64,000 nt of DNA from a virus: positions 1 through 64,000 of IMG/VR virus record IMGVR_UViG_3300046171_000216. One strand, written 5' to 3'. Positions 1 to 64,000 of this stretch are shown in pieces (position 1 is the first letter of the stretch; every line of letters begins with the position of its first letter). The notes beneath the pieces are model-generated. The model searched no databases. It worked only from the letters and a program-made list of their open reading frames with translations, and had not been told where the DNA came from. The position numbers and the translations under genes are program-made.

Positions 1-33
1 TATTTTTTGTAACATGATTCTATTTAATACAAA

Positions 34-243
34 TTATATATCATACTCGCTACTCTCTCCCATATATTCGAGAGAAATAATATCGTGTTGAACTTCCTTA
101 TCTTCTCTTAATAACCATTCTGCAAACTCCTCACGGATTGAAATTGCATCTTTTAATTGTTCTACATCACCATCAGTGCATAGTTCATTCATTCGGTCTA
201 TTGACCAATCATAAGTTGTTCTAAGAGTCTTTGTTAAATTCAC
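34..243 (-). CDS. Small conserved phage protein, unknown function
   Basis: About 69 residues, ending with an acidic stretch (EYMGESSEYDI). The frame stays open upstream to an ATG at 309, but that part is only a shadow of the GIY-YIG gene. A GTG at 243 gives a natural protein beginning VNLTKTLRTTYDW and overlaps the upstream stop (221) slightly, as is common in this genome. An ATG at 192 is the alternative start. No domain is recognised; the composition suggests a small helical cytoplasmic protein. Confidence 0.5.
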   Translation of the reverse strand: MNLTKTLRTTYDWSIDRMNELCTDGDVEQLKDAISIREEFAEWLLREDKEVQHDIISLEYMGESSEYDI

Positions 244-676
244 CGTAGTCTTTACGCATATAGCGTCCGAGTATGTTGCTATTATAGTACATTGGTGTCC
301 CGTCGTCAAGTGACTCCATCAACACATTGTGTAAAAACAATTGTTTTGTCTCTTCGTAGTTTACTTTTCCAAGGGTTGTGTGGAGGAAGAGGATTTCTCT
401 TCTGAAAGAGTCTTTTCCAATTTCTCTAATATCTCGTTTAAGATCGTCAGAGCTTCCATAATACTTTTTCCAGTCAGACTCTGATGTAACTCTTCGTTTT
501 CCTCCTTTGGGTTTTCTTTTTTGAGTAAAATATTTTCTTCCGATGTATTGCTTTCCGTTAGTAGTATTGGTGATGCGATAGACGAACCCATAGTAATCCC
601 CGATATCATCAGAGGTAAAAGGATTACCTTCATACATCCAAGGGTTTTCATAATCGACTTCCAAAGTAGTAATCAT
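221..676 (-). CDS. GIY-YIG domain nuclease-like protein
   Basis: 151 residues. The GIY-YIG signature lies at about residues 30-46: YGFVYRITN followed by KQYIGRKYF. A basic linker (KRKPKGGKRR) and SDWKKYYGSS follow. Such short proteins are common in T4-like phages, where related Seg proteins are homing endonucleases. This copy has no obvious DNA-binding C-terminal repeats, so it may be a minimal or stand-alone version. It is the last long minus-strand gene before the inverted pair at 731-1490. The family call is firm; homing activity is inferred. Confidence 0.75.
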   Translation of the reverse strand: MITTLEVDYENPWMYEGNPFTSDDIGDYYGFVYRITNTTNGKQYIGRKYFTQKRKPKGGKRRVTSESDWKKYYGSSDDLKRDIREIGKDSFRREILFLHTTLGKVNYEETKQLFLHNVLMESLDDGTPMYYNSNILGRYMRKDYGEFNKDS

Positions 677-703
677 ATATTAACACATTCATATCTATAT
701 ATC

Positions 704-711
704 CATAAATA
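704..711 (+). promoter_or_regulatory. Late-promoter-like motif (CATAAATA)
   Basis: CATAAATA on the plus strand, 19 nt before the ATG at 731. It fits the NATAAATA late promoter of T4-like phages read by gp55. It is one of only two such motifs facing rightwards, and both precede the two plus-strand genes. Confidence 0.5.
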
Positions 712-730
712 TCAATAAACGATTATATAA

Positions 731-1093
731 ATGACTGTTTACAGAAAAAACATAAGTATCAATGTTGGTGAGACATTTAGTGAAGATTTAACTTTATTAA
801 GTGCTGATGGTTCTGGTGTTGTTGATCTAACAGGTTTTACTGCACAATCAAAGTTAAGAAAAAGTCCTACAAACTACAGATTTGCAGATATCCAAGTTGG
901 TATTACAAGTGCTGCTCAAGGACAAGTTAATATTTCAATTGCAAGTTCGATAACTAAATTTCTTCAAGGTGGTAGACATGTATATGATGTAGTTCTAACT
1001 CGACCTGGTGGATTTAAACTTGTGGCAGTTGAAGGTAATGCTCTTGTAAGATCAGGAATCAATACCTTTGTACATTATTTTGGTTCACCATAA
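731..1093 (+). CDS. BppU-N-like beta-sandwich protein, probably tail-associated (paralogue 1)
   Basis: 120 residues on the plus strand, opposite to nearly all other genes. The pattern is that of phage baseplate or tail beta-sandwich domains: a VGETF start, DLTGF followed by a short strand (AQSKLRKS), a QGQVNISI strand, then GGRHVYDVVLTRP and a final VAVEGNALV strand. It closely parallels the next gene (DLTGF, GKVRISL, GKYFYELMLTDPNG, VIEGVVIV), so the two are a tandem duplication. A virion role is inferred from fold type and the late promoter motif. Confidence 0.6.
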   Translation: MTVYRKNISINVGETFSEDLTLLSADGSGVVDLTGFTAQSKLRKSPTNYRFADIQVGITSAAQGQVNISIASSITKFLQGGRHVYDVVLTRPGGFKLVAVEGNALVRSGINTFVHYFGSP

Positions 1094-1096
1094 ATA
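1089..1096 (+). promoter_or_regulatory. Late-promoter-like motif (CATAAATA)
   Basis: CATAAATA overlapping the stop of the first plus-strand gene, 13 nt before the ATG at 1110. It fits the NATAAATA late promoter pattern, so the second paralogue may have its own late transcript. Confidence 0.4.
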
Positions 1097-1109
1097 AAAG
1101 TAAAAATAT

Positions 1110-1490
1110 ATGGCAGTCTTTAGCACCAATTTAATAATCTATAAACATACTGACTTTGAGCAAACCTTTGTACTTGAAGATGGTCAATCTAATAGTGCCA
1201 AAGATTTAACAGGGTTTACTGGCACTTGCAAGATGCAGAGAACATTGAATCTTGGCAGTCTCACATCTTTTACTGTGACATTTACAAGTAGATTAAATGG
1301 TAAAGTTAGAATATCATTAACAAATACACAAACAGCAGAGATTGCAGATGGTAAATATTTTTATGAGTTAATGTTAACTGATCCAAATGGTGTTGTAGAA
1401 AGAGTAATTGAAGGAGTTGTAATCGTAAAACATCCTGTTACTTGGGATTCACCTACACCTCTTACTCCCTTTGACGCTCAAGTTCCTTAA
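1110..1490 (+). CDS. BppU-N-like beta-sandwich protein, probably tail-associated (paralogue 2)
   Basis: 126 residues, plus strand, tandem paralogue of 731-1093. Conserved positions include DLTGFTGTCK, NGKVRISLTNTQT, GKYFYELMLTD and VIEGVVIVKHP. This resembles the N-terminal BppU-type domain found in baseplate and receptor-binding modules. It adds a proline/threonine-rich tail (SPTPLTPFD). The last 4 nt overlap the convergent gene at 1487-1696. A structural role at the tail tip is inferred. Confidence 0.6.
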   Translation: MAVFSTNLIIYKHTDFEQTFVLEDGQSNSAKDLTGFTGTCKMQRTLNLGSLTSFTVTFTSRLNGKVRISLTNTQTAEIADGKYFYELMLTDPNGVVERVIEGVVIVKHPVTWDSPTPLTPFDAQVP

Positions 1491-1696
1491 TCTTCAGGAA
1501 AATCATAAGGTCCATTCAACTTTTTTTCCATATCTCTTTCGTCTAGGACTTCATTAATAAGTTGTTTGAGTTCTATCTTAAGTGCATCAGATAGAAGATT
1601 CATTTTATTCACCACCATTGGTGGTATGGCATCTCTTTGACGCTGTATATCATCAGGAGTAGAACTACTCCCAAAGGTCATCGCTTGCGTATCCAT
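1487..1696 (-). CDS. Small conserved phage protein, unknown function
   Basis: 69 residues with a central amphipathic helix (LLSDALKIELKQLINEVLDERDMEKKL) and an acidic end. It converges on the plus-strand pair with a 4 nt overlap. It lies just downstream of the 44-residue gene at 1699-1833, within the leftward late cluster. No family is recognised. Confidence 0.55.
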   Translation of the reverse strand: MDTQAMTFGSSSTPDDIQRQRDAIPPMVVNKMNLLSDALKIELKQLINEVLDERDMEKKLNGPYDFPED

Positions 1697-1698
1697 AA

Positions 1699-1833
1699 TT
1701 ATTTTTTATTATATATTAACTCAAAATCCTCAGACACACCAACACCAGGTTGATAGTTCTGAGGATTAAGTTTTGCAAGTTTGACTGACTTTAGACCACC
1801 GATGATGTCAGCACGATTGATAATAGATTTCAT
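1699..1833 (-). CDS. Very small protein (44 aa), unknown function
   Basis: Open frame from ATG (1833) to TAA (1699), beginning MKSIINRADIIGG and containing KLNPQNYQPGVGVSEDFEL. It fills the gap exactly: its stop is 2 nt before the next ATG, and its start is 2 nt after the preceding stop. This tight packing and its natural codon use support a real gene. The start MKSIINRADII is loosely like the MKTF leaders nearby but lacks the aromatic and acidic positions. Confidence 0.5.
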   Translation of the reverse strand: MKSIINRADIIGGLKSVKLAKLNPQNYQPGVGVSEDFELIYNKK

Positions 1834-1835
1834 AA

Positions 1836-2048
1836 TTATCTAAAGTAACCATCCTCTTTAGTGGTTCCACTTTTCTTTTCATACTCTGTGGCTTTTTTAT
1901 CTTGATATTTTTTCCTTGCGTCACCTACAGGATCAAATTTCTTTAATTTATCAATACCTTTTTTAGCAAGAACACCACCAAGAACAGCAGCACCAGTTTT
2001 TAATGCCATCTTTGCCAATCCTTCGTTAAATTGTTTAAACGTTTTCAT
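1836..2048 (-). CDS. Small basic protein with MKTFKQF capsid-targeting-like leader
   Basis: 70 residues. The N-terminus MKTFKQFNE matches the T4 capsid-targeting sequence type (IPIII begins MKTYQEF), which directs internal proteins into the prohead before gp21 cleavage. A small apolar segment (GAAVLGGVLAKKG) and a strongly charged tail follow. The start overlaps the preceding stop (TAATG). Packaging into the head is inferred from the leader shared with at least four other genes in this window. Confidence 0.6.
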   Translation of the reverse strand: MKTFKQFNEGLAKMALKTGAAVLGGVLAKKGIDKLKKFDPVGDARKKYQDKKATEYEKKSGTTKEDGYFR

Positions 2049-3145
2049 TATTCAGATAAAGCAACTGTAACTTCTTTTACAATTTCACCAATTGTTTGCT
2101 GTTCCATTTCCATCATAACATAATTTGCTTCTTCAAGTGTTGAGACTTGCTCTGTTGAATACAAATACTCAAGAACCATATCATAAGCATCCCACTCTGT
2201 ATGATCTCTTAGACCTTTTGCTTTCTGTGCTGTGATCGACTTTGGATACTTCTTGATGAAATCATCCTTAGCTCATTCCACCTTTTCTCATTGCCTTGAA
2301 GTCTTATTCTTTGCCTTTAACTTATCAACCTTTGCATCACCAAATCTTGCTCTATTTTTCTTTTCAATAGAATGCATTTTCTTTGGTTTTGCCTCTGTAG
2401 CTTTTGGTGGATCTGTTTTCTTCTTAAGATTATCGTTAAGAGTTGGATCTTTTAAGTCAACTCTTGCTTTCCTCTCACCTCTATTGTAAGCAGCCTGCTC
2501 TCTTCCCTTCTGTGTCATACCAGTGCCTTGACCAGACTTCATACCAGAATCTTTGATTCCTTGCTTAATTTTCTTATCTAATTCAGCTTTTGATTTTGCT
2601 TCTCTCTCTTTCTTACCTCTCTTTCTTAATGCATTAAGACCTCCAGCAATACCACCTACAGCAAGTGCACCTGCACCAAGCATTGGTGCTGCCTTAAGAA
2701 GTTTTGGTGCTACCTTTTTAACTACACCACCAACTTTTGACATTGCACTCTTTGCAACCGATCCTGCACCTTTTACTGTATCTTTAACACCTTGAGGAAT
2801 TGCTTTCTTAACTGCACTGAATCCCTTTTTAAGCATTCCACCAATTCCTTTAGATGCTTTTGCTCCTGCTTTAGCAGCTACTGGTGCCATTTTTTTAACA
2901 ACTTCTTGTATCTGTTCTTCGTTTAAGTTCTCTTCAGATAAACAGTCTGTTATTATCTCTTCTGTTAATGTTGCTAATTCTCCTTCCCATAACTCATCAA
3001 AATTCTCATCGATATATTTAATCTCTTCTGCAGTAAATTCTGCTTCGGCAATCGCTGTATTGATCGCTCTTTGCTCTTCAGAAATATTCACAGATTCATG
3101 ATAGAGTTGTGTTATTTCCTGATACTCTTTTAAGTCCTTAAACAT
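2048..3145 (-). CDS. Lysine/alanine-rich virion or internal head protein (frame disrupted)
   Basis: Read without correction, the protein ends at 2288 (285 aa). The same frame resumes after two stops and runs to 2048. Joining the frames with a missing base near 2300-2307 and an extra base near 2268-2273 gives a continuous 365-residue protein. The restored segment reads DFKAMRKGGMSKDDFIKKYP, then AKGLRDHTEWDAYDMV. The N-terminal half is acidic. The middle is Lys/Ala-rich with a glycine-rich apolar segment (LGAGALAVGGIAGG). The two shifts cancel, as expected for indel errors. A separate 80-residue gene starting at the ATGA overlap (2291) is a weaker alternative. Confidence 0.6.
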
Positions 3146-3170
3146 TTGTCAAGTCAGTTGCTACAGTTAT

Positions 3171-3178
3171 TATTTATA
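3171..3178 (-). promoter_or_regulatory. Late promoter motif TATAAATA
   Basis: Perfect TATAAATA on the minus strand, 26 nt upstream of the ATG at 3145, matching the T4-type late promoter. Confidence 0.6.
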
Positions 3179-3182
3179 CTGA

Positions 3183-4652
3183 TTACGTTTTCTTATAAGT
3201 TTTCTTGACAGGAGACTGAAATGCGGAGGTTCCATCCTTAAATTTTTTGTAAGCTACTTTATCAGCATTTTTCTTTCCAGTATCAAATCCTAATGGTTTA
3301 TTATATACATCATACTCCTTTGGTTTTGCTTTTGGTGCCAATGCTTTCTTTACAGATGGAGCAACTATTGCTGTAGCAGCTCCAAGTGCTAAAATTGATT
3401 TAGTCATAGGAGATGCTCCAACAATTCTCTTAAAGAATTGTTTTTTCAAAGTACCTGAACCTGGAATATTTTTAATTCCTGTAAAACTTCTTCTTGAAAA
3501 ATTACCACTTTTAGTTTTAAACTGATCCCATTTTGGATTACCTTCTATATCTCCAGGTCTTGTTCTAAAGTCTTTCGTCTTTTGACCTATAGTTCTCATA
3601 AGATTTTTCACTTTAGAGAATAAATTTTTAGATTTAGGTTTTGGTGGAGTAGTTAAAACTTCTGGAGGTTTTATAGGTTCAACCCTTTGTTTAATCAAAG
3701 GATATTTTTCTCCCATCTTTTTAGTGATTGGGACTCTCTTAAATCCTTTTGGCACATTTAATTGTTTAGATATTTCTTTACTTCTTACCAATGTAGTCTT
3801 CGTTTTTACTGGTAGTCTACCACCTGATTCAGGACTTATGTATGTTGGATTCTTTGCATCAATCTTTGCTTTAACTTTTGCTAAAGATGGTAACTTTGAT
3901 GATCTTGGTTTTGAAATCTTACCTGCATAATCACTCTTATTAATCGTATCTGCTATCTTTTTATATTCTTTACTCGCTGGATTTTTTACAAGTTCTTTTG
4001 CTTTTTTAATTGCTTTTGGATTGGTAGGATCTCCTTTCCCATACTTTTTCTTTGCAAAATCCTCTACACCTGATTGTGTTGCTCTACCTGTCTTGGTATC
4101 AATACGTGCTTTTCTCTTCGCTGCAAGTTCTCCTGACTTACTAAAATCTATCTGACCTGGCGTTAATATACCACTTTTAGCAGTTGTGGATGGTTTAGTT
4201 TTCTTTACAAGTTGTCCTAATGGTCTTTTTTGTGCACCATCAGATGCTAATTGTGTTTTAGTATATGCTGCTTTATATTCTTTTGGTTTTACATACTCAG
4301 GACGATTTGGATTCTTTTCATTATACTTCTTTGTAATTACTTTTGCATCAACTGATTTTTTTACTGGAGATTCAAAGTCCCTTACGTTAACTGTAACAGG
4401 TTTTCTACCCTTACTTTTAGTTCCAGATGTAGCATCAGGAAACCTTGTACTACTAGATAGTTTTTGATTTGTCTGTTTAGAAACAATATTCTTTGTTTTA
4501 TTTAAATTCTTTTTTTCTTTTTTGCTAAGATTATCATATTCATCAAACTTTTCAGCATCAGCTGCTGACAAGGGACTTGGATCTTGAGACATATCAGATG
4601 GTTTCTCTTGCAGATTATATCTTTTATTATTTAATTTCTCAAACAGACTCAT
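3183..4652 (-). CDS. Large lysine-rich basic protein, probable virion protein
   Basis: 489 residues beginning MSLFEKLNNKRYNLQEKP. It is very rich in Lys, Pro, Ser and Thr, mostly low-complexity and disordered, with a short apolar helix near the C-terminus (SILALGAATAIVAP). Long basic proteins of this kind occur in the virion gene blocks of marine T4-like phages. A TATAAATA late promoter motif lies 22 nt before the start, supporting late expression. It overlaps the upstream gene by 14 nt. Function unknown; DNA contact inside the head would suit the charge, but that is inference. Confidence 0.6.
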   Translation of the reverse strand: MSLFEKLNNKRYNLQEKPSDMSQDPSPLSAADAEKFDEYDNLSKKEKKNLNKTKNIVSKQTNQKLSSSTRFPDATSGTKSKGRKPVTVNVRDFESPVKKSVDAKVITKKYNEKNPNRPEYVKPKEYKAAYTKTQLASDGAQKRPLGQLVKKTKPSTTAKSGILTPGQIDFSKSGELAAKRKARIDTKTGRATQSGVEDFAKKKYGKGDPTNPKAIKKAKELVKNPASKEYKKIADTINKSDYAGKISKPRSSKLPSLAKVKAKIDAKNPTYISPESGGRLPVKTKTTLVRSKEISKQLNVPKGFKRVPITKKMGEKYPLIKQRVEPIKPPEVLTTPPKPKSKNLFSKVKNLMRTIGQKTKDFRTRPGDIEGNPKWDQFKTKSGNFSRRSFTGIKNIPGSGTLKKQFFKRIVGASPMTKSILALGAATAIVAPSVKKALAPKAKPKEYDVYNKPLGFDTGKKNADKVAYKKFKDGTSAFQSPVKKTYKKT

Positions 4653-5040
4653 CTTCTTCAGACACTTTTTTAGTATTTATATCATAAGATTCGTATCCAT
4701 CATAATCACCAAATAACCAAGCATCTGCCTTTGCTGCTTCACGATATGCTTCAATACTCATATCTTTGAGTCCTTTTACTTCTGATTCAGTTTCAACAAC
4801 TTTAACTCTTGGTTGAGTATAACCATCCCAACTCTTATGAATCTCTTTCACTTGTTCATCTACACTTGCCATTTCCATTTGTATCTTACCTTCTATCCAT
4901 ATCTTTTTCAACCAAGCAACAATACCTAATGCAAGATGTTGAATATATGGGTTTTTGAATTTCTTCTTAACCCATCTCTCTGCCTTTGCATACCAAGGAT
5001 CTGTGCCCTTGCCAAATTGTTTTTGAAATTCTATTTTCAT
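4639..5040 (-). CDS. Conserved phage protein, unknown function
   Basis: 133 residues. A tryptophan- and lysine-rich N-terminal part (TDPWYAKAERWVKKKF) is followed by a possible membrane-leaning helix (HLALGIVAWLKKIWI) and an acidic C-terminus. It carries the late promoter of the next gene inside its 3' end. No family is recognised. It may be a peripheral membrane or virion protein. Confidence 0.5.
   Translation of the reverse strand: MKIEFQKQFGKGTDPWYAKAERWVKKKFKNPYIQHLALGIVAWLKKIWIEGKIQMEMASVDEQVKEIHKSWDGYTQPRVKVVETESEVKGLKDMSIEAYREAAKADAWLFGDYDGYESYDINTKKVSEEDESV
4674..4681 (-). promoter_or_regulatory. Late promoter motif TATAAATA
   Basis: Perfect TATAAATA, minus strand, 22 nt upstream of the start of the 489-residue gene (4652) and inside the 3' end of the preceding gene. 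Confidence 0.6.
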
Positions 5041-5050
5041 TTGTAGTAAT

Positions 5051-5521
5051 TTATCCGAAATAATATGTTACTTCATCACTGGGAACATATCTATTTACCC
5101 TACAGGATATGCAGATACGAGGAACTGTACTTGACACTCCCATATGTTCACGACCCTCTGCGATTAAAATTGAGTCACCAACTTTTAAAACAACAGGTTT
5201 GGTGTTCTCAATAACATATGATATCTGCCCTTCTATGCATATTATTAAAGTATCACCTATATCTTCATGTGGACCAAAACCATCAGACGCTCCTAAAGAA
5301 CAGAATAATTGAAAATTTTCAGGTTCATATTTCAGATATTTGTTTAAAATGTTTTTAATTTCTTCAGAAAATTCTTCAATATGAATATAATTTGTACTTA
5401 ATGTACCACGTTCATACTTGTAAATTTCATATTCATCTGATTCATTATATGGATTTGGAAATGTAGAATTAGGTTCATTCCCATGAGTTTTTATAAGTTC
5501 AATTATTTCTTCCCAATACAT
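5051..5521 (-). CDS. Cupin/JmjC-like double-stranded beta-helix protein, putative Fe(II) dioxygenase
   Basis: 156 residues. The C-terminal half reads as a jelly roll. A candidate metal site is HED (in GFGPHEDIGD) with a distal His in AEGREHMGVSS, plus an Arg in CISCRVNRY. The strand pattern VLKVGDSILI is typical of cupins. The N-terminal half is acidic and helical. It sits directly beside a second 2OG-oxygenase-like gene (6 nt gap), downstream of nrdAB. Substrate unknown; whether it uses 2-oxoglutarate cannot be told from sequence. Confidence 0.55.
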   Translation of the reverse strand: MYWEEIIELIKTHGNEPNSTFPNPYNESDEYEIYKYERGTLSTNYIHIEEFSEEIKNILNKYLKYEPENFQLFCSLGASDGFGPHEDIGDTLIICIEGQISYVIENTKPVVLKVGDSILIAEGREHMGVSSTVPRICISCRVNRYVPSDEVTYYFG

Positions 5522-5526
5522 AATAT

Positions 5527-6189
5527 TTATTTACTAGAAGACCAATCAAAATTCCATCTTGGAATAGATACTTTACCTCTTCTCTTCATTCTACCACTGC
5601 TTAATCGAATGTTGAATGATACTGAAATACGATCTTCATTTGATTTATTTTCTTTTACATGATGATTTAAATGTGCTGGAAAAATAAGTATTTTCCCTTC
5701 AGTAGGATCGAATTTATAAGAGTGAAATAAATTATTTTCATTCTTGAAATTATCATTATATGAATTTATTTCATTATGTGATTGAAATCCTGTAGGAGAA
5801 TCAAATACAATTACACCACAATCTTGGGGACATTTAATCCACAATACTCCCGCTAAATCCACACCAGGATGATTATGTTTGATATTATAATCACCTGGTT
5901 TATTAATATTAACCCAAGCATCAACTTTAATATTGAAAGATTCATCAATTACAGGAAATCCTGCTAAACAATTTATGATGAAATAATGTAATACATCATC
6001 TTCATTATTTACACTAAAATCTGGTGATTGCCAACCACCATGATTTGAAATCGATACACCTTCTGGTTCTCTCTTTTTCAAATCATATGCATAATCAATT
6101 AGTTTATCTTGAATTTCACTAAATCCATTCACATCAAATTGATGTATTATGGAGGGAAAAAGATTTACTGTTTTATAATTTAAATCCAC
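5527..6189 (-). CDS. Putative 2OG-Fe(II) oxygenase
   Basis: 220 residues, resembling the marine phage 2OG-Fe(II) oxygenase family. Visible elements are KHNHPGVDLAGVLW (first metal-binding region), a central strand (GVIVFDSPTG), the distal metal His in FPAHLNHHV, and the 2OG-binding Arg in NEDRISVSFNI. It overlaps the 3' end of nrdB by 17 nt, so it is co-expressed with nucleotide metabolism genes. Substrate unknown. Confident in the fold, not the reaction. Confidence 0.75.
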   Translation of the reverse strand: MDLNYKTVNLFPSIIHQFDVNGFSEIQDKLIDYAYDLKKREPEGVSISNHGGWQSPDFSVNNEDDVLHYFIINCLAGFPVIDESFNIKVDAWVNINKPGDYNIKHNHPGVDLAGVLWIKCPQDCGVIVFDSPTGFQSHNEINSYNDNFKNENNLFHSYKFDPTEGKILIFPAHLNHHVKENKSNEDRISVSFNIRLSSGRMKRRGKVSIPRWNFDWSSSK

Positions 6190-7366
6190 TAAATGTATCT
6201 TTTTTCACATCCTGTTTAATACCACCGACAATATAGGACTCTACCTCTGTCTCCTGTGGTGCCACTTGTAATCCTTTTGAGGATATCCAATGCTCTGTCC
6301 AAGGCAATGGATTGTTTCTTGCTGCAATGTCATACACTGGTTTTAAACCAATTGCTCTCATTCTACGATTTGCTATCCATTCAACATATTGATGAAGTAG
6401 TTTGTCATTAAGACCAATCATACTTCCATTTGTAAATAGATACTCTGCCCATCGCTTCTCTTCGTTTACACAACGGTCAAACATACTATAAGTCCATTGC
6501 TCTTCCTCTTTGATGATTTCCTTCATCTGAGCATCATCACCCTTTCTCCAGTTGTTTATAATATTTTGAGTTATTGCCAAATGGAGGTTTTCATCTCTAG
6601 CAATAAGCGAAATGATTTTCGCAGATCCTTCCATGAGTTTAAGCTCACCAAAAGCAAAACTACAAGCGAAAGATACGTAAAAGCGGATACCTTCCAAAAT
6701 GTTGACATTAGTAACTGCACGATAAAGTTTCCTCTTTAATTCTTTTGTTTCCCACTCTGCTGTAGGACTTCCTTTCCAACCTTCTTTCCAGAAATTACCT
6801 GTATCATACTGGTGTGCCTCGTTTATAAAGGTGTCGTATGACTCTGTAACACTTGATGCACGGTCTAATATACGGTCATCAGATAAAATCTTATCAAAGA
6901 CATCAGATGGGTCTGCATATACATTCTTGATGACATATGTGTATGAACGAGAGTGAATCATTTCCATGAATGACCATACTTCCATACAAGCTTCTAATTC
7001 AGGTAAAGAACAGTATGGTAGAAATGCCATACCTGGTGCACGACCCTGTACAGAGTCAAGCATTATCTGATACTTAAGATTAGATGTATAGATGTGTTTC
7101 TGCTCTGGACGTAATGCCTGATAGTCACCACGGTCTTTCTGTAGTGATACTTCTTCTGGTCTCCAGAAATATCCTAATTGAGACTTTGTTAAATTCTCAA
7201 ATGCAGGATACTTAAAGTTATCATATCTTTGAACTCCTAAAGGTTTGCCAAAAAACATAGGTTGTTTTTTTGTGTCGCATTCCTCTGTGTTAAAGACAGT
7301 CATGCCTTTAAGATTTGTCATTGGTTTTTTTCCGATAGGTGAAACTTTAAATTGAACAGGATTCAC
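6173..7366 (-). CDS. nrdB: Ribonucleotide reductase class Ia, beta subunit NrdB
   Basis: 397 residues, usual length for the family. It supplies the diferric-tyrosyl radical for NrdA to reduce ribonucleoside diphosphates. Metal ligands are visible: D in LDSVQG, E and H in FMEMIHSRSY (the Y is the radical tyrosine), and E/H in ARDENLHL. The C-terminal tail (DTFSGFKL) is the NrdA-docking peptide. The start is GTG at 7366, 20 nt inside the end of nrdA, with a strong GGAGGAA six bases ahead, so translation is coupled to nrdA. An internal ATG at 7321 is unlikely. Confidence 0.97.
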   Translation of the reverse strand: MNPVQFKVSPIGKKPMTNLKGMTVFNTEECDTKKQPMFFGKPLGVQRYDNFKYPAFENLTKSQLGYFWRPEEVSLQKDRGDYQALRPEQKHIYTSNLKYQIMLDSVQGRAPGMAFLPYCSLPELEACMEVWSFMEMIHSRSYTYVIKNVYADPSDVFDKILSDDRILDRASSVTESYDTFINEAHQYDTGNFWKEGWKGSPTAEWETKELKRKLYRAVTNVNILEGIRFYVSFACSFAFGELKLMEGSAKIISLIARDENLHLAITQNIINNWRKGDDAQMKEIIKEEEQWTYSMFDRCVNEEKRWAEYLFTNGSMIGLNDKLLHQYVEWIANRRMRAIGLKPVYDIAARNNPLPWTEHWISSKGLQVAPQETEVESYIVGGIKQDVKKDTFSGFKL

Positions 7367-9665
7367 ACTCTTCCTCCTTTGCGTTACTTAATTCGTTTAA
7401 CAAGCAATCTAATTTGCTACTTTCACTCGATTCATTATTTAAGGTGTCACCAACTTCATCAGTTTTAATATCATAAGTGTTTTGGTAATAAGATGTTTTC
7501 CAACCATATTTGTATGTGGTTAGTAAATCATTTGCCATTACACTAACAGGAACTTCTGAATTATCATAGTGTTGTGGATTGTACGACCAGTTTCCAGAAA
7601 TCGCTTGGTCAAAGAACTTTTGCATAACAGCAACAATATTAATATACCCTGTATTATCAGGCATATCCCAGAGCAACGTATAATTATTCTTTAAGGTATT
7701 GTAAGAGGGAACAATCTGCTTGAGAGGTCCTTTCTTTGACTTCTTGATTGAGAGATATCCTCTTGGAGGTTCTATACCATTAGTTGCGTTGCTAACAACG
7801 GAAGATGATTCCGAAGGCATTTGTGCGGATAATGTGCTGTTTCTTACACCGTATTTCTTTACATCCTGACGAAGAGATTCCCAGTCAAAGTTTAACTTAT
7901 TTGGAACTAATTCATCAACATCTGTTTTGTAAGTATCGATTGGAAGTACACCGTGAGAATATTTAGTACGATCAGAATATTGACACGCACCTTTCTCTTT
8001 GGCTAGGTTCACAGTGGACTTTATCAGATAATATTGGAATGCTTCTGTCAAATCATGTACCAATTTCCACGCTTCTGGGTCTCCATAGGATACCCCTTGC
8101 TTGGCAAGGTAATGTGCTAGACCAATGTAACCAATTCCAAGGGAGCGTCTTGCTTTAGTAGCGACTTCTGCTGCTCCGACTGGGTATTGTTGAAAATCAA
8201 TGAGTTCATCAAGACTCCGAACACTAAGATCGCAAAGCATTTCAAAATCCGAAACATCCCTAATTTTGCCAATATTAATAGCAGAAAGGATGCAGAGAGC
8301 AATTTCCCCAGTTTCATCGTCAATATGTTGTATAGGTTTAGTTGGTAATGTAATTTCTTGACACAAGTTACTCATCTCAACTTTATCAGTAAATGATGAG
8401 TGAGAATTGCAATGGTCAATATTCATTAAATATAGTCTACCAGTTTCTGCTCTTTCTTTCAATAGGTCAAGTATAAGTTCTTGAGCATTTAAAGATTTCT
8501 TTGGTATTGTGTCATCATTTTCATACTTTAAGTATAGTTCATCAAAATCATCTGTACCAAAACTATCATAAAGCCCTGGCACATCATGAGGAGAAAACAG
8601 GGTAATCTCTTTATTCTCAATGAACCTCTCATAAAATAATTTACTCAATTGAATACTATAATCTAATTTACGAACTCTGTTATCTTCTGTTCCCTTGTTA
8701 TTCTTTAGAACAATTATATCTTCTATTTCTTGGTGCCAGATTGGAAAGTGGACAGTTGCTGATCCACCTCTGATGCCATTTTGAGTGCAGCATCTGACAG
8801 TTGATTCAAACTTTTTGAGAAACGGGACGACACCTGTGTGTTGAACTTCTCCACCCCTGATTTTAGCGTTGATCCCCCTGATCCTACCAGCGTTGATACC
8901 AATGCCAGCCCTTTGTGCGACATACTTACCAATGGCCATGTCAGAACTAAAAATACTATCCAAGGTGTCGTCAATATCAACCAGAACGCAAGACGCATAC
9001 TGCCGAAGGGGTGTACGGACTCCCGCCATGATTGGTGTTGGGATGTTGATTCTGTGTTTGGAAATGGCATCGTAATACTTTTTAACGTAATCTAATCGGA
9101 TATCTGGTGAATACTTTGAAAATATAGAAGCAGATATCAAAAGATACATGAACTGTGGAGACTCATAAAGCAATCCTTCACTTCTATCTTGTACCAAATA
9201 TTTATCGACTACTTGGCGAAGTCCAGCATATGTGAAGAGATAATCTCTTTCGTGGTCTATGAATGTTTCGAGTTTAACAAATTCCTCTTCAGAATACAAA
9301 TCAAGTAACTCTTTGTCATATACTCCTGCATCTACGCACTTCTTAACGTGATCAATAAGTTTTGGGTGGTCGTGTATTCTACCAAAGATTTGTTTACGAA
9401 CAGAATATAATAATAGTCTTGCTGCAACATATTGATAATTTGGATGATCTAAATCTATTAAATCACTTGCTGAACGGATTAATATTTCTTGTATCTCTCC
9501 AGTTGAAATACCATCATAGAACTGTATACCTGATTGTATCTCTACTTGACTTGCAGAGACCCCTGCAAGACCCTTACACGCTTCTTCTACCATTACGTGC
9601 ATCTTTTCAAGGTTCAATGGTTCAATAGCACCATTTCTCTTTTTAACCTTTGTTCCGTTGGTCAT
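7347..9665 (-). CDS. nrdA: Ribonucleotide reductase class Ia, alpha subunit NrdA
   Basis: 772 residues: the catalytic subunit that makes dNDPs for phage DNA. There is an N-terminal ATP-cone-like region (KRNGAIEPLNLEKMH), the active-site triad region NLCQEI (Cys/Glu) with partner cysteines in YASCVLVD and ALCILSAIN, and a C-terminal redox pair (CESCSI). The start at 9665 is chosen because ATGA overlaps the upstream stop. A TTG four codons earlier is a weaker option. Unlike many phage nrdA genes it carries no intron or intein. Confidence 0.97.
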   Translation of the reverse strand: MTNGTKVKKRNGAIEPLNLEKMHVMVEEACKGLAGVSASQVEIQSGIQFYDGISTGEIQEILIRSASDLIDLDHPNYQYVAARLLLYSVRKQIFGRIHDHPKLIDHVKKCVDAGVYDKELLDLYSEEEFVKLETFIDHERDYLFTYAGLRQVVDKYLVQDRSEGLLYESPQFMYLLISASIFSKYSPDIRLDYVKKYYDAISKHRINIPTPIMAGVRTPLRQYASCVLVDIDDTLDSIFSSDMAIGKYVAQRAGIGINAGRIRGINAKIRGGEVQHTGVVPFLKKFESTVRCCTQNGIRGGSATVHFPIWHQEIEDIIVLKNNKGTEDNRVRKLDYSIQLSKLFYERFIENKEITLFSPHDVPGLYDSFGTDDFDELYLKYENDDTIPKKSLNAQELILDLLKERAETGRLYLMNIDHCNSHSSFTDKVEMSNLCQEITLPTKPIQHIDDETGEIALCILSAINIGKIRDVSDFEMLCDLSVRSLDELIDFQQYPVGAAEVATKARRSLGIGYIGLAHYLAKQGVSYGDPEAWKLVHDLTEAFQYYLIKSTVNLAKEKGACQYSDRTKYSHGVLPIDTYKTDVDELVPNKLNFDWESLRQDVKKYGVRNSTLSAQMPSESSSVVSNATNGIEPPRGYLSIKKSKKGPLKQIVPSYNTLKNNYTLLWDMPDNTGYINIVAVMQKFFDQAISGNWSYNPQHYDNSEVPVSVMANDLLTTYKYGWKTSYYQNTYDIKTDEVGDTLNNESSESSKLDCLLNELSNAKEEECESCSI

Positions 9666-10636
9666 ATTTTTTTCCAATTGTTAAATTTTACTTTTGCTTG
9701 TAAACCAGAGTATGTATTTGATTCTAGCACACTCATGATTTTGTGTCCACCCAATACCATATCGTTGATGTCCTTTTCAACAATAGACGTTGGCCAGATT
9801 ACTACTTTGTATCCTCCATTAATGGTTTTGTCGATTCTGTTGACGATTTCTCTGTTGCGAGGTTCATTATCATAAACGTAAATACAATCGCTCCAACCAA
9901 ACGACCTAATATCAAGATCGGAGCCGCACATAGCAACACCGTTTTGTACCAAGGTCGCATCGAAGGGTCCTTCAATGATGTATATGGGTTTTTCATTATC
10001 AACTTTATCGAGTCCATAAATTTTTGGAGCATCTTCATTAATCATCACAGTGATATATTTAACAGAGTTAGGACCTAGACTCCTGCCTTGAAATCCGATC
10101 AAATTCTTTTCTGTATCATGTAGTGGTATTATGATGCGAGATTCGTCCCTACCGATAGTGTCAAAGGTCTGTTTTTGTGTATTTGCCCACTCTTTAAACT
10201 TATGTGCAAAGTAAAATTTTGATGGGTCTAATTTTCTCTTTTCAAGATATTCCTTTGCAATCGGAACTTCAGTTGCCTTTGGTAAATCTAACTTCTTTCT
10301 GAATACTGGTTTCTTAAATTCTAATTTTGGTTCATCAACAACGAAGTTTCTACCACCTGCAAACCCTTCTTTAAACTTCTCCATAGTGTATTGTTTATGA
10401 AGAGTTGCATCTATTTGTTTTAGAAAATTATTAAATGAAGAACTTGCACCGCAGTTATGGCACTTGAAGTTTGTATTTGTCTTAACCTGATAAAAATATC
10501 CTCTTGCTTTATTCTTATGTTTTTGAGAGTCACCACAAATCGGACAACGAAAGTTAAAGAGATTTGGTTTAACTCTTTTAAACTTCTGAAGTCTTGAGGA
10601 TACGAGACCAATATATTTGGAATCAATTATATCCAT
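9662..10636 (-). CDS. 61: DNA primase (T4 gp61-like)
   Basis: 324 residues. N-terminal zinc-binding domain with FRCPICGD and KCHNCGA (two CxxC pairs). The TOPRIM catalytic core is seen as IIEGPFDA followed by VYDNEPRN. It makes RNA primers with the gp41 helicase for lagging-strand synthesis. The stop overlaps the nrdA start (ATGA); the start overlaps the upstream stop (TAATG). The length fits the T4 family. Confidence 0.93.
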   Translation of the reverse strand: MDIIDSKYIGLVSSRLQKFKRVKPNLFNFRCPICGDSQKHKNKARGYFYQVKTNTNFKCHNCGASSSFNNFLKQIDATLHKQYTMEKFKEGFAGGRNFVVDEPKLEFKKPVFRKKLDLPKATEVPIAKEYLEKRKLDPSKFYFAHKFKEWANTQKQTFDTIGRDESRIIIPLHDTEKNLIGFQGRSLGPNSVKYITVMINEDAPKIYGLDKVDNEKPIYIIEGPFDATLVQNGVAMCGSDLDIRSFGWSDCIYVYDNEPRNREIVNRIDKTINGGYKVVIWPTSIVEKDINDMVLGGHKIMSVLESNTYSGLQAKVKFNNWKKI

Positions 10637-11109
10637 TACTCACCTAAAGTGTGTACCACTGGTTTCTCGTGCATCAATACCTTATATAACTTCTGTGTAT
10701 CTGCACAGGACACAGGTATAAACTCGGTTTCACTATCAAAACCTTCATACCTATGAGATTGATTGATGACAATAGAACCCTTTTCTCCTGATACTGACCT
10801 ATGATAAGTTAGTTTAGGTATGAGTAGAGCACCACTGGCACGGTTGAGGTGTACTATATGGTATGGATACTTCCAATCAAAGTTAACTAACTCAAACTGT
10901 CTCTCACCAGAGACAACCCTATTATAGTCGTCCTGATACTTGTGTATATAAAATTGCTTTGCACCTACTCTATCGTTCGGTGGTGATGTTGCAGCACCTG
11001 TATGAACAACTAAGTCAGAAGCATTTGATTCTTCAACTGATATATCATAAAAGATCACATCATCTGTTTCACGAAACACTCTGTGCTTCTTGAAATGAAC
11101 TTCACTCAT
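10636..11109 (-). CDS. Conserved phage protein, cupin-like, unknown function
   Basis: 157 residues, rich in beta strands and histidines. The region YHIVHLNRASGALLIPK followed by YHRSVSGEKGSIVINQSHR has a cupin or jelly-roll look, but no clear metal triad can be assigned. It is first in the transcript with primase and nrdAB: a good sigma70 promoter lies at 11133-11161, just upstream. Function unknown. Confidence 0.5.
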   Translation of the reverse strand: MSEVHFKKHRVFRETDDVIFYDISVEESNASDLVVHTGAATSPPNDRVGAKQFYIHKYQDDYNRVVSGERQFELVNFDWKYPYHIVHLNRASGALLIPKLTYHRSVSGEKGSIVINQSHRYEGFDSETEFIPVSCADTQKLYKVLMHEKPVVHTLGE

Positions 11110-11119
11110 TGTATAGTAA

Positions 11120-11527
11120 TTACTTTTCTACTATTATACTCGAAACTTGTGCTGGAGTCAACATAGGTTTGATAATTCTTTGACCCATTGGACTAACTAT
11201 GAATGATATTATAGCAAGACCACCAAATATTGACCACATTTTCTTCTCTATCAACCTCAAACGGTTGTCTACAAGTCTTATATCTCTCTCACATCCTTTC
11301 TTAATATCAGTAGCATGTCTATCTAATTTTACATCCACTTGCTCAATCTTCTCAAATAAAACTGCATCAATACGATCTTGCTTCGTTAGTTTCTCATCAT
11401 GAACAGCAAGAAGTTGCCCCATCTTTACAGAGTTTTCCTGTAGAGATGAAACTACTTTCTCTAATCTTTCTAGAATGGCTGCGTTTACACCCGTATTATC
11501 GTCCACTTTGAGTATTTTTACCTTCAC
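11120..11527 (-). CDS. Coiled-coil protein with C-terminal membrane segment (XhlA/holin-accessory-like)
   Basis: 135 residues. Residues 15-95 form a heptad-rich coiled coil (ILERLEKVVSSLQ, LFEKIEQVDVKLDRH, LVDNRLRLIEKKM). One membrane helix (MWSIFGGLAIISFIVSP) and a short tail follow. The coiled coil plus terminal membrane anchor resembles haemolysin XhlA-type proteins linked to lysis and inner membrane. Its neighbours are small virion proteins, so a tail or membrane role is also possible. Inference only. Confidence 0.55.
   Translation of the reverse strand: MKVKILKVDDNTGVNAAILERLEKVVSSLQENSVKMGQLLAVHDEKLTKQDRIDAVLFEKIEQVDVKLDRHATDIKKGCERDIRLVDNRLRLIEKKMWSIFGGLAIISFIVSPMGQRIIKPMLTPAQVSSIIVEK
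11133..11161 (-). promoter_or_regulatory. Sigma70-type promoter for the primase-nrdAB operon
   Basis: TTGACT (11156-11161), 17 bp spacer, perfect TATAAT (11133-11138) on the minus strand, inside the end of the upstream gene and 24 nt before the ATG at 11109. This suggests early or middle transcription of 10636-11109, gp61, nrdA, nrdB and the oxygenases by host RNA polymerase. Confidence 0.7.
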
Positions 11528-11724
11528 GTATATTTATTTTTCTTAAAACTTGCAAGAAGATCAGCACCTTTTTTGAATTTTGTTCTTCCTTTAGGCATCA
11601 AACCTCTAGCAATTACAGGTGGTTTTTTATTTCTTACAGGCGGATCACCAACTGTACCTGCAATCTGACCGCCACTAACATTGTTTGCCATCATCTCTTC
11701 ATAGAAGTCGTAAAAGGATTTCAT
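11524..11724 (-). CDS. Small protein with MKSFxxF capsid-targeting-like leader
   Basis: 66 residues. Begins MKSFYDFYEEMMANN, like the capsid-targeting leaders elsewhere in this window. Then comes a glycine-rich stretch (VSGGQIAGTVGDPPV) and a basic tail (KGRTKFKKGADLLASFKKN). The start overlaps the stop of its upstream neighbour and the stop overlaps its downstream one by 4 nt. Probably a minor internal head protein. Confidence 0.55.
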   Translation of the reverse strand: MKSFYDFYEEMMANNVSGGQIAGTVGDPPVRNKKPPVIARGLMPKGRTKFKKGADLLASFKKNKYT

Positions 11725-12065
11725 TCTCCTCCACCTCCTCCATTACCACCGCCACCGTTTCCACCACCGTTGCCACCGCCATTTCCACCACCGTTGCCAC
11801 CGTTTCCATTACCACCATTACCATTTCCGTTGCCATTACCATTACCATTTCCGTTGCCATTTCCGTTGCCATTTCCATTACCACTATCGGAACGATTATC
11901 TCCACGACCATATCCACCCATATAATATCCCCTTACACCATATCCTTTTCCTTTTCTCTTAATAGGGACGCAAGACTTCAACTTCTTGCTATATTTAAAT
12001 CCTTTCGGACATTTAGCTCTCTTCTTTGCTTCTCTTAAATTTTGTATGACTCTATCGATGTCCAT
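11721..12065 (-). CDS. Small protein with long Gly-Asn repeat tail
   Basis: 114 residues from the ATG at 12065, which overlaps the preceding stop (TAATG); an upstream ATG at 12092 is less likely. The N-terminal half has a helix and a cysteine pair (CPKGFKYSKKLKSC), then a basic Gly/Tyr segment. The C-terminal 55 or so residues are alternating Asn-Gly followed by Gly runs, encoded by a simple repeat at about 11725-11880. Possibly a flexible surface or head protein. Repeat length may vary or be misassembled. Confidence 0.55.
   Translation of the reverse strand: MDIDRVIQNLREAKKRAKCPKGFKYSKKLKSCVPIKRKGKGYGVRGYYMGGYGRGDNRSDSGNGNGNGNGNGNGNGNGNGNGNGGNGNGGNGGGNGGGNGGGNGGGGNGGGGGE
11725..11880 (-). 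repeat. Gly-Asn coding microsatellite
   Basis: Imperfect tandem hexamers (plus strand ccattn/ccgttn type) encoding alternating Gly-Asn and Gly-Gly codons. It is a likely site of replication slippage. Confidence 0.8.
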
Positions 12066-12436
12066 TAGAGATTGTTGAGTTGATCGAGACACTCCTGATC
12101 TACATCAATCGTATCTACTTTTGTTTTTGGATATTCGGGTATCCGTTTTAAAAAAACTAAAAAACTCTTGACGATTGGCCAGAGTTCTTCTTCTAAATTA
12201 TAAAATAATAAAGGAACTGCAGCATCATGAAAAACATTAAACAATATAATTAAATGATTCATAATCAAATGAATCTTCAACTCTCCAGTATTCTTATACC
12301 TTTTAAGCAATCTTTTAATATAACGAATCCTCTTCAAGTCACTTTCAAAGTCATCTTTGGTAACTGCTTGAGGATTGTCATAGAATTTTATAGCGAAGAG
12401 CATATAGTTGCTCTCATTCAATTCATCAAATCTCAT
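12065..12436 (-). CDS. Conserved T4-like marine phage protein, unknown function
   Basis: 123 residues, mainly helical. Begins MRFDELNESNYMLFAIKFYDNP; the middle is basic (RIRYIKRLLKRY) and a hydrophobic helix (LIMNHLIILFNVF) follows. The family is familiar from marine T4-like phages but has no assigned role. It lies upstream of the repeat protein in a tight late cluster. Confidence 0.6.
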   Translation of the reverse strand: MRFDELNESNYMLFAIKFYDNPQAVTKDDFESDLKRIRYIKRLLKRYKNTGELKIHLIMNHLIILFNVFHDAAVPLLFYNLEEELWPIVKSFLVFLKRIPEYPKTKVDTIDVDQECLDQLNNL

Positions 12437-12446
12437 ATTATGTCAT

Positions 12447-12731
12447 TTAACTATCTGGAAGAATGGTGTCATCGGATGCGTCACCAGTAATAGAGCTTGA
12501 AGCGACAATCGTTTCAGTTTTTACTCTTAAACTACCGTGCATATCCATATAAGTTGTAATACCAACGTACCCTGCGTGAGAGGGTGCATATTGTGAACTA
12601 CCAGTTGTTGCTACACTTTGTTCGGTAGTATCTACACCATACATCGTGAAGTTGGATGAATCCATTGCTTCATGATGCGATGTAAATTTAGGTTCACCAG
12701 CAGTATTATCAGTTTTTCCCCAGAGAGACAT
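12447..12731 (-). CDS. MSLWG-family small virion protein
   Basis: 94 residues starting MSLWGKTD, the same start as the next gene upstream (MSLWGATD). The rest is Ser/Thr/Gly-rich with beta tendency (HAGYVGITTYMDMHGSLRVKTE). The shared N-terminus suggests a common docking motif on a capsid or tail component. Function inferred only from the family resemblance and late-region position. Confidence 0.55.
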   Translation of the reverse strand: MSLWGKTDNTAGEPKFTSHHEAMDSSNFTMYGVDTTEQSVATTGSSQYAPSHAGYVGITTYMDMHGSLRVKTETIVASSSITGDASDDTILPDS

Positions 12732-12765
12732 AATTATACCTCGTTAATATATTATATAGTTGTTA

Positions 12766-13359
12766 TTATGCAACAACTGTAACTGTTCCAGCAGCAGTAC
12801 CAATACTAGCAGCAGAAGTTATTGTAGATGCAGTGTTTGTTCCAGCATCCTTAATTGTTCCACTATTCAAGTTCATTGGGTTTGTTCCAATTGAAAGAAC
12901 ATCATCTGCGTTAGTTGCAGCGTTTGCAGCAGCAATTGCTAATGTAAATACTAATTCATTAGTACCTGTACCAGATGCATAAGGTAAGTTATGTGGTCCA
13001 CGACCTGAACCTGTACCTTGGTTTCCGTTTGTAACCGCTAGGTATGGAGTACCACCTGATGTATCAACATCAACTGCCTCGTTAAATCTAGCACGAACAG
13101 ATAAACTAAATCCAGCTGACTTGTCAGCAGTAGTTGTAATCCATTCAATTTCTGTGATATCAGCAGCACCAATAGATGTTGTTAATTCACCGATTGCAAC
13201 CAGAACTTCTGGTGTTGCACTTGTATTATCGTTACCACTAAGAGATGAACCAGCTTCAAGCACCCAACCACTTGAGTTTGCGAATACCAGTTTCTTCTCA
13301 GCAGTGGTCAAATTCTTAGGTTTTGACTCATCTGAGTCTGTTGCTCCCCATAAAGACAT
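12766..13359 (-). CDS. MSLWG-family protein with bacterial Ig-like domain, probable head decoration or tail protein
   Basis: 197 residues. MSLWGATD N-terminus, then a domain with strands like SVRARFNEAVDVDTSGGTPY and GTGTNELVFTLAIA. This is the SwmB/cadherin-like Ig pattern of secreted and virion proteins. It ends in an Ala/Thr/Gly-rich tail. A TATAAATA late promoter lies 28 nt upstream. A surface decoration role is plausible but unproven. Confidence 0.6.
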   Translation of the reverse strand: MSLWGATDSDESKPKNLTTAEKKLVFANSSGWVLEAGSSLSGNDNTSATPEVLVAIGELTTSIGAADITEIEWITTTADKSAGFSLSVRARFNEAVDVDTSGGTPYLAVTNGNQGTGSGRGPHNLPYASGTGTNELVFTLAIAAANAATNADDVLSIGTNPMNLNSGTIKDAGTNTASTITSAASIGTAAGTVTVVA

Positions 13360-13386
13360 GATTCTCTGTATTATTATTATCAGAGA

Positions 13387-13394
13387 TATTTATA
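13387..13394 (-). promoter_or_regulatory. Late promoter motif TATAAATA
   Basis: Perfect TATAAATA on the minus strand, 28 nt before the start at 13359, drives the two MSLWG genes and probably the following small virion genes. Confidence 0.6.
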
Positions 13395-13589
13395 TTATCT
13401 TGCCTTTATCGCTGCCTCTACTTGTTCAAGTAACTTGTCATCCATCTCAGTTTTAGTTAATTTAACTGCTTTTTTAAGGATAACTAGGCACAAGTCGATA
13501 AGTTTTTCTCCCAATTCTGCATCGTCGGGAATCTTGTCAATCGCATCTGAAACAATCTTTGAAGCGATTGGTAATAAAAATGAAAACAT
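13395..13589 (-). CDS. Small helical phage protein, unknown function
   Basis: 64 residues. Begins MFSFLLPIASKIVSDAIDKIP with an apolar first helix, then an amphipathic helix (LIDLCLVILKKAVKLTK) and a charged end. The apolar start could associate with membrane, so a holin-like role cannot be excluded, but it is short and amphipathic rather than clearly transmembrane. Confidence 0.55.
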   Translation of the reverse strand: MFSFLLPIASKIVSDAIDKIPDDAELGEKLIDLCLVILKKAVKLTKTEMDDKLLEQVEAAIKAR

Positions 13590-13617
13590 TGTTAATAATA
13601 AGAACTATATTATATAG

Positions 13618-15081
13618 CTACGGTTTGCCTGGTGCCATGTTTGAGGGGTTGGCAGTTCCTGAACCATATGGATTATATCTCAATCCTTTTTTATCTCCAC
13701 CTTTAGTACCTGTTGGTTTCTTCTTCTTTGGTTTTCCATCTTTATCATATGGACTGTTCTTTCCACCAGGTCTCATGATGTCAAATGAAGGATCATCCTT
13801 TGCAGGAGTTCTTTCTGTATTCTTTGGTGCATTATCTCTTTTAGGTGCACCGTGTGTTGGTGTTCCATCTTTTTTAATTATTGTTTCATCTATCTTCTCT
13901 TCACAAGCATCAACTGCCATCACCATTGGATCTCTTTGACCAGCAGCACGAAGTTTGTTCTTGATTAAATTAATCATTGCATATTTGCTACGAAGATCTG
14001 GTTTCTCTTCTTCTTTCTCATCTTCTTTCTTTACAGAAGTTTTAGTCATCATACTCGATACTTTATCTTTCTTTGCTAATTCTTCCTTCTTCTTTTTCTC
14101 ATCATACATCTCTATCATTCTTTTCTGTGCTTCAGAAAGAGTAGAACCTTTTAAGAGGTGGTGAGCATATTGCATACTCTTAGTTTTCTTCTCCTCTTCT
14201 TTTTGAGGATCAGGAGAAAGTGTTACTGCACCTGAAGAATAATTATCAACATCCTTACCAGTTATCTTATCTTTTCCTTTTGGTTCTGTAGTTATAGTTC
14301 CATCTACAAGATATGCTTCTGCTTGAGTACGAATTGCATTACCAATTGCTTTTCTTCTCTTTAGAAGATACTTATCAGATTTATTTACCTTACCATCATT
14401 ATTAACATCAGCATCTTCTTTACCAACTGGATCTAATCCACCACCTTTTGCTTTAGCTGTTTTTTCTCCCCTCTTTCTTTCACCTTCATATGGTTCACCG
14501 TGATCTGTCATCTCAACAGATTCAATATTAGGATTACCACGAAGTTCAGTAATCTTGGCACGATCAGCAAATCTTACATATGATCTACCATTCTTATCTG
14601 TAACTCTTACCTTATATTTCTGACCAGGTTCTTCATCTAACTGTTGTAAATATGCAAGTTCAAGTTCTTTCTCTGCATCATTCTTTTCTACGAATACCTT
14701 ATATAATGCATTTGCAACACCATCAACCGCTAATTCATCTGCACTATTAATATACTTCTCTGACATACCACCAGTCTTACCAAATAATTTTTCTCTAACC
14801 GCAGTTCTTTCTGCCTGACCTAATGAACTGTTAGACATATATTGAGCAAAAGCAGCTTTCAAATCTATATCTTCTCTTCTTGCACGATATCTAATATCAT
14901 AAACTGCCTGACGAATTTTCTTTTCTGAACCTTCTTCAGACGCACCTTTTTCACCACCACCTTTTGCTGCTGGTTTTCCACCACCTTTCGCTGCAGGAGG
15001 TGCAGATTTTTCTTTAGATTTTGCCATTACAGCAGGTGCAAACTTTCTTGCTGGTAGACTTTCAGAGATATCAGTACTCAT
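13618..15081 (-). CDS. Large charged virion protein with EF-hand/dockerin-like loop
   Basis: 487 residues. Ala/Gly/Lys-rich N-terminus (AAKGGGKPAAKGGG), then a helical domain, a mixed beta region (YKVRVTDKNGRSYVRF) and a calcium-loop-like motif DADVNNDGKVNKSDKYL near residue 225. The C-terminal half is Lys/Glu-rich and disordered, ending Pro/Gly-rich. A TATAAATA motif lies 32 nt upstream. Similar long structural proteins occur in marine T4-like virions. Calcium binding is inferred from DxNxDGxxxxxD spacing. Confidence 0.6.
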   Translation of the reverse strand: MSTDISESLPARKFAPAVMAKSKEKSAPPAAKGGGKPAAKGGGEKGASEEGSEKKIRQAVYDIRYRARREDIDLKAAFAQYMSNSSLGQAERTAVREKLFGKTGGMSEKYINSADELAVDGVANALYKVFVEKNDAEKELELAYLQQLDEEPGQKYKVRVTDKNGRSYVRFADRAKITELRGNPNIESVEMTDHGEPYEGERKRGEKTAKAKGGGLDPVGKEDADVNNDGKVNKSDKYLLKRRKAIGNAIRTQAEAYLVDGTITTEPKGKDKITGKDVDNYSSGAVTLSPDPQKEEEKKTKSMQYAHHLLKGSTLSEAQKRMIEMYDEKKKKEELAKKDKVSSMMTKTSVKKEDEKEEEKPDLRSKYAMINLIKNKLRAAGQRDPMVMAVDACEEKIDETIIKKDGTPTHGAPKRDNAPKNTERTPAKDDPSFDIMRPGGKNSPYDKDGKPKKKKPTGTKGGDKKGLRYNPYGSGTANPSNMAPGKP

Positions 15082-15092
15082 TTTAATGAAGA

Positions 15093-16391
15093 TTACTTTC
15101 TAACTTTATATTTATTTATAAATTGTTTTCCATAGGAAATTCCAGGAACCATTGTTTCAACGTATTTACGAAGTGCATCAGTGCCAGTTAATCTCTGATT
15201 TGCTGGAACACCTGATGGAGTTGTTGCATTTACAACTGCTTCTTGTAAATCTTTTACCCAAGATTTAAACATTATATTATTCTCTGCAACACATATTAAA
15301 TGATTTGCACCACGACGAATAATACGACCAATTAAACCTGTGTTTAAGTTTTCAACTTTATCACCAATATTAAAAATTTCTTTCTTAACATATGATTCTC
15401 TTAAATTTTCTGTATCATATTTTGGTGCTATCTCCCATATATTCCAAAACTCTTTCATCTCTTGAACATTCATTGTTTGTCTTACAGTATCAAATAATGA
15501 CATCGCCATTTTTCTTGGTGTCTCTTCTGGTAATCCTGCACGGAATGATTTGAAATCTCCTTCTGCTGCAGCGAGTCTCATTCTTGAAGATGATAAACCC
15601 TCCATACCCTCTGCATCTGGATCACGATCACCTGATGATACAACTTCCATATTATCAAACTGATAGAGTTGTCCATTATAATTTTGAGATAATTTATCAA
15701 ACTCTTTGACACGATCTTGTCCTGCAACGATTCTTACATTTGTATAACCATCATTATGTGCCTTCTTCAAAACATCAAAGATTGTACGATTTGCTCCATC
15801 ATTCACAATTCTTTCACTGTGTTGTGGAAACATCTGTCTCATCATTGATACTTTAGTGTCAGCATCAAGTGGATTCTTCTTTGGATCTTGTGATCTTGAC
15901 GGAACAATTATATAATCATCACCATTACCAAGTTCAGCAGATTGTGCAGCGGACTGTGCTGCAACATCCATTAATTGCAAATGACCTGCGTGTGGTGGAT
16001 TAAATCTACCAAATGCAAGAGTTAATGTTCCTTTTGTTTTTTCAACTGGTGGCGGACCTGCTGCTAAATCAGGACTTTGAACTTGTTGTTGCTGCTGTTG
16101 TTGTTCTTCAGGTGGTGCTTCTTGTTGTTCAGGTGGTGGTGCTTGTTGTCCTTGAGGTGGTGCCTCCATATTAGGATCAGATAAATTCTTTTCCTTTTCT
16201 GATTGTGCTGGATCTTTACCACCAACTTTTTGCCTCTTATTAAAAAACTTTAATTTGCCCTTCTCTGTTTTCGCTACAAATTCTCCTGTAGTACGATCTG
16301 TCCATCCACCATGACCATCACTCTGCAATCCCAATCTAGCTGCTTGTTGGGTTGCAGTACTTTCAGTAATAAATTGTAAAAATGATTTCAT
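15093..16391 (-). CDS. Capsid-targeted nucleotidyltransferase-like protein
   Basis: 432 residues. Leader MKSFLQFITESTATQQAARL resembles the T4 capsid-targeting sequence. A Pro/Gln-rich linker follows (about residues 75-115). A Rossmann nucleotidyltransferase domain comes next: GTLTLAFGRFNPPHAGH (HxGH motif), IVPSRSQDPKKNPLD, MMRQMFP, VRIVAGQDRV and LSSSRMRLAA (the ISxxxxR-type motif). The C-terminal part has a KOW-like strand region (IGDKVENLNTGLIGRIIRRG). The family transfers NMP or CMP moieties. The leader suggests the enzyme is packaged and possibly injected. Substrate unknown. Confidence 0.75.
   Translation of the reverse strand: MKSFLQFITESTATQQAARLGLQSDGHGGWTDRTTGEFVAKTEKGKLKFFNKRQKVGGKDPAQSEKEKNLSDPNMEAPPQGQQAPPPEQQEAPPEEQQQQQQQVQSPDLAAGPPPVEKTKGTLTLAFGRFNPPHAGHLQLMDVAAQSAAQSAELGNGDDYIIVPSRSQDPKKNPLDADTKVSMMRQMFPQHSERIVNDGANRTIFDVLKKAHNDGYTNVRIVAGQDRVKEFDKLSQNYNGQLYQFDNMEVVSSGDRDPDAEGMEGLSSSRMRLAAAEGDFKSFRAGLPEETPRKMAMSLFDTVRQTMNVQEMKEFWNIWEIAPKYDTENLRESYVKKEIFNIGDKVENLNTGLIGRIIRRGANHLICVAENNIMFKSWVKDLQEAVVNATTPSGVPANQRLTGTDALRKYVETMVPGISYGKQFINKYKVRK
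15113..15120 (-). promoter_or_regulatory. Late promoter motif TATAAATA
   Basis: Perfect TATAAATA, minus strand, 32 nt upstream of the start at 15081 and within the 3' end of the nucleotidyltransferase gene. Confidence 0.6.
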
Positions 16392-16594
16392 CAGTCTTTT
16401 ATTAGTTTCAATAAGATTTGATTCTTATTGTGCGTCATATACTCAAGAATAGACGCTCTGGTATGTTTATATTTATCATCTTTATCAGCACCCAATGTTC
16501 TATAAGAAAAAAACATAAAGTTATCGTAGATATTTCCTCGGATAATCTTTTGTTTTTTAAACTGGATTATCAGTGATTCGATTAGATCATTCAT
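16391..16594 (-). CDS. Small conserved phage protein, unknown function
   Basis: 67 residues, helical and basic (FKKQKIIRGNIYDNFMFFSYR). It overlaps the upstream gene by 4 nt and touches the start of the nucleotidyltransferase gene. The packing supports a real gene. No family is recognised. Confidence 0.55.
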   Translation of the reverse strand: MNDLIESLIIQFKKQKIIRGNIYDNFMFFSYRTLGADKDDKYKHTRASILEYMTHNKNQILLKLIKD

Positions 16595-17763
16595 ACTTTA
16601 AATCCTAATTTATCTGAAGGTCTATTATAACTATTTTTATTTCGTAAAACTAAATTTGATATAGTTCTATCTGATGTAGAAGCAACGTTAAATCTAGGAA
16701 TACCATTATCTATATCTAGTTTAACATAGAATATTTCATTGTCTAATATATCCTTTACAATTTCAGTAAATTTTTTAGAGACCATGCTTTTCTTTGAATA
16801 TTCAACCAATTTTTTTTCACACACATATGCTATATTTCTAAGTGTAATAGTTTTTCTATTTCTTAGTTCAGAATCATTCATAATAAGATTAGCAAATAGT
16901 TGTTTTGATACATCTGATATTACAGCATCATTACCTCTAAGACCACCAACAGATCCAGCAGCTTGTCGTGATATCACACCCACTAAAGCACATCCTTGAA
17001 TAGGTCCCATATTCATACTATTAGAATTTATCGTGCTCATTAACTGAAATTCAGTTGTGGATTGAAATTTAGGATTAACTTGTGAAACCAAAGAAGTCAT
17101 TTTAAGTGTATTCGCAGTTCCCTTTGATTTTGCAGAAACTTTAATTTGTTTTGTAGATGTACTAATAATATAATCTAAAAGTTGTGCAGATCCAGAACCA
17201 GGAAATGATACTGTAGATGATGCATTTATACCTAAATTCTTATTGATCAATCCTGACTTAAGACAAAATATCGGACCAATCGCTTCACCAAAATCATTCC
17301 TAATAGATGCCATAGGAAGTTCAGTAAACTTGTATCCTACTAATCCACCACTTCCTGATGAAACATAATCAACTAAATCAAGTAAATATTCTTGCAATTC
17401 TCCTTTTATATCTCCTCTATTTTTAATTGATGTTTTAAGAGTTGTCACATATGATGTCAATGACAAAGGTGCACCTAATCCAAACGCTTGTGGTTTTAGA
17501 TTAACTACACCTAATGATTTTGGTTTTACTAAATTATCTACATTTGTGAAAAATATATCTTGTCCAACTCGAATTGCTACTCTAGTATGTGATTTAGATT
17601 GACTATCAATATAAGTTACAGGTGTTCCTCTTGTTAATTGTTGTGTCAATCTATTTCCATTTTCTTCATATAATATTCCAGTATCTACTTTCGCAACGGT
17701 TGAAACATCACCTTGACCTTTGAAATTATCGTTCCAATTATCGACTCCTCGACTTGCTGCCAT
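16591..17763 (-). CDS. Conserved phage protein, possible restriction-endonuclease-like fold
   Basis: 390 residues. The central part reads EAIGPIFCLKSG, a conserved Pro/Gly turn, then LLDYIISTSTKQIKVSAKSKG. This Glu, Asp and (S)AK arrangement over two strands is reminiscent of PD-(D/E)xK nucleases, with Ser in place of the usual acidic residue. The N-terminal part is beta-rich, the C-terminal part helical. It sits among virion genes just below mazG. Nuclease activity is a tentative inference. Confidence 0.5.
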   Translation of the reverse strand: MAASRGVDNWNDNFKGQGDVSTVAKVDTGILYEENGNRLTQQLTRGTPVTYIDSQSKSHTRVAIRVGQDIFFTNVDNLVKPKSLGVVNLKPQAFGLGAPLSLTSYVTTLKTSIKNRGDIKGELQEYLLDLVDYVSSGSGGLVGYKFTELPMASIRNDFGEAIGPIFCLKSGLINKNLGINASSTVSFPGSGSAQLLDYIISTSTKQIKVSAKSKGTANTLKMTSLVSQVNPKFQSTTEFQLMSTINSNSMNMGPIQGCALVGVISRQAAGSVGGLRGNDAVISDVSKQLFANLIMNDSELRNRKTITLRNIAYVCEKKLVEYSKKSMVSKKFTEIVKDILDNEIFYVKLDIDNGIPRFNVASTSDRTISNLVLRNKNSYNRPSDKLGFKV

Positions 17764-17896
17764 TGACTTTTTGACTATTTATTTCTAGATATGCCAACTT
17801 AATTTCTTTATGTCTTAAAATAATTTTTTTTGCCTCTGTCATTTCTTCATGATAAAAGACAATTGGTTGTTCGTGTAATCCTGCATCGCCACTCAT
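17738..17896 (-). CDS. Small helical phage protein (52 aa), unknown function
   Basis: Open frame from ATG (17896) to TAA (17738): MSGDAGLHEQPIVFYHEEM followed by a charged helix. Its ATG overlaps the preceding TGA (ATGA) and it overlaps the next gene by 26 nt. The translational-coupling geometry supports it. Confidence 0.55.
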   Translation of the reverse strand: MSGDAGLHEQPIVFYHEEMTEAKKIILRHKEIKLAYLEINSQKVNGSKSRSR

Positions 17897-18072
17897 TCTT
17901 CTTCTCCCAAACTTAACGGTTTACCAAAAGTTTTATATGTTAGTTGTTCTTTTAGGAAGTCAACTTGTAACTTTAAACTTTTATTTTCTTTTTCTAGAAC
18001 ATCTATGTGCTCTTCATAAACATGAATCATACTTTGTAGTTCATTATTTTTTAATTCTAAGTCCCAGTCCAT
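17893..18072 (-). CDS. Small coiled-coil phage protein (59 aa)
   Basis: Open frame from ATG (18072) to TGA (17893). Begins MDWDLELKNNELQSM and is an almost continuous leucine-heptad coiled coil (HIDVLEKENKSLKLQVDFL). It is coupled to the next small gene by an ATGA overlap. Function unknown; probably an oligomerising adaptor. Confidence 0.6.
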   Translation of the reverse strand: MDWDLELKNNELQSMIHVYEEHIDVLEKENKSLKLQVDFLKEQLTYKTFGKPLSLGEEE

Positions 18073-18113
18073 AGGGGGTTATCTACTATATTATAAGTTT
18101 AATATTTTCTTAA

Positions 18114-18524
18114 TTATCTGTCATCCGATGCACGGTTCTCTGATTCGTATACATTAAACTCTCCACCAGGATATCTTTTCTTTAGTTTTTCTACGTTTCC
18201 AGCGACTACATCTTCAAGTGAAACATCAAGTGCAGCACAAGCTTGCATCACATACCACATAACGTCACCCAACTCAATAATAAGATGTTCTCGATTGTCG
18301 TCGTTCCAAGGCTTACCTTGGAAAACCATCTTCTTGACGATTTCCATAAACTCACCACCTTCAGCACTAATCCCAACAGCAGCAGTAAGAAGCCTGTGAA
18401 TATTGGCACCCTTTCCGTCAAGGGAACTAATACTCTCAATAAAGCATTGATAATCCTTACTGGAATCGGATGTGACACCATCCACGAATAGAGCATACTT
18501 ATCAAAGTCAATTTTTTTAGTCAT
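18114..18524 (-). CDS. mazG: MazG-like nucleoside triphosphate pyrophosphohydrolase
   Basis: 136 residues. Typical all-alpha NTP-PPase metal motifs: EGGEFMEIVKK (ExxE), then HLIIELGDVMWYV (ExxD). Marine phage MazG hydrolyses dNTPs or (p)ppGpp-like nucleotides and is thought to tune the host nucleotide pool. It lies immediately downstream of helicase gp41, with touching stop and start (TAATG). Confidence 0.88.
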   Translation of the reverse strand: MTKKIDFDKYALFVDGVTSDSSKDYQCFIESISSLDGKGANIHRLLTAAVGISAEGGEFMEIVKKMVFQGKPWNDDNREHLIIELGDVMWYVMQACAALDVSLEDVVAGNVEKLKKRYPGGEFNVYESENRASDDR

Positions 18525-19903
18525 TAAAATTTAAATTCTGCGAACGATTTTTTAAAAGGTTTCTTCTCTTCATCATTATACTCTTGTTCTGTTTTATTGT
18601 CAAGAATATCATCCTGTGCTTTCTGTTCACAGTCATATAATCTCATCTTTGCACGGTCTACACCCACAACAAATCTTTTGTAGATGGTTGGGTCATTATA
18701 TCTATTCTTCAATTGTTTGACCATTATTTGCCCAAGACCCTCAAGCTCCTCTGTACTAATAAGAGCAAACATAAGATCAGCAGTGGCGGGAAGACCGAAC
18801 GACTCGCTTGTGTCAGTAAGATCAACATCACTACTACCGAAACCAGAACGAGTCGTCTGAGTAGCGGAGACGATAGGTACATTAGCCTCAACTGCAAGAC
18901 CACGGAGTTCTTCAGCAATGGCTTTAATATACGAGTAAGAATTGACATTGTTGTTTGTGCGATAACGAGATGATGCACATATATTCAGATAATCTATGAA
19001 TATTATATCAGGAGTAAATGACTTCTTCAGTGCGAGTTCATTTAACAATGATTTAAAATGACCTGAATGTGCAGATGCAGTAGGGTACTCTTTAATTATA
19101 AGAGTTCCTTGAGTTTTTTTACTAATATTATTTACCTTATTTTCAAACATAGGTTTAGGTAAATCAGTAATGTCTTGTATATTAACATTTAATAAATTTG
19201 CATCTATTCTTTCTGCAATCTTTTCTTCTGCCATTTCAAGAGTAATGTATAAAACATTTTTACCTTCTAGAAGGACAGAACTAGCGTGATGGCACATAAA
19301 CAAAGACTTACCCACACCAGTACCCGCAAGTGCAATATTAAGTGTTTTGTTTGGGAGACCTCCCTTTGTAATTTTATTAAAGAGTTCGAGGTCGAATTGA
19401 ACCCTGCTTTCTTTCCTGTGATATGATTCGTATCTTGCTTCATAGTCTTCCAAGTAATCGTGCCCTACATGATTATCGAAAGAAACAGCCAAAGCGTCAG
19501 AGAGAATGCTAGGAATAGCATCCCTTCCTTTTTTGTCATCTTGTCCATCTGCGAGTGCGATTGATTCCATGAGTGCCAAATATATAGCACGATCACGACA
19601 CCATTTCTCAGTTGAATCAGTTAACCATTGACTATCTATTGGTGCATCATCAAATGTTTTTGTAGTATCTCTTGCTTCTTTTATTTCTGTTTCTGTTAAG
19701 TCAGTACGATTCTCAATCTCAATATTAAGTGCTTCGATTGTAATTGCAGCATCATACTTCACAATGAATTGTGTTGCCTCTTCAAATATTATCTTTTCAG
19801 TTTTATTCTCAAAATATTCTGGTTCGATGAAGGGAATTACTTTTCTAGAGTATTCTTCATCAAAAATCAGATTACGAAGAATAGTAGTTTCAATTCTTTC
19901 CAT
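18524..19903 (-). CDS. 41: Replicative DNA helicase (T4 gp41-like)
   Basis: 459 residues. N-terminal helical domain, then a RecA-like core with Walker A GTGVGKS (near residue 199), Walker B IIFIDYLN, and a conserved TQTTRSGF motif. It unwinds DNA at the fork and works with primase gp61. The start overlaps the upstream oxygenase stop and the stop overlaps mazG. Length matches T4 gp41 (475 aa). Confidence 0.95.
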   Translation of the reverse strand: MERIETTILRNLIFDEEYSRKVIPFIEPEYFENKTEKIIFEEATQFIVKYDAAITIEALNIEIENRTDLTETEIKEARDTTKTFDDAPIDSQWLTDSTEKWCRDRAIYLALMESIALADGQDDKKGRDAIPSILSDALAVSFDNHVGHDYLEDYEARYESYHRKESRVQFDLELFNKITKGGLPNKTLNIALAGTGVGKSLFMCHHASSVLLEGKNVLYITLEMAEEKIAERIDANLLNVNIQDITDLPKPMFENKVNNISKKTQGTLIIKEYPTASAHSGHFKSLLNELALKKSFTPDIIFIDYLNICASSRYRTNNNVNSYSYIKAIAEELRGLAVEANVPIVSATQTTRSGFGSSDVDLTDTSESFGLPATADLMFALISTEELEGLGQIMVKQLKNRYNDPTIYKRFVVGVDRAKMRLYDCEQKAQDDILDNKTEQEYNDEEKKPFKKSFAEFKF

Positions 19904-20417
19904 AATGAATATATGTGCTCATAATATACTTAGAATCATTTTTTGGTGGTAATCCAGTATGTGGATACTCCCAAGTCGGTGGGAATACTATCACTCTACC
20001 AGAAACTGGTTGAATATTCAAGTTGTGTAACGGAAACAAAGTATTTCCATCATTATCATTCAAGTAAAATAAAAATGCAACTGCTCTTATTGATGAACTT
20101 GAGTCTGTAACATCGACGTGTTCATCAAATTTTTCATTACCATTATTATAATATCTTTTAATTCTAAATTCCTCTAGTTCTTTTAGAGGTGGTATATATT
20201 TTGATCTTACATCATTTTTATATTGATTGTATACTTGTGTCAGATAAGGTATTAAGGAACGAACGATATTAGGAGATAATTGGTTTAAATTTAATTGTGT
20301 AAAACAAGGGCACCCATTGTAATCAACGTACTCTTGATGGTTTTCATTATTCTCAAATAAATCTATGAAACTTTTACAAGCTTTACCAGGAATAACATTG
20401 TCATATACCTTAACCAT
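19890..20417 (-). CDS. 2OG-Fe(II) oxygenase, prolyl-4-hydroxylase type
   Basis: 175 residues. Metal ligands: HVD (in FDEHVDVTD) and the distal His in EYPHTGLPP; the 2OG-binding Lys is in DSKYIMSTYIHYG. The start at 20417 (ATGGTTAA overlapping the uvsX stop) is preferred over an ATG at 20444. Prolyl hydroxylase-like enzymes are frequent in marine T4-like phages; substrate unknown. Sandwiched between uvsX and gp41, it belongs to the replication transcript. Confidence 0.85.
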   Translation of the reverse strand: MVKVYDNVIPGKACKSFIDLFENNENHQEYVDYNGCPCFTQLNLNQLSPNIVRSLIPYLTQVYNQYKNDVRSKYIPPLKELEEFRIKRYYNNGNEKFDEHVDVTDSSSSIRAVAFLFYLNDNDGNTLFPLHNLNIQPVSGRVIVFPPTWEYPHTGLPPKNDSKYIMSTYIHYGKN

Positions 20418-21411
20418 ATGAATATTGTTCTTTTGATATTTCATCTAACTTCTTCATTACCTCTTCGGTAAAATATTTTTCTGGATTTTTATATATTTCT
20501 TTAGCATATACTTTCTTTCCATCCATCTCATATCTACCTGCAACATTTTTCCAGAGACCACCTATCTCTCCTAAGTCTAAAAGACCATAGTATTTGTCGA
20601 GTCCTCTTTCATCATAGTAAAGACGAACTTCAACTTCTTTATTCTCTTTACTTAAACGTGACTTATGAGTCTTTGCCTTGATAATGTTTCCAATGACATC
20701 TTTTCCGTCTTTTTCTTTTTTCTTGGTAAGATAGATGATTGTAGATGCTGCATACTTGAGACCGCTGCCTCCTCCCATTTCTTTAGTTGGGACATAAGAA
20801 CCGATAACGTCATAGGTGTGATTAGTTACTATAAGTGGAATGTTTGCTTGACCAAGTTTAAGTGTAAGCATTCTAAATGCTCCTTTGACAAGTTGAGATT
20901 TGGTCATATCTCGAACCATCTTATCATTTAATGTGTCGGTAATTTCTTTCTCTGTTGAAAGCATACCTAGAGAGTCTAACACAAACATACAAGGTTTGCG
21001 ATTCTCTTCTTCTGTCTTAAGGTATATATCTACTGCCTTTAGTGCCTTACCACGAAACTGTTCAATCGTTACGACATTGACAACAACAAGTCTGTTTTGA
21101 TCAATTCCACGAGATGCAAGTAATCCCTTGGTGATTGCAGCTTCAGTATCAAAATAGAGACAATACCCATCAGGGTTAGTGTCCAAAAAGTTTTTGACGA
21201 CAGCAAGGGAAAAATAAGTTTTACCAGTACTAGTTTCACCAGCAATGGCAGTGATCTTATTACTAGAAACACCACCATAAATGGAACCGCTAACCACTGC
21301 ATTAAAGATGTGTGATCCTGTGTCGATGAATCTTTCTGTTTCATCTATGTCTGCTGCAATTTTGGTGAAATCATCTCCGATCTCCTTAACTATTTCTTTC
21401 AAAAAATCCAT
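20410..21411 (-). CDS. uvsX: RecA-like recombinase UvsX
   Basis: 333 residues from the ATG at 21411 (upstream in-frame ATG at 21444 rejected because 21411 abuts the preceding stop TAG). Walker A AGETSTGKTYF, Walker B CMFVLDSLGML, and L2-like loop VPTKEMGGGSGLKY. It forms presynaptic filaments for recombination-dependent replication with UvsY, which is also encoded here. A sigma70 promoter lies 170-200 nt upstream. Confidence 0.95.
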   Translation of the reverse strand: MDFLKEIVKEIGDDFTKIAADIDETERFIDTGSHIFNAVVSGSIYGGVSSNKITAIAGETSTGKTYFSLAVVKNFLDTNPDGYCLYFDTEAAITKGLLASRGIDQNRLVVVNVVTIEQFRGKALKAVDIYLKTEEENRKPCMFVLDSLGMLSTEKEITDTLNDKMVRDMTKSQLVKGAFRMLTLKLGQANIPLIVTNHTYDVIGSYVPTKEMGGGSGLKYAASTIIYLTKKKEKDGKDVIGNIIKAKTHKSRLSKENKEVEVRLYYDERGLDKYYGLLDLGEIGGLWKNVAGRYEMDGKKVYAKEIYKNPEKYFTEEVMKKLDEISKEQYSYG

Positions 21412-21412
21412 A

Positions 21413-21571
21413 CTAACTTTCTTTGCGATGATGTACTTCAACATAGGATTGACATTTTGGACAAGAGAGATTGGTTACAAAATCATATGCATGATCTTTA
21501 CCATAAAACTCTTCTTCTAAATCGTGGTCTCCTCCCCAGATAAGTTCGGTGCCACAGTGCCAACAATCCAT
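21413..21571 (-). CDS. Small zinc-ribbon protein (52 aa)
   Basis: Open frame from ATG (21571) to TAG (21413). Two cysteine pairs: MDCWHCGTELIWGGDHD and LSCPKCQSYVEV. The four cysteines form a rubredoxin/zinc-ribbon-like site. It is the first gene after the promoter at 21581-21609 and is followed directly by uvsX. Small proteins of this type occur beside uvsX in marine T4-like phages. Function unknown. Confidence 0.7.
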   Translation of the reverse strand: MDCWHCGTELIWGGDHDLEEEFYGKDHAYDFVTNLSCPKCQSYVEVHHRKES

Positions 21572-21580
21572 TTTATTTTT

Positions 21581-21609
21581 ATTATACTATTTTTTCACTT
21601 AAACGTCAA
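21581..21609 (-). promoter_or_regulatory. Sigma70-type promoter upstream of the uvsX operon
   Basis: TTGACG (21604-21609), 17 bp spacer, perfect TATAAT (21581-21586), minus strand, 10 nt upstream of the zinc-ribbon start. It probably drives the zinc-ribbon gene, uvsX, the oxygenase, gp41 and mazG early in infection. Confidence 0.8.
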
Positions 21610-21611
21610 GG

Positions 21612-21782
21612 TTATATTGATATTCCCCTTTCTTCACGCAGTATCTTTTTATAAGGTCCATCAGGATTTAAATCTCTGACTTCTTTTACTTCTTTCAAAA
21701 GATGATACAATCTAGCATCTCCTCCAAGAGAAAGAGCATTTACGATTGTTTCTAAATCGTTATCATTAATAGGTAATTCCAT
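21612..21782 (-). CDS. Small conserved phage protein (56 aa), unknown function
   Basis: Open frame from ATG (21782) to TAA (21612): MELPINDNDLETIVNALSLGG followed by a charged helical part ending in REERGISI. Its ATG overlaps the gp43 stop (TAATG). Small conserved proteins follow the polymerase gene in related phages. No domain recognised. Confidence 0.65.
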   Translation of the reverse strand: MELPINDNDLETIVNALSLGGDARLYHLLKEVKEVRDLNPDGPYKKILREERGISI

Positions 21783-24283
21783 TAGGAAAAAAATAGTTCT
21801 AAGTTTACAGTTTTTTCAACATTCCACCCAATTGCATCTAAGATTGTTCTGAGTGGTTCAACAAAACTTTTGTCAAATTGTAAGTCATAATCGACATACT
21901 TTTCAAGGTCAAGTTCTCTAGGAAAATCTTGAATGAATGATATTACATTCTCTTGAATAATATTAGGTTTTTTCAAATAGAGAAATTTGACCTTTTCTCC
22001 ATTTCCAATGAGTGAATACTTATTGTCAATCTTTTTCGCTTTCACATAATGATTAAACAATAATGCACCCCGTATATGTATAGGAGTTCCCTTTGCATAG
22101 ATTGTAGAATGTGCTTTATACTTCTGAACATTTGATGCAGTGCGAGGAAATGCAATCTCTTCTGGTGGTAGTTTTTTGAATTGTTTTCGAGACTCATCAA
22201 TGAAATCAATGACTTCTTCTTCAGTGCCATTCATCATTAACTTGAGTGCACTTTTAATTAATGCACGACAAGGTGCAGGAGTTGAAGATTTAACTGCTTC
22301 AATACCCATCATCTTGAGATTTGGTTTTTCATATCGAACACCTTCACTATCCCATACATTTAAAATATATCTTTTCTTTGCTGTCCAGATGCCACGGTCT
22401 GCGATATTCTCTCGCTTCATTACCATCTTATTATCATAAGCATTTACGTAGTTCGCCAACGTTTCATAAGAACCCTCAATATACTTCTCAAATTCCACTT
22501 CACAGATCTTATTAAGGAACGACACAATGCTCGCAGCATTCTTTTCTCTGCCTTCGTATACCCTATCGACAAGATCACCCAAGTTGAGATAGATGCTGTC
22601 AGTATCACTAGCAATAACATAGTCTTCACCCTCCGTTTTTAGTATTTTGTTTAAGTATGCGTTCATTTTGTTTTCTATCCAACGAATAGAAACCTGCCCT
22701 GATAATGTAATTGCTTCCGCATTTGCTAATTTGTAATAGCGAAAATATTGATTACCAATCGCACCATAGGCAGAATTAAGAGAAATCTTCTTTGCCATCT
22801 GGATATTATTACAACGGGCAATTTCCTTTTCAAGGTTTTTTGTAGGAGTCTTTTCATATGCCTTCTTTGCAGTAATCATCCTCTTCTTGAAGATAACTCT
22901 TTCGTTATACATCTTCTCCATCAACTCTGGTAAGAACCCACGAACATCTTTACGATACATTGCACCATTTGCACAAACAGCATTATTCTTATACATCTCA
23001 AAAGTCAAATCTTCATTAAGGATTTTGTCAACTGTAACTGATGGATGTTTTGTATCCAATAAAGTTTCTGGAGAAATATTATATTGCATAATCAAATGCG
23101 GATATAGACTATTCAAGTCAAAAGAAACAACCCAATCATATTTGCCAGGTATTGGTTCTTTTACATATGCACCAGCATACTTATCATTTTTATGTGACCT
23201 ATTCTTTGGAGGTATAACAATATTCCTTCTCTTTAGATAATTGTAGATAATCGTATCCCACATTCTTACCTGATAGAATACATCTTCATAATTTACCTTT
23301 GCATCATATGCCATCGTCAATGCAAGTTCAATCAACTTCATCTTATCCTCAAGACGGTCAACCAGTTCAACGTCAATGATGTTGTATTCTACAAACTTTT
23401 GCCAACCTTGAGTGTAGAAGTCTTTAAATGTATCAAATTCAGAGTGGTCAAGTTTCTTTTGTCCAAGTTCTACACTTGCAATATAATCCAAACGATATGA
23501 CTCTTGTGCTTTGTAAGTAAACTTCTTATATAAGTCAAGATAATCTAACTGCGATACACCACCAATATCATAAGAAATTTGTTTACGTCCCATTATCGTA
23601 GTTTCTTCTTCAGTTACAAGACCCCAAGGTGACATTCTTTTCTTTAGTTTCTCACCAAGTATGCGGTCAATACGACGACAAAGATATGGAATATCATAAA
23701 ACTTACTGTTCCAACCAGTAATAACTTCTGGTGTATTATCTTCTATCATCCACCAGTTGATGAAATCTGTAAGAAGTTCATATTCTGTAGTAAATGATTT
23801 GTATATTACGTTCTCTTGTTTATTATTAAATGCCCCAAGACCCCAAGTGCGTATTTGTTTTGTTGTATAATCTTGTAATGAGATAAGTAATATTTCTTCT
23901 GCAGCAGATTCTACATCGGGGAATCCATATTCAGACTTTACCTCAATATCAATTGTGGTTAATTTAATTTGTTCAATATCAAACTTTAATTCTTGCTCTG
24001 GATATTTGTCTGATATGTATTGATAGATAAATCTTTCATTACCATAGATATTAAAGTTTTCAACCTCATTATAATTTTTTATAAAGTCTCTACATTCACG
24101 AACTGTACCAGGTTCAATTGGTTCAACGGGCAAACCATCAAGTGTTTTATATTTTGTCTTTCTTTTTGAATCTACAAATAATGTTGGGTAGAACTTTTCA
24201 CGAGTAGCAAAGTGTTTACCATCTTCATATCCACGAACCAAGAAATTATCTCCGACCATTTGGACGTTGGTATAAAATCTCAT
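21782..24283 (-). CDS. 43: DNA polymerase, family B (T4 gp43-like)
   Basis: 833 residues. N-terminal domain, then 3'-5' exonuclease motifs (TTIDIEVKSEYG, VITGWNSKFYDIPYL, YNIIDVELVDRLE). Polymerase motifs: SFDLNSLYPHLIMQYN (motif A), KKISLNSAYGAIGN (motif B) and SDTDSIYLNLG (motif C with the catalytic DTD). The C-terminal tail is hydrophobic/acidic for clamp binding (NLELFFS). The frame is intact throughout. Length is a little below T4 (898 aa). Confidence 0.97.
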   Translation of the reverse strand: MRFYTNVQMVGDNFLVRGYEDGKHFATREKFYPTLFVDSKRKTKYKTLDGLPVEPIEPGTVRECRDFIKNYNEVENFNIYGNERFIYQYISDKYPEQELKFDIEQIKLTTIDIEVKSEYGFPDVESAAEEILLISLQDYTTKQIRTWGLGAFNNKQENVIYKSFTTEYELLTDFINWWMIEDNTPEVITGWNSKFYDIPYLCRRIDRILGEKLKKRMSPWGLVTEEETTIMGRKQISYDIGGVSQLDYLDLYKKFTYKAQESYRLDYIASVELGQKKLDHSEFDTFKDFYTQGWQKFVEYNIIDVELVDRLEDKMKLIELALTMAYDAKVNYEDVFYQVRMWDTIIYNYLKRRNIVIPPKNRSHKNDKYAGAYVKEPIPGKYDWVVSFDLNSLYPHLIMQYNISPETLLDTKHPSVTVDKILNEDLTFEMYKNNAVCANGAMYRKDVRGFLPELMEKMYNERVIFKKRMITAKKAYEKTPTKNLEKEIARCNNIQMAKKISLNSAYGAIGNQYFRYYKLANAEAITLSGQVSIRWIENKMNAYLNKILKTEGEDYVIASDTDSIYLNLGDLVDRVYEGREKNAASIVSFLNKICEVEFEKYIEGSYETLANYVNAYDNKMVMKRENIADRGIWTAKKRYILNVWDSEGVRYEKPNLKMMGIEAVKSSTPAPCRALIKSALKLMMNGTEEEVIDFIDESRKQFKKLPPEEIAFPRTASNVQKYKAHSTIYAKGTPIHIRGALLFNHYVKAKKIDNKYSLIGNGEKVKFLYLKKPNIIQENVISFIQDFPRELDLEKYVDYDLQFDKSFVEPLRTILDAIGWNVEKTVNLELFFS

Positions 24284-24531
24284 TACGTAGTTAGTTCAGT
24301 ATATTTGTCTATAATTGTACCAGTTGGATCTGCAATCGTCAATATATCTTCTGACCTTATCATAAACTCTGTTTGATTTGTAATATCTGCTTTCCAAGGC
24401 ACCATATCATCAATACCATTGTAAACGTATGGTTTAATCATTTTACAATTAGGATTACCTAATTCTGCATCAATTTCTATAATCTCTGCAATCAGAGTAC
24501 AGTGAGCATTTAACATTACACATTTAATCAT
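24283..24531 (-). CDS. Sm-like phage protein (copy 1)
   Basis: 82 residues. It follows the Sm-like pattern also seen at 24524-24865, 32158-32442 and 46572-46988: an N-terminal strand (CVMLNAHCTLIAEIIEI), an internal PYVYN segment, VPWKAD, and a last strand with SEDILTIADPTG. A solved Sm-like protein of putative cyanophage origin supports an Lsm-fold family in marine phages. RNA binding is possible but untested. It overlaps gp43 and the upstream Sm-like gene. Confidence 0.6.
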   Translation of the reverse strand: MIKCVMLNAHCTLIAEIIEIDAELGNPNCKMIKPYVYNGIDDMVPWKADITNQTEFMIRSEDILTIADPTGTIIDKYTELTT

Positions 24532-24865
24532 TTCCTTCCTCCTTCAACTTAAACGATTCACATTTATCCTCATACATTTGAGTTACTGAATCAAGTGGTT
24601 CTACTATAGTTAGCACACTATCTATCGGTATAATCATTTTTTTATCTTTAGATAAAACTACCCAAGGAATCATAGCGACATCAATTCCAAAATCTCCTCC
24701 TCTACTTTTATCTTCTTCAGTAACAAATTGTCTATCTTTTATTTCAATTATATGAGGATTTTCAAGCATGTATGCGTGTGCAACATCTTGACCTTCAGCA
24801 ACTAATTCTTTCATTTCAGAGATTAGTTGTTCACCTGTTTTAAGTAAACTAATTTTGATTGACAT
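24524..24865 (-). CDS. Sm-like phage protein (copy 2)
   Basis: 113 residues. SIKISLLKTGEQLISEMKEL, then MLENPHIIEI, a loop, VAMIPWVVLS and DSVLTIVEPLD with a following helix. These are the Sm1/Sm2-like strands shared with the other three copies. It is the first gene after a promoter (24958-24985) and an approximately 90 nt structured leader, and it is coupled to copy 1 and gp43. Confidence 0.6.
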   Translation of the reverse strand: MSIKISLLKTGEQLISEMKELVAEGQDVAHAYMLENPHIIEIKDRQFVTEEDKSRGGDFGIDVAMIPWVVLSKDKKMIIPIDSVLTIVEPLDSVTQMYEDKCESFKLKEEGND

Positions 24866-24957
24866 TTTTCTATCTAATTAATTGGTAGATTCCTATAGCC
24901 GCTTATGCTGAACCTACCAAAGGGCATAACCGCAGCCAGTATTTCTCTGACAAATAT
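24866..24957 (-). promoter_or_regulatory. Structured 5' leader of the Sm-like/gp43 operon
   Basis: Non-coding leader between the TATAAT at 24958 and the ATG at 24865. It can form a GGTAG/CTACC stem enclosing an AGC/GCT stem. An alternative pairing of TTATGC with GCATAA is mutually exclusive with the inner stem. The two competing folds suggest a regulatory leader, for example binding of an Sm-like protein or gp43. This is inference; no known riboswitch is recognised. Confidence 0.4.
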
Positions 24958-24985
24958 ATTATAGCACAACTTTTCCAATTGTCCA
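24958..24985 (-). promoter_or_regulatory. Sigma70-type promoter for the Sm-like/gp43 operon
   Basis: TGGACA (24980-24985), 16 bp spacer, perfect TATAAT (24958-24963), minus strand, inside the last codons of purM. Confidence 0.65.
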
Positions 24986-25891
24986 ACTCTTGTATCCAAA
25001 TGCATCTATTGTATCGTGAGTATCAATTTCACTTTGCTCTGGTATTACCACACAATATCCAATACCAAGATTAAAAACTTTTTTCATTTCCTCTTCTGGT
25101 ATCTCACCTGCTGACATTATCTTTTGAAATATTTTAGGTAACGGCCAAGAATTGTAATCAATATCTGCCTTTAATCCATCAGGTAAGCAACGTGGCAAAT
25201 TCTCTGGAATACCACCACCAGTAATATGTGCCATACCTAATATAGGAACTTCATTTATAAGTTCCATTACAAGTGGAGCATAGATATGAGTTGGTGTTAA
25301 AAGTTTTTTCGTTGCTTTTAATTTTTTCTGTCTTATTAAATGATTAACTAAACTGTAACCATTACTATGAATACCACTACTTTCAATTCCGATTATAAGG
25401 TCTCCTTCTTGAATAATTGAACCATCAATTATTTCAGATGACTCAACGATTCCTGTACTAAATCCTGCGAGGTCAATATCAAAAGTCATTGGATGTTCAG
25501 CAGTTTCACCACCAATAAGTTCAACACCTGCTAACTCACATCCTTTAATGATACCTGTCATAATATCATCTACTTTTGTATTGATTGTATTAAGAGAAAT
25601 ATAATCTAAAAAATATAAAGGTTTTGCACCACAAGTAATAATATCATTAACACACATTGCAACCAAATCAATACCTATAGTTTTATAGTTGTCTAGTCTA
25701 CTACAAATACAAATTTTTGTTCCAACTCCATCAGTACCAGAAACTAAAATAGGTTCCTCATATCCACGAGGAACCTTATACATACCACCGAATCCACCGA
25801 TGGTAGGTACTTTTTGTTTTAGTCTTTCAACGAAAGCATTACCTGCTTCAATATCAACACCCGATGATTTATAGGTAGTTTTTTCTTGCAT
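24959..25891 (-). CDS. purM: Phosphoribosylformylglycinamidine cyclo-ligase (AIR synthetase) PurM
   Basis: 310 residues, slightly shorter than the bacterial enzyme (about 345). It converts FGAM plus ATP to AIR in purine synthesis. Signature segments: GTDGVGTKI, DLVAMCVNDI, GGETAEHP, GIESSGIHSNGYSLV and HITGGGIPENLPR. The start overlaps hsp20 by 23 nt. A known auxiliary gene of marine T4-like phages; with purS and gcvP here it points to boosted purine output. Confidence 0.95.
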   Translation of the reverse strand: MQEKTTYKSSGVDIEAGNAFVERLKQKVPTIGGFGGMYKVPRGYEEPILVSGTDGVGTKICICSRLDNYKTIGIDLVAMCVNDIITCGAKPLYFLDYISLNTINTKVDDIMTGIIKGCELAGVELIGGETAEHPMTFDIDLAGFSTGIVESSEIIDGSIIQEGDLIIGIESSGIHSNGYSLVNHLIRQKKLKATKKLLTPTHIYAPLVMELINEVPILGMAHITGGGIPENLPRCLPDGLKADIDYNSWPLPKIFQKIMSAGEIPEEEMKKVFNLGIGYCVVIPEQSEIDTHDTIDAFGYKSWTIGKVVL

Positions 25892-26303
25892 GATGTTCTG
25901 GAACTATCTTACCCAATTTGACGGTAAGTAATCCATCTTTAAATAAAACCTCTCTGACTTCAATATCTTCTGATAGTGACCAGGTTCTGTTGAAAGATCT
26001 CTGAGCCAGTCCTTGATAGACATACTCGGATTCTTTCTCTTTTTCTTTTTTCTTTCCTTCAACAATAAGTTTTCCATATTCAGTATAAACATGAAGTTCA
26101 TTTTTACTAAATCCTGCTAATGCTATTTCTAGTATTGATTCAACATTATTTACATGAATAAGATTGTAGGGTGGATAGTTTGTTGCGGTTTCGTAAGAAT
26201 TGAAAAAATTATCTAGGTATGAATCCATACCAATTCCATTCTTAGAAATAATCTTCATTAGTTCTGGAAGATTAGCAGAGTGATACTTCTGTAGTGAAGT
26301 CAT
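25869..26303 (-). CDS. hsp20: Small heat-shock protein Hsp20
   Basis: 144 residues. Alpha-crystallin core: YPPYNLIHVNNVESILEIA, FSKNELHVYTEYGKLIVEG, then FNRTWSLSEDIEVREVLFKDGLLTV, the usual Hsp20 ending (A-x-x-x-D/N-G-L-L). The usual C-terminal I-x-I motif is reduced to KIVPEHH. hsp20 is a core gene of marine T4-like phages, probably aiding assembly of virion or host proteins. Translationally overlapped with purM. Confidence 0.92.
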   Translation of the reverse strand: MTSLQKYHSANLPELMKIISKNGIGMDSYLDNFFNSYETATNYPPYNLIHVNNVESILEIALAGFSKNELHVYTEYGKLIVEGKKKEKEKESEYVYQGLAQRSFNRTWSLSEDIEVREVLFKDGLLTVKLGKIVPEHHARKNYL

Positions 26304-26372
26304 AATAGTTCTCCTTTAAAAGCGAGTGTAAATTGTGAACCCTTTCGGCATTCTCAATTATTTAACAATACA

Positions 26373-26783
26373 CTACCACTTTTCCATAATAATCTCTATA
26401 GTATTATCAACATCCATATGTTCGGTTGTTACATTAAAACCTTTTGATTGTGCGGTTTCTACTACAGCACATTTTGCATATGCCTGAGTTACTTTTTGTA
26501 GAAATCTTTCAATAGGAAATGATTCGTGCCAAGTATCAACCTCAGTAACTAATTCAAATACTCCATCATCATTAATCTTAAATCCCGCTGTCATCGGTCT
26601 CATTACTTCTAAAGATGTATCATACTTAGTTACTCCTATTTCAACTTGAACCTCTTCGTGTTGATGATTAGAAGGATTTTTTAACAATACATTTTCTGTT
26701 CCAGTATATCCAATAGTAAGCAATGCTTTAATTAAAAAATCTTTATCCTTCAGTTTCGTTTTGATGTTGGTGAAGTGAGACAT
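26373..26783 (-). CDS. DUF1257 (Ycf35-like) protein
   Basis: 136 residues. N-terminus MSHFTNIKTKLKDKDFLIKAL and the strand pattern HEEVQVEIGV, AGFKINDDGVFELVTEVD are typical of the DUF1257/Ycf35 family of cyanobacteria, plastids and their phages. Function unknown. It overlaps the DUF2997 gene by 41 nt; the two families are usually adjacent, suggesting a shared role. Confidence 0.8.
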   Translation of the reverse strand: MSHFTNIKTKLKDKDFLIKALLTIGYTGTENVLLKNPSNHQHEEVQVEIGVTKYDTSLEVMRPMTAGFKINDDGVFELVTEVDTWHESFPIERFLQKVTQAYAKCAVVETAQSKGFNVTTEHMDVDNTIEIIMEKW

Positions 26784-26943
26784 TTTGTTTCTGATAGTAT
26801 TCTGGTTTTAATTCTCTAGACTTAACATTACCTAGAGTATCTTCTATTTCTTTTGTAATATCTATACAAGTATCATTTGTTACTCCTTGAACTTCTTCAG
26901 TAACATTACCGTCTTGGTCAATACGAAAAATAATTCTTTGCAT
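26743..26943 (-). CDS. DUF2997 protein
   Basis: 66 residues: MQRIIFRIDQDGNVTEEVQG, then CIDITKEIEDTLGNV and KPEYYQKQ. This matches DUF2997, the usual partner of DUF1257. It lies just downstream of the structured RNA at 26957-27191 and has no clear Shine-Dalgarno sequence, so expression may depend on the upstream leader. Function unknown. Confidence 0.78.
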   Translation of the reverse strand: MQRIIFRIDQDGNVTEEVQGVTNDTCIDITKEIEDTLGNVKSRELKPEYYQKQNVSLHQHQNETEG

Positions 26944-26956
26944 GTTTCAGTAGCAT

Positions 26957-27003
26957 AAAAAAAAGACCCTCTGCCCCACTCTCTTGAGTTGCATCTTAGG
27001 TCT
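26957..27003 (-). terminator. Intrinsic terminator or attenuator at the end of the structured RNA
   Basis: AGACC pairs with GGTCT around a 30 nt arm holding an ACTC/GAGT hairpin, followed by eight T. It lies only 14 nt before the DUF2997 ATG, so it may act as an attenuator for that operon. Confidence 0.55.
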
Positions 27004-27191
27004 AAAAAAGGAGGGAGGTTGGGTTCCTGTGTACCAACAAAAGATGGGCATTACTACAGAGTAAATACATCTTTGCCTGAGACCCGACTGGTAAGTCGAT
27101 TCTGCTTTCGCAGCAGCACCACCTGTGTCTCATCACCTTAACCAGCGATTGCCAGTAAGTTTATTCAGTCACTCCCATTGTTGCGTCCAAC
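26957..27191 (-). ncRNA. Structured RNA, about 235 nt, own promoter and terminator-like end
   Basis: Intergenic region with no open frame, flanked by a strong promoter (27198-27225) and a hairpin plus T8 at its 3' end. Stems in order on the minus strand: ATTGTTG/CAACAAT (loop GACG), a closing stem TGAGAC/GTCTCA holding a GCTGC-GAAA-GCAG type hairpin and a GACT/AGTC hairpin, AAAGATG/CATCTTT with an inner TTAC/GTAA, GTTGG/CCAAC, then AGACC/GGTCT and a T-run. Either a stand-alone phage small RNA or an attenuated leader of the DUF2997-DUF1257-hsp20-purM operon. I do not recognise a known family. Confidence 0.6.
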
Positions 27192-27197
27192 AATATA

Positions 27198-27225
27198 AGT
27201 ATAGCACAAAAAAAGGAGGTGTCAA
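27198..27225 (-). promoter_or_regulatory. Strong sigma70-type promoter overlapping the regA terminator
   Basis: Perfect TTGACA (27220-27225), 16 bp spacer, TATACT (27198-27203). The -35 box lies in the loop of the regA terminator hairpin and the spacer includes its T-run, so one transcript ends where the next begins. Confidence 0.8.
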
Positions 27226-27231
27226 CCCTCC
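27207..27231 (-). terminator. Intrinsic terminator after regA
   Basis: GGAGG/CCTCC stem with loop GTTGACA followed by seven T, overlapping the regA stop codon. Confidence 0.8.
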
Positions 27232-27662
27232 CCTTCTTCTTTCTTCTTTTTAGCACCAATATTATATTTCGTTTCTAAAATCCATTCACCTTTATCTTTA
27301 AATGATAACACTTTGATTTGATTAAGAGGTGCAATGTCTTGTATACGAACTACATCGACCACACCAACCAATCCCCAATCAGCAAGAAGCTGAGCAATAC
27401 GGTTGCGACGCTGAACATCGTTAGAAGTAAGGTTAGCGTGTTTTCCATCAAGAGCAAAAAGTTCTTTAAAGTGGACAAGATAATACCTCCCTTGCTTATG
27501 AAGTATGTGACAACTTTGATATATTTTCTTTTCTTTCCTACTTGCTACACCAATTCTTGTGAGAGTTTCTCTGACTTTCAGGAAATCATCTGGTTCATTC
27601 AATGTTACCTCCACCATTTGGTCGGGAGACCATGTGACGACAGGTTCTTTAACAACACTCAT
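27222..27662 (-). CDS. regA: Translational repressor RegA
   Basis: 146 residues. Family signatures: VEVTLNEPDDFLKVRETLTRIGVAS, IYQSCHILHKQGRYYLVHFKELFALDG, and the C-terminal SFKDKGEWILETKYNIG. T4 RegA binds the initiation regions of early mRNAs and represses their own and other early translation. The start overlaps the gp62 stop (ATGA). An N-terminal extension of about 14 residues precedes the T4-like start. Confidence 0.95.
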   Translation of the reverse strand: MSVVKEPVVTWSPDQMVEVTLNEPDDFLKVRETLTRIGVASRKEKKIYQSCHILHKQGRYYLVHFKELFALDGKHANLTSNDVQRRNRIAQLLADWGLVGVVDVVRIQDIAPLNQIKVLSFKDKGEWILETKYNIGAKKKKEEGEG

Positions 27663-28045
27663 TTCGCTCCTCCAGTATCAAATTTAGATTTTATAAAGTT
27701 GAGTTGTTTTTTTGTCAGAATTTTCAAAGCTTGTTTTGCTTTTTCGTTACTATAACCATAATAACGTTTCACATAATCAAGGTCTTTAATCATATCCTTA
27801 CGAAGCCAAGGAGAGAATCTCTTCTTAGTTCTGAGAGTATTTATATAAAAGTCGTATTGCATCCGCTTTGGTAAGAAATTATACTTATTCATTTCGTTAG
27901 CAAAAAGGATTGCATCTAAGTGTCCTGAGAAACAACGATTGATTATGTATGGTGGATAATCTTTCTCTACTAGAGGATCTTCATCTATTAAATTTTTCTT
28001 TGTTTGGTTGATTGAGTTCAACCAGTCTTTCAGTTCCATCTTCAT
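27659..28045 (-). CDS. 62: Clamp-loader small subunit (T4 gp62-like)
   Basis: 128 residues beginning [19 protein letters not shown] (28045; ATG 28039 is the alternative). The frame is open further upstream but lies inside gcvP and is not protein-like. Features of marine gp62: [50 protein letters not shown]. With gp44 it loads the gp45 clamp. Its 5' end overlaps the last 21 codons of gcvP. Confidence 0.85.
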
Positions 28046-30779
28046 TATCAAAATAGTTTTCACAAGAGCAGACAAGATTACGATCTCCATAAACATTGTC
28101 AATTCGTGATATCGCTGGCCAAAACTTATTTGTTTGATTGGCAGGATACGCTGCTTCATCACGACTATAATTATACACCCATTCATCTGAACTTACAACC
28201 TTTGCTGTATGGGGTGCGTTTTTCAAGATATCTTTATTCTTATCAATCTCTCTTCGGATACTTACCATTGCTGAACCAAATCTTTCAAGTTCTTCTAATG
28301 ATTCACTTTCAGTTGGTTCTACCATTACTGTTCCTGTAACTGGCCAAGATAATGTAGGTGCGTGAAAACCATAATCCATCAATCTCTTTGCCACATCTTC
28401 AGCACTAATACCATCAAAATATCGAACATCAAATATACATTCGTGTGCCACTCTATCGTTTGCACCTTTATATAATACTTTGAAGAATGGTTCAATACGA
28501 TGCACTAACCAGTTTGCAGTAAGTAAAGATATTTCACTTGCCTTTCTTAATCCATCAGCACCCATCATTCTTATATACATCCAACTGATTGGAAGTATAG
28601 ATGCACTACCTTGAATTGCTGCTGATACTCGATGGTTCATAAAAGGAACAAGATGTTCTGCAACACCAATAGGACCAACACCAGGACCACCACCACCGTG
28701 AGGAATACAGAATGTCTTATGTAAATTCATATGGCATACATCAATACCATACTCACAAGGTTTTGCTAATCCGACTTGTGCATTTAGATTTGCACCATCA
28801 AGATATACCTGTCCACCACTCTCGTGAACAATTTTACAAATGTCCTTAATGGTTGGTTCAAATACACCGTGAGTTGATGGATATGTAATCATAATACAAG
28901 ACAACTCAAGACAGTTCATAAGTGCTTGCTTTTCTAAATCCTTTAAATCTATATTACCTTCTTCATCACATTTAACAGGAACAATCTTCATACCTGCCAT
29001 CACTGCTGATGCAGGATTAGTTCCGTGTGCACTTGTAGGTATCAAACATACATTTCTTTTTGTATCACCATTACTTCTGTGATATTCTTGTATTGCAAGT
29101 AAACCTGCATACTCTCCCTGTGAACCTGCATTTGGTTGTAATGATACTTCTTCAAATCCAGTAATATCACATAACCATTCTTGTAAATCAAACATAATTC
29201 TTTGGTATCCAAGAGTTTGATTTTCTGGTGCGAATGGATGCATATTCGCAAACTCATTCCAACTTACAGGCATAAGTTCTGATGCTGCATTTAATTTCAT
29301 AGTACAACTTCCAAGTGGCATCATACCATTTACTAATGAGAAATCTTTTGATACTAACTCATTAATGTATCTCATCATATTAGTTTCACTTTGATACTTA
29401 TTGAAAACATCTTGTCTTAACCAAGGTTGTGTTCTCTCTGGAATATCTTTCCACTTGTATCTACCAACTGACTCAACAATATGATCAATACTATCACTTT
29501 TGTTTACTAAATCTTGTTGTGAATTAAGAATATCTTTTATCTCATCAAGAGTCGTAAGTTCATCTAAAGTAATGATAGTATGGTCATCTTCATAACGAAC
29601 ATTGTATCCTTCAACAGTAAGAAAACTTCTGAATCGCACTGTATCAAAACCTTCAGTATCATCTACCTCAATACCTAACCAGAATAATCCTTTTCTTAAT
29701 ATTTCACGATAAGTTAGAATACGATTTGCAATTCTTTTGAGTCCTTCTGCTCCGTGATATGCAGCATAAAATCCTGCCATATTTGCAAGTAGTGCTTGTG
29801 CTGTGCATATGTTAGATGTTGCCTTATCTCTTCTTATATGCTGCTCTCTAGTCTGTAGTGCCAATCGTAGTGCTTTGTTACCTTGAGCGTCTACAGACTG
29901 TCCTACTATCCTACCAGGTATTTTTCTTTTATACTTATCTGTTGTTGCAAAGAATGCTGCGTGTGGACCACCAAATCCCATTGGTACACCAAATCTTTGC
30001 ATACTACCAACTGCAACATCAAAACCCATTTCACCTACAGGTTGCATAAGAACCTGTGCTAATGGATCGACAATTGCAATCTTCATACACTTACAAACTT
30101 CTGCTAATCTTAATACTCCATCACGATGTCTTAAATTACCGTGACTATTTGGTAATTGTACAATGACTCCAAATGCATCAGAAAAGAAAGCGATTGGTAT
30201 TGAACCATCAAAATCAATTTTAATGATATTAATTCCTAGTGGTCTTGCTCTTGTTTGTAATACTTCTAGTGTTTGTGGGAATATTTTATCATCAACTATA
30301 AAATCTTTCTTCTTACTTTGACTATGTGCAAGTAACATTGCTTCTGCTGCTGCAGTTCCTTCATCTAACAATGATGCATTTGCAACTGGTAATCCAGTAA
30401 GTTCTGTAATTAATGTTTGATAATTAAATAATGCTTCTAATCTACCCTGTGATATCTCTGCCTGGTATGGAGTATAAGATGTATACCAAGCAGGATTTTC
30501 AAATACATTACGAAGAATTACTGATGGTGTAATTGTGCCATAGTATCCTTGACCTATCAAACTTCTCTTAACAACATTATGACTTGCAATATCTTTTAAT
30601 TCTGTAAGTGCCTGTTGCTCACTACATCCTTCTGGTAATTTACTATCACCACGAAGTAAAATTGAATCAGGAACAATCTCTCTGACCAATTCATCTATAG
30701 TTGATAGACCAAGATCAGCAAGCATTTTGCGTTGTTCTGATTCTGATGGTCCGATATGACGTTGAATAAATTCTGACAT
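27981..30779 (-). CDS. gcvP: Glycine dehydrogenase (decarboxylating), P protein GcvP
   Basis: 932 residues, full length and intact. A PLP enzyme that decarboxylates glycine and passes aminomethyl to lipoyl-GcvH; with GcvT and GcvL it yields CO2, NH3, NADH and 5,10-methylene-THF. The PLP lysine motif is visible ([18 protein letters not shown]), as are [23 protein letters not shown] and the N-terminal [18 protein letters not shown]. The start at 30779 abuts the preceding TAA; the ATG at 30788 is less likely. The family core ends at [11 protein letters not shown]; the remaining tail is largely out-of-frame gp62 sequence. H, T and L proteins must come from the host. A notable auxiliary gene placed inside the replication operon. 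Confidence 0.96.
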
Positions 30780-30780
30780 A

Positions 30781-30948
30781 TTACCCATTCACCATTTCAT
30801 CATCCATAGTTTTATTTCGGATGACAATTGTATTACTATCATAGTCAGGATAAAATTCAATTATATCCTCGGTGTCCCAACACATTTCCTCATAAAGCAT
30901 ATTGAGTTTTTGCATGTCTTGGTACATATCTGATGGTCTTTCATCCAT
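30781..30948 (-). CDS. Small acidic phage protein (55 aa), unknown function
   Basis: Open frame from ATG (30948) to TAA (30781). Begins [20 protein letters not shown] and continues [17 protein letters not shown]. It abuts the dam stop and ends immediately before the gcvP start. Acidic and helical. No family assigned. Confidence 0.6.
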
Positions 30949-31807
30949 TTAAAAAATTCCTAGTTTGTAATTAAAAAGAAGTAATTCCTTTCTAGTCTTT
31001 TGATTTCTCATATACTCTCCGACAGAACGCATTGTATATGTTAAATCAAATTCAGCAACATTCCAATTTGTAAATCTATCTTTTACTAACTGGTCTGAAT
31101 TATAACTTATAAGCATTTCAGAATTATATATTTCACAAGCTTTTGCAAAATTATCGTGGTCAAACTTTTTATGCATTGAACCCTTTCTACCATACAAATT
31201 ATCCTTAATATCGTATGGTGGGTCAAGATAAATAAATGTTTTTTCTTTATCTCCTAACAAATGACGATAATCAACATTTGTAATATACCAGTCCTTCAAT
31301 CAGTTTACTGTAAACTGGTAATTTATCAATACCTCTCATTGAGAAGTTTGCATCACTAGCTTGTTCAGAAAATGATGATGATTCAGTAAGACCACTGAAA
31401 GAACATTTGTTTATAATGTAAAAACAAACTGCACGGTCTTTATCTATAATATCAAGGTCATATAATTTTTCTTTTGCATCTTCAAACAATCCTCTTGCAG
31501 AAGCACGATCAGGAAATCTTGATTTTAATTGGTGCAATTCACTATGAACATAATCTCCATTGACCTGTAACTGTAACCAGAAATTATATAATGGTTCATA
31601 CAAATCATTAACTACAATCTTTAGTTTTGGATACTTCTTTGTAATGTGTAATGCAACACTTCCACCACCTAAAAATGGTTCATAGTAAACTTCATAATCT
31701 CTTAAGTCTGGAATATATGGTTCCATCTTTTTGCAAGCACGAGACTTGCCACCAGGATAACGAAGTGGTGTCTTATATGATTTAAGTGATTTAATCGTCG
31801 TGGTCAT
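30949..31807 (-). CDS. dam: DNA adenine methyltransferase Dam-like (frame disrupted)
   Basis: Intact length about 285 residues. N-terminal SAM motif: PLRYPGGKSRACKKM, then YYEPFLGGGSVAL. The catalytic motif IYLDPPYD lies in a second frame. An extra base near 31295-31301 shifts the frame between KLI and KDWYITNVDYR. Dropping it gives a continuous D12-class N6-adenine methylase, probably GATC-like by family. It may modify phage DNA against restriction. The shift could be a sequencing error or a true inactivation. Confidence 0.82.
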
Positions 31808-31937
31808 CCCAAGGGTCAGTTAAATTTTCATTATCAAAGAATCCCTTGTACACACCATATGCTGCTAACAAAACAGTAATGACTGCAATTGATATACCAA
31901 AGGTAAAATCAGGATTTAAATTAAGATGCGGAATCAA
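31791..31937 (-). CDS. Small single-pass membrane protein (48 aa)
   Basis: TTG start at 31937, overlapping the preceding TGA (TTGA), with GGAGG upstream. Sequence MIPHLNLNPDFTFGISIAV, then a membrane helix (AVITVLLAAYGVYKGFF) and an acidic tail (DPWDDHDD). It overlaps the dam start. Function unknown. Confidence 0.55.
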   Translation of the reverse strand: MIPHLNLNPDFTFGISIAVITVLLAAYGVYKGFFDNENLTDPWDDHDD

Positions 31938-32158
31938 TATATAATTCCTCCACCTGTTCTTCTCTGTCTTAATTCTTCAAGTTCAATTTTAATCTCAATT
32001 ATTTCAGTAAGGTCGTTTACTGAATTAGACATCGATTGATATCCCGCACCAACAAAGATTTGTCCTGCCATTACTGCAACAGTGCAAGCACCCCAGAACA
32101 AATAGTATTGATAAGATTTTATTTGTGCTTTAGTTTTAGCAAAAGTTGATTTAGTCAT
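31934..32158 (-). CDS. Small membrane protein, unknown function
   Basis: 74 residues. One membrane helix (YYLFWGACTVAVMAGQIFVG) followed by a short coiled coil (LTEIIEIKIELEELRQRR). It touches the Sm-like gene (TAATG) and the next small membrane gene. Possibly a small inner-membrane factor. Confidence 0.6.
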   Translation of the reverse strand: MTKSTFAKTKAQIKSYQYYLFWGACTVAVMAGQIFVGAGYQSMSNSVNDLTEIIEIKIELEELRQRRTGGGIIY

Positions 32159-32442
32159 TATATAATTAATTTTTTAGTAGGTGTTGATAACTTACCAAAC
32201 ATAGTATTATATTGTTCGATAATTTCTTCTTGAGGATTTCCTTCATACACAACGTATTTTTTAGTAACTTCAATTTTATCTTTTTGAAGTAAAGGAGACC
32301 AAGGAGCAAAAGCAATTCTTCCCTCTTGTGGAGAAGGAACTGCTACGATTGGATTTTCGATTACATAAGAATCATTTGTTTCTTCAACGATGTCGGTGAT
32401 TACATCTTCACCAGACCACATACGAATTAGTTTTACAGTCAT
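32158..32442 (-). CDS. Sm-like phage protein (copy 3)
   Basis: 94 residues. TVKLIRMWSGEDVITDIVEE, SYVIENPIVAVPSP, IAFAPWSPLL and KYVVYEGNPQEEIIEQYNTM reproduce the Lsm strand order of the marine phage Sm-like family. It is the first gene after the promoter at 32462-32490, at the head of the transcript carrying dam, gcvP, gp62 and regA. Confidence 0.68.
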   Translation of the reverse strand: MTVKLIRMWSGEDVITDIVEETNDSYVIENPIVAVPSPQEGRIAFAPWSPLLQKDKIEVTKKYVVYEGNPQEEIIEQYNTMFGKLSTPTKKLII

Positions 32443-32461
32443 TTAAATTTCCATTAATAGT

Positions 32462-32490
32462 ATTTTAGCAAGTAAACATTAAAAAGTCAA
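32462..32490 (-). promoter_or_regulatory. Sigma70-type promoter for the Sm-like/dam/gcvP/62/regA operon
   Basis: TTGACT (32485-32490), 17 bp spacer, TAAAAT (32462-32467), minus strand, in the only gap between doxX and the Sm-like gene. gcvP is therefore probably expressed early or middle. Confidence 0.7.
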
Positions 32491-32913
32491 TTATTCAAAA
32501 GGTAAGTGTGGTCTTTTGAATTTTATTCTAAACTTTCTTAAAAATATATCAAGTGCAAAGTCTCCTCCACCATAACAAAGGACGCAGAATGCACCACCAA
32601 AGTATAGTATTAAAAGTTCGAGTAAGTAAATATTAAAACCTGATGTGGCAACTGCGTGATATATTGCAACTGATATTGTCCCAACAATAGATAATGCACC
32701 AAGTCTTGTAAGCAATCCAATAATTATTAACCAACTACCATATATTTCAGAGTATGCAGCAATATATGATAAGAAAATTGGAAAAGGTAATCCAAGAGGT
32801 TTTACAAAAGCATTTGCAAAATTTTCTATATCTGCTGTTTTTTCATATCCGTGATGTATCAACATAGTTCCTATTGATAATCTTAAAATTAATAAACCAA
32901 AAGATTTAATCAT
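32491..32913 (-). CDS. DoxX-family membrane protein
   Basis: 140 residues with four membrane helices (LLILRLSIGTMLIHHGYEK, IFLSYIAAYSEIYGSWLIII, ALSIVGTISVAIYHAV, YLLELLILYFGGAFCVL). The helix-1 ending with G-xx-K and the second-helix glutamate are DoxX hallmarks. DoxX proteins are linked to redox or quinone processes, but the role here is unknown. It overlaps gp44 by 4 nt. Confidence 0.85.
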   Translation of the reverse strand: MIKSFGLLILRLSIGTMLIHHGYEKTADIENFANAFVKPLGLPFPIFLSYIAAYSEIYGSWLIIIGLLTRLGALSIVGTISVAIYHAVATSGFNIYLLELLILYFGGAFCVLCYGGGDFALDIFLRKFRIKFKRPHLPFE

Positions 32914-33853
32914 TTGAATTCACACTCCACCATAATTTCTGTTAACGCTGCCAAAAGATTAATTTCTTGATCTGCGACGAACGCAATTTGATACTGATAT
33001 TTTGCAATAATAAGGACAGCAGCAGGTATAGTGCTATGCTCCAAGGAATCATATAAGCTATCGTAAATACGACGCAATAACATAGAAGTGTCGTTGTCCA
33101 AGTTGGAAACAACCCACTTACGAACTTCCGAAAAGTTTTTTTGTTTGAGACTTTTAATGAGATCATTTACTGCAACATCTGAGAAAACTGCTAATATACC
33201 ACTATCTATTTTTCCACTTACTGAGTATCTCTGACACTCATTTAATACTCTTCTCCAATCAGGGAAAATGACTATTAATTAATTGTGCTACAACTTTTTT
33301 ATCTGCCTCTATCTTTTCTTGTTCAAGAATATTTGTAAGTCTTGAAAAGAATTGTGCTGCTATTGTTGGTTTGTCTCTTTTGTGTATAGAGAAATCAACA
33401 ACGCTGCACCGAGAATGGAGTGGCTCAATAATCTTGTTTTTGTAGTTGCAGGTAAAGATAAACCTACAGTTTTTTGAGAACTCCTCAATAGACGCTCTGA
33501 GAAGGAGCTGTACATCGGAAGTGGTATTGTCTGCTTCATCAATGATGATGACTTTATGTTTCGACTCACTTGTAAGAGAGACGGTAGATGCGAAGTTCTT
33601 TGCGTTGTTCCGAACAGTGTCCAGAAAACGTCCTTCATCCGATCCATTAATGACATAGTAATCTGCTCCTAAGTTGATTACACAATGCTTTTGCTACTGT
33701 GGTCTTACCAATACCTGGTGGACCTGACAATAACATATTTGATATCTCACCTCTTTCAACAAAATCTTGAAATGTTTTCTTGATACTCTTTGGTAGAATA
33801 CACTCATCAATTGTCTTGGGTCTGTATTTTTCAACCCATATAAAATCACTCAT
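32910..33853 (-). CDS. 44: Clamp-loader large subunit (T4 gp44-like, frame disrupted)
   Basis: Restored length 313 residues, as in T4. N-terminus DFIWVEKYRPKTIDECILP, Walker A SGPPGIGKTT, Walker B VIIIDEADN, sensor/SRC region PLHSRCSVVDF. Two extra bases break the frame: near 33669 (NQL then GADYYVINGSDE) and near 33261-33264 (SHFP then DWRRVLNEC). Removing both restores one frame to the stop at 32910. Its ATG overlaps the upstream restored stop (TAATG). Confidence 0.88.
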
Positions 33854-34078
33854 TATTTAAAACCTTTTGATTTTGGTTTTGGTTTATCGAAGTACATGAA
33901 TAACTGTTCCTTCAAACCAAGGTGAATTGCAGTTATTCCACCAATATTCCTGTACCTCCTCCCAAGATTCTACCACAAAAGATTTAGTTTGACAAACTAT
34001 TCGATAATGATGGCGATCATAAGGTTCATCAGAAGTTTGAGAAAAATATCTTGGGTCATCTTTAGCAATTAATTGCAT
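33853..34078 (-). CDS. Small conserved phage protein (frame disrupted near its end)
   Basis: As given, 64 residues ending HVLR at 33884. If the extra base near 33888-33892 is dropped, it continues as LDKPKPKSKGFK and its TAA overlaps the gp44 ATG, which is the usual junction here. The core (YDRHHYRIVCQTKSFVVESWEE, EYWWNNCNSPWFEGTV) is compact, with Trp and His. Function unknown. Confidence 0.6.
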
Positions 34079-34540
34079 TTTCTTTTGCCCTCCATTCTTT
34101 TCTCATTCTAACATAAACATCGCTTTTCGCAACAATGTCACGAACTTTTTTAAATACTCTTGCAGATTCAGCATATTTACTTGATAGATTATCTTCTTCT
34201 TGAGGTAATACTTCTTTAGTTCCTTTTTTGTATTTCTACCAGAGTTATGATTCGCATATCTTCTTGCTCTAGTAAATCCCATTTCTAAAAATTTACGACA
34301 CATATCCATACCAATGAAGTCTCCTTCATCACGATAATCAAGATACAATGAGAAAATTTTGTTAGAAGATATTATTGCTTCTCTAGGAGTTTTAAATCTC
34401 CAATGATTACAAATAGTGTGAGTATAAGGGCGAACCAGTAGAACTCCTTGCTCTCCCCTTCCAATACGATAAAGTTCACGAGTTTCCGTATCTGTAAAAT
34501 TAAGTTTTTTGTAATCGAGGTCATAGTCAAATTCTTTCAT
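34062..34540 (-). CDS. DUF4385-like protein (frame disrupted)
   Basis: Begins MKEFDYDLDYKKLNF at 34540, where ATGA overlaps the preceding stop. LYRIGRGEQGVLLV, HWRFKTPREA and GMDMCRKFLEMGFTRARRYANH match DUF4385. A missing base near 34224-34237 shifts the frame after SGR; restored, it continues YKKGTKEVLPQ, then SSKYAESARVFKKVRD and RMRKEWRAKENAINC to 34062 (161 aa). Function unknown. Confidence 0.75.
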
Positions 34541-35071
34541 AGCCAATTTGGTTTTTTGGATGGGTCACGTAAATAATTAGATGCAGCCCAAGGTTTGGAC
34601 GATAATGTAACGTTTGTAAGCAGTAAGAGTGTCAATGCTTGTGTCATATTTAAAGACATCAGGGACCTGCGAATGCGAATGGTGTTGCTTCTCTGTGGCA
34701 TAGTAATGTCTTCCTGTTTTTTCTTCAAACACTTTTTCTGCTGCATTCATTGCAGTTTGACAAGAGTGTACTTTACCATACCTATGAGTATACTCTTCAA
34801 GTAATCCAAAACCGTGTTGAATTAACCACGCAGTGTTTGCAATACTTTCTGCTGCCCAGATAGTGCAAGGATGTCCTCTGAAAGCACCTTTCTCTGTGTT
34901 GTATGGTGTTCCGTCTTTCTTGGGTAATAAATCATTACCCCAATCATAATACCATTTAGAAAAAACTACTGCCAACATCTGGCAAGTTTCTAATGGCATT
35001 TTGACAATGTGTTTATCAGGTAGAACCTCTGCTGATAAATTAGGGTCAGGGTCTGTTACAAAAATATTCAT
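34537..35071 (-). CDS. Conserved T4-like marine phage protein (frame disrupted)
   Basis: About 177 residues starting MNIFVTDPDPNLSAEVLPDK (35071; the longer frame upstream is not protein-like). The core is HIVKMPLETCQMLAVVFSKW and FRGHPCTIWAAESIANTAWL. An extra base near 34602-34606 breaks the end; restored it reads YISSKPWAASNYLRDPSKKP to the stop at 34537, overlapping the next ATG. No enzymatic family is recognised. Confidence 0.7.
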
Positions 35072-35075
35072 AATC

Positions 35076-35243
35076 CTAAAAAGTTTTAGGGTGAGTATTG
35101 ATGTCGCCATTATCAATAGTGGCATGGTCTACATGATCAATATGCTCAATGTGTCCATGATCGATATTGATATGTGCACCAGTTTCTAGAATGGTTGCAA
35201 TTCTTTCAAGTGCATCTGCGATGCGGTCAGCAGGTGTGTTCAT
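35076..35243 (-). CDS. Small His/Asp-rich protein (55 aa)
   Basis: Open frame from ATG (35243) to TAG (35076). An N-terminal helix (DRIADALERIATILETG) is followed by a His-Asp-rich segment (INIDHGHIEHIDHVDH). The dense His/Asp spacing could bind metal; this is inference. It is the first gene after the promoter at 35264-35292. Confidence 0.6.
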   Translation of the reverse strand: MNTPADRIADALERIATILETGAHINIDHGHIEHIDHVDHATIDNGDINTHPKTF

Positions 35244-35263
35244 AATAATAATTTCGTACTCTT

Positions 35264-35292
35264 ATTATAACAGAATATTTATTATTTGCCAA
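35264..35292 (-). promoter_or_regulatory. Sigma70-type promoter
   Basis: TTGGCA (35287-35292), 17 bp spacer, perfect TATAAT (35264-35269), minus strand, 21 nt before the His-rich gene. It probably drives the gene block down to gp44. Confidence 0.7.
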
Positions 35293-35294
35293 TA

Positions 35295-35555
35295 TTAATT
35301 AACAATTTCTTCCAAATCATATTCCCAATCTTCTATTACAATATTAGCAAACAATCTATCACTAAGTAAATCTAATTGTTCCTCTGCTTTATCTCTACTC
35401 TCTGCATCAAAAGTTAATTCAATGAGTTTATTAATTCTTAAACTATCTACAGTAATATCAGATGCAACTCTATTTACATTAGCTCTTACAGCATTTCCTG
35501 CAGCATCAGATACTGACGCTCTTAATCTAATATAAACCTTTGCTTTAAATTTCAC
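35295..35555 (-). CDS. purS: Phosphoribosylformylglycinamidine synthase subunit PurS-like
   Basis: 86 residues, typical PurS size. KFKAKVYIRLRASVSDAAGNAV, LRINKLIELTFDAES and LLSDRLFANIVIEDWEYDLEEI match the family. PurS joins PurL and PurQ in the FGAM synthase complex, the step immediately before PurM (also here). PurL/PurQ are not in this window and may be host-supplied. It overlaps its upstream neighbour by 4 nt. Confidence 0.85.
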   Translation of the reverse strand: MKFKAKVYIRLRASVSDAAGNAVRANVNRVASDITVDSLRINKLIELTFDAESRDKAEEQLDLLSDRLFANIVIEDWEYDLEEIVN

Positions 35556-35845
35556 CCTATGTCCTCTGGTGCAGGTATGCCTTTACTCTCTATAAAAGTT
35601 TTCATATATTCTTCTCTACCATCTTTAGTAAACATCTTCTTCTCATAGTCAAAGTAAGGATGTGGTTGGGCATTTTCAAAAGGGTTCTTAGATACATTTT
35701 TAAGAACAATAAATTTATCCTTTGCAAAAGTTCCTGCAACCTGTACTTCGATATTATCACCATCTTTCCAGTTTATTTGACCTTTCAGATTAGTATGAAG
35801 CATAGCTTCTTGTATCTGGTCAATAAGTTCTTGTGTGAGTTTCAT
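35552..35845 (-). CDS. Conserved phage protein, unknown function
   Basis: 97 residues. A helix (TQELIDQIQEAML) precedes a beta section (INWKDGDNIEVQVAGTF) and a segment with HPYFDYEKKMFTKDGREEY. It touches both neighbours by 1-4 nt within the gp45-purS operon. No family recognised. Confidence 0.6.
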   Translation of the reverse strand: MKLTQELIDQIQEAMLHTNLKGQINWKDGDNIEVQVAGTFAKDKFIVLKNVSKNPFENAQPHPYFDYEKKMFTKDGREEYMKTFIESKGIPAPEDIG

Positions 35846-36057
35846 TAATCAAATATTCCGTATTGTGTTAGATCGTATTTTACTTTAGCAATACCTTCTT
35901 CTTTCACTCTATTAGGTTGTCCTATTTTTGCTAGAATATCAGCAGGTATTTTCTTTTTAGTAATGTCATAGGGTATAGGTGCGTTTGCTACACATACCCT
36001 TACACATTCTAATTCTTCATCAGTCAATGGTATCATTGTCCAATCGATTTTATCCAT
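35845..36057 (-). CDS. Small conserved phage protein, unknown function
   Basis: 70 residues from the ATG at 36057, one base after the gp45 stop. MDKIDWTMIPLTDEELECVR and DILAKIGQPNRVKEEG. It looks like a compact helical protein between the clamp and purS. Function unknown. Confidence 0.6.
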   Translation of the reverse strand: MDKIDWTMIPLTDEELECVRVCVANAPIPYDITKKKIPADILAKIGQPNRVKEEGIAKVKYDLTQYGIFD

Positions 36058-36058
36058 A

Positions 36059-36724
36059 TCAACCAAATGTTGAATCTGGTTCTAATGCTATAAAGTACTT
36101 AAGATTATATTGCTTATTTGTAAACTCGGAAAGTAATTTAGATGAAATTACTACATCATATGCACCAGGTATAATTTTAATATTTTCTACCTTAAAGTTA
36201 AATTCAAAAGTCTGGTCTGTCTCTCCAACATAAACTGCATATTCATTCGATGTATCATTCTTCTTATCACGAACAACCATATGAATATCTCCATCTTTAC
36301 CTAGAACAGATAAGTCAGGTAGTTGATATACTGCTGCTGCCTTTACAAGTTTTTCTAATGAAGTACTTTCTAATTGAAAAGTTACTTCTTGAGTAGGTAA
36401 ATTAATCTCCTTATCTGGTGGAGCAATAATTACCTGTGGGTCTGCATAAAAATACTTGACTCTTCTTTTACCTTCTTCAATTGAAATGTATGCATCTTTT
36501 GAGAAGTCAAGATTAGGGTCTTGATGTAAACTTAATCCATTTAAGAACTGATTGAGATCATATATTGCAACGTCTCTAGGAAAGTCCTCTGGAATATCTG
36601 CTTCAGCAAGAATATTCTTTGCAACTGATATTGTGCGAAGTTGGTTCCCTTCTTTAACAAGAATTGAATTATTAATTCCTGCAAAGTTTTTAAGAACTGT
36701 AAGTGTACTGTCTGATAATTTCAT
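36059..36724 (-). CDS. 45: DNA polymerase sliding clamp (T4 gp45-like)
   Basis: 221 residues from the ATG at 36724 (MKLSDSTLTVLKNFAGINNS), which aligns with the T4 start; an ATG three codons upstream is possible. DVAIYDLNQFLNGLSL, the clamp repeat strands and the final ALEPDSTFG match. It tethers gp43 and also supports gp55-dependent late transcription. Confidence 0.95.
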   Translation of the reverse strand: MKLSDSTLTVLKNFAGINNSILVKEGNQLRTISVAKNILAEADIPEDFPRDVAIYDLNQFLNGLSLHQDPNLDFSKDAYISIEEGKRRVKYFYADPQVIIAPPDKEINLPTQEVTFQLESTSLEKLVKAAAVYQLPDLSVLGKDGDIHMVVRDKKNDTSNEYAVYVGETDQTFEFNFKVENIKIIPGAYDVVISSKLLSEFTNKQYNLKYFIALEPDSTFG

Positions 36725-36735
36725 GAAATGCATAA

Positions 36736-37969
<1,234 letters not shown>

Positions 37970-37973
<4 letters not shown>

Positions 37974-38131
37974 CTTAAAAAAATAATTAAACTACGAGTT
38001 AGCATAACTGCAAATGTAACAAGATAAATCCATAGTAAAGTCATACTAATTCTGTTTTCTAGATTACCTCTGCGATATCTGACTGGGGCAGGATTGTCCC
38101 AACCAGAACGCAAATAGGTATTTGGATTCAA
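37970..38131 (-). CDS. Small single-pass membrane protein (53 aa)
   Basis: TTG start at 38131 overlapping the preceding TGA (TTGA), stop at 37970 overlapping the bilin reductase ATG. Tyr/Arg/Pro-rich N-terminus (NTYLRSGWDNPAPVRYRRG) then a membrane helix (MTLLWIYLVTFAVML). The double overlap supports a real gene. Function unknown. Confidence 0.6.
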
Positions 38132-39234
38132 TTCTCTTTCTCTTCATTAGTCTCAGGCATTTCAAAGTCTGCATCTACTTTATCATATAATTCCATAAAT
38201 GATTGCTTTGTTTCATCATCGAAACGATTGATACAAACTTGAATTGCTTTTGCTTTGTTCTTAAAGATAGAGAAAGCACGAACGATGTGAACAAGTCTAC
38301 GAGTGCTGATTAAGTCTTCGATACCACCATCATAGAATGTCTTACGAATAATGTCTGCCCAATCTACAAGTTTCTTGATAAACTCAGCATCTTTAACACC
38401 AATTCTATCTGCATGTAGTCCAAGTAATTTGATTTCATTGTTCACACTTGGATATGATTGCTCAAATGTTACTGGGAATCTTTCGAGGAAGGCTTCATTA
38501 AGCACGTTAGTTCCAATAAATCTTCCGTCGTCTGAACCCTTACCTTTAGTATTTGCGGTGGCGAGTATGTTGAATCCTCTAGCTGGCTTAACGAATCTTC
38601 CAATTTTTTTAAGAAAAACTCCATTTCCCTCAAGGACTGATTGAAGGCAGAGAATCTTGTTAGAGGCAAGGTCGATTTCGTCAAGGAGCAAGATTGCACC
38701 TCGCTCAAGTGCTTCGATGACTGGGCCATTGTGCCATACTGTGGCACCATCAACAAGACGGAAACCGCCAATAAGATCGTCTTCATCTGTTTCAATAGTA
38801 ATGTTTACACGGATAAGTTCTCTACCTAACTGAGCACAAGCTTGTTCTACAGAGAATGTTTTACCATTACCAGATAATCCAGTAATGAATGTTGGATAGA
38901 ATTGTTTTGATTGTATTACTTTCTTTACATCATTGAAGTTTCCAAACTTGAAGAATGTTTCGTCAATTGCAGGAACTAAGTTCTTTTCAGATGCAGGTAA
39001 TACTGCAGGAGATTGGAATGTTCTTTCAATCTGCTCTACATCTTTTTGTGTGACTTCAAGATTCCACTTACCTTTTGATACTTTGAAACTTGCTAGTTTC
39101 TTAGTAACTGTTTGATAAGTAATATCATTCATTGCACAGAATGCTTTGATATCTGCTGTTGTAATCTCAGTACCGTATAGGTTCTTAAGTTTTTCGATTG
39201 CTTGCTCGGAAGTCATTTTAGTTTCAAAGGGCAT
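38128..39234 (-). CDS. cobS: MoxR/CobS-like AAA+ ATPase
   Basis: 368 residues. Walker A GLSGNGKTFSV, Walker B ILLLDEIDLA, then LATANTKGKG (sensor 1) and LNEAFLERF (Arg finger region). Usually called CobS (cobaltochelatase) in marine phages, but it is more generally MoxR-like and partners a VWA protein, here at 39754-41968. Whether it inserts cobalt or acts as a chaperone is unknown. An alternative ATG lies at 39216. Confidence 0.85.
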   Translation of the reverse strand: MPFETKMTSEQAIEKLKNLYGTEITTADIKAFCAMNDITYQTVTKKLASFKVSKGKWNLEVTQKDVEQIERTFQSPAVLPASEKNLVPAIDETFFKFGNFNDVKKVIQSKQFYPTFITGLSGNGKTFSVEQACAQLGRELIRVNITIETDEDDLIGGFRLVDGATVWHNGPVIEALERGAILLLDEIDLASNKILCLQSVLEGNGVFLKKIGRFVKPARGFNILATANTKGKGSDDGRFIGTNVLNEAFLERFPVTFEQSYPSVNNEIKLLGLHADRIGVKDAEFIKKLVDWADIIRKTFYDGGIEDLISTRRLVHIVRAFSIFKNKAKAIQVCINRFDDETKQSFMELYDKVDADFEMPETNEEKEN

Positions 39235-39267
39235 AATAATAAAAGGTTTGTTTCTTAACTATACCTA

Positions 39268-39296
39268 TATTATAGTTAAAAAAAAGGGGTCGGTAA
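39268..39296 (-). promoter_or_regulatory. Promoter-like element within an inverted repeat, upstream of cobS
   Basis: TTTACC (39291-39296), 17 bp spacer, TATAAT (39268-39273), minus strand. The -10 lies in a perfect inverted repeat AACTATA/TATAGTT (7 bp arms), a possible operator. The -35 overlaps the terminator hairpin of the upstream operon. Confidence 0.5.
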
Positions 39297-39302
39297 ACCC
39301 CT
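39277..39302 (-). terminator. Intrinsic terminator before cobS
   Basis: AAGGGG/CCCCTT stem with loop TTTACCGA followed by eight T, ending the cobT-like operon. Confidence 0.8.
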
Positions 39303-39325
39303 TGTGTGCCAGTTTGTCAACTGGT

Positions 39326-39589
39326 TTACATTGTCTCCATATATTCGATATGGTCTTTCAATTGTTTAATTAGTTTTGATTTATTATGTCTTCTATCTAA
39401 TTCAATACCGATTGTACGACCAAATGTTTCTAATTCTAGTTTTGACATAGAATCATAATCAAGAGGTTCTGGATTCACAGGGTCTTCTACTGAAGCAGGT
39501 GCTGTATCTTCTACTGAAGGTGTAGTAGTAACATCTTCATATGCAGAGTGAACTTCATTAGTTGATAGTAAATCTGTAAAACGTGTCAT
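39326..39589 (-). CDS. Small protein with SAP-like C-terminal helix pair
   Basis: 87 residues. An acidic Thr/Pro/Glu-rich N-terminal half is followed by MSKLELETFGRTIGIELDRR and SKLIKQLKDH, which has the helix-extended-helix spacing of SAP domains that bind nucleic acid. It overlaps the next upstream gene by 4 nt (ATGA). Role unknown. Confidence 0.55.
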   Translation of the reverse strand: MTRFTDLLSTNEVHSAYEDVTTTPSVEDTAPASVEDPVNPEPLDYDSMSKLELETFGRTIGIELDRRHNKSKLIKQLKDHIEYMETM

Positions 39590-39726
39590 TCTTCTGTACT
39601 TGCTTCGGGTTCTGTTGCAGGTTCCTCTGTTGGTTCTGCTTCAACCTTGGGTTCTTCCTTCGGTGCATATACTTTAGAATATGCATTCATCATGTCCTGT
39701 GCTTCTCTAGGTGTAATTCTAACCAT
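39586..39726 (-). CDS. Very small Glu/Pro-rich protein (46 aa)
   Basis: Open frame from ATG (39726) to TGA (39586): MVRITPREAQDMMNAYSKVY then an acidic Glu/Pro/Thr-rich tail. Its stop overlaps the next ATG. The acidic tail resembles that of its neighbour. Function unknown. Confidence 0.55.
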   Translation of the reverse strand: MVRITPREAQDMMNAYSKVYAPKEEPKVEAEPTEEPATEPEASTEE

Positions 39727-39753
39727 AATATTAACGTAAGGTAACTTTATTTA

Positions 39754-41968
39754 TCAAGCTACCAATTCTATAAATTCACTTAATATCTTTTTATTCATCT
39801 TCTTACCCTTAAGACTTTTAGTAAATGCTCTCTTTATCTCTGCTTTAGTTGCATCTTCTTTAACTTCAAACTCTCCATCATTATTCAAAGCAGATGATGC
39901 CATACCAAAGTAAGTGTGATATCCAGATGTAGTGATTGCAAAAGACCTTTCCTTCTTCCAACGATGCATCATTTTTATTGATTCTGGAGTTTCATATCCA
40001 CAATATCTACGAATGAATGAACCACCTTCACGACTTACAAGAACACGAATACCAATGAAATTAGTTTGTGGGAAACTATCTTTTAGATTTTCAAGTAACA
40101 TATCAGTTGCTTCATATCTACCAGAGTCTTTTGAAAGATAAGTCTTACCTAACTTACGGTCACGCAATACACAACCATCACTAAAATAGTTTGTACCCAT
40201 ATATGGTTCATCTTCCCATTGTCTTTGAACCTCACGATGATAACGAAGTGGTTGACTTTCTCCATCAGTAAGCACAACACATTGTACTTTCTCTGCACCA
40301 GTTCTCTTTTGAAAATCAGGAAGTAATGTATGTAAAGTAACCATTGCTTCATTCAAAGGTGTTCCAGATAATCTATATCCATATGGCACATCTAGGTAAG
40401 GTGTATTCATATTCCAAGCAAATATACACGCAGACCTCCAAATATTAATCATTTGTGTATCTAAATCTTTTGACCTAGTTTGATTACTAAACATATTCAA
40501 TAAAGCAAATTGGTTGTTGACTTCTGCCATCATATCCTTTGGTTCATAGAAAGTCTCTCCATTTGCATGCATAGCTGGTCTAGGATAGTCTGATGTAAAT
40601 GCATATACATCATAAGGTATTTGAACTTTACGACAGAACCAGATTAGATTATAGAGTTGCTTAAGAGTATCAAGTAAAACATTGTTCATTGAACCAGACC
40701 AATCAAGTATGAATACAAGTCCGTGATTCTTACCATCAGGAAGAACAGTAACTTTCTTGAAAAGGTCTTCACTAAATTTGTAATTGATAAGTTTAGTTGT
40801 ATCAAGAACACCAGTGCGACTTGTAGTAGCACGAGCATATGCAGATGCAGACTTCTTACACTCAAACTCTTTGACAAGATAGTTTACTTCTTTCTGTGCA
40901 GACTTTTTGAATGCATAGAAGTCTTTATCTAATTCTGCAAATGGGTCATAAGATTCTGGGATTCTATCAGGATTGCAAAGTGAAGTAAAGTAGTTTGGAT
41001 TTTCTTTGAACTGTTTTTGTATTCTCCAATTTAAATTAGTCCAATGCTCATCAAATGCTTTATGTACTTTTTCATTTGAGATTACTACTTTTTTGATATC
41101 TACCTTTGGCAATTCAATGTAATGATTCTCACGAGTACCTTTGTTTACTAAATCTTTGAGTGCTTCATCAAGTGCATCCATAGTCTCAACTTCTGGTTCT
41201 TGTGGTTCTTCAAGTGCCTGAGTGCCACCACTGATTTTATCCATCATATTTTCAATCTCTTCAAGTGTTGGTTCTTGAGATTGTGGTTTCTGATAATCTA
41301 AATCTACTTCTTCCTCAGACTCTCCTGATTCTCCTGTAGGTGTACCACTTAAACCTTCATCACCTAAGTCTATACCCATATCATTTTCTACTTCTTCTCT
41401 CTCCTTTCTATCTTCTTCTATCTTCTGCTTTGTTAAATCATATAATTGCTTTGCAAGAACAAGGACTTCATCAAATGTCTCTGCTAATTCAATCTTACTT
41501 ACAAGTAAATTCTCTTCAATATCAAAGTCAATATCTACAAAGTGACCAATCTTGAAGTGTAGATTAACTCTATCTGCAAGGTTTAACTCATCTAGGTCTT
41601 TGTTTTCAATCTCAAAGAAATCCTTATCTGATAATTCGTGGTATGCATTATAGAATGTCTTGTTTAAGTCCTTCATATCTTCTCTTGATTAACTTTTCAA
41701 TACGTGCATCTTCAACAACATTAACAAACTGTTGAGGTACTTTTACCTCTTTCCACCACTCTGTATCAGGTGTGTAGAGTGCGTGTCCAACTTCGTGACC
41801 AACTAACATATCAATCACTCCGTTACTTGCTTTCTCCCACATCGGAAGTGTAAGTACACGAGTTTGTACATTGAACTGTGCTGTTTCGACTTGCTTGTGC
41901 TCAACTACAATGTCTTCTGTGGCAAGTAACTTAGCAAGTTGTGATTTGATTTCGTGTTGGACTGTCAT
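39754..41968 (-). CDS. CobT-like metallopeptidase/VWA protein (frame disrupted)
   Basis: About 737 residues after removing one extra base near 41665, which joins RRYEGL to NKTFYNAYHELSD. N-terminal zinc-peptidase motif DMLVGHEVGHALYTP (HExxH). A long acidic linker follows (about residues 180-240), then a conserved core (KKSASAYARATTSRTGVLDT) and a VWA domain with MIDAS motif FILDWSGSMNNV. Likely partner of the CobS/MoxR ATPase at 38128-39234. Start taken at MTVQHEIK (41968); ATG 41989 is possible. Confidence 0.82.
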
Positions 41969-41992
41969 AATGTTGTTTGCTTTATACATCTA

Positions 41993-42001
41993 TTATAACA
42001 A
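41993..42001 (-). promoter_or_regulatory. Extended -10 promoter candidate upstream of the cobT-like gene
   Basis: TGTTATAAT (extended -10) on the minus strand, 25 nt before the ATG at 41968; no good -35. It lies just downstream of the hairpins at 42007-42052. Confidence 0.4.
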
Positions 42002-42006
42002 CGAAA

Positions 42007-42052
42007 CCGCCCCAAGGGACGGTCAAGTGGACACTTTATCAACTGTCTACTA
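42007..42052 (-). terminator. Paired hairpins after the 72-aa gene, possible terminator
   Basis: Two hairpins: AGTAGACA/TGTCCACT (8 bp with one G-T) and ACCGTCCC/GGGCGGT followed by TTTCGTT. The T-run is weak. It probably ends the upstream transcript before the cobT-like promoter. Confidence 0.45.
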
Positions 42053-42268
42053 TCTGACTTTTTTCTCAAATTCACCAAGTTTCTTCTTACCTTTATTTAA
42101 TGCTTCATATCCTTTATTGATAAGCAAATTCATAGCATTCTTTTTTAAGTCTTTAACTTCTTTACTTTTAGCAAAGGTTTTCATTTGTGGCACTATAGTA
42201 TCAGCAAATCCTTTCATAGTTGCTTTCATACTATCAACATCTTCTTGAAACTGTGAGAATGTTTTCAT
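42050..42268 (-). CDS. Small protein with MKTFSQF capsid-targeting-like leader
   Basis: 72 residues. Begins MKTFSQFQEDVDSMKAT and continues as a basic helical protein (KEVKDLKKNAMNLLINKGYE). The leader matches the set at 1836, 48525 and 61229. It overlaps the upstream gene by 4 nt. Probably an internal head protein. Confidence 0.6.
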   Translation of the reverse strand: MKTFSQFQEDVDSMKATMKGFADTIVPQMKTFAKSKEVKDLKKNAMNLLINKGYEALNKGKKKLGEFEKKVR

Positions 42269-42483
42269 TTTTTCTCCTGTAATTTTTCTAAAACTGATAC
42301 TTCTTGTATCGGTGCTACATCATTTAAACCATTTGCATCAAACCAAGGTGCATCTTCCCAACTAAATCCTTCACCAAAAGTATTATCAGGTGCCACAACA
42401 TACCAATGACACTTTGCATCAGGTATGTCTACAGCACAAACTGCCCAATCATCTGCCCACTGTGGTACTTGAACATACATCAC
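42265..42483 (-). CDS. Small conserved phage protein, unknown function
   Basis: 72 residues, Trp/Asp/Pro-rich (VPQWADDWAVCAVDIPDAK, FSWEDAPWFDANG). Overlaps the following gene by ATGA. No family recognised. Confidence 0.5.
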   Translation of the reverse strand: MMYVQVPQWADDWAVCAVDIPDAKCHWYVVAPDNTFGEGFSWEDAPWFDANGLNDVAPIQEVSVLEKLQEKK

Positions 42484-42529
42484 AGGTAAGTGATTCGCAA
42501 AAAATGAAAGTATAAAGAAAAGAAAATCA

Positions 42530-42730
42530 TTATCCTTCGTTTACAGCAGTAGTATCCCAACCAGCTGTTGTTTTCTTTTCCCAAATGTATGCTACTGCTT
42601 TTGCATTCGCTTGAGAACTATATGTAGAGCGATCAGCATAGGTTTCAGTCCAACGATTATCACCTTTGTAATAAACCGTTCCAACTCCTGCTGAAGTCAT
42701 CATACTAGTTTTTTTAATATGCCAAACCAT
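42530..42730 (-). CDS. Small conserved phage protein, unknown function
   Basis: 66 residues from the ATG at 42730 (MVWHIKKTSMMTSAGVGTVY); the frame upstream is the gp46 end and not protein-like. Beta-rich with NRWTETYADRSTYSSQANA. It follows gp46 by 22 nt. Function unknown. Confidence 0.6.
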   Translation of the reverse strand: MVWHIKKTSMMTSAGVGTVYYKGDNRWTETYADRSTYSSQANAKAVAYIWEKKTTAGWDTTAVNEG

Positions 42731-42752
42731 TTTATAGTTTTTTAGGTATTTA

Positions 42753-44465
42753 TTAAGAAACAACACGAGAGAAACCTTTGACTTTCTCAAACCTTATCAC
42801 ACTATTAAATTTATCATGTAAGTCTACTTTATGAGATATTACAAATACATTTGCATCTTTAATTACAAACCTGATTATCTTTAAGAATTCTTCAGTTCCC
42901 ATACCATCAAGAGAACTATCAAATACCTCATCCATAATTAATAGGTTTGTATTCACAGAGTTCTTAACTCTTGCAACTTCTCTCCAAGTGAATAGTAATG
43001 CTAAGTCAATACGCATCTTCTCACCTTCACTGAAAAGAACTATAAGAAAAGTTCTCGTGAATCGGTGATTCTATCGTCTCACAAAATTCCTCATCTAACT
43101 TAAAGTTGATATAGAAATCCATCATCTGCAGATAACGATTGACCTGCTGATTGATAAGTGGTAGATATTTTTTAATTATTTTAGTCTTAACTCCGTCATC
43201 TTTAACAGAGAATATGCGAAATCGTGATAGATGATTTCTTCTTTCTTATCTGCTATTTCTTTAAAAATGTTTTGGAGATTTTGATTAAACTCTTTTAATT
43301 TTTCATCCTCAGTATTTCTGTTTGCAAGTTGAGTGGTAAGTTTTTGAATTTCTGATTCCAAATCTCTGACCTGTCGTTGACATCCAGAAATTCGAGTATT
43401 GTTTTGAGAAATGCCATTATTGAGTTTAGTAATCTCCTTTGAAAGTTTGGTGAAAAGATGCTCTCTTTCTTCTTCGTTTTTAATTGCTTTTTCTAGTTCT
43501 TGATAACCAGATTGCAACTCTTTTGCTTTAGTTTGAGCATCACTAATTCTATTTAAACGAAACGATTCTTCTATCTCTTGAGTGCATGTAGGACATGTTA
43601 CATTATCAGTAAAGAACTTATGTTCCTTAGTTATCGTTGCTACTTTCTGACTTAACTGACCCTTATATTTGTTAAGAGTCCGTAACTTTTTATTAGTTCC
43701 TGTGACCTTTTCTTGCTCTTTTGTAAGGTCAATAACTTTATCCTCTAACCCATTATTAGTAGATGAGTAACCATCCTGTTCTTCGAGAAGGGTTGTAATT
43801 TTATCCTTTTTTCCTTGAATATTTGCCTTTCCACGATTCTCTAACTCTTCAATAAACTTCTTTTGCATATCCAATTTATCTTTTATATTCTCTCTTGCTA
43901 AATCTAAAACTTTATATTCATCCTTCTGTTTTCTTATCTTATCTCTGATAATTACATTCATTGCAGAGAAAATACGGATATCTAATAAGTCTTCAATCAC
44001 TTCTCTTCGATTTGTTCCTGACAATTGCATAAAAGGAACAAAGGCACTACTACCCAGAATTACTATCTGAGTAAAGGACTTATAGTTTACTTTGAGTATA
44101 TTTTCTTCTAAAATCTTTTGAGTTGCACGGTCATCTGCCTGTTTGTGCATCTTTTGACCATCAACTTCTATTTCAAATAGATTTGGTTTAATTGATCTTC
44201 TTACAAGATATTGTCTTCCACTAATATCAAACTCAACTTCGACACAACAATCTTTCTCATTTGTTGCATTTATCAGTTGAGACTTATTAATTTTACGAAA
44301 AGGTTTATTAAACAAACTAAAAGTCAAGGCATCCAACACAGTGGATTTACCTGTACCGTTTGTTCCTACTATCAAATTCGTTGCATTTTTTTGGAAATCT
44401 ATTTCCGAAAACTGGTCTCCAGTTGACAGAAAATTCTTCCATCTAATCTTTTGAAACGTTATCAT
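42753..44465 (-). CDS. 46: Recombination endonuclease subunit (T4 gp46, SbcC/Rad50-like; frame disrupted)
   Basis: Restored length 570 residues (T4: 560). Walker A VGTNGTGKSTV, coiled-coil arms around a zinc hook (CPTCTQ), signature motif SYSSFSEGEKMRIDLALL and Walker B LLIMDEVFDSSLDG. A missing base near 43198-43203 (LLK to DDGVKTK) and an extra base near 43030-43036 (SSF to SEGEK) cancel each other. With gp47 it resects DNA ends. Confidence 0.9.
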
Positions 44466-44721
44466 TCTTAGGTGGTGGAACGACTATATCGTTCGGTGTG
44501 ATCACAGCGTACTTATAATTATACAGCTTACAGGTCTTTATTGCAACTGTATCTTCAATTTCTATAACATTTAATCCAGTATCTTCATCATCATTCAACA
44601 TCATAGCATATCTTTCTGCATCATCCTCTTCTTCAAACATAAAGAGAACTTTTTCTCCATACCGATTTAAAACAGCATAGGCACCATCGTCCTGTCTGTG
44701 TTTAAGTGTAAGAAGATACAT
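44443..44721 (-). CDS. DUF3110-like protein
   Basis: 92 residues from the ATG at 44721, which overlaps the gp47 stop (TAATG). MYLLTLKHRQDDGAYAVLN, VLFMFEEEDDAERYAMML and YKYAVITPNDIVVPP match DUF3110, a family of cyanobacteria and their phages. It sits between the two nuclease subunit genes. Function unknown. Confidence 0.75.
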   Translation of the reverse strand: MYLLTLKHRQDDGAYAVLNRYGEKVLFMFEEEDDAERYAMMLNDDEDTGLNVIEIEDTVAIKTCKLYNYKYAVITPNDIVVPPPKNDNVSKD

Positions 44722-45761
44722 TAGTCTACCTCGCAAGCTTCGGAGTATATTTTCTGTAGAATTCCTTTAATTAGAGTTTTATCTCCTTCAAACTCAGATT
44801 CATCAATATAGCGATTCAATATACCAATCGTATTCTCAGTTTCTTCAACTTCAAAGTCTGCACTTTCTGTTAAAACAAAATTTTCAATTATCTTTAAGTC
44901 TTGAATACCAGAATTGTATAACTTATCTATAAATTTTTCAAATTGCTTTTGGTCGGTTTTCTTCTTAACTACTACTTTTATAATCTTATCTTTATATTCT
45001 CTAGTATCAAATAACTTATAATTAGTATCTTCATAATAAAGATTGTAAAATAACCTATAAGGGTTGTTTACGGGTTTGTGTTCGATTGTTTTAGTATCAA
45101 AGATATGAAATCCTCTGGTATCTTTAACGTCATTCCAGAACATTTCATAAGGGTTTCCGAGATAATATATCTTTCCATTGTCAGAACGGGTATGATAATG
45201 ACCTGAGTAAACACGATAGAATTTATCAAATATCTTTGTATCCATTCCATGTTCCATTCTATGACCAGCAGTTGCAACAAAACCATTTAACTCAAGATGA
45301 CCCATAATTACATCTGCACTTGTAGTATCCATCATTTCTAATGTCTTCATTTTATTTTCTTCATTAATCCAAGGAAGTAATAAAATATCTAATCCACCAA
45401 GATTTACAGTAGTTGGTTCTGAATAAACTTTTACATTCTCATATTCCTTCAATAAAAGTTCAACTGTATTAATTTCATTCGTATCTTTATAATATGCAGT
45501 GTGATTACCAACGATTGTATGGACAGTGATACCCATTGCTTGTAATCTGTCATAGTAGTTCTTCTTTGACCACTCAAGAGTTGCTAGGTCAATATTACGA
45601 CGATTATCAAATGTATCGCCCATATCAACGACAGTATCAATCTTATTTTTCTCCAAGTATGGAAAAAAGGTGCTATCGTAAAACTTTTTGAAATATTTGT
45701 GTATGTAATCAGCACCTTTCCTTGCACCGAAATGCTGGTCTGTTATAATTGCTATCTTCAT
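44721..45761 (-). CDS. 47: Recombination endonuclease subunit (T4 gp47, SbcD/Mre11-like)
   Basis: 346 residues. Metallophosphatase motifs: ITDQHFG, VVDMGDTFDNRR, TIVGNHTAYY, IMGHLELNG and YSGHYHTRS. It forms the gp46/47 end-resection nuclease. Frame intact; length matches T4 (339). Confidence 0.95.
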   Translation of the reverse strand: MKIAIITDQHFGARKGADYIHKYFKKFYDSTFFPYLEKNKIDTVVDMGDTFDNRRNIDLATLEWSKKNYYDRLQAMGITVHTIVGNHTAYYKDTNEINTVELLLKEYENVKVYSEPTTVNLGGLDILLLPWINEENKMKTLEMMDTTSADVIMGHLELNGFVATAGHRMEHGMDTKIFDKFYRVYSGHYHTRSDNGKIYYLGNPYEMFWNDVKDTRGFHIFDTKTIEHKPVNNPYRLFYNLYYEDTNYKLFDTREYKDKIIKVVVKKKTDQKQFEKFIDKLYNSGIQDLKIIENFVLTESADFEVEETENTIGILNRYIDESEFEGDKTLIKGILQKIYSEACEVD

Positions 45762-45982
45762 TTCTTTGTTGGATCTGGTAATATAAATGGTGGTGCATCA
45801 TTTAAAGATGACTTTCCATACTTCTCATATTCATTATAACCTGTCATCTTACCACTAGTTTTCATAAGTGCCGACATAAATGAAATAATTAGAAACACTA
45901 CAGGTGCTCCGATGATAAGAGCAGCAGCGAAAATATAACCAACAATGAATTCAGGAATAGAATGGTTTGCCCAGAAACTCAT
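45758..45982 (-). CDS. Small membrane protein, unknown function
   Basis: 74 residues. One long membrane segment (FIVGYIFAAALIIGAPVVFLIISF) then a short soluble tail with NEYEKYGKSSLNDAPPF. It overlaps gp47 by 4 nt and is transcribed with it, downstream of gp55. Function unknown. Confidence 0.65.
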   Translation of the reverse strand: MSFWANHSIPEFIVGYIFAAALIIGAPVVFLIISFMSALMKTSGKMTGYNEYEKYGKSSLNDAPPFILPDPTKK

Positions 45983-46003
45983 GATTCTCCAGTAAAAAAT
46001 TAA

Positions 46004-46483
46004 TCATCTATTGGAAGACTTATATTGAATATTATCTTTAATTGTATTATAATCGGAACTTGCACCAGAAAGTGCACCATCATCCACAGTCATTACTTCA
46101 TCATAACCTGTCTTCTCAATTATCTTTGTCTTAATTTCTAACTGCTTCTTTTCCTTCTGTATGCGTCTCAGAAAGGCATAGTGTATAATCTGTGTAAAGT
46201 ATGCAAAAGGATTACGAGACTTCTCTGGGTCGAAGTTATGAATGTATTGAACACAGTTCTCAATACCATCGGATATCATATCATCACGAAACATATAGTT
46301 AACAAAGTTTGGTTTATATGACAAGTGTGTTGCGATCTTCAAAAAGCAAGAACCTAAGTAATTTGTGATACGTGGTTTTGGTAAATCATTTTCCTTTGCT
46401 TCTTTTACCTTTGCACGATAAACAATTAATGCCTCTAACAGTTCACGATTATTTACATAATGCTCTGATTTTTTCTTTGCCAT
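46004..46483 (-). CDS. 55: RNA polymerase sigma factor for late transcription (T4 gp55-like)
   Basis: 159 residues from the ATG at 46483 (MAKKKSEHYVNNRELLEAL); an upstream ATG at 46534 falls in the promoter. Sigma region 2-like core: MISDGIENCVQYIHNFDPEK and NPFAYFTQIIHYAFLRRIQKEKKQ. It directs host polymerase to the NATAAATA late promoters found in this window, with gp45 as enhancer. Confidence 0.92.
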   Translation of the reverse strand: MAKKKSEHYVNNRELLEALIVYRAKVKEAKENDLPKPRITNYLGSCFLKIATHLSYKPNFVNYMFRDDMISDGIENCVQYIHNFDPEKSRNPFAYFTQIIHYAFLRRIQKEKKQLEIKTKIIEKTGYDEVMTVDDGALSGASSDYNTIKDNIQYKSSNR

Positions 46484-46504
46484 ATACCTGACTGAATATA
46501 TTGA

Positions 46505-46534
46505 TAGTATAACATAATTTAGGGGACTTGACAA
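46505..46534 (-). promoter_or_regulatory. Sigma70-type promoter for gp55
   Basis: TTGTCA (46529-46534), 18 bp spacer, TATACT (46505-46510), minus strand, 22 nt upstream of the gp55 ATG. Early expression of the late sigma factor is expected. Confidence 0.7.
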
Positions 46535-46571
46535 GTTATCTTAATTCTTGTACAATACCCTTTGTGAGGGT

Positions 46572-46988
46572 TCAAGGGTTATTAGGCTTATCTATATTAT
46601 TCTTAAAGATATTCTCAAGGCTTTCACGAGCGTCATCAACCGTTGTCAATAATCCCATCTTATTATTTAAAGTAACTTGACCATCTAGTTCAATATCAAT
46701 ATCATCTTCATTTAAATATCTGGTATAGAACATAATCATCTGTTCATCGGTTACTTCAGACATTGTAATAATTTTATCATACTTAATTAAAAATAAATCT
46801 TGATCTGGTAATTCTAACCAAGGTTTGACTTTAACATACTTTCCTGTAGAACTTGAAAGCATTTTCATTATTACTGGATTTGAAAGCATAATGATTGAGT
46901 CTCCATCATTCTCATCGACGGAAACAAGCGAGAAGATTTCTTCACCTGTAATTAATTTTAATACTGCGTGAAACTCGTCTCCCATCAT
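46572..46988 (-). CDS. Sm-like phage protein (copy 4)
   Basis: 138 residues. EFHAVLKLITGEEIFSLVSV, IIMLSNPVIMKML, VKPWLELPDQ and LIKYDKIITMSEV follow the Lsm-like strand order. It has an extra C-terminal acidic helix (about 45 residues) absent from the other copies. It lies between uvsW and gp55. Confidence 0.62.
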   Translation of the reverse strand: MMGDEFHAVLKLITGEEIFSLVSVDENDGDSIIMLSNPVIMKMLSSSTGKYVKVKPWLELPDQDLFLIKYDKIITMSEVTDEQMIMFYTRYLNEDDIDIELDGQVTLNNKMGLLTTVDDARESLENIFKNNIDKPNNP

Positions 46989-47016
46989 CTCAGAATACTT
47001 GTACTATTATTTAGGT

Positions 47017-48483
47017 TTAATTTTTCAAAGGTATTTTAACTATGTCGTAATTAAAGTTTTCTTCATTATATACCTTTATCCTTTCAATCAAATGATTCAG
47101 TGTATAATTCCTTCTTGATTTATAACTAATATCATCGGCAATATCATATAGAGTTGCCTTTGTTTTATTGTTTCCCTTTCTTAAGACTCTTCCGATTGAT
47201 TGAAGGTTTCGTATTCGAGATTTTGATGGGGAAGCAAAGATGACATTATGAAGGTTCTTAATGTTAATTCCTGTTGAGAAGGTTCCGTATGAGGCAATAA
47301 TGATTGCGTTATTCTCCATCTCTGTAATTGAGCGAACCTCTTCTCGATCTTCTGTTGCAACTCCTCCGTGAACGAAGAAGACTCGTCGTTGTTCAAGTAC
47401 ATTGCTCTCCTGTATTAAATTATATAGTGGTTCTCCGTGTCCTTCGACCCTTGCGAATAGAATTAATGTATTACCTTTAAGATCAAGGGCAAGATTTTTG
47501 ATAAAGTTATTTCTCTTTTGATGTCCAATAATATATTGAATCTCATCCTCAAATGTCTCAAATTTATTTGGTGAGTGTTTCAATAGAAGCACATTAATAT
47601 CCAACGTCGCTACATGACCTTTCTTCATAAGCTCGTCTGTCTTAATAATTTTATATGAAGGACCAAATAAACCTTCTAATACCCACTTATGTGTCTGTGT
47701 TCCATCAAGAGTTCCTGTAAAACCAAAACGATATTTGGCATTATCAAGTTTTGACATTATAGATATTAATGACTTTGATTTAAATTGATGTGCTTCATCT
47801 CCGATTACACATCCAAAACGATTAAAGTACTTACGAGGAAGTTTGTAGATCGATTGCCAAGTTGTAATGATTACTTGAGAGTCTGTTTCTCTTTCTTTAC
47901 CTGCATATATCTTGTGACAAAATGAACCAACTTCCCAACCATAATCCTCGAAATCTTTATACATCTGTTCTACTAAAGATGTCGTCGGAACTACTATCAG
48001 AATACTTAGTTTTCTTTCAACGTAATATCTCACAATCCCATATATCATCAGCGACTTTCCTGAAGCAGTTGGAGATATCAATAACCTACGATTGTATTTT
48101 AAAGCGTCGTGTACTCCCTGAATCTGATAATCTCTAGGTTTATATTTACTTACAGCATTTAAATAATCCTTGACACCCTCTTCACAGATACCATCATTTA
48201 CCTCAAATGGTAAACCATAGAACTTACTTGGTTGAAAATCATATGTATATCCGTGGTCTTTACAGAACTGTACAATCTTATCTAAAAGTCCAACATATAT
48301 CTGATTGTTCTGAATATTAAATAACCTTATCTTTCCGTCCCAATACTTATTCTTATAAGTTGGCATAAACTTTGCACCTGGCACTTCAAAGGTGAAATAG
48401 TCTGCTAACTCATAATAAACATGCATTTCAGATTCAATCTGAAGATGCACTTCATTCTTTTTTGATATTATCAAATGCGACAT
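47017..48483 (-). CDS. uvsW: RNA-DNA and DNA helicase UvsW
   Basis: 488 residues from the ATG at 48483 (MSHLIISKKNEVHLQIESEM). SF2 helicase motifs: LLISPTASGKSLM (I), VIGDEAHQF (II, DEAH), GFTGTL (III), then the C-terminal motifs IIIASYGTFSTGINI (V) and LQSIGRVLRKG (VI). It remodels recombination and replication-fork intermediates. The T4-like N-terminal domain is present (FTFEVPGAKFMPTYKNKYWDG). Confidence 0.95.
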   Translation of the reverse strand: MSHLIISKKNEVHLQIESEMHVYYELADYFTFEVPGAKFMPTYKNKYWDGKIRLFNIQNNQIYVGLLDKIVQFCKDHGYTYDFQPSKFYGLPFEVNDGICEEGVKDYLNAVSKYKPRDYQIQGVHDALKYNRRLLISPTASGKSLMIYGIVRYYVERKLSILIVVPTTSLVEQMYKDFEDYGWEVGSFCHKIYAGKERETDSQVIITTWQSIYKLPRKYFNRFGCVIGDEAHQFKSKSLISIMSKLDNAKYRFGFTGTLDGTQTHKWVLEGLFGPSYKIIKTDELMKKGHVATLDINVLLLKHSPNKFETFEDEIQYIIGHQKRNNFIKNLALDLKGNTLILFARVEGHGEPLYNLIQESNVLEQRRVFFVHGGVATEDREEVRSITEMENNAIIIASYGTFSTGINIKNLHNVIFASPSKSRIRNLQSIGRVLRKGNNKTKATLYDIADDISYKSRRNYTLNHLIERIKVYNEENFNYDIVKIPLKN

Positions 48484-48524
48484 AACATCGTTCAATATCA
48501 ATTATTTAGTTGTGTTTTATAAAC

Positions 48525-48869
48525 CTATCCTGGTGGCATAGCACCTTTAGATTTTAATGCTGATTGACCTTTCTTAGAATTTACAAATGGATTGGTAAAT
48601 GTTTTTGTTTGTACACCAGAAGGTCCTTCAGTTGTTGATCTTATATTGTTATCATTATCTTTGAAAAATTTCTTCACCTCTGGTTCTTGAAGATATTGAT
48701 TTTTTTCCTCACCCTCTCTATCTAAAATATTATTTGGATATCTATGTCCACTTTTAAGTTTATGAATTGGTGGATTGTGACCATAAACGCCTGGATTTTG
48801 TTTTCCAGTCTTTTGATCTATGAATGGATTCTTAGATTGATCCTCCATAAATTGTTGAAATGTTTTCAT
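48525..48869 (-). CDS. Protein with MKTFQQF capsid-targeting-like leader
   Basis: 114 residues. Leader MKTFQQFMEDQSKNPF, then a Pro/Gly/Lys/Asn-rich low-complexity body (IHKLKSGHRYPNNILDREGE). Likely an internal head protein, like those at 1836, 42050 and 61229. Its ATG overlaps the upstream stop (ATGA). Confidence 0.6.
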   Translation of the reverse strand: MKTFQQFMEDQSKNPFIDQKTGKQNPGVYGHNPPIHKLKSGHRYPNNILDREGEEKNQYLQEPEVKKFFKDNDNNIRSTTEGPSGVQTKTFTNPFVNSKKGQSALKSKGAMPPG

Positions 48870-49021
48870 CCTACTATTGTATCAAACCAATCCTGACTCA
48901 TACCTGAGATAATTTTATCTGCTGAATCATTATCTGCTGCATAGTTTTCATCTATGAGATGCTTTTTCACTTTCTCATAGTTCTCATGAATCTTCTTTGT
49001 TTCTTTTGGAGTTGGCTTCAT
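48866..49021 (-). CDS. Small conserved phage protein (51 aa), unknown function
   Basis: Open frame from ATG (49021) to TGA (48866): MKPTPKETKKIHENYEKV then LIDENYAADNDSADKIISG and a C-terminal MSQDWFDTIVG. Small proteins of this kind lie beside uvsY in marine T4-like phages. Coupled to the next gene by ATGA. Confidence 0.65.
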   Translation of the reverse strand: MKPTPKETKKIHENYEKVKKHLIDENYAADNDSADKIISGMSQDWFDTIVG

Positions 49022-49049
49022 TGTATTAGTAATTCTACTAAGTTATTTA

Positions 49050-49481
49050 TTAATTATAACCTGCTTGGAACTTATTCCATTCAATTGCATTTTTAATTTG
49101 ATATGTTCGATTCGATACTGCTCTTATAACTTCTTCTAAAAATTTTAACATAATATCATAGTATTTAATTTTCATATCAACTTTATTCATTCGATCATCT
49201 GCTTCAAGATGTCTTTGAATCGCATCTTTTTCACGAACCTTATATGGAAATGGTTCTTCAATATATGCTTCTGCTGGTGCCTTACCTGTGTAATAATTAT
49301 ATCTTTCTAATCTAACTTTACTATATTGTGTTCTTGCCTTTTCTCTCATCAAAGTAATTGTATTATAAAGTGTATAATACTTTGAGTGAAGTTGAGGTAT
49401 TTTTAATGATTCATCATGTAAGTTATCAGGGTCGATCTTGGAGTCTTTCTCCCACATCTCCTGAATTTGTTCAAGATTCAT
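49050..49481 (-). CDS. uvsY: Recombination mediator UvsY
   Basis: 143 residues (T4: 137). MNLEQIQEMWEKDSKIDPDN, YNYYTGKAPAEAY, RHLEADDRMNKVDMKIKYYD and the C-terminal KNAIEWNKFQAGYN match the family. It loads UvsX onto gp32-coated ssDNA. It overlaps the upstream tail protein gene by 11 nt. Confidence 0.9.
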   Translation of the reverse strand: MNLEQIQEMWEKDSKIDPDNLHDESLKIPQLHSKYYTLYNTITLMREKARTQYSKVRLERYNYYTGKAPAEAYIEEPFPYKVREKDAIQRHLEADDRMNKVDMKIKYYDIMLKFLEEVIRAVSNRTYQIKNAIEWNKFQAGYN

Positions 49482-50016
49482 GTATTATAGTTGATAATTT
49501 ATATAAAGTATACTTGAAAGTTGCCTCTGCTGTAAAGAACTGAACATCAGTATTTGTTGCATCAAAGTCGAGTGAAGTTAATGATATTGGAAACAAATCA
49601 TTGAATTTAACTTTTCCAACTTCTCGATAATTACTGTTTAAGATTCTAAGAGTTCCGTCACAGAATGCTTCTTTTGGATCTGTTTGTCCATCAGAGTCTT
49701 TAATTATATCTGCAAACTCTTTTGTAGTTTCTGGAAATCCTAATCCTGTTAACCAATTATAAACTGAAATATAATTTTCCATATTCTCATCAACTAGGAA
49801 TCGAAGAGTAAAATCACCAAAAGTCAGTCTTTCACCAGGTACAGCAATATTTTTTAAATATGATGCCTGTTGTGCAAGTTCGAGGCTTAACTCTGGTATT
49901 CTAGCAGAATTTGAGAAAAAGTCAACCTTCGGAAACTTAGTCAAATTAAATTTGAACGCTACTCCTGATAGAAAATTTCTATTCTGTATTTGTTTTCCGA
50001 ATGCCGAATTAGTCAT
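49471..50016 (-). CDS. Tail tube/baseplate-type structural protein
   Basis: 181 residues. NFLSGVAFKFNLTKFPKVDFF, RIPELSLELAQQASY, VPGERLTFGDFTLRFLVDE and a final strand pattern (SLDFDATNTDVQFFTAEATFKY) have the tube-protein fold pattern (gp19/gp54-like). The family is conserved next to uvsY in marine T4-like phages. A baseplate or tail completion role is likely but unassigned. Confidence 0.65.
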   Translation of the reverse strand: MTNSAFGKQIQNRNFLSGVAFKFNLTKFPKVDFFSNSARIPELSLELAQQASYLKNIAVPGERLTFGDFTLRFLVDENMENYISVYNWLTGLGFPETTKEFADIIKDSDGQTDPKEAFCDGTLRILNSNYREVGKVKFNDLFPISLTSLDFDATNTDVQFFTAEATFKYTLYKLSTIIHES

Positions 50017-50034
50017 TATCTTTTTGATTATTTA

Positions 50035-50473
50035 TTATCTTTGAGTGAAATCAATCCCCTCTAAGATGGTCAAACTCGTGTTGAAATACTCTTGCTGCAA
50101 AACCATCTAGTTTTATTTTATGTTCTTTTTTATCCTCATCCTCATATTTTACAACGATTCGATTTGGTCGACTGACATTTATAATCTCATCAGGAAATGA
50201 TAAACATCCTTCTTCAAACCAACCACAATCTTTATATCTTTTGATAATACGAGGATTGAAACAAGTAATTATTTCCTCTGTTTCCATATGTAATATCATT
50301 ACAAATACTCTTTCACTAATACCAATTTGATTTGCAGACAAACCAACCCCCTCGTAATGAACCATATTCTCTTTCAGAATACGAGACATTTCACGACGGT
50401 CTAAATCCTCACTACACGGTTTCATTTTTTCGTGTAGTATTGGATGTGTGTTAGGTGTCAGTTGTAGGATCAT
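50035..50473 (-). CDS. def: Peptide deformylase (frame disrupted at the last residues)
   Basis: About 145 residues. All three motifs are present: GVGLSANQIG (I), EEGCLSFPDE (II) and QHEFDHLRG (III, HExxH zinc ligands). A run of four G near 50056-50059 gives HLRGD then a stop; with three G the end reads HLRGIDFTQR, the expected C-terminus. Phage PDFs lack the bacterial C-terminal extension and have been linked to D1 or other host protein turnover. It overlaps a small upstream gene. Confidence 0.9.
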
Positions 50474-50642
50474 CTTCTCTAGGATTATTTAGAAACCAAG
50501 AAGGAGACTCCATTGAGAAATCTATATAAACCGTTTTTGCATAGTGAATTCCACGGTAACACAGAAAAGCAAAGACCTCATCTATATCGTGCTTCTCTTC
50601 GTCCCATTCTGGTTCTTGTCCTCTACCTAATAAGTGTAACAT
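50451..50642 (-). CDS. Small acidic phage protein, unknown function
   Basis: 63 residues. MLHLLGRGQEPEWDEEKHDID, then FLCYRGIHYAKTVYIDFS and an acidic end. It overlaps the deformylase by 23 nt and lies just below the gp23 terminator. No family recognised. Confidence 0.5.
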   Translation of the reverse strand: MLHLLGRGQEPEWDEEKHDIDEVFAFLCYRGIHYAKTVYIDFSMESPSWFLNNPREDDPTTDT

Positions 50643-50688
50643 TTGTCTTAGCCTCCTGTAACATTATTTATTGTTTTGAAACGCAGAC

Positions 50689-50716
50689 AAAAAAAGAGAC
50701 CCCCGAAGGAGTCTCT
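50689..50716 (-). terminator. Intrinsic terminator after gp23
   Basis: AGAGAC/GTCTCT stem with an inner CC/GG and TTCG-type loop, followed by seven T, 25 nt past the major capsid gene stop. Confidence 0.9.
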
Positions 50717-50740
50717 GATATCTCGAACGAGATATTTATA

Positions 50741-52135
50741 TTACATAAGGTTGGAAACCTTAACTCTTCTGTAGTAACGGTTTGTGTTACGTGTAAGTGT
50801 TCCAAGTCCTTGAGTTGTTCCTTGTGAGAATGGGTTCTCAACCATACCATATCTGGTCTTGAATCCAATTTTTGGTTGGAATGTATCCTGACCAACCGCA
50901 CGAACCATCTGTAATGGTACATATGGGCAGTAGAATAATCCAGCGTCATAAGGAGATGAACCTTTGTAACCGATAACATAGTACTGAGTAGCAGCAACGT
51001 TAGCAGCAAATGGGTCAATGTACACTCTGTACTTACCTTGTAATACACCAGCAAATGTATTGCCTGTGTCATCTACATTAAGGTTAGCGTTAAGAGCAGG
51101 AGTGTAATCTAGTACACCAGCCATTGTTAATGCAGAAGCAACGTCAGCAGAACAAAGGATCATGTTACCCTTTCCTCTACGAGTCTCTTGTGCGATTGCG
51201 TTGGCATCTCTTTCCATCTGGAATATGAGACCTTTGAACTTCTCAACTGACCATCTTCCGTTGGAGTCTGTGTCTAAGTCGAATGTTCCACCAGAAGCAA
51301 CGTTTGCTTGAGCACCAGGCTTCGCTACGTTGTAAATTGTTCTGATAACTTCTCTGTTGATTTCAGCAAGTATCTCTGTTGAAAGGATATTTGCTAACTC
51401 AGCCTCTGCGTTCAATCCGTGGATTGCCTTAAGGTCTTGAGCAAGTTCTAAACTGTACTCTGCCTTTAGTGCTCTGGACTTCGCTGTAACGGTCACTTTC
51501 TCGATTGAGAATGCCATTTCGTTGAAGTTATCTCCAGTTGTACCTAGATCTTCAGAGTCTCCAGTTGTCATACCCTGACCAACGTTGTAGTCAGTAGCAT
51601 TTGCTTGAGAAGCAGTACCAGAAAGTAATCCTGGATTTGTACCACTTTGAGCAGTTGTACCTAAACCAACGTTAGATGCACCAGTAGCAGTGAAACCTGC
51701 TGTGTTGTCAAATCCTTCATTCTGACCAGAGAATGCTGAATCTGCTTCGTTGAATAGTGCTTCTGAACCAGACTGAGTTTTGAATCTGGATCTCATTGCA
51801 AAGATTAGTCCAGTTGGACCATTCATTGGTTGTACACCAGCCAAATCGTATGCCACCAAGTTAGGCATTGAACGACGAATTAGACTGATAAGTACTGGGT
51901 CGAAACCAGCAACAGGACCTGCAGCAGTTGCACCAGCGGTGAATCCACCTGTGCCAGCAGCGTTTGTTGGTTGTTCTGCAAGGAATGATGCTTCCTCACG
52001 TAATTCTTTTTCTTGGTTTTCTAACAGGATAGCGGTTGTAGCTCTTCTATGAGCGTCTTTGATTGGATCAACTCCATCATAGTCGAGGATAGGTCCCCAC
52101 TTTTCCTGCAAATGTTCTGTGTTATACATTTGCAT
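50741..52135 (-). CDS. 23: Major capsid protein (T4 gp23-like)
   Basis: 464 residues. An N-terminal propeptide-like region (MQMYNTEHLQEKWGPILD, EKELREEASFLAE) ends near residue 60. gp21 protease would cut there. Core segments: PNLVAYDLAGVQPMNGPTG, EMAFSIEKVTVTAKSRALKA and PYVPLQMVRAVGQDTFQP. The Shine-Dalgarno AAGAGGT precedes the start. It is followed by a strong terminator. Length is usual for the family (about 470). Confidence 0.97.
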   Translation of the reverse strand: MQMYNTEHLQEKWGPILDYDGVDPIKDAHRRATTAILLENQEKELREEASFLAEQPTNAAGTGGFTAGATAAGPVAGFDPVLISLIRRSMPNLVAYDLAGVQPMNGPTGLIFAMRSRFKTQSGSEALFNEADSAFSGQNEGFDNTAGFTATGASNVGLGTTAQSGTNPGLLSGTASQANATDYNVGQGMTTGDSEDLGTTGDNFNEMAFSIEKVTVTAKSRALKAEYSLELAQDLKAIHGLNAEAELANILSTEILAEINREVIRTIYNVAKPGAQANVASGGTFDLDTDSNGRWSVEKFKGLIFQMERDANAIAQETRRGKGNMILCSADVASALTMAGVLDYTPALNANLNVDDTGNTFAGVLQGKYRVYIDPFAANVAATQYYVIGYKGSSPYDAGLFYCPYVPLQMVRAVGQDTFQPKIGFKTRYGMVENPFSQGTTQGLGTLTRNTNRYYRRVKVSNLM

Positions 52136-52181
52136 TTTGATTTTTACCTCTTACGGTTTATTGTTTGAATAAATGTTAAAT

Positions 52182-53258
52182 TCACTTTTTGGCAGCTCTA
52201 GATAGAACGTTCAAATAGGCTTGCATTCTAGGAGTAGTCTCTTCTGAGATTACTTCATCTGTTGAAACCTCTTCTGATAAGTTCTCAGAGGTGCTCTTTG
52301 GAGCACTAGTTTTTGATGGGAAATAAGATTCCTTCAATGTAACTAGTTTCTCACGATAGTCTGTCTCACTTTCAAACTCAACATTTTCGGCAAGAGTAGC
52401 GAGTTTTTCCTTCTGAGTGTCTGCAAGACCTTCAGCTACAGCAGTGAAAACACCGTCTGCATTGGATTCTGCCAATCTACGATTTAGAGCAACGTTACGA
52501 TCTATTTGCTCATTGAGTTTTGATTCCATTTCATCAAGTTTGTCTACCATGCTATTGAGTACATCGTATTTTTCTTCAGGGATTGTTACATAATGTTCTT
52601 CAAAAAGTGACTTCATACCTTCTAAGAAGGATTCAGTCATCTCTGTTTTAAGTCCTGCTTCTACTTGGAGTGCATTTTCCTGCATCCACTCGTCAGCAAC
52701 ATACTCAAGGTATCCATCAACTCTTTCAGTTAATCCTTCCTTGATTTTGTCTAACTCTTCAACGAGAGCAGTAGCATAAGACTCTTGTAATTCTTCTTTG
52801 ATTTCTGCAACTTTAGTTTTGATTGCAGTTTCAAAAATTGTCTTTGCTTTGCTTTGGAACTCTTCGGAAAGTTCTTCACCTTCAAGAAGTGCTGCAACGT
52901 CTGCTTCGACATCATAACTTTCTTCTTCGATGACTTCTTCCTCAGAAGTTTCTTCTTCAGCGACTACTTCATCTGTAGTTGCTTCTTCTTCAGCGACTAC
53001 TTCATCTGTAGTTGCTTCTTCTTCCTCGATAACTTCCTCTTCTGTCTCTGCTTCTTCTGCTTTCATAGCTTTAGCATTGACAACATCTTTCACTTGTGCA
53101 AGTGTTAATGCGGGATCTTTCAGCTTTGCTGAATCGTCATCAGGTTTATAGTTTTCTGGTGTAGGTCCACCTAGATCTTCTACTGGAATGCCTGATGATG
53201 GCATTGGATCTGCAGGTTTTGCACCTTTGGTGACTACGTTTTCTTCGATGTTTTCCAT
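52182..53258 (-). CDS. 22: Prohead core scaffolding protein (T4 gp22-like)
   Basis: 358 residues, strongly acidic and helical. An N-terminal Glu/Thr/Val region with a duplicated segment (ATTDEVVAEEE), then coiled coils (VEELDKIKEGLTERVDGYL, MVDKLDEMESKLNEQIDRN) and the C-terminal PRMQAYLNVLSRAAKK. Position 21-22-23 is conserved. It forms the inner scaffold later degraded by gp21. Confidence 0.92.
   Translation of the reverse strand: MENIEENVVTKGAKPADPMPSSGIPVEDLGGPTPENYKPDDDSAKLKDPALTLAQVKDVVNAKAMKAEEAETEEEVIEEEEATTDEVVAEEEATTDEVVAEEETSEEEVIEEESYDVEADVAALLEGEELSEEFQSKAKTIFETAIKTKVAEIKEELQESYATALVEELDKIKEGLTERVDGYLEYVADEWMQENALQVEAGLKTEMTESFLEGMKSLFEEHYVTIPEEKYDVLNSMVDKLDEMESKLNEQIDRNVALNRRLAESNADGVFTAVAEGLADTQKEKLATLAENVEFESETDYREKLVTLKESYFPSKTSAPKSTSENLSEEVSTDEVISEETTPRMQAYLNVLSRAAKK
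52950..53015 (-). repeat. Perfect 33-bp tandem duplication in gp22
   Basis: Two identical 33-bp units (52950-52982, 52983-53015), encoding ATTDEVVAEEE twice. Confidence 0.9.
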
Positions 53259-53309
53259 TTAGTGTAAAAAGTTACCGTGGATTTATTGAAATTCGTAAGA
53301 ATCTATACT

Positions 53310-53317
53310 TATTTATA
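53310..53317 (-). promoter_or_regulatory. Late promoter motif TATAAATA
   Basis: TATAAATA, minus strand, 52 nt before the gp22 start; lies between the restored gp21 stop (53330) and gp22. Confidence 0.55.
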
Positions 53318-53329
53318 GCTTTCTTAAAC

Positions 53330-53979
53330 TTAGAGATTATTTAGAAAATCTTGAAACAGACTAAGTTTCTTTTCTTCTAATCTATTTTGTGTGACAAGTG
53401 TATTAATACGCTTCTCAGTTCTTTCTGCGAGTTCTTCACGAAGACTTCCACCTTCCCAAACCCACTCTCTTCCTTCCATTATTCCATTCACAAAAGCGTC
53501 TGGTGCGGAAGGGTCTGCTACTATATCAGCAGCGGTTGCTAATTGAAATCTTCTCCAACCATTTTACAACCATTACTACTCTCTCTAAGTGATCCGATAC
53601 CACGAGAAGATACTCCAAGTTTTACTCCTTCATCTAAAAGAGAAGATGCAATTTTACCCATTGGAGTAGATAGTAAAGTCGCTTTTCCTCTAAAATTATT
53701 TCCCTCTCTTACGAGCGAGGTAATTTTGTGGGATACACGATCTAAATTAACTGTTGGACCTTCAGGATGACCAAGTTCACCAAGTGCTCTGCCTTGAGAG
53801 ACAAAAGTTTTATTGTATCTTCTGACTTCATTTTCAAGAATATCAACAGGATACATTCTACCATTACGATTTTTGATACCACCTTGAAGAAACACACCTT
53901 CGATACAGAGACGTTTTGATTTCCCTTTACCTTCAGTGATAAATTTTACTTGTGAGACTTCTTCTGTGATAAGTTTCAT
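53330..53979 (-). CDS. 21: Prohead core protease (T4 gp21-like, frame disrupted)
   Basis: Restored length 216 residues. KRLCIEGVFLQGGIKNRNGR, catalytic His in ALGELGHPEGP and catalytic Ser in LGVSSRGIGSL. A missing base near 53543-53550 stops the frame after GEDF; with it restored the protein continues QLATAADIVADPSAPDAF to KLSLFQDFLNNL. It cleaves scaffold, gp23 and capsid-targeted internal proteins. Confidence 0.9.
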
Positions 53980-54176
53980 TATTCTGATTCCTCTTCAGTT
54001 GGTTGTTCATCAGATACTTCTTCTTCCTCTGGTACTTCATCAAAAACAGTTGAAGCAACATTAGGTCTAAAAGCATCAATACGAGTTGCTGCTTTTGCCA
54101 TTAATGCATCCTTTATTTTATCAGATACATCACTAGCACTAGCGTCAGTCGCAATCAAATCCACTAATTCTTCCAT
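53979..54176 (-). CDS. 67: Small prohead core protein (T4 gp67 position)
   Basis: 65 residues. A helical N-terminus (MEELVDLIATDASASDVSDK) and a Glu-rich tail (EVPEEEEVSDEQPTEEESE). The position between portal and protease and the acidity match T4 gp67/gp68 core proteins. It overlaps gp21 (TAATG-type). A late promoter lies 25 nt upstream. Confidence 0.75.
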   Translation of the reverse strand: MEELVDLIATDASASDVSDKIKDALMAKAATRIDAFRPNVASTVFDEVPEEEEVSDEQPTEEESE

Positions 54177-54200
54177 AAGATTAAATTATAGCAATATGTT

Positions 54201-54208
54201 TATTTATA
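54201..54208 (-). promoter_or_regulatory. Late promoter motif TATAAATA
   Basis: TATAAATA, minus strand, 25 nt before the gp67-like start, overlapping the restored gp20 stop. Confidence 0.6.
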
Positions 54209-55889
54209 TCTCTGCTGATTTGGTATCTTTTTGATACTCTGCATCAGTAATTTGTCCTTGTGCATCAAGATTTGGATCTTCTGGACTTCTCCATTTCTCC
54301 ACCACCTTCAGCAGCAGGATCACCACCCTTCTTGTGGTAATGGTTCTCCAGTTATTGGGTCAACTTCTGCAGGATTTGGAATAATACCTTTTTGTATTTC
54401 ATCTTCAATCTGCATATCAATCTCTTCTATTTCTTGATCTGTCTGACGTAATACTCTCTTTCTTACAAACTCAGTCGAATAATACTTACCAATATAAGGT
54501 TCAATCTGTGCAAGATTACCTAAACGACCTTGTATCATTTCAGTTTCTTTTAATTCTGCAAACTGATTATCATATAAGAAGTCATATTGAATATGATCTT
54601 CCATCTTATTCCAGTCTTCTGGAGTTACAATATTCTTTAATATTAATTGAGTTTTGAGCATATCATTGAACATATGTGCAAAACGCTTTCTTAAACGACC
54701 TACAAACTTCGCAAATTTAAGTTCATCTCTTAATATTTCAGATGATCTTCCTAAATTAAATCCACCTTCTGCAGCGATTCTTGACTCAGGAATACCTAAT
54801 GCACGATATAATTTCTTCTGAAAGTATTCAATATCAGTTAAGTTCACCTAGATTTTGTCCACCAGGTAAAGTTGTAATTTCAGTTCCACGACCACCTTCT
54901 CTTCTTGGCAACCAGAAATCTTCCATCATACTCATATACTTACGATCATCACGAACTTCTCCAGTTTGTGCATCATAAGTTAACTTATTACGATAGCGAC
55001 TCATTACCTCTTTAAGGTATTGCTCTGCCTTAACTTTTGGTAGATTACCTACATCAATATAAAATATTCTTCTTTCTGGTGCTCTTGATAATCTGTAGAT
55101 AACAAGACTATCTTCAATCATTCTTAATTGATTAAGTGCCTTGATTGCTTTATGAAGATATGAAAGAACACGATTCTTATTTCGATCTACTAAACCAGAT
55201 GTACACATAGTAATCGAATCTTTTGCAATTTTAGTTGATCCTTTACCTGCCTGTGCAATCATCCCTGTTGGATAATTAGGTTTCATTGAATAGATGTAGT
55301 ATTCATCAAATTCAGGACTCATAATACTATCGTCCTTACTATTGATTCTTACATATGGATCATCTTTACCATTCTTTCTTTTTTCTTGTTTAACAAACTT
55401 CAACTTCATCGGATCAATATATCTTAAATCCTTGAGTCCTTCCTGTGGATTTTTTGTATCGATTACTTTTAGATAATATAAACGACCATCTATGTACCAA
55501 TTTCTAAAAATTTCGTGAGACTTCTTATCAAAGTCCATTAATTCTTTAATATATCTGAACTCTTCTCTAATTTTTTTCTTTATACCATCACTCGCATTAA
55601 GATTTGATAGTTCAACTTCAACAGGAGAATCATATAGATCACTTACAATTGCTTCATTAACAACATCTTCAATGGCACCATCTGCTTCTGGATGCAGAGC
55701 CATCTCTCTATATCTTTTAATTAATTCGTGTTCAGAACGATATGCACCTTCAATATCTACATATTGACCATAAAATCCACTCGCTATATAATTATCAACC
55801 CCGTCCTCATTATTTTTGGGGACAGGGGAGACAATAGACGGAGATTTATTCTCTGTTTCATCAATAGAAAAACCAAAAAGTTTCGCCAT
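54204..55889 (-). CDS. 20: Portal vertex protein (T4 gp20-like, frame disrupted)
   Basis: Restored length 560 residues. GFYGQYVDIEGAYRSEHELI, EADGAIEDVVNEAIV, YYLKVIDTKNPQEGL, RAPERRIFYIDVGNLPK and RRFAHMFNDMLK type segments match. Three extra bases break it: near 54839-54842 (LGE to LTDIEYFQ), 54326-54329 and 54298-54302 (restored end GGEKWRSPEDPNLDAQGQIT). It forms the dodecameric DNA gate and nucleates the prohead. Confidence 0.92.
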
Positions 55890-55916
55890 AGTATAATATT
55901 TTTGTTATATGTTTAT

Positions 55917-56503
55917 TTAGCTGATGTTCACACCGCCTGATACGGGACTATCTCCCTTAAGAATTTCAATATACTGAACCTGAAGTTCAACTGTAAATTC
56001 TTGAATACCTTGAGCGTCGTATGATAATTCGATAGGACCGACCTGTGTTGGGAATGTATCATAGAAACGATATTTCTGATACTTTGTCCATCACGATCAA
56101 GTTGGAATACAAATGCGTCAGACTGATAAGCAGCAGGATTAACTAATCCAGTGTTATCACTTAACTTGTTGATTGTATTCATCCAGTTCTCAAATGCAGA
56201 TCTTATTGCAAAGTCTGTATCGTTGATTACTGTGACTGTCCATGAATCGAATGTTCTGTCACCTGCGATTTTAAGTACCCTTCCTCGGAAAGGAACTTCT
56301 ATCTGTGCAATGTTTGATGCTGGTAATCTCGCTCCTTTAACCAAGAACCTTGATTTGTCAAGAACATCCTGTGCTGGTGCAGCAGCATCAGGAAATGTGA
56401 GGACTACTTCAAACAGATTAGCACGAGCACCGCCACCTGTCAACTTACTCTTAAAGTCGGAAATCGTCCTTAATGGTGGTGGATTTACCTGATTTCTAGC
56501 CAT
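55917..56503 (-). CDS. 19: Tail tube protein (T4 gp19-like, frame disrupted)
   Basis: Restored length 195 residues. RANLFEVVLTFPDAAAP, ARLPASNIAQIEVPFRGRVL and WTVTVINDTDFAIRSAFENW match. A missing base near 56076-56082 derails the C-terminus; restored it reads QKYRFYDTFPTQVGPIELSY to YIEILKGDSPVSGGVNIS. It forms the inner tail tube inside the gp18 sheath. Confidence 0.9.
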
Positions 56504-56524
56504 AGTTGTTTAAACCTCTGTTAA

Positions 56525-58730
56525 TTAAACGGAACCAATTACTTCTTCAAAGTCAACACCAGTTCTGGTGGCGACGAAGGTAAGACCAATAAAGTTAATT
56601 GATCTTGCTGGTTTGATAAAGATGTCAGCAACAAATTCATTTCGATCAATGACTGCTGCAGTATTATTTGTTTGCATCGCAAATCACAACAAAGTCAAAT
56701 ATACCTCTGTTGGATTGAACCTCTCTTAAGAATGGTTCAATAATATTTACGAAGTTTGTTCTAGTTAGTTCATCGTTGAACTCAAAGAGTTGATCCTTTG
56801 CAGCTGCTGATATAGCATCTTCTAAGGAATATGAACAATCTACGAACGTTGATTCGGTCAAATGCCGATGATTTACCAAATCCTGTTTTGTCTCCGAAAA
56901 GAACAATTCCAGCACCTGGTGAAAGTATAACAGGGTTAACTCTATTAGAATATAGAATGTCTCTCTGTTTCTTGCCTGGATTGTAGACAAGTTTTACTGA
57001 GTTAAGGATTGAACCTCTTGCAGTACCCGCTGGTGAGAACCAAGGGAACTGTTCAATATCAGTTCTTGCACAAGTTCCAGCAATATCACCATTCAATGGT
57101 ACATATCTAAATGTATTATTGAATCTGTCAAACATATATTTGTATCCACTATCGAATACAGCATATGTTGTTGATGTTATTGGAGCATAGTATGCGACAA
57201 TATTATTTGTCATCGTATCTATGTTGTTGACAGTAACAGTACCAGCTGTACCATCATTCAAGAATGCTTGACGATATGGTGAGATAAATGCGACTGCATC
57301 CTTTCCTCGCTTCAGCAACTGCAAGTATTTTTCTGCAAGTGCCTGAGACTGCTCTTTTGGATGATGAGCAGCACCCATCAATATAAAGTCAACCTCAATT
57401 TCTTCTTTATTCTCAAATAAACCGTAACCAGTGATTAAATCATCAACACCAGATGTTAAAGCACCTGAAGTTGTGTAATCTGTCTTATCTCCATAGTTTG
57501 TACCACCTGCTAATGAAGAGGTAACTACACCAGATAATCCAAAGTTTACTTCACCACCATCTTGATCCCATCCACTATCAGCATCTAAGTTACCGATTGC
57601 AGTTGCTGTTCCACGTAAATCCAGTTGTTGTGATTCCAGCAGGAGCACTACCACCGTAAATGTATTGTGAGTTAGTTGCAAGATACTTTCTCCAGTATGA
57701 TGTTGAACCTACTGAATATTCAGCATCTTTTGCTTTTGAAAGATTTAGATGCTTTTCAAGAATTGTTCCAGCATTACCTGTAATTGTTCCTTTGTCATCT
57801 ATGACAACAACATGAACTTCATCAAATCTACCACCTCTAGCAGCAGCATAAGTTGAAGTGCCAGGTGCATCTGCTAATTGCATCCCATTCTAACTTAGTG
57901 GATTACCATTTGCATCTGTTTGTGTTAAAACAATGTTTTGTTGTTCAAACCAATCAACTGCTTGCTGTATACAGTTTGTAGCTGTTCATCCAACTGTTTG
58001 ACCAGCTGCAGTTAGCTCGAACTGTTCCAGTTGCGTAAAGTTATAAACTCCACCATTTTGATAATTAACATTTGTTACTGTTCCAGCAGTTGAAACGTGA
58101 GCAAGAACTTTAACATCAGCAGTAGTTCCTGTAAATCCAGTAACAACACCCTTAATGTAACCATCAAGAACACTTGTTCCTGCAGAACCAGCAACGATTC
58201 TACCAGCAGCGGTTTGTGTAACTGCTAATCCAACTGTTGATATTCCAGATACAGTTAGTATTTGGTCTGCCTTTTGCGTCTATGATTGCAACTCTAAGTC
58301 CGTTTGCATATGTACCAGGTGTTTTTGATGCAACTGTAACACCAGTAATTGTATTGTCATCATAACCTAATTGGTTATAATGTGTATCACTCTTGATTCT
58401 TATACTAGAAGCAGTTCCTACAAAAGCATTCTTAAGACCGACTCCAGTTAATGTGTTGTAATCGTCAGCACGAATAACTTGAAGTGTTCCACCGTATGCT
58501 AGGTAAGAAGATGCGACCATCCAATACTCGTAGTGTTTATCTACAGAATATGGTTGTCCAAAAGTTTGTAATAGATCCTCCTCACTCTCAATGAGTTGTG
58601 CGTCCTCTACAGGACCTTTCGTAAATGGAGCAACTAACGCACCAATAGAGCCGCTTGTAGCGTCTACTCTACCGATGGTGAGGTCAACTTCTCTTACTAC
58701 TATACCAGGAGAGGCTAAATTTAAAGCCAT
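56525..58730 (-). CDS. 18: Contractile tail sheath protein (T4 gp18-like, heavily frame disrupted)
   Basis: About 730 residues if repaired. N-terminus LNLASPGIVVREVDLTIGRV; middle STYAAARGGRFDEVHVVVID; a long C-terminal domain with FGKSSAFDRINVRRLF, NTAAVIDRNEFVADIF and IKPARSINFIGLTFVATRTG. At least six breaks: near 58270, an in-frame TGA at 57986-57988, near 57890, 57880, 57615, 56817 and 56673. Every flanking segment is well conserved, which points to base errors rather than decay. Confidence 0.88.
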
Positions 58731-58811
58731 CTTGTATTCTCCAATCTCAGGATATTTTTTATAGAATTATTTATTAAAACCACCTTTTACATCGGGGAAA
58801 CAGTGCATGAA

Positions 58812-59033
58812 CTACCAATCTGGGTATTCCCAACTCTTTATCTTTACTTTCTTCTTACTTTTTACTCTTGAAATAGTACAGGTTTTACATTCATATGAAT
58901 AAGAAGATTGAATACTCTTATTCTTTCTTATCAAATAGAAACCATCTATTAAATCTTTAGTTTTACCACAAACACGACACTTTCTTTCAGTTAGAACAAA
59001 ATGATCTAATTCAAGTTGTTCATCAAAATCCAT
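58812..59033 (-). CDS. Small zinc-binding-like protein, unknown function
   Basis: 73 residues. Cysteine pairs KCRVCGKTKDLIDGFY and YECKTCTISRVKSKKK. This CxxC...CxxC pattern is common in small phage proteins near endonuclease genes. Its ATG overlaps the NifU-like stop (TAATG). Confidence 0.65.
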   Translation of the reverse strand: MDFDEQLELDHFVLTERKCRVCGKTKDLIDGFYLIRKNKSIQSSYSYECKTCTISRVKSKKKVKIKSWEYPDW

Positions 59034-59269
59034 TATAGAACTTGAATTACTCCATTACAATCAGGAATATCTTGCATTATTTTACTTTCAATACCTTGTT
59101 TAAGTGTCATCGCACTCATTGCACAACTTGTACAAGCACCACCTAATCGTACTTTAACATAGTTTGTTTCTTCTTCTATCTCTACAAACTCTACAAATCC
59201 TCCATCTGCTTCAATATAAGGAGCAATTTCTGATAAAGATTTGGTTACATTACTTTCATTTAAGTCCAT
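59033..59269 (-). CDS. NifU C-terminal-domain (Nfu-type) iron-sulfur scaffold protein
   Basis: 78 residues from the ATG at 59269, whose A overlaps the restored gp17 stop (TAATG). APYIEADGGFVEFVEIEE, then VRLGGACTSCAMSAMTLKQGIE, the CxxC motif that binds an Fe-S cluster in Nfu proteins, and ending IPDCNGVIQVL. The frame is open further upstream, but that part is the displaced end of gp17. Presumably supports Fe-S enzymes during infection. Confidence 0.85.
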   Translation of the reverse strand: MDLNESNVTKSLSEIAPYIEADGGFVEFVEIEEETNYVKVRLGGACTSCAMSAMTLKQGIESKIMQDIPDCNGVIQVL

Positions 59270-60915
59270 TACATATAATCCCACATATAGGATCTGATCA
59301 CCATATTCATCAGTATGCCATAAATCTCCGTCCTTGTCAATGAAAGTAGATTCATCTTGTCCATCAGACATAAAACCAAAAGGTGCCATATCTTGTTCTA
59401 TTTGATTCTTTCTGTTCTTCATATATTCTCTTTCTTACATCATTATCAGTCATTTCTTTGAAATAATCCTGTGCAACTAACCAAGCAAATATCACTAAAC
59501 ACATTGCTAGGTCATCATTACATCCCTCTTCTGCCTCAAATGAGTTGTGTTTTTGTGAGAAAGTAGTTAATTCTGATATAATATCATAGTCAATAATAAG
59601 TATCTTATCATCCTCTAGTAAAGTTTTTAAGTTTGAACAACCTAAGTTTTTTAACTGCTTGTGTAGTTCTAACTCCTAACTGTGATCTTTTACCACTAAA
59701 TCCAGCACCAACAACCTGACCTGCACGACCTCTTTGAGAACACATCAATAAATTATCATACTCTAAATCATAATTTAAGATAGATGCGACCTGATCACCA
59801 ATATCATTTACCTCACATAATATGAATGCTTTATTATATGCTTTTCCTATATCATCAATAATACTCGGAAACAGCATTGGTTTAATTTCATTATTTCGAT
59901 ATTTTGCAACTGCTTTATATGGGAAGTTAGTTATATCAAAGACAACGAATGCTGAATAGTCATTTCCAAGACCACGAGCAACGTCAACTGTAATCAAATA
60001 ATTATGGTCTTTTTGTGGTCCTTCATATACATCTAATCCTGCATTTCTTTGAATCGGACTCTCATATACAAGATTTTTTAACTTTGATGGATTAATTAAA
60101 GTATTAACAGATCCAAGAAACTCACATTCAAACTCAACTTTAAATTGTTGTTCTGATGTGTTTGCAATTGTTTGTTCTTTCCATTCTTCATCACGACCTG
60201 GTACTTCAGACCAATGAACTTCTGTTGGTACATATTCATTTTTACTTCTTTCAGCATCGTGCCACATACGATAAAAATGATTCATACCTCTTGGGGTAGA
60301 AACAATTATAACTTTTGATTTCTGACCAGATGAAATTGTTGGATATACAGACGCAAAGAAATCATCTGCAATATGATTCGGTATGAATGCAAATTCGTCC
60401 AAGAATATGACGTTATAAGATCCACCCCTAACTGCAGATGATGATGTTGAGTTTGCTGATATTTTTGACCCGTTCTCTAATTCTAATGAACCTTTATTCC
60501 AAGATATAATACCTTGCTGCATCCATCTTGGTAAATTTTCATATGCTAATTGAAGTCTACCTAATAAATCTCTGGCAGTAGAGGCTTTGTTTGCCAGTAT
60601 AGCAATATTAATGTTATCATTAAAAACTGCATAATGTAAGAGATAAGATACAACTGTAGTGGATTTACCCGTCTGCCGAGGCATCTTACAGATGTTAAAA
60701 CGGTTTTCATGGAAATTACTTATTAGTTTTTTCTGGAAAGGATACATCCGAAATGGAACTAATCCTTCATCAATGGATACAATCTTTATATGTTTGTTTG
60801 CAAAATATACAGGATCTTCTTTACACCTCATAAACTCAAGAATATTCTCTTGAGAAAACTCAATAGCGGTATTTGCTTTTTTTAAATTGGGATTACCAAG
60901 ATAAACTTCACTCAT
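59269..60915 (-). CDS. 17: Terminase large subunit (T4 gp17-like, frame disrupted)
   Basis: Restored length 547 residues. ATPase: Walker A MPRQTGKSTTV, Walker B VIFLDEFAFI, coupling VSTPRG. Nuclease: TVDVARGLGNDYSAF and FILCEVNDIGDQVAS. Three extra bases near 59643-59648 (KKL to GCSNLKTLLEDD), 59407-59412 (EEQK to NQIEQDMAPFGF) and 59290-59296 (GDQ to SYMWDYM) displace the end. Packages and cuts concatemeric DNA. Confidence 0.93.
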
Positions 60916-60932
60916 TATGTAAAATTAAATTG

Positions 60933-61205
60933 TTAACTTATTGTGTATCCTACAGCTGCACCTAAAACAGCAGCGTTTGCTGCAAAGATTGCTTCAGTTG
61001 ATTTTTTCTCTACAACTTCTACAGCATTACCTGGTAATGTAAAAGTTCCAATTGTTGTAGATCCTCCAACAGAATCAATAACAGATACTAATCTTGCAGT
61101 TGTACTATTATTAACAAGACGGACTGCTGTAGCACTACCAAAGGTGGATGCACCTGCAGCATCTGTGCCACATGCTGCTTCAGTACCTTTAATTAATGTG
61201 ATCAT
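60933..61205 (-). CDS. Small beta-rich virion protein, unknown function
   Basis: 90 residues, Ala/Thr/Val-rich with strands (TAVRLVNNSTTARLVSVIDS, IGTFTLPGNAVEVVEKK) and a small apolar end (NAAVLGAAVGYTIS). A CATAAATA late-like motif lies just upstream. This type of small structural protein occurs near gp17 in marine T4-like phages. Confidence 0.6.
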   Translation of the reverse strand: MITLIKGTEAACGTDAAGASTFGSATAVRLVNNSTTARLVSVIDSVGGSTTIGTFTLPGNAVEVVEKKSTEAIFAANAAVLGAAVGYTIS

Positions 61206-61228
61206 TATTCTAAACTTTTATTGACTAT

Positions 61229-61900
61229 TTATGCTATATTATTTTTTTTACTTAAATTTTGATGCTTTGTTTTCTTTAATTGCATCAATCTATATTTTGC
61301 AATTCTTGATGATGGACCAGGAACAACTGGAATTATATCTTGTGCTTTAGCGATTCTTTCTGTTTCGGTGCCAGGAGTTTTTAATTTTTTCCAACTTTTT
61401 CTGATTGAATTCTTTTTAACTACTACATCCATGACTTCACCTTTATCTTTTTTTGGATTTAATATATTCTTAAATTTTTCATTTTCATACCTAGCACCTC
61501 TTTTTGCATAAAGACCTGCTTGTCTTCTTCCCTCTTTAGTAGCAGTTGCAAAATAAGCATCTTTACCTGGTCTTGCCATATTAGTGGTTCCTTTGTATCC
61601 AGTTTTTTTCACCCAAGCTAGAGTTGCTGGATTATTTTTATATTGTTGCAAAGGATTTGAATTAAGACCTGATACTGTAGGAGTTACACCAGTCTTTTTA
61701 TAACGTGCAATATTTTTTGCTGATTGTCCATGAAAACCACGAACCATTGTTCCTCTCTCAACTGCTTTATTTGCAAAGAAAGGATCTATAGATCTTGGTG
61801 GTTTTTTAGTTTTTGTGATTAATTTTGAAACAGTTTTAATTATAGGTTTTAAATTTACTCTTTCATTTAATTCTTGATCAAACTGCTTATATGTTTTCAT
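61229..61900 (-). CDS. MKTYKQF-leader protein with ADP-ribosyltransferase-like features
   Basis: 223 residues. Leader MKTYKQFDQELNERV is the closest in this window to T4 IPIII (MKTYQEF). The body has TMVRGFHGQSAKNIARYKKTG, then KDAYFATATKEGRRQAGLYAKR and GEVMDVVVKKNSI, a strand order seen in ART-fold toxins (RxFHG; xxYF-AT...A..YA). T4 Alt is a capsid-targeted ADP-ribosyltransferase, giving a precedent. No ExE is evident, so activity is uncertain. The start overlaps the upstream stop (TGATG). Confidence 0.5.
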   Translation of the reverse strand: MKTYKQFDQELNERVNLKPIIKTVSKLITKTKKPPRSIDPFFANKAVERGTMVRGFHGQSAKNIARYKKTGVTPTVSGLNSNPLQQYKNNPATLAWVKKTGYKGTTNMARPGKDAYFATATKEGRRQAGLYAKRGARYENEKFKNILNPKKDKGEVMDVVVKKNSIRKSWKKLKTPGTETERIAKAQDIIPVVPGPSSRIAKYRLMQLKKTKHQNLSKKNNIA

Positions 61901-63142
61901 CAGCAGTTCCAGCGACGGAGTGCCTTATTAATTCTTGAATCAGGATCTCTACTTGTCTTTGCAGAAGTTAGTTTCTTTTTCATTCCCTTCATTCTTCTAC
62001 AGAATGATAATCTTCTCTTTGCAGATTTAGAACCTTTCTTTAATTTTTTAGGATCTTTTGTGACTGCAGTTTTTAATTTAGAACCAGGATTCTCACGACG
62101 GTATGCATTAACTGCCTTTTGACTTAAACCATCAGTTTTATCTTTACGATTTTCTTTTTGCCAATCTTCTTCCATTCTTTCCAATCTGTAAAGGACATCA
62201 TCATCTAATTGTGCTCTCCAGTCATAAGATGCCATTAAATTAGGATTATCTTCTTTATTGTTTTTTTTACTTTTATTTTTATCTAATTTTAATTTTTTTT
62301 GAATTTTTTTAATTTTATTCTTTTGTGCTTGAGTTAAAGGTTCCGTTTTTACTTGTGGTAAATCATCAGTAAATGTTCCTGTTGGTTTTGTTGATCCAAA
62401 TTTCTTTTGAATATTATTTGGTGTTGTACTAATATATTTGTCAAAATCAATCTTTTTTTGAAGATTTACTTTTACAGGTGTTGTACCTTTATTTGGTTTT
62501 TTACTCACATCAACCAATTTCTTTGCTTGATTGACAACAGATTTTGTTTGTATATTTTGACTAGTTACTTTATCAACTGGAATATACTTACTTTGTGTAA
62601 CTCTCTGTGCACCTGTCTTAGTAAATGGATTTACCTTTCCTATGTTTTTTAATATTGCTTTACCAAATTTGGCAATCATTCTTGTTTTAAATCCTTCATA
62701 AAGATCTACATTTTCCTTTAATGGTTTTGCTTTGATTATATCAACAGTTTCAATTTCTGTAAACTTGATATCATCAGAATTCCAATCTTGAATTACTAAT
62801 TCACTTTCAATCGCAGTATTTTCCTTCATTGCTTTCTCTAATTTTTCTGCCTGTTTTTCGTGAGTCTTTAGATCCTTTCTTTAGATTCTTAACTAATTTT
62901 TTTACAAATGGTTTATCCTTTTCATCTAGTTCTTCTTTCATTTCTTTTTTCTTCTTTTTATCCATTACAATTTTAGTTGCGATTGCATACTTCACATTCT
63001 TATCACCATAACGATCTTTCATATCTTTGGTGCTAATTGCATCAGCAATCTCATCTCTTTTTTTAATATCTTTTTTAGTCATTACTTTTTCACCGATCAC
63101 TTCTTCACCATAATACGCAGTACCATCTCCACCAGTTGGCAT
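61900..63142 (-). CDS. Large basic virion/internal protein with C-terminal cysteine-tryptophan motif (frame disrupted)
   Basis: About 413 residues if an extra base near 62866-62870 is dropped, joining KNLKKGSK to THEKQAEKLEKAMKEN. Start taken at MPTGGDGTAYYGEEVIGEK (63142); the frame stays open to 63256 without an ATG, so the true start may be a non-ATG codon upstream. The C-terminus (GSKSAKRRLSFCRRMKGMKK, DPDSRINKALRRWNC) is a motif known in marine phage proteins (DUF6321-like). Likely virion. Confidence 0.6.
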
Positions 63143-63256
63143 TTGCTGTCTTACTCTAGCAGGTGCTGTCTTTTCATCTTTTTGATATACTACAGCAGGA
63201 CCGTAATCTGTGTTCTTTAGTTTTGTTTCTCTCTTGTAGTTCAGAAGAAGTATCCT

Positions 63257-64000
63257 TTACTTCTTCTTCTTTGACTTTTTTACGCAGTTTGGATACCTCT
63301 TACCAAACATTGTTTTCATTCCTTTCTTTTCGTAACCTGCCCAACACTTCTCATCTAAAGTTGATCTCCAATCATAATGATCTTCTATCTTTGTGTTAGT
63401 TTTTATTTGATTCTGATATTCAGGTTTAGTTATTGTGTCTTTACCACCTTTAACTGTAAAGACTTTACGAAGAACTTTAACTGCTGGATTATTACTTTTT
63501 TGCACAAATTCAGATGCTTGATTAATTTTATTAATAGCAAAGTCCTGAACCTTTCCTTCAGGAACATATTCTTCTTTCTTTGTACTATTACCCCAATTTG
63601 CAGCACCGACTTTACGACACTTAACTAATGCACCTGATGCATATGCACTTGGCCAAACTGAATATCTTGACTTAACTTTATGATAACAAGCATCTTTTGT
63701 GCCACTACCCTTACCTTTTCTATCTTTTACTTCATTAAGGTCTATTTCTGTTTCTTCAGTATCTTCTAAAAGAATATCTCCTACCTTTACTTCATTTTCT
63801 GCAAACCAACCACGATTAACTTCAACTGCATATCTTACATCACCATCAGGATAAACAGGAATTGGATTTTGTGGATCTAACTCTTTAATACTTTCGATTA
63901 TACCTTCTTCGTTTATAAACGCAATATCAAGAGGTATAAAAGTATTTTTCATATGAAAAGAATGATTATCAGTATTCTCAAATATGAAAAGCATACCACG
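63257..64000 (-). CDS. DUF192 plus DUF5872-like protein (5' end outside the window)
   Basis: At least 247 residues; the frame runs off the window at 64000. The visible start RGMLFIFENT is internal to a DUF192 domain, followed by FHMKNTFIPLDIAFI and VEVNRGWFAENEVKVGDIL. Next is a DUF5872-like segment (GSGTKDACYHKVKSRYSVWP, SGALVKCRKVGAANWG). The C-terminal part has HYDWRSTLDEKCWAGYEKKG and a Lys tail. DUF192 function is unknown. Probably virion-associated. Confidence 0.75.
   Translation of the reverse strand, partial: RGMLFIFENTDNHSFHMKNTFIPLDIAFINEEGIIESIKELDPQNPIPVYPDGDVRYAVEVNRGWFAENEVKVGDILLEDTEETEIDLNEVKDRKGKGSGTKDACYHKVKSRYSVWPSAYASGALVKCRKVGAANWGNSTKKEEYVPEGKVQDFAINKINQASEFVQKSNNPAVKVLRKVFTVKGGKDTITKPEYQNQIKTNTKIEDHYDWRSTLDEKCWAGYEKKGMKTMFGKRYPNCVKKSKKKK

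Follow-up and report, generated by a model that had tools for sequence, protein, structure and literature searches.

A complete manA RNA with predicted promoter and terminator of its own in a T4-like marine phage: a candidate stand-alone RNA gene

The manA RNA was described in 2010 from marine metagenomes and T4-like cyanophages (Weinberg et al., PMC2864571). That paper rates manA as certain to be an RNA, certain (Y) to be a cis-regulator and probable (y) to be a riboswitch, and places mannose/fructose, nucleotide synthesis, ibpA and photosynthesis genes downstream of it. The manA alignment was corrected in Rfam 14.3 (PMC7779021), the Rfam type of the family (RF01745) is Cis-reg, and a phage paper of 2023 states that the regulatory role of manA still awaits verification (PMC9964418). 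The available sections of PMC2864571 and PMC7779021 make no mention of a promoter, of the single copy or of the changing position of manA, and manA is not discussed in the main text of the paper on RNA-seq of P-HM2 infection (PMC5082946).

Identity and anatomy of the manA copy in the window

In this study, we analysed a stretch of viral DNA of 64,000 nucleotides (the window; positions 1 to 64,000 of IMG/VR record IMGVR_UViG_3300046171_000216). The covariance model of RF01745 matched the minus strand at 27008..27193 over its full length (model positions 1-192 of 192), with 189.1 bits versus a cut-off of 55.2 and an E value of 1.3e-52, and manA was the sole Rfam match at the gathering threshold in the window as well as in the whole record of 64,151 bases. 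This makes the stretch a member of the known manA family, described in PMC2864571. The initial annotation had called it unrecognised, which does not hold; its description of a highly structured non-coding RNA was borne out by this match and by the fold, and the interval that it gave (26957-27191) corresponds very closely to the span from promoter start to terminator end. The records closest to the window are Prochlorococcus and Synechococcus phages, consistent with a marine cyanophage origin, and the RegA of the window is 93% identical to that of Marine virus AG-345-E02, a Salacisavirus.

The minimum-energy fold of 27193..26957 (minus strand) recovered the stems of the Rfam model as well as the two named beforehand, one capped by GAAA and one formed by TGAGAC/GTCTCA. 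The latter is an inner stem and not the closing one; the RNA is closed further out by GGGAG/CUCCC, for which a pseudoknot was considered and rejected, as it is a nested outer stem. The folding energy was not unusual (z = -0.5, minus strand), and energy alone would have missed the RNA. Relatives were collected by a pattern of the conserved core, which yielded more than 100 loci in viral contigs, and 150 distinct sequences were compared with the Rfam consensus. The check for compensatory changes suggested with the initial annotation was passed: two-sided changes were seen in 35 of the 55 pairs, standard pairs make up 93% of the pair cells, and pairing exceeds that of each of 200 shuffles at many manA base pairs, in a MAFFT alignment that placed a minority of the Rfam pairs poorly (in P1 and at positions 135-138/146-149). 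The closing stem GGGAG/CUCCC is nearly unvarying in this set, whose search pattern itself contains GGG.GTG, and P-HM1 has GGGUG/CACCC there, a compensated A-U to U-A change. Large unpaired segments are also conserved, with many invariant unpaired bases. On this comparative evidence from the sequences, we regard it as settled that the RNA is real beyond chance.

The minus strand carries the whole element (27225..26957), comprising promoter, manA RNA, 3' hairpin and T8; the feature was assigned to this strand because the hairpin with T8 and the following ATG make sense there alone. The gene 5' of the RNA is regA, encoding a translational repressor (27222..27662, minus strand; in the ORF list; PHROG phrog_242, E 5.5e-64). 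After regA comes a terminator-like hairpin, GGAGGGTTGACACCTCC followed by T7 (27208..27231, minus), which resembles the terminator of regA; the consensus scan of the window did not list this hairpin on the minus strand. A sigma-70-type promoter, TTGACA-16-TATACT with TG before the -10 box (27198..27225, minus), has 11 of 12 consensus bases, confirming the near-consensus promoter noted earlier, and the manA stem starts 5-6 bases after the -10 box. The regA terminator and the manA promoter are fused in the window, the -35 box being the loop of the terminator hairpin (27208-27231 and 27198, minus), and such a -35 box inside a terminator hairpin was found in 45 of 144 manA loci. In ACG-2014f phages, 23 bases identical to the fused terminator/promoter stretch occur at 31977, far from their manA at 129989. 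As a separate observation, the window carries gcvP (glycine dehydrogenase) at 27981-30788 on the minus strand, encoding 935 aa of the phage type (TIGR00461, 1250 bits) with about 73% identity to gcvP of P-HM1, P-HM2 and MED4-213; the end of the window gcvP and the beginning of the gp62 reading frame overlap.

Four bases past the end of manA begins a conserved 3' hairpin, AGACC-UAAGA-UGC-A-ACUC-loop-GAGU-GGG-GCA-GAG-GGUCU (26964..27003, minus; energy about -12.7 kcal/mol), which lies outside the Rfam model and doubles here as the stem of an intrinsic terminator. It is followed by a T8 run (26957..26964, minus), at which a transcript of about 235 nt is predicted to end. The first gene after the RNA, on the same strand and with the terminator in between, encodes a DUF2997 protein (26743..26943, minus; Pfam PF11211, E 4.9e-18), and its ATG at 26943 is 14 nt past the T-run, just as first described. 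The genes for DUF1257 (26373..26783, minus; PF06868, E 6.7e-15), hsp20 (25869..26303, minus; PF00011, phrog_432) and purM (24959..25891, minus; phrog_1207, Pfam AIRS/AIRS_C) follow in this order. Judged by sequence, the window copy has both a promoter and a terminator of its own, as expected of a stand-alone RNA gene, and an independent small RNA was one of the two options that the initial annotation had offered.

Promoter, copy number and genome position

The promoter is a constant companion of manA. A perfect TTGACA is present in 133 of 149 distinct manA loci with enough upstream sequence, and at least five of the six TATAAT bases stand right before the first stem in 139 of the 149. After dereplication of the upstream contexts on distal upstream sequence (<65% identity), a promoter with at least 10 of 12 consensus bases was found in 47 of 49 contexts, versus 0.6 expected from base-shuffled sequence. 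As the promoter is directly before the first stem, transcription is therefore expected to start at manA itself, at about 27193 in the window.

Exactly one manA was found with the Rfam model in each of the 14 complete isolate genomes that have it, and one also in three further contigs of more than 160 kb and in many shorter contigs; two were never seen. Twelve other isolates, including S-PM2, Syn9 and S-SM2, have none. These counts come from three sets: 11 isolate records with 12 contigs; two isolates, one single-cell record and 19 contigs, one of which has only a truncated manA match below threshold; and P-HM2, a Prochlorococcus single-cell assembly and a contig of 235,761 bases encoding an Hsp20 identical to that of the window. 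They were obtained with the stricter large-set filters of Infernal, which a weak second copy could escape. The manA RNA was present in all Prochlorococcus myoviruses examined and in few Synechococcus ones, in a biased sample in which most positives were found by manA similarity.

The position of the single copy differs among phages. It lies beside gp23 in P-HM1, MED4-213, P-RSM4, S-SSM5 and MbCM1, beside the ferredoxin gene in P-SSM7, pstS in P-SSM3 and P-SSM4, talC in P-RSM6 and regA in P-SSM2, and at pebS and gp32 in P-HM2, giving the arrangements gp23-manA, pebS-manA-gp32, ferredoxin-manA, pstS-manA, manA-talC and regA-manA. Crude clustering at 148 contig loci gave 34 downstream and 43 upstream protein families, the commonest downstream ones being gp32 (38), talC (17), phrog_431 (14), a HAD-like protein (12) and hsp20 (11). 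In some phages a tRNA-Asn or tRNA-Gly gene is directly downstream of manA (six loci). Masking of a Shine-Dalgarno sequence by CUCCC was also considered and set aside; some downstream genes have such a sequence and many are without it.

P-HM1 and P-HM2 are sister phages assigned to a single species, and each has one manA, at a different locus and with an empty site where the other carries it. In P-HM1, manA lies between gp23 and PHM1_122, and the pebS-gp32 gap is 48 nt; in P-HM2, it is the pebS-gp32 gap that holds manA, and the distance from gp23 to the next gene is only 93 nt. The gp32 promoter of P-HM1 (CTTGTCA...TGCTATAATAAATAGT) runs straight into a short gp32 leader without manA, and the manA of P-HM2 starts immediately behind the same gp32 promoter. 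The promoter of the P-HM1 manA is inside the gp23 terminator, and the RNA is followed by a hairpin with T6 and then by CTAAATA, which we take to be the cyanophage late-promoter motif. These junctions were read by eye, as the pairwise MAFFT alignment misplaced gaps. Three annotated hypothetical proteins overlap manA and are probably not genes, namely PHM1_121 of P-HM1 (locus L232, 2551-2727) and PHM2_011 and PHM2_012 of P-HM2 (locus L382, 1451-1625).

Transcript ends and the 3' hairpin

We compared 32 phage hsp20 loci whose upstream sequence spans 1,400 nt or more. In 25 of them manA precedes hsp20 on the same strand, directly in 14 and with intervening genes, as in the window, in the rest. In all 22 distinct loci where manA and hsp20 are direct neighbours, an intrinsic terminator lies between them, and in nearly all of these it is followed by a TATAAT-like box and then by hsp20's own leader. 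Three unrelated sequences serve as this terminator: the conserved hairpin, AGGGGTGG...CCACCTCT and GAAGGTGTGTGG...CCACTGCCTTT. Three unrelated sequences with one job suggest that the ending of the transcript is what is kept. Across the unbiased set, a simple hairpin-plus-T-run terminator was present in only 24 of 93 loci, and none was found before the next gene in many loci, including gp32 leaders, P-SSM2, P-RSM6 and tRNA genes.

The second option of the initial annotation, a riboswitch or attenuator linked to purM, with ligand sensing tied to that gene, gained no support. purM is the fourth gene past the terminator, manA lies elsewhere in most relatives and has dozens of unrelated neighbour genes, the antiterminator pairing is not conserved, and same-locus relatives have a terminator, usually with a new promoter box, between manA and hsp20.

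The hsp20 leader of the window (26304-26357, minus) is itself a candidate RNA thermometer. It has a weak ROSE_3 match below the cut-off (25.4 bits, E 0.02), a Rfam search for a ROSE thermometer in ten homologous hsp20 loci gave no match at E <= 1, and a literature search found no cyanophage RNA thermometer. A pairing that would mask the Shine-Dalgarno sequence (CUC-G-CUU/AAGGAG, with a bulged G) is kept in 40 of 40 distinct hsp20 leaders with a variable loop, and in most of them a UUCG-capped hairpin lies next to it.

The 3' hairpin recurs as CUAAGAUGCAACU-loop-(A)GU-SGGGCAGA(U/G)GG. We extracted 99 loci, 71 of them distinct when ten flanking bases were counted in, and the 3' end of manA (CCUCCC) lies 9-20 nt upstream of every hairpin, bar one contig that starts inside the element. 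Seven loci missed the strict pattern for the manA 3' end, and six of these clearly show ...CTACCTCCC by eye, so the hairpin was never met without manA among the extracted loci. Its outer stem covaries without exception (G-C in 56 and A-U in 15 of the 71, versus at most 64/71 in shuffles), the apical pair beside the loop switches from C-G to U-A, and the internal loop UAAGA/GAN is almost invariant. The hairpin had no match to Rfam families at E up to 10, and a 61-nt query gave no cyanophage match in BLAST; it was seen in metagenome contigs only. It is present at 18 of the 93 loci of the first, unbiased scan, and a T5 stands within the next 16 nt in 45 of the 71 versions and is missing from 26. 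The hairpin is thus a domain that manA may or may not have on its 3' side, combined here with a terminator.

Several simpler readings of the hairpin were rejected. A mere terminator does not account for a sequence kept in the 26 versions that lack T5 within 16 nt. A short peptide (AUG CAA CUC ...) does not fit a loop length that varies out of frame or conserved halves that are non-coding. The antiterminator pairing of hairpin AGACC with GGGUCU of the manA central stem is not conserved, since AACC/GGUU hairpins stand beside an unchanged GGGUCUC, and for pairing of CCCUC of the closing stem with hairpin GAGGG, GAG rather than GAU is present in a minority (12 of 71).

Function and relation to known systems

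The promoter, the terminators, the single copy and the varied neighbours are easier explained by an RNA gene than by a regulator of the next gene. We therefore lean, by a little, towards reading the manA of the window as a discrete RNA of about 235 nt that would act as itself, over the Rfam label Cis-reg. The wider proposal, on which we would put even chances, is that manA is a single-copy trans-acting RNA gene of Prochlorococcus-type T4-like phages and not a cis-regulator, being selected while its position shifts, with the optional 3' hairpin as a terminator or second binding domain. Host RNA polymerase would start at stem P1 and stop at T8, releasing a compact RNA of about 235 nt to work in trans, and this RNA would bind a protein, a ribonucleoprotein or another partner via its many invariant unpaired bases. 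Anatomy and conservation can be read directly from the alignments; accumulation of the 235-nt RNA is predicted from them, and a trans function is presumed. The single copy fits a trans role and is no proof of one. At loci with no terminator, such as gp32 in P-HM2, manA and the following gene would share one message, and the RNA may be cut out of it or work in both ways; such loci leave room for a cis or double role, as does the recurrence of partners such as gp32.

The published view makes manA a cis-regulatory leader or riboswitch, the 5' end of a message that senses a metabolite and controls the next gene, for example by attenuation at the hairpin and T8. It agrees with the Rfam type and with the Y and y ratings in PMC2864571, the large conserved unpaired segments are aptamer-like, and the terminator just before DUF2997 would fit attenuation. 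A cis role would also explain the recurring neighbours (gp32 38/148, talC 17/148), and in many loci 29-49 nt, with no terminator, separate manA from gp32. The neighbours, however, span 34 families and include tRNA genes, each genome has one copy, sister phages differ in its location, and the terminator before hsp20 is there in 22 of 22 loci, usually with a new promoter box. Moreover, the alternative pairing AGACC:GGGUCU is not kept, and most gp32 leaders inspected have no Shine-Dalgarno sequence for manA to mask. We consider a leader possible but clearly the less probable reading.

Structured 5' ends stabilise messages, and manA could be a transportable expression cassette, in which a consensus promoter and a stable structured 5' end protect any message with neither ligand nor trans target. 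Promoter and manA are indeed nearly always paired, and several highly expressed phage genes follow manA (gp32, talC). This is improbable in our judgement: the conservation of loop sequences far exceeds the needs of stability, one copy per genome would be odd for a general-purpose device, a terminator parts manA from the next gene in the window, in P-HM1 and in the hsp20 loci, and the manA of P-HM2 stands behind a promoter that gp32 of P-HM1 uses without manA. The ordinary folding energy (z about -0.5) would suit a structure that arose by chance or serves termination only, with no function as RNA, but we give this reading practically no weight in view of the covariance E value of about 1e-52 and the compensatory changes at 35 of 55 pairs.

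If manA is a stand-alone phage RNA, the hunt since 2010 for its ligand, or for a metabolic gene under its control, has been misdirected, and the questions to ask of this orphan riboswitch candidate are how large the RNA is, what it binds and what its deletion does to the phage. P-HM1 and P-HM2 offer a natural test pair, as sister phages of one laboratory host with manA at different places.

The pRNA of phi29, GOLLD and the stable RNAs C and D of T4 are single-copy phage non-coding RNAs that work as RNA. Their likeness to manA is that of one structured RNA gene per phage genome, an analogy and not membership; the Rfam scan of the window gave no sequence or structure match to those of them that are in Rfam. 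The wcaG RNA (RF01761) is a companion marine-phage motif treated jointly with manA in PMC2864571 and reported together with it in S-CREM1 (PMC9964418), yet it is a different family, with no match in the window in the Rfam scan. The closest system is manA (RF01745) itself, with which the window copy shares the full-length match, the cyanophage setting and the ibpA/hsp20 and nucleotide-synthesis neighbours given in PMC2864571, and P-SSM2 carries manA at a matching locus, in the order regA, manA, a purL-annotated gene, hsp20 and purM. The window copy differs from the RF01745 model in its extra conserved hairpin outside the model and in the T-run before the first gene.
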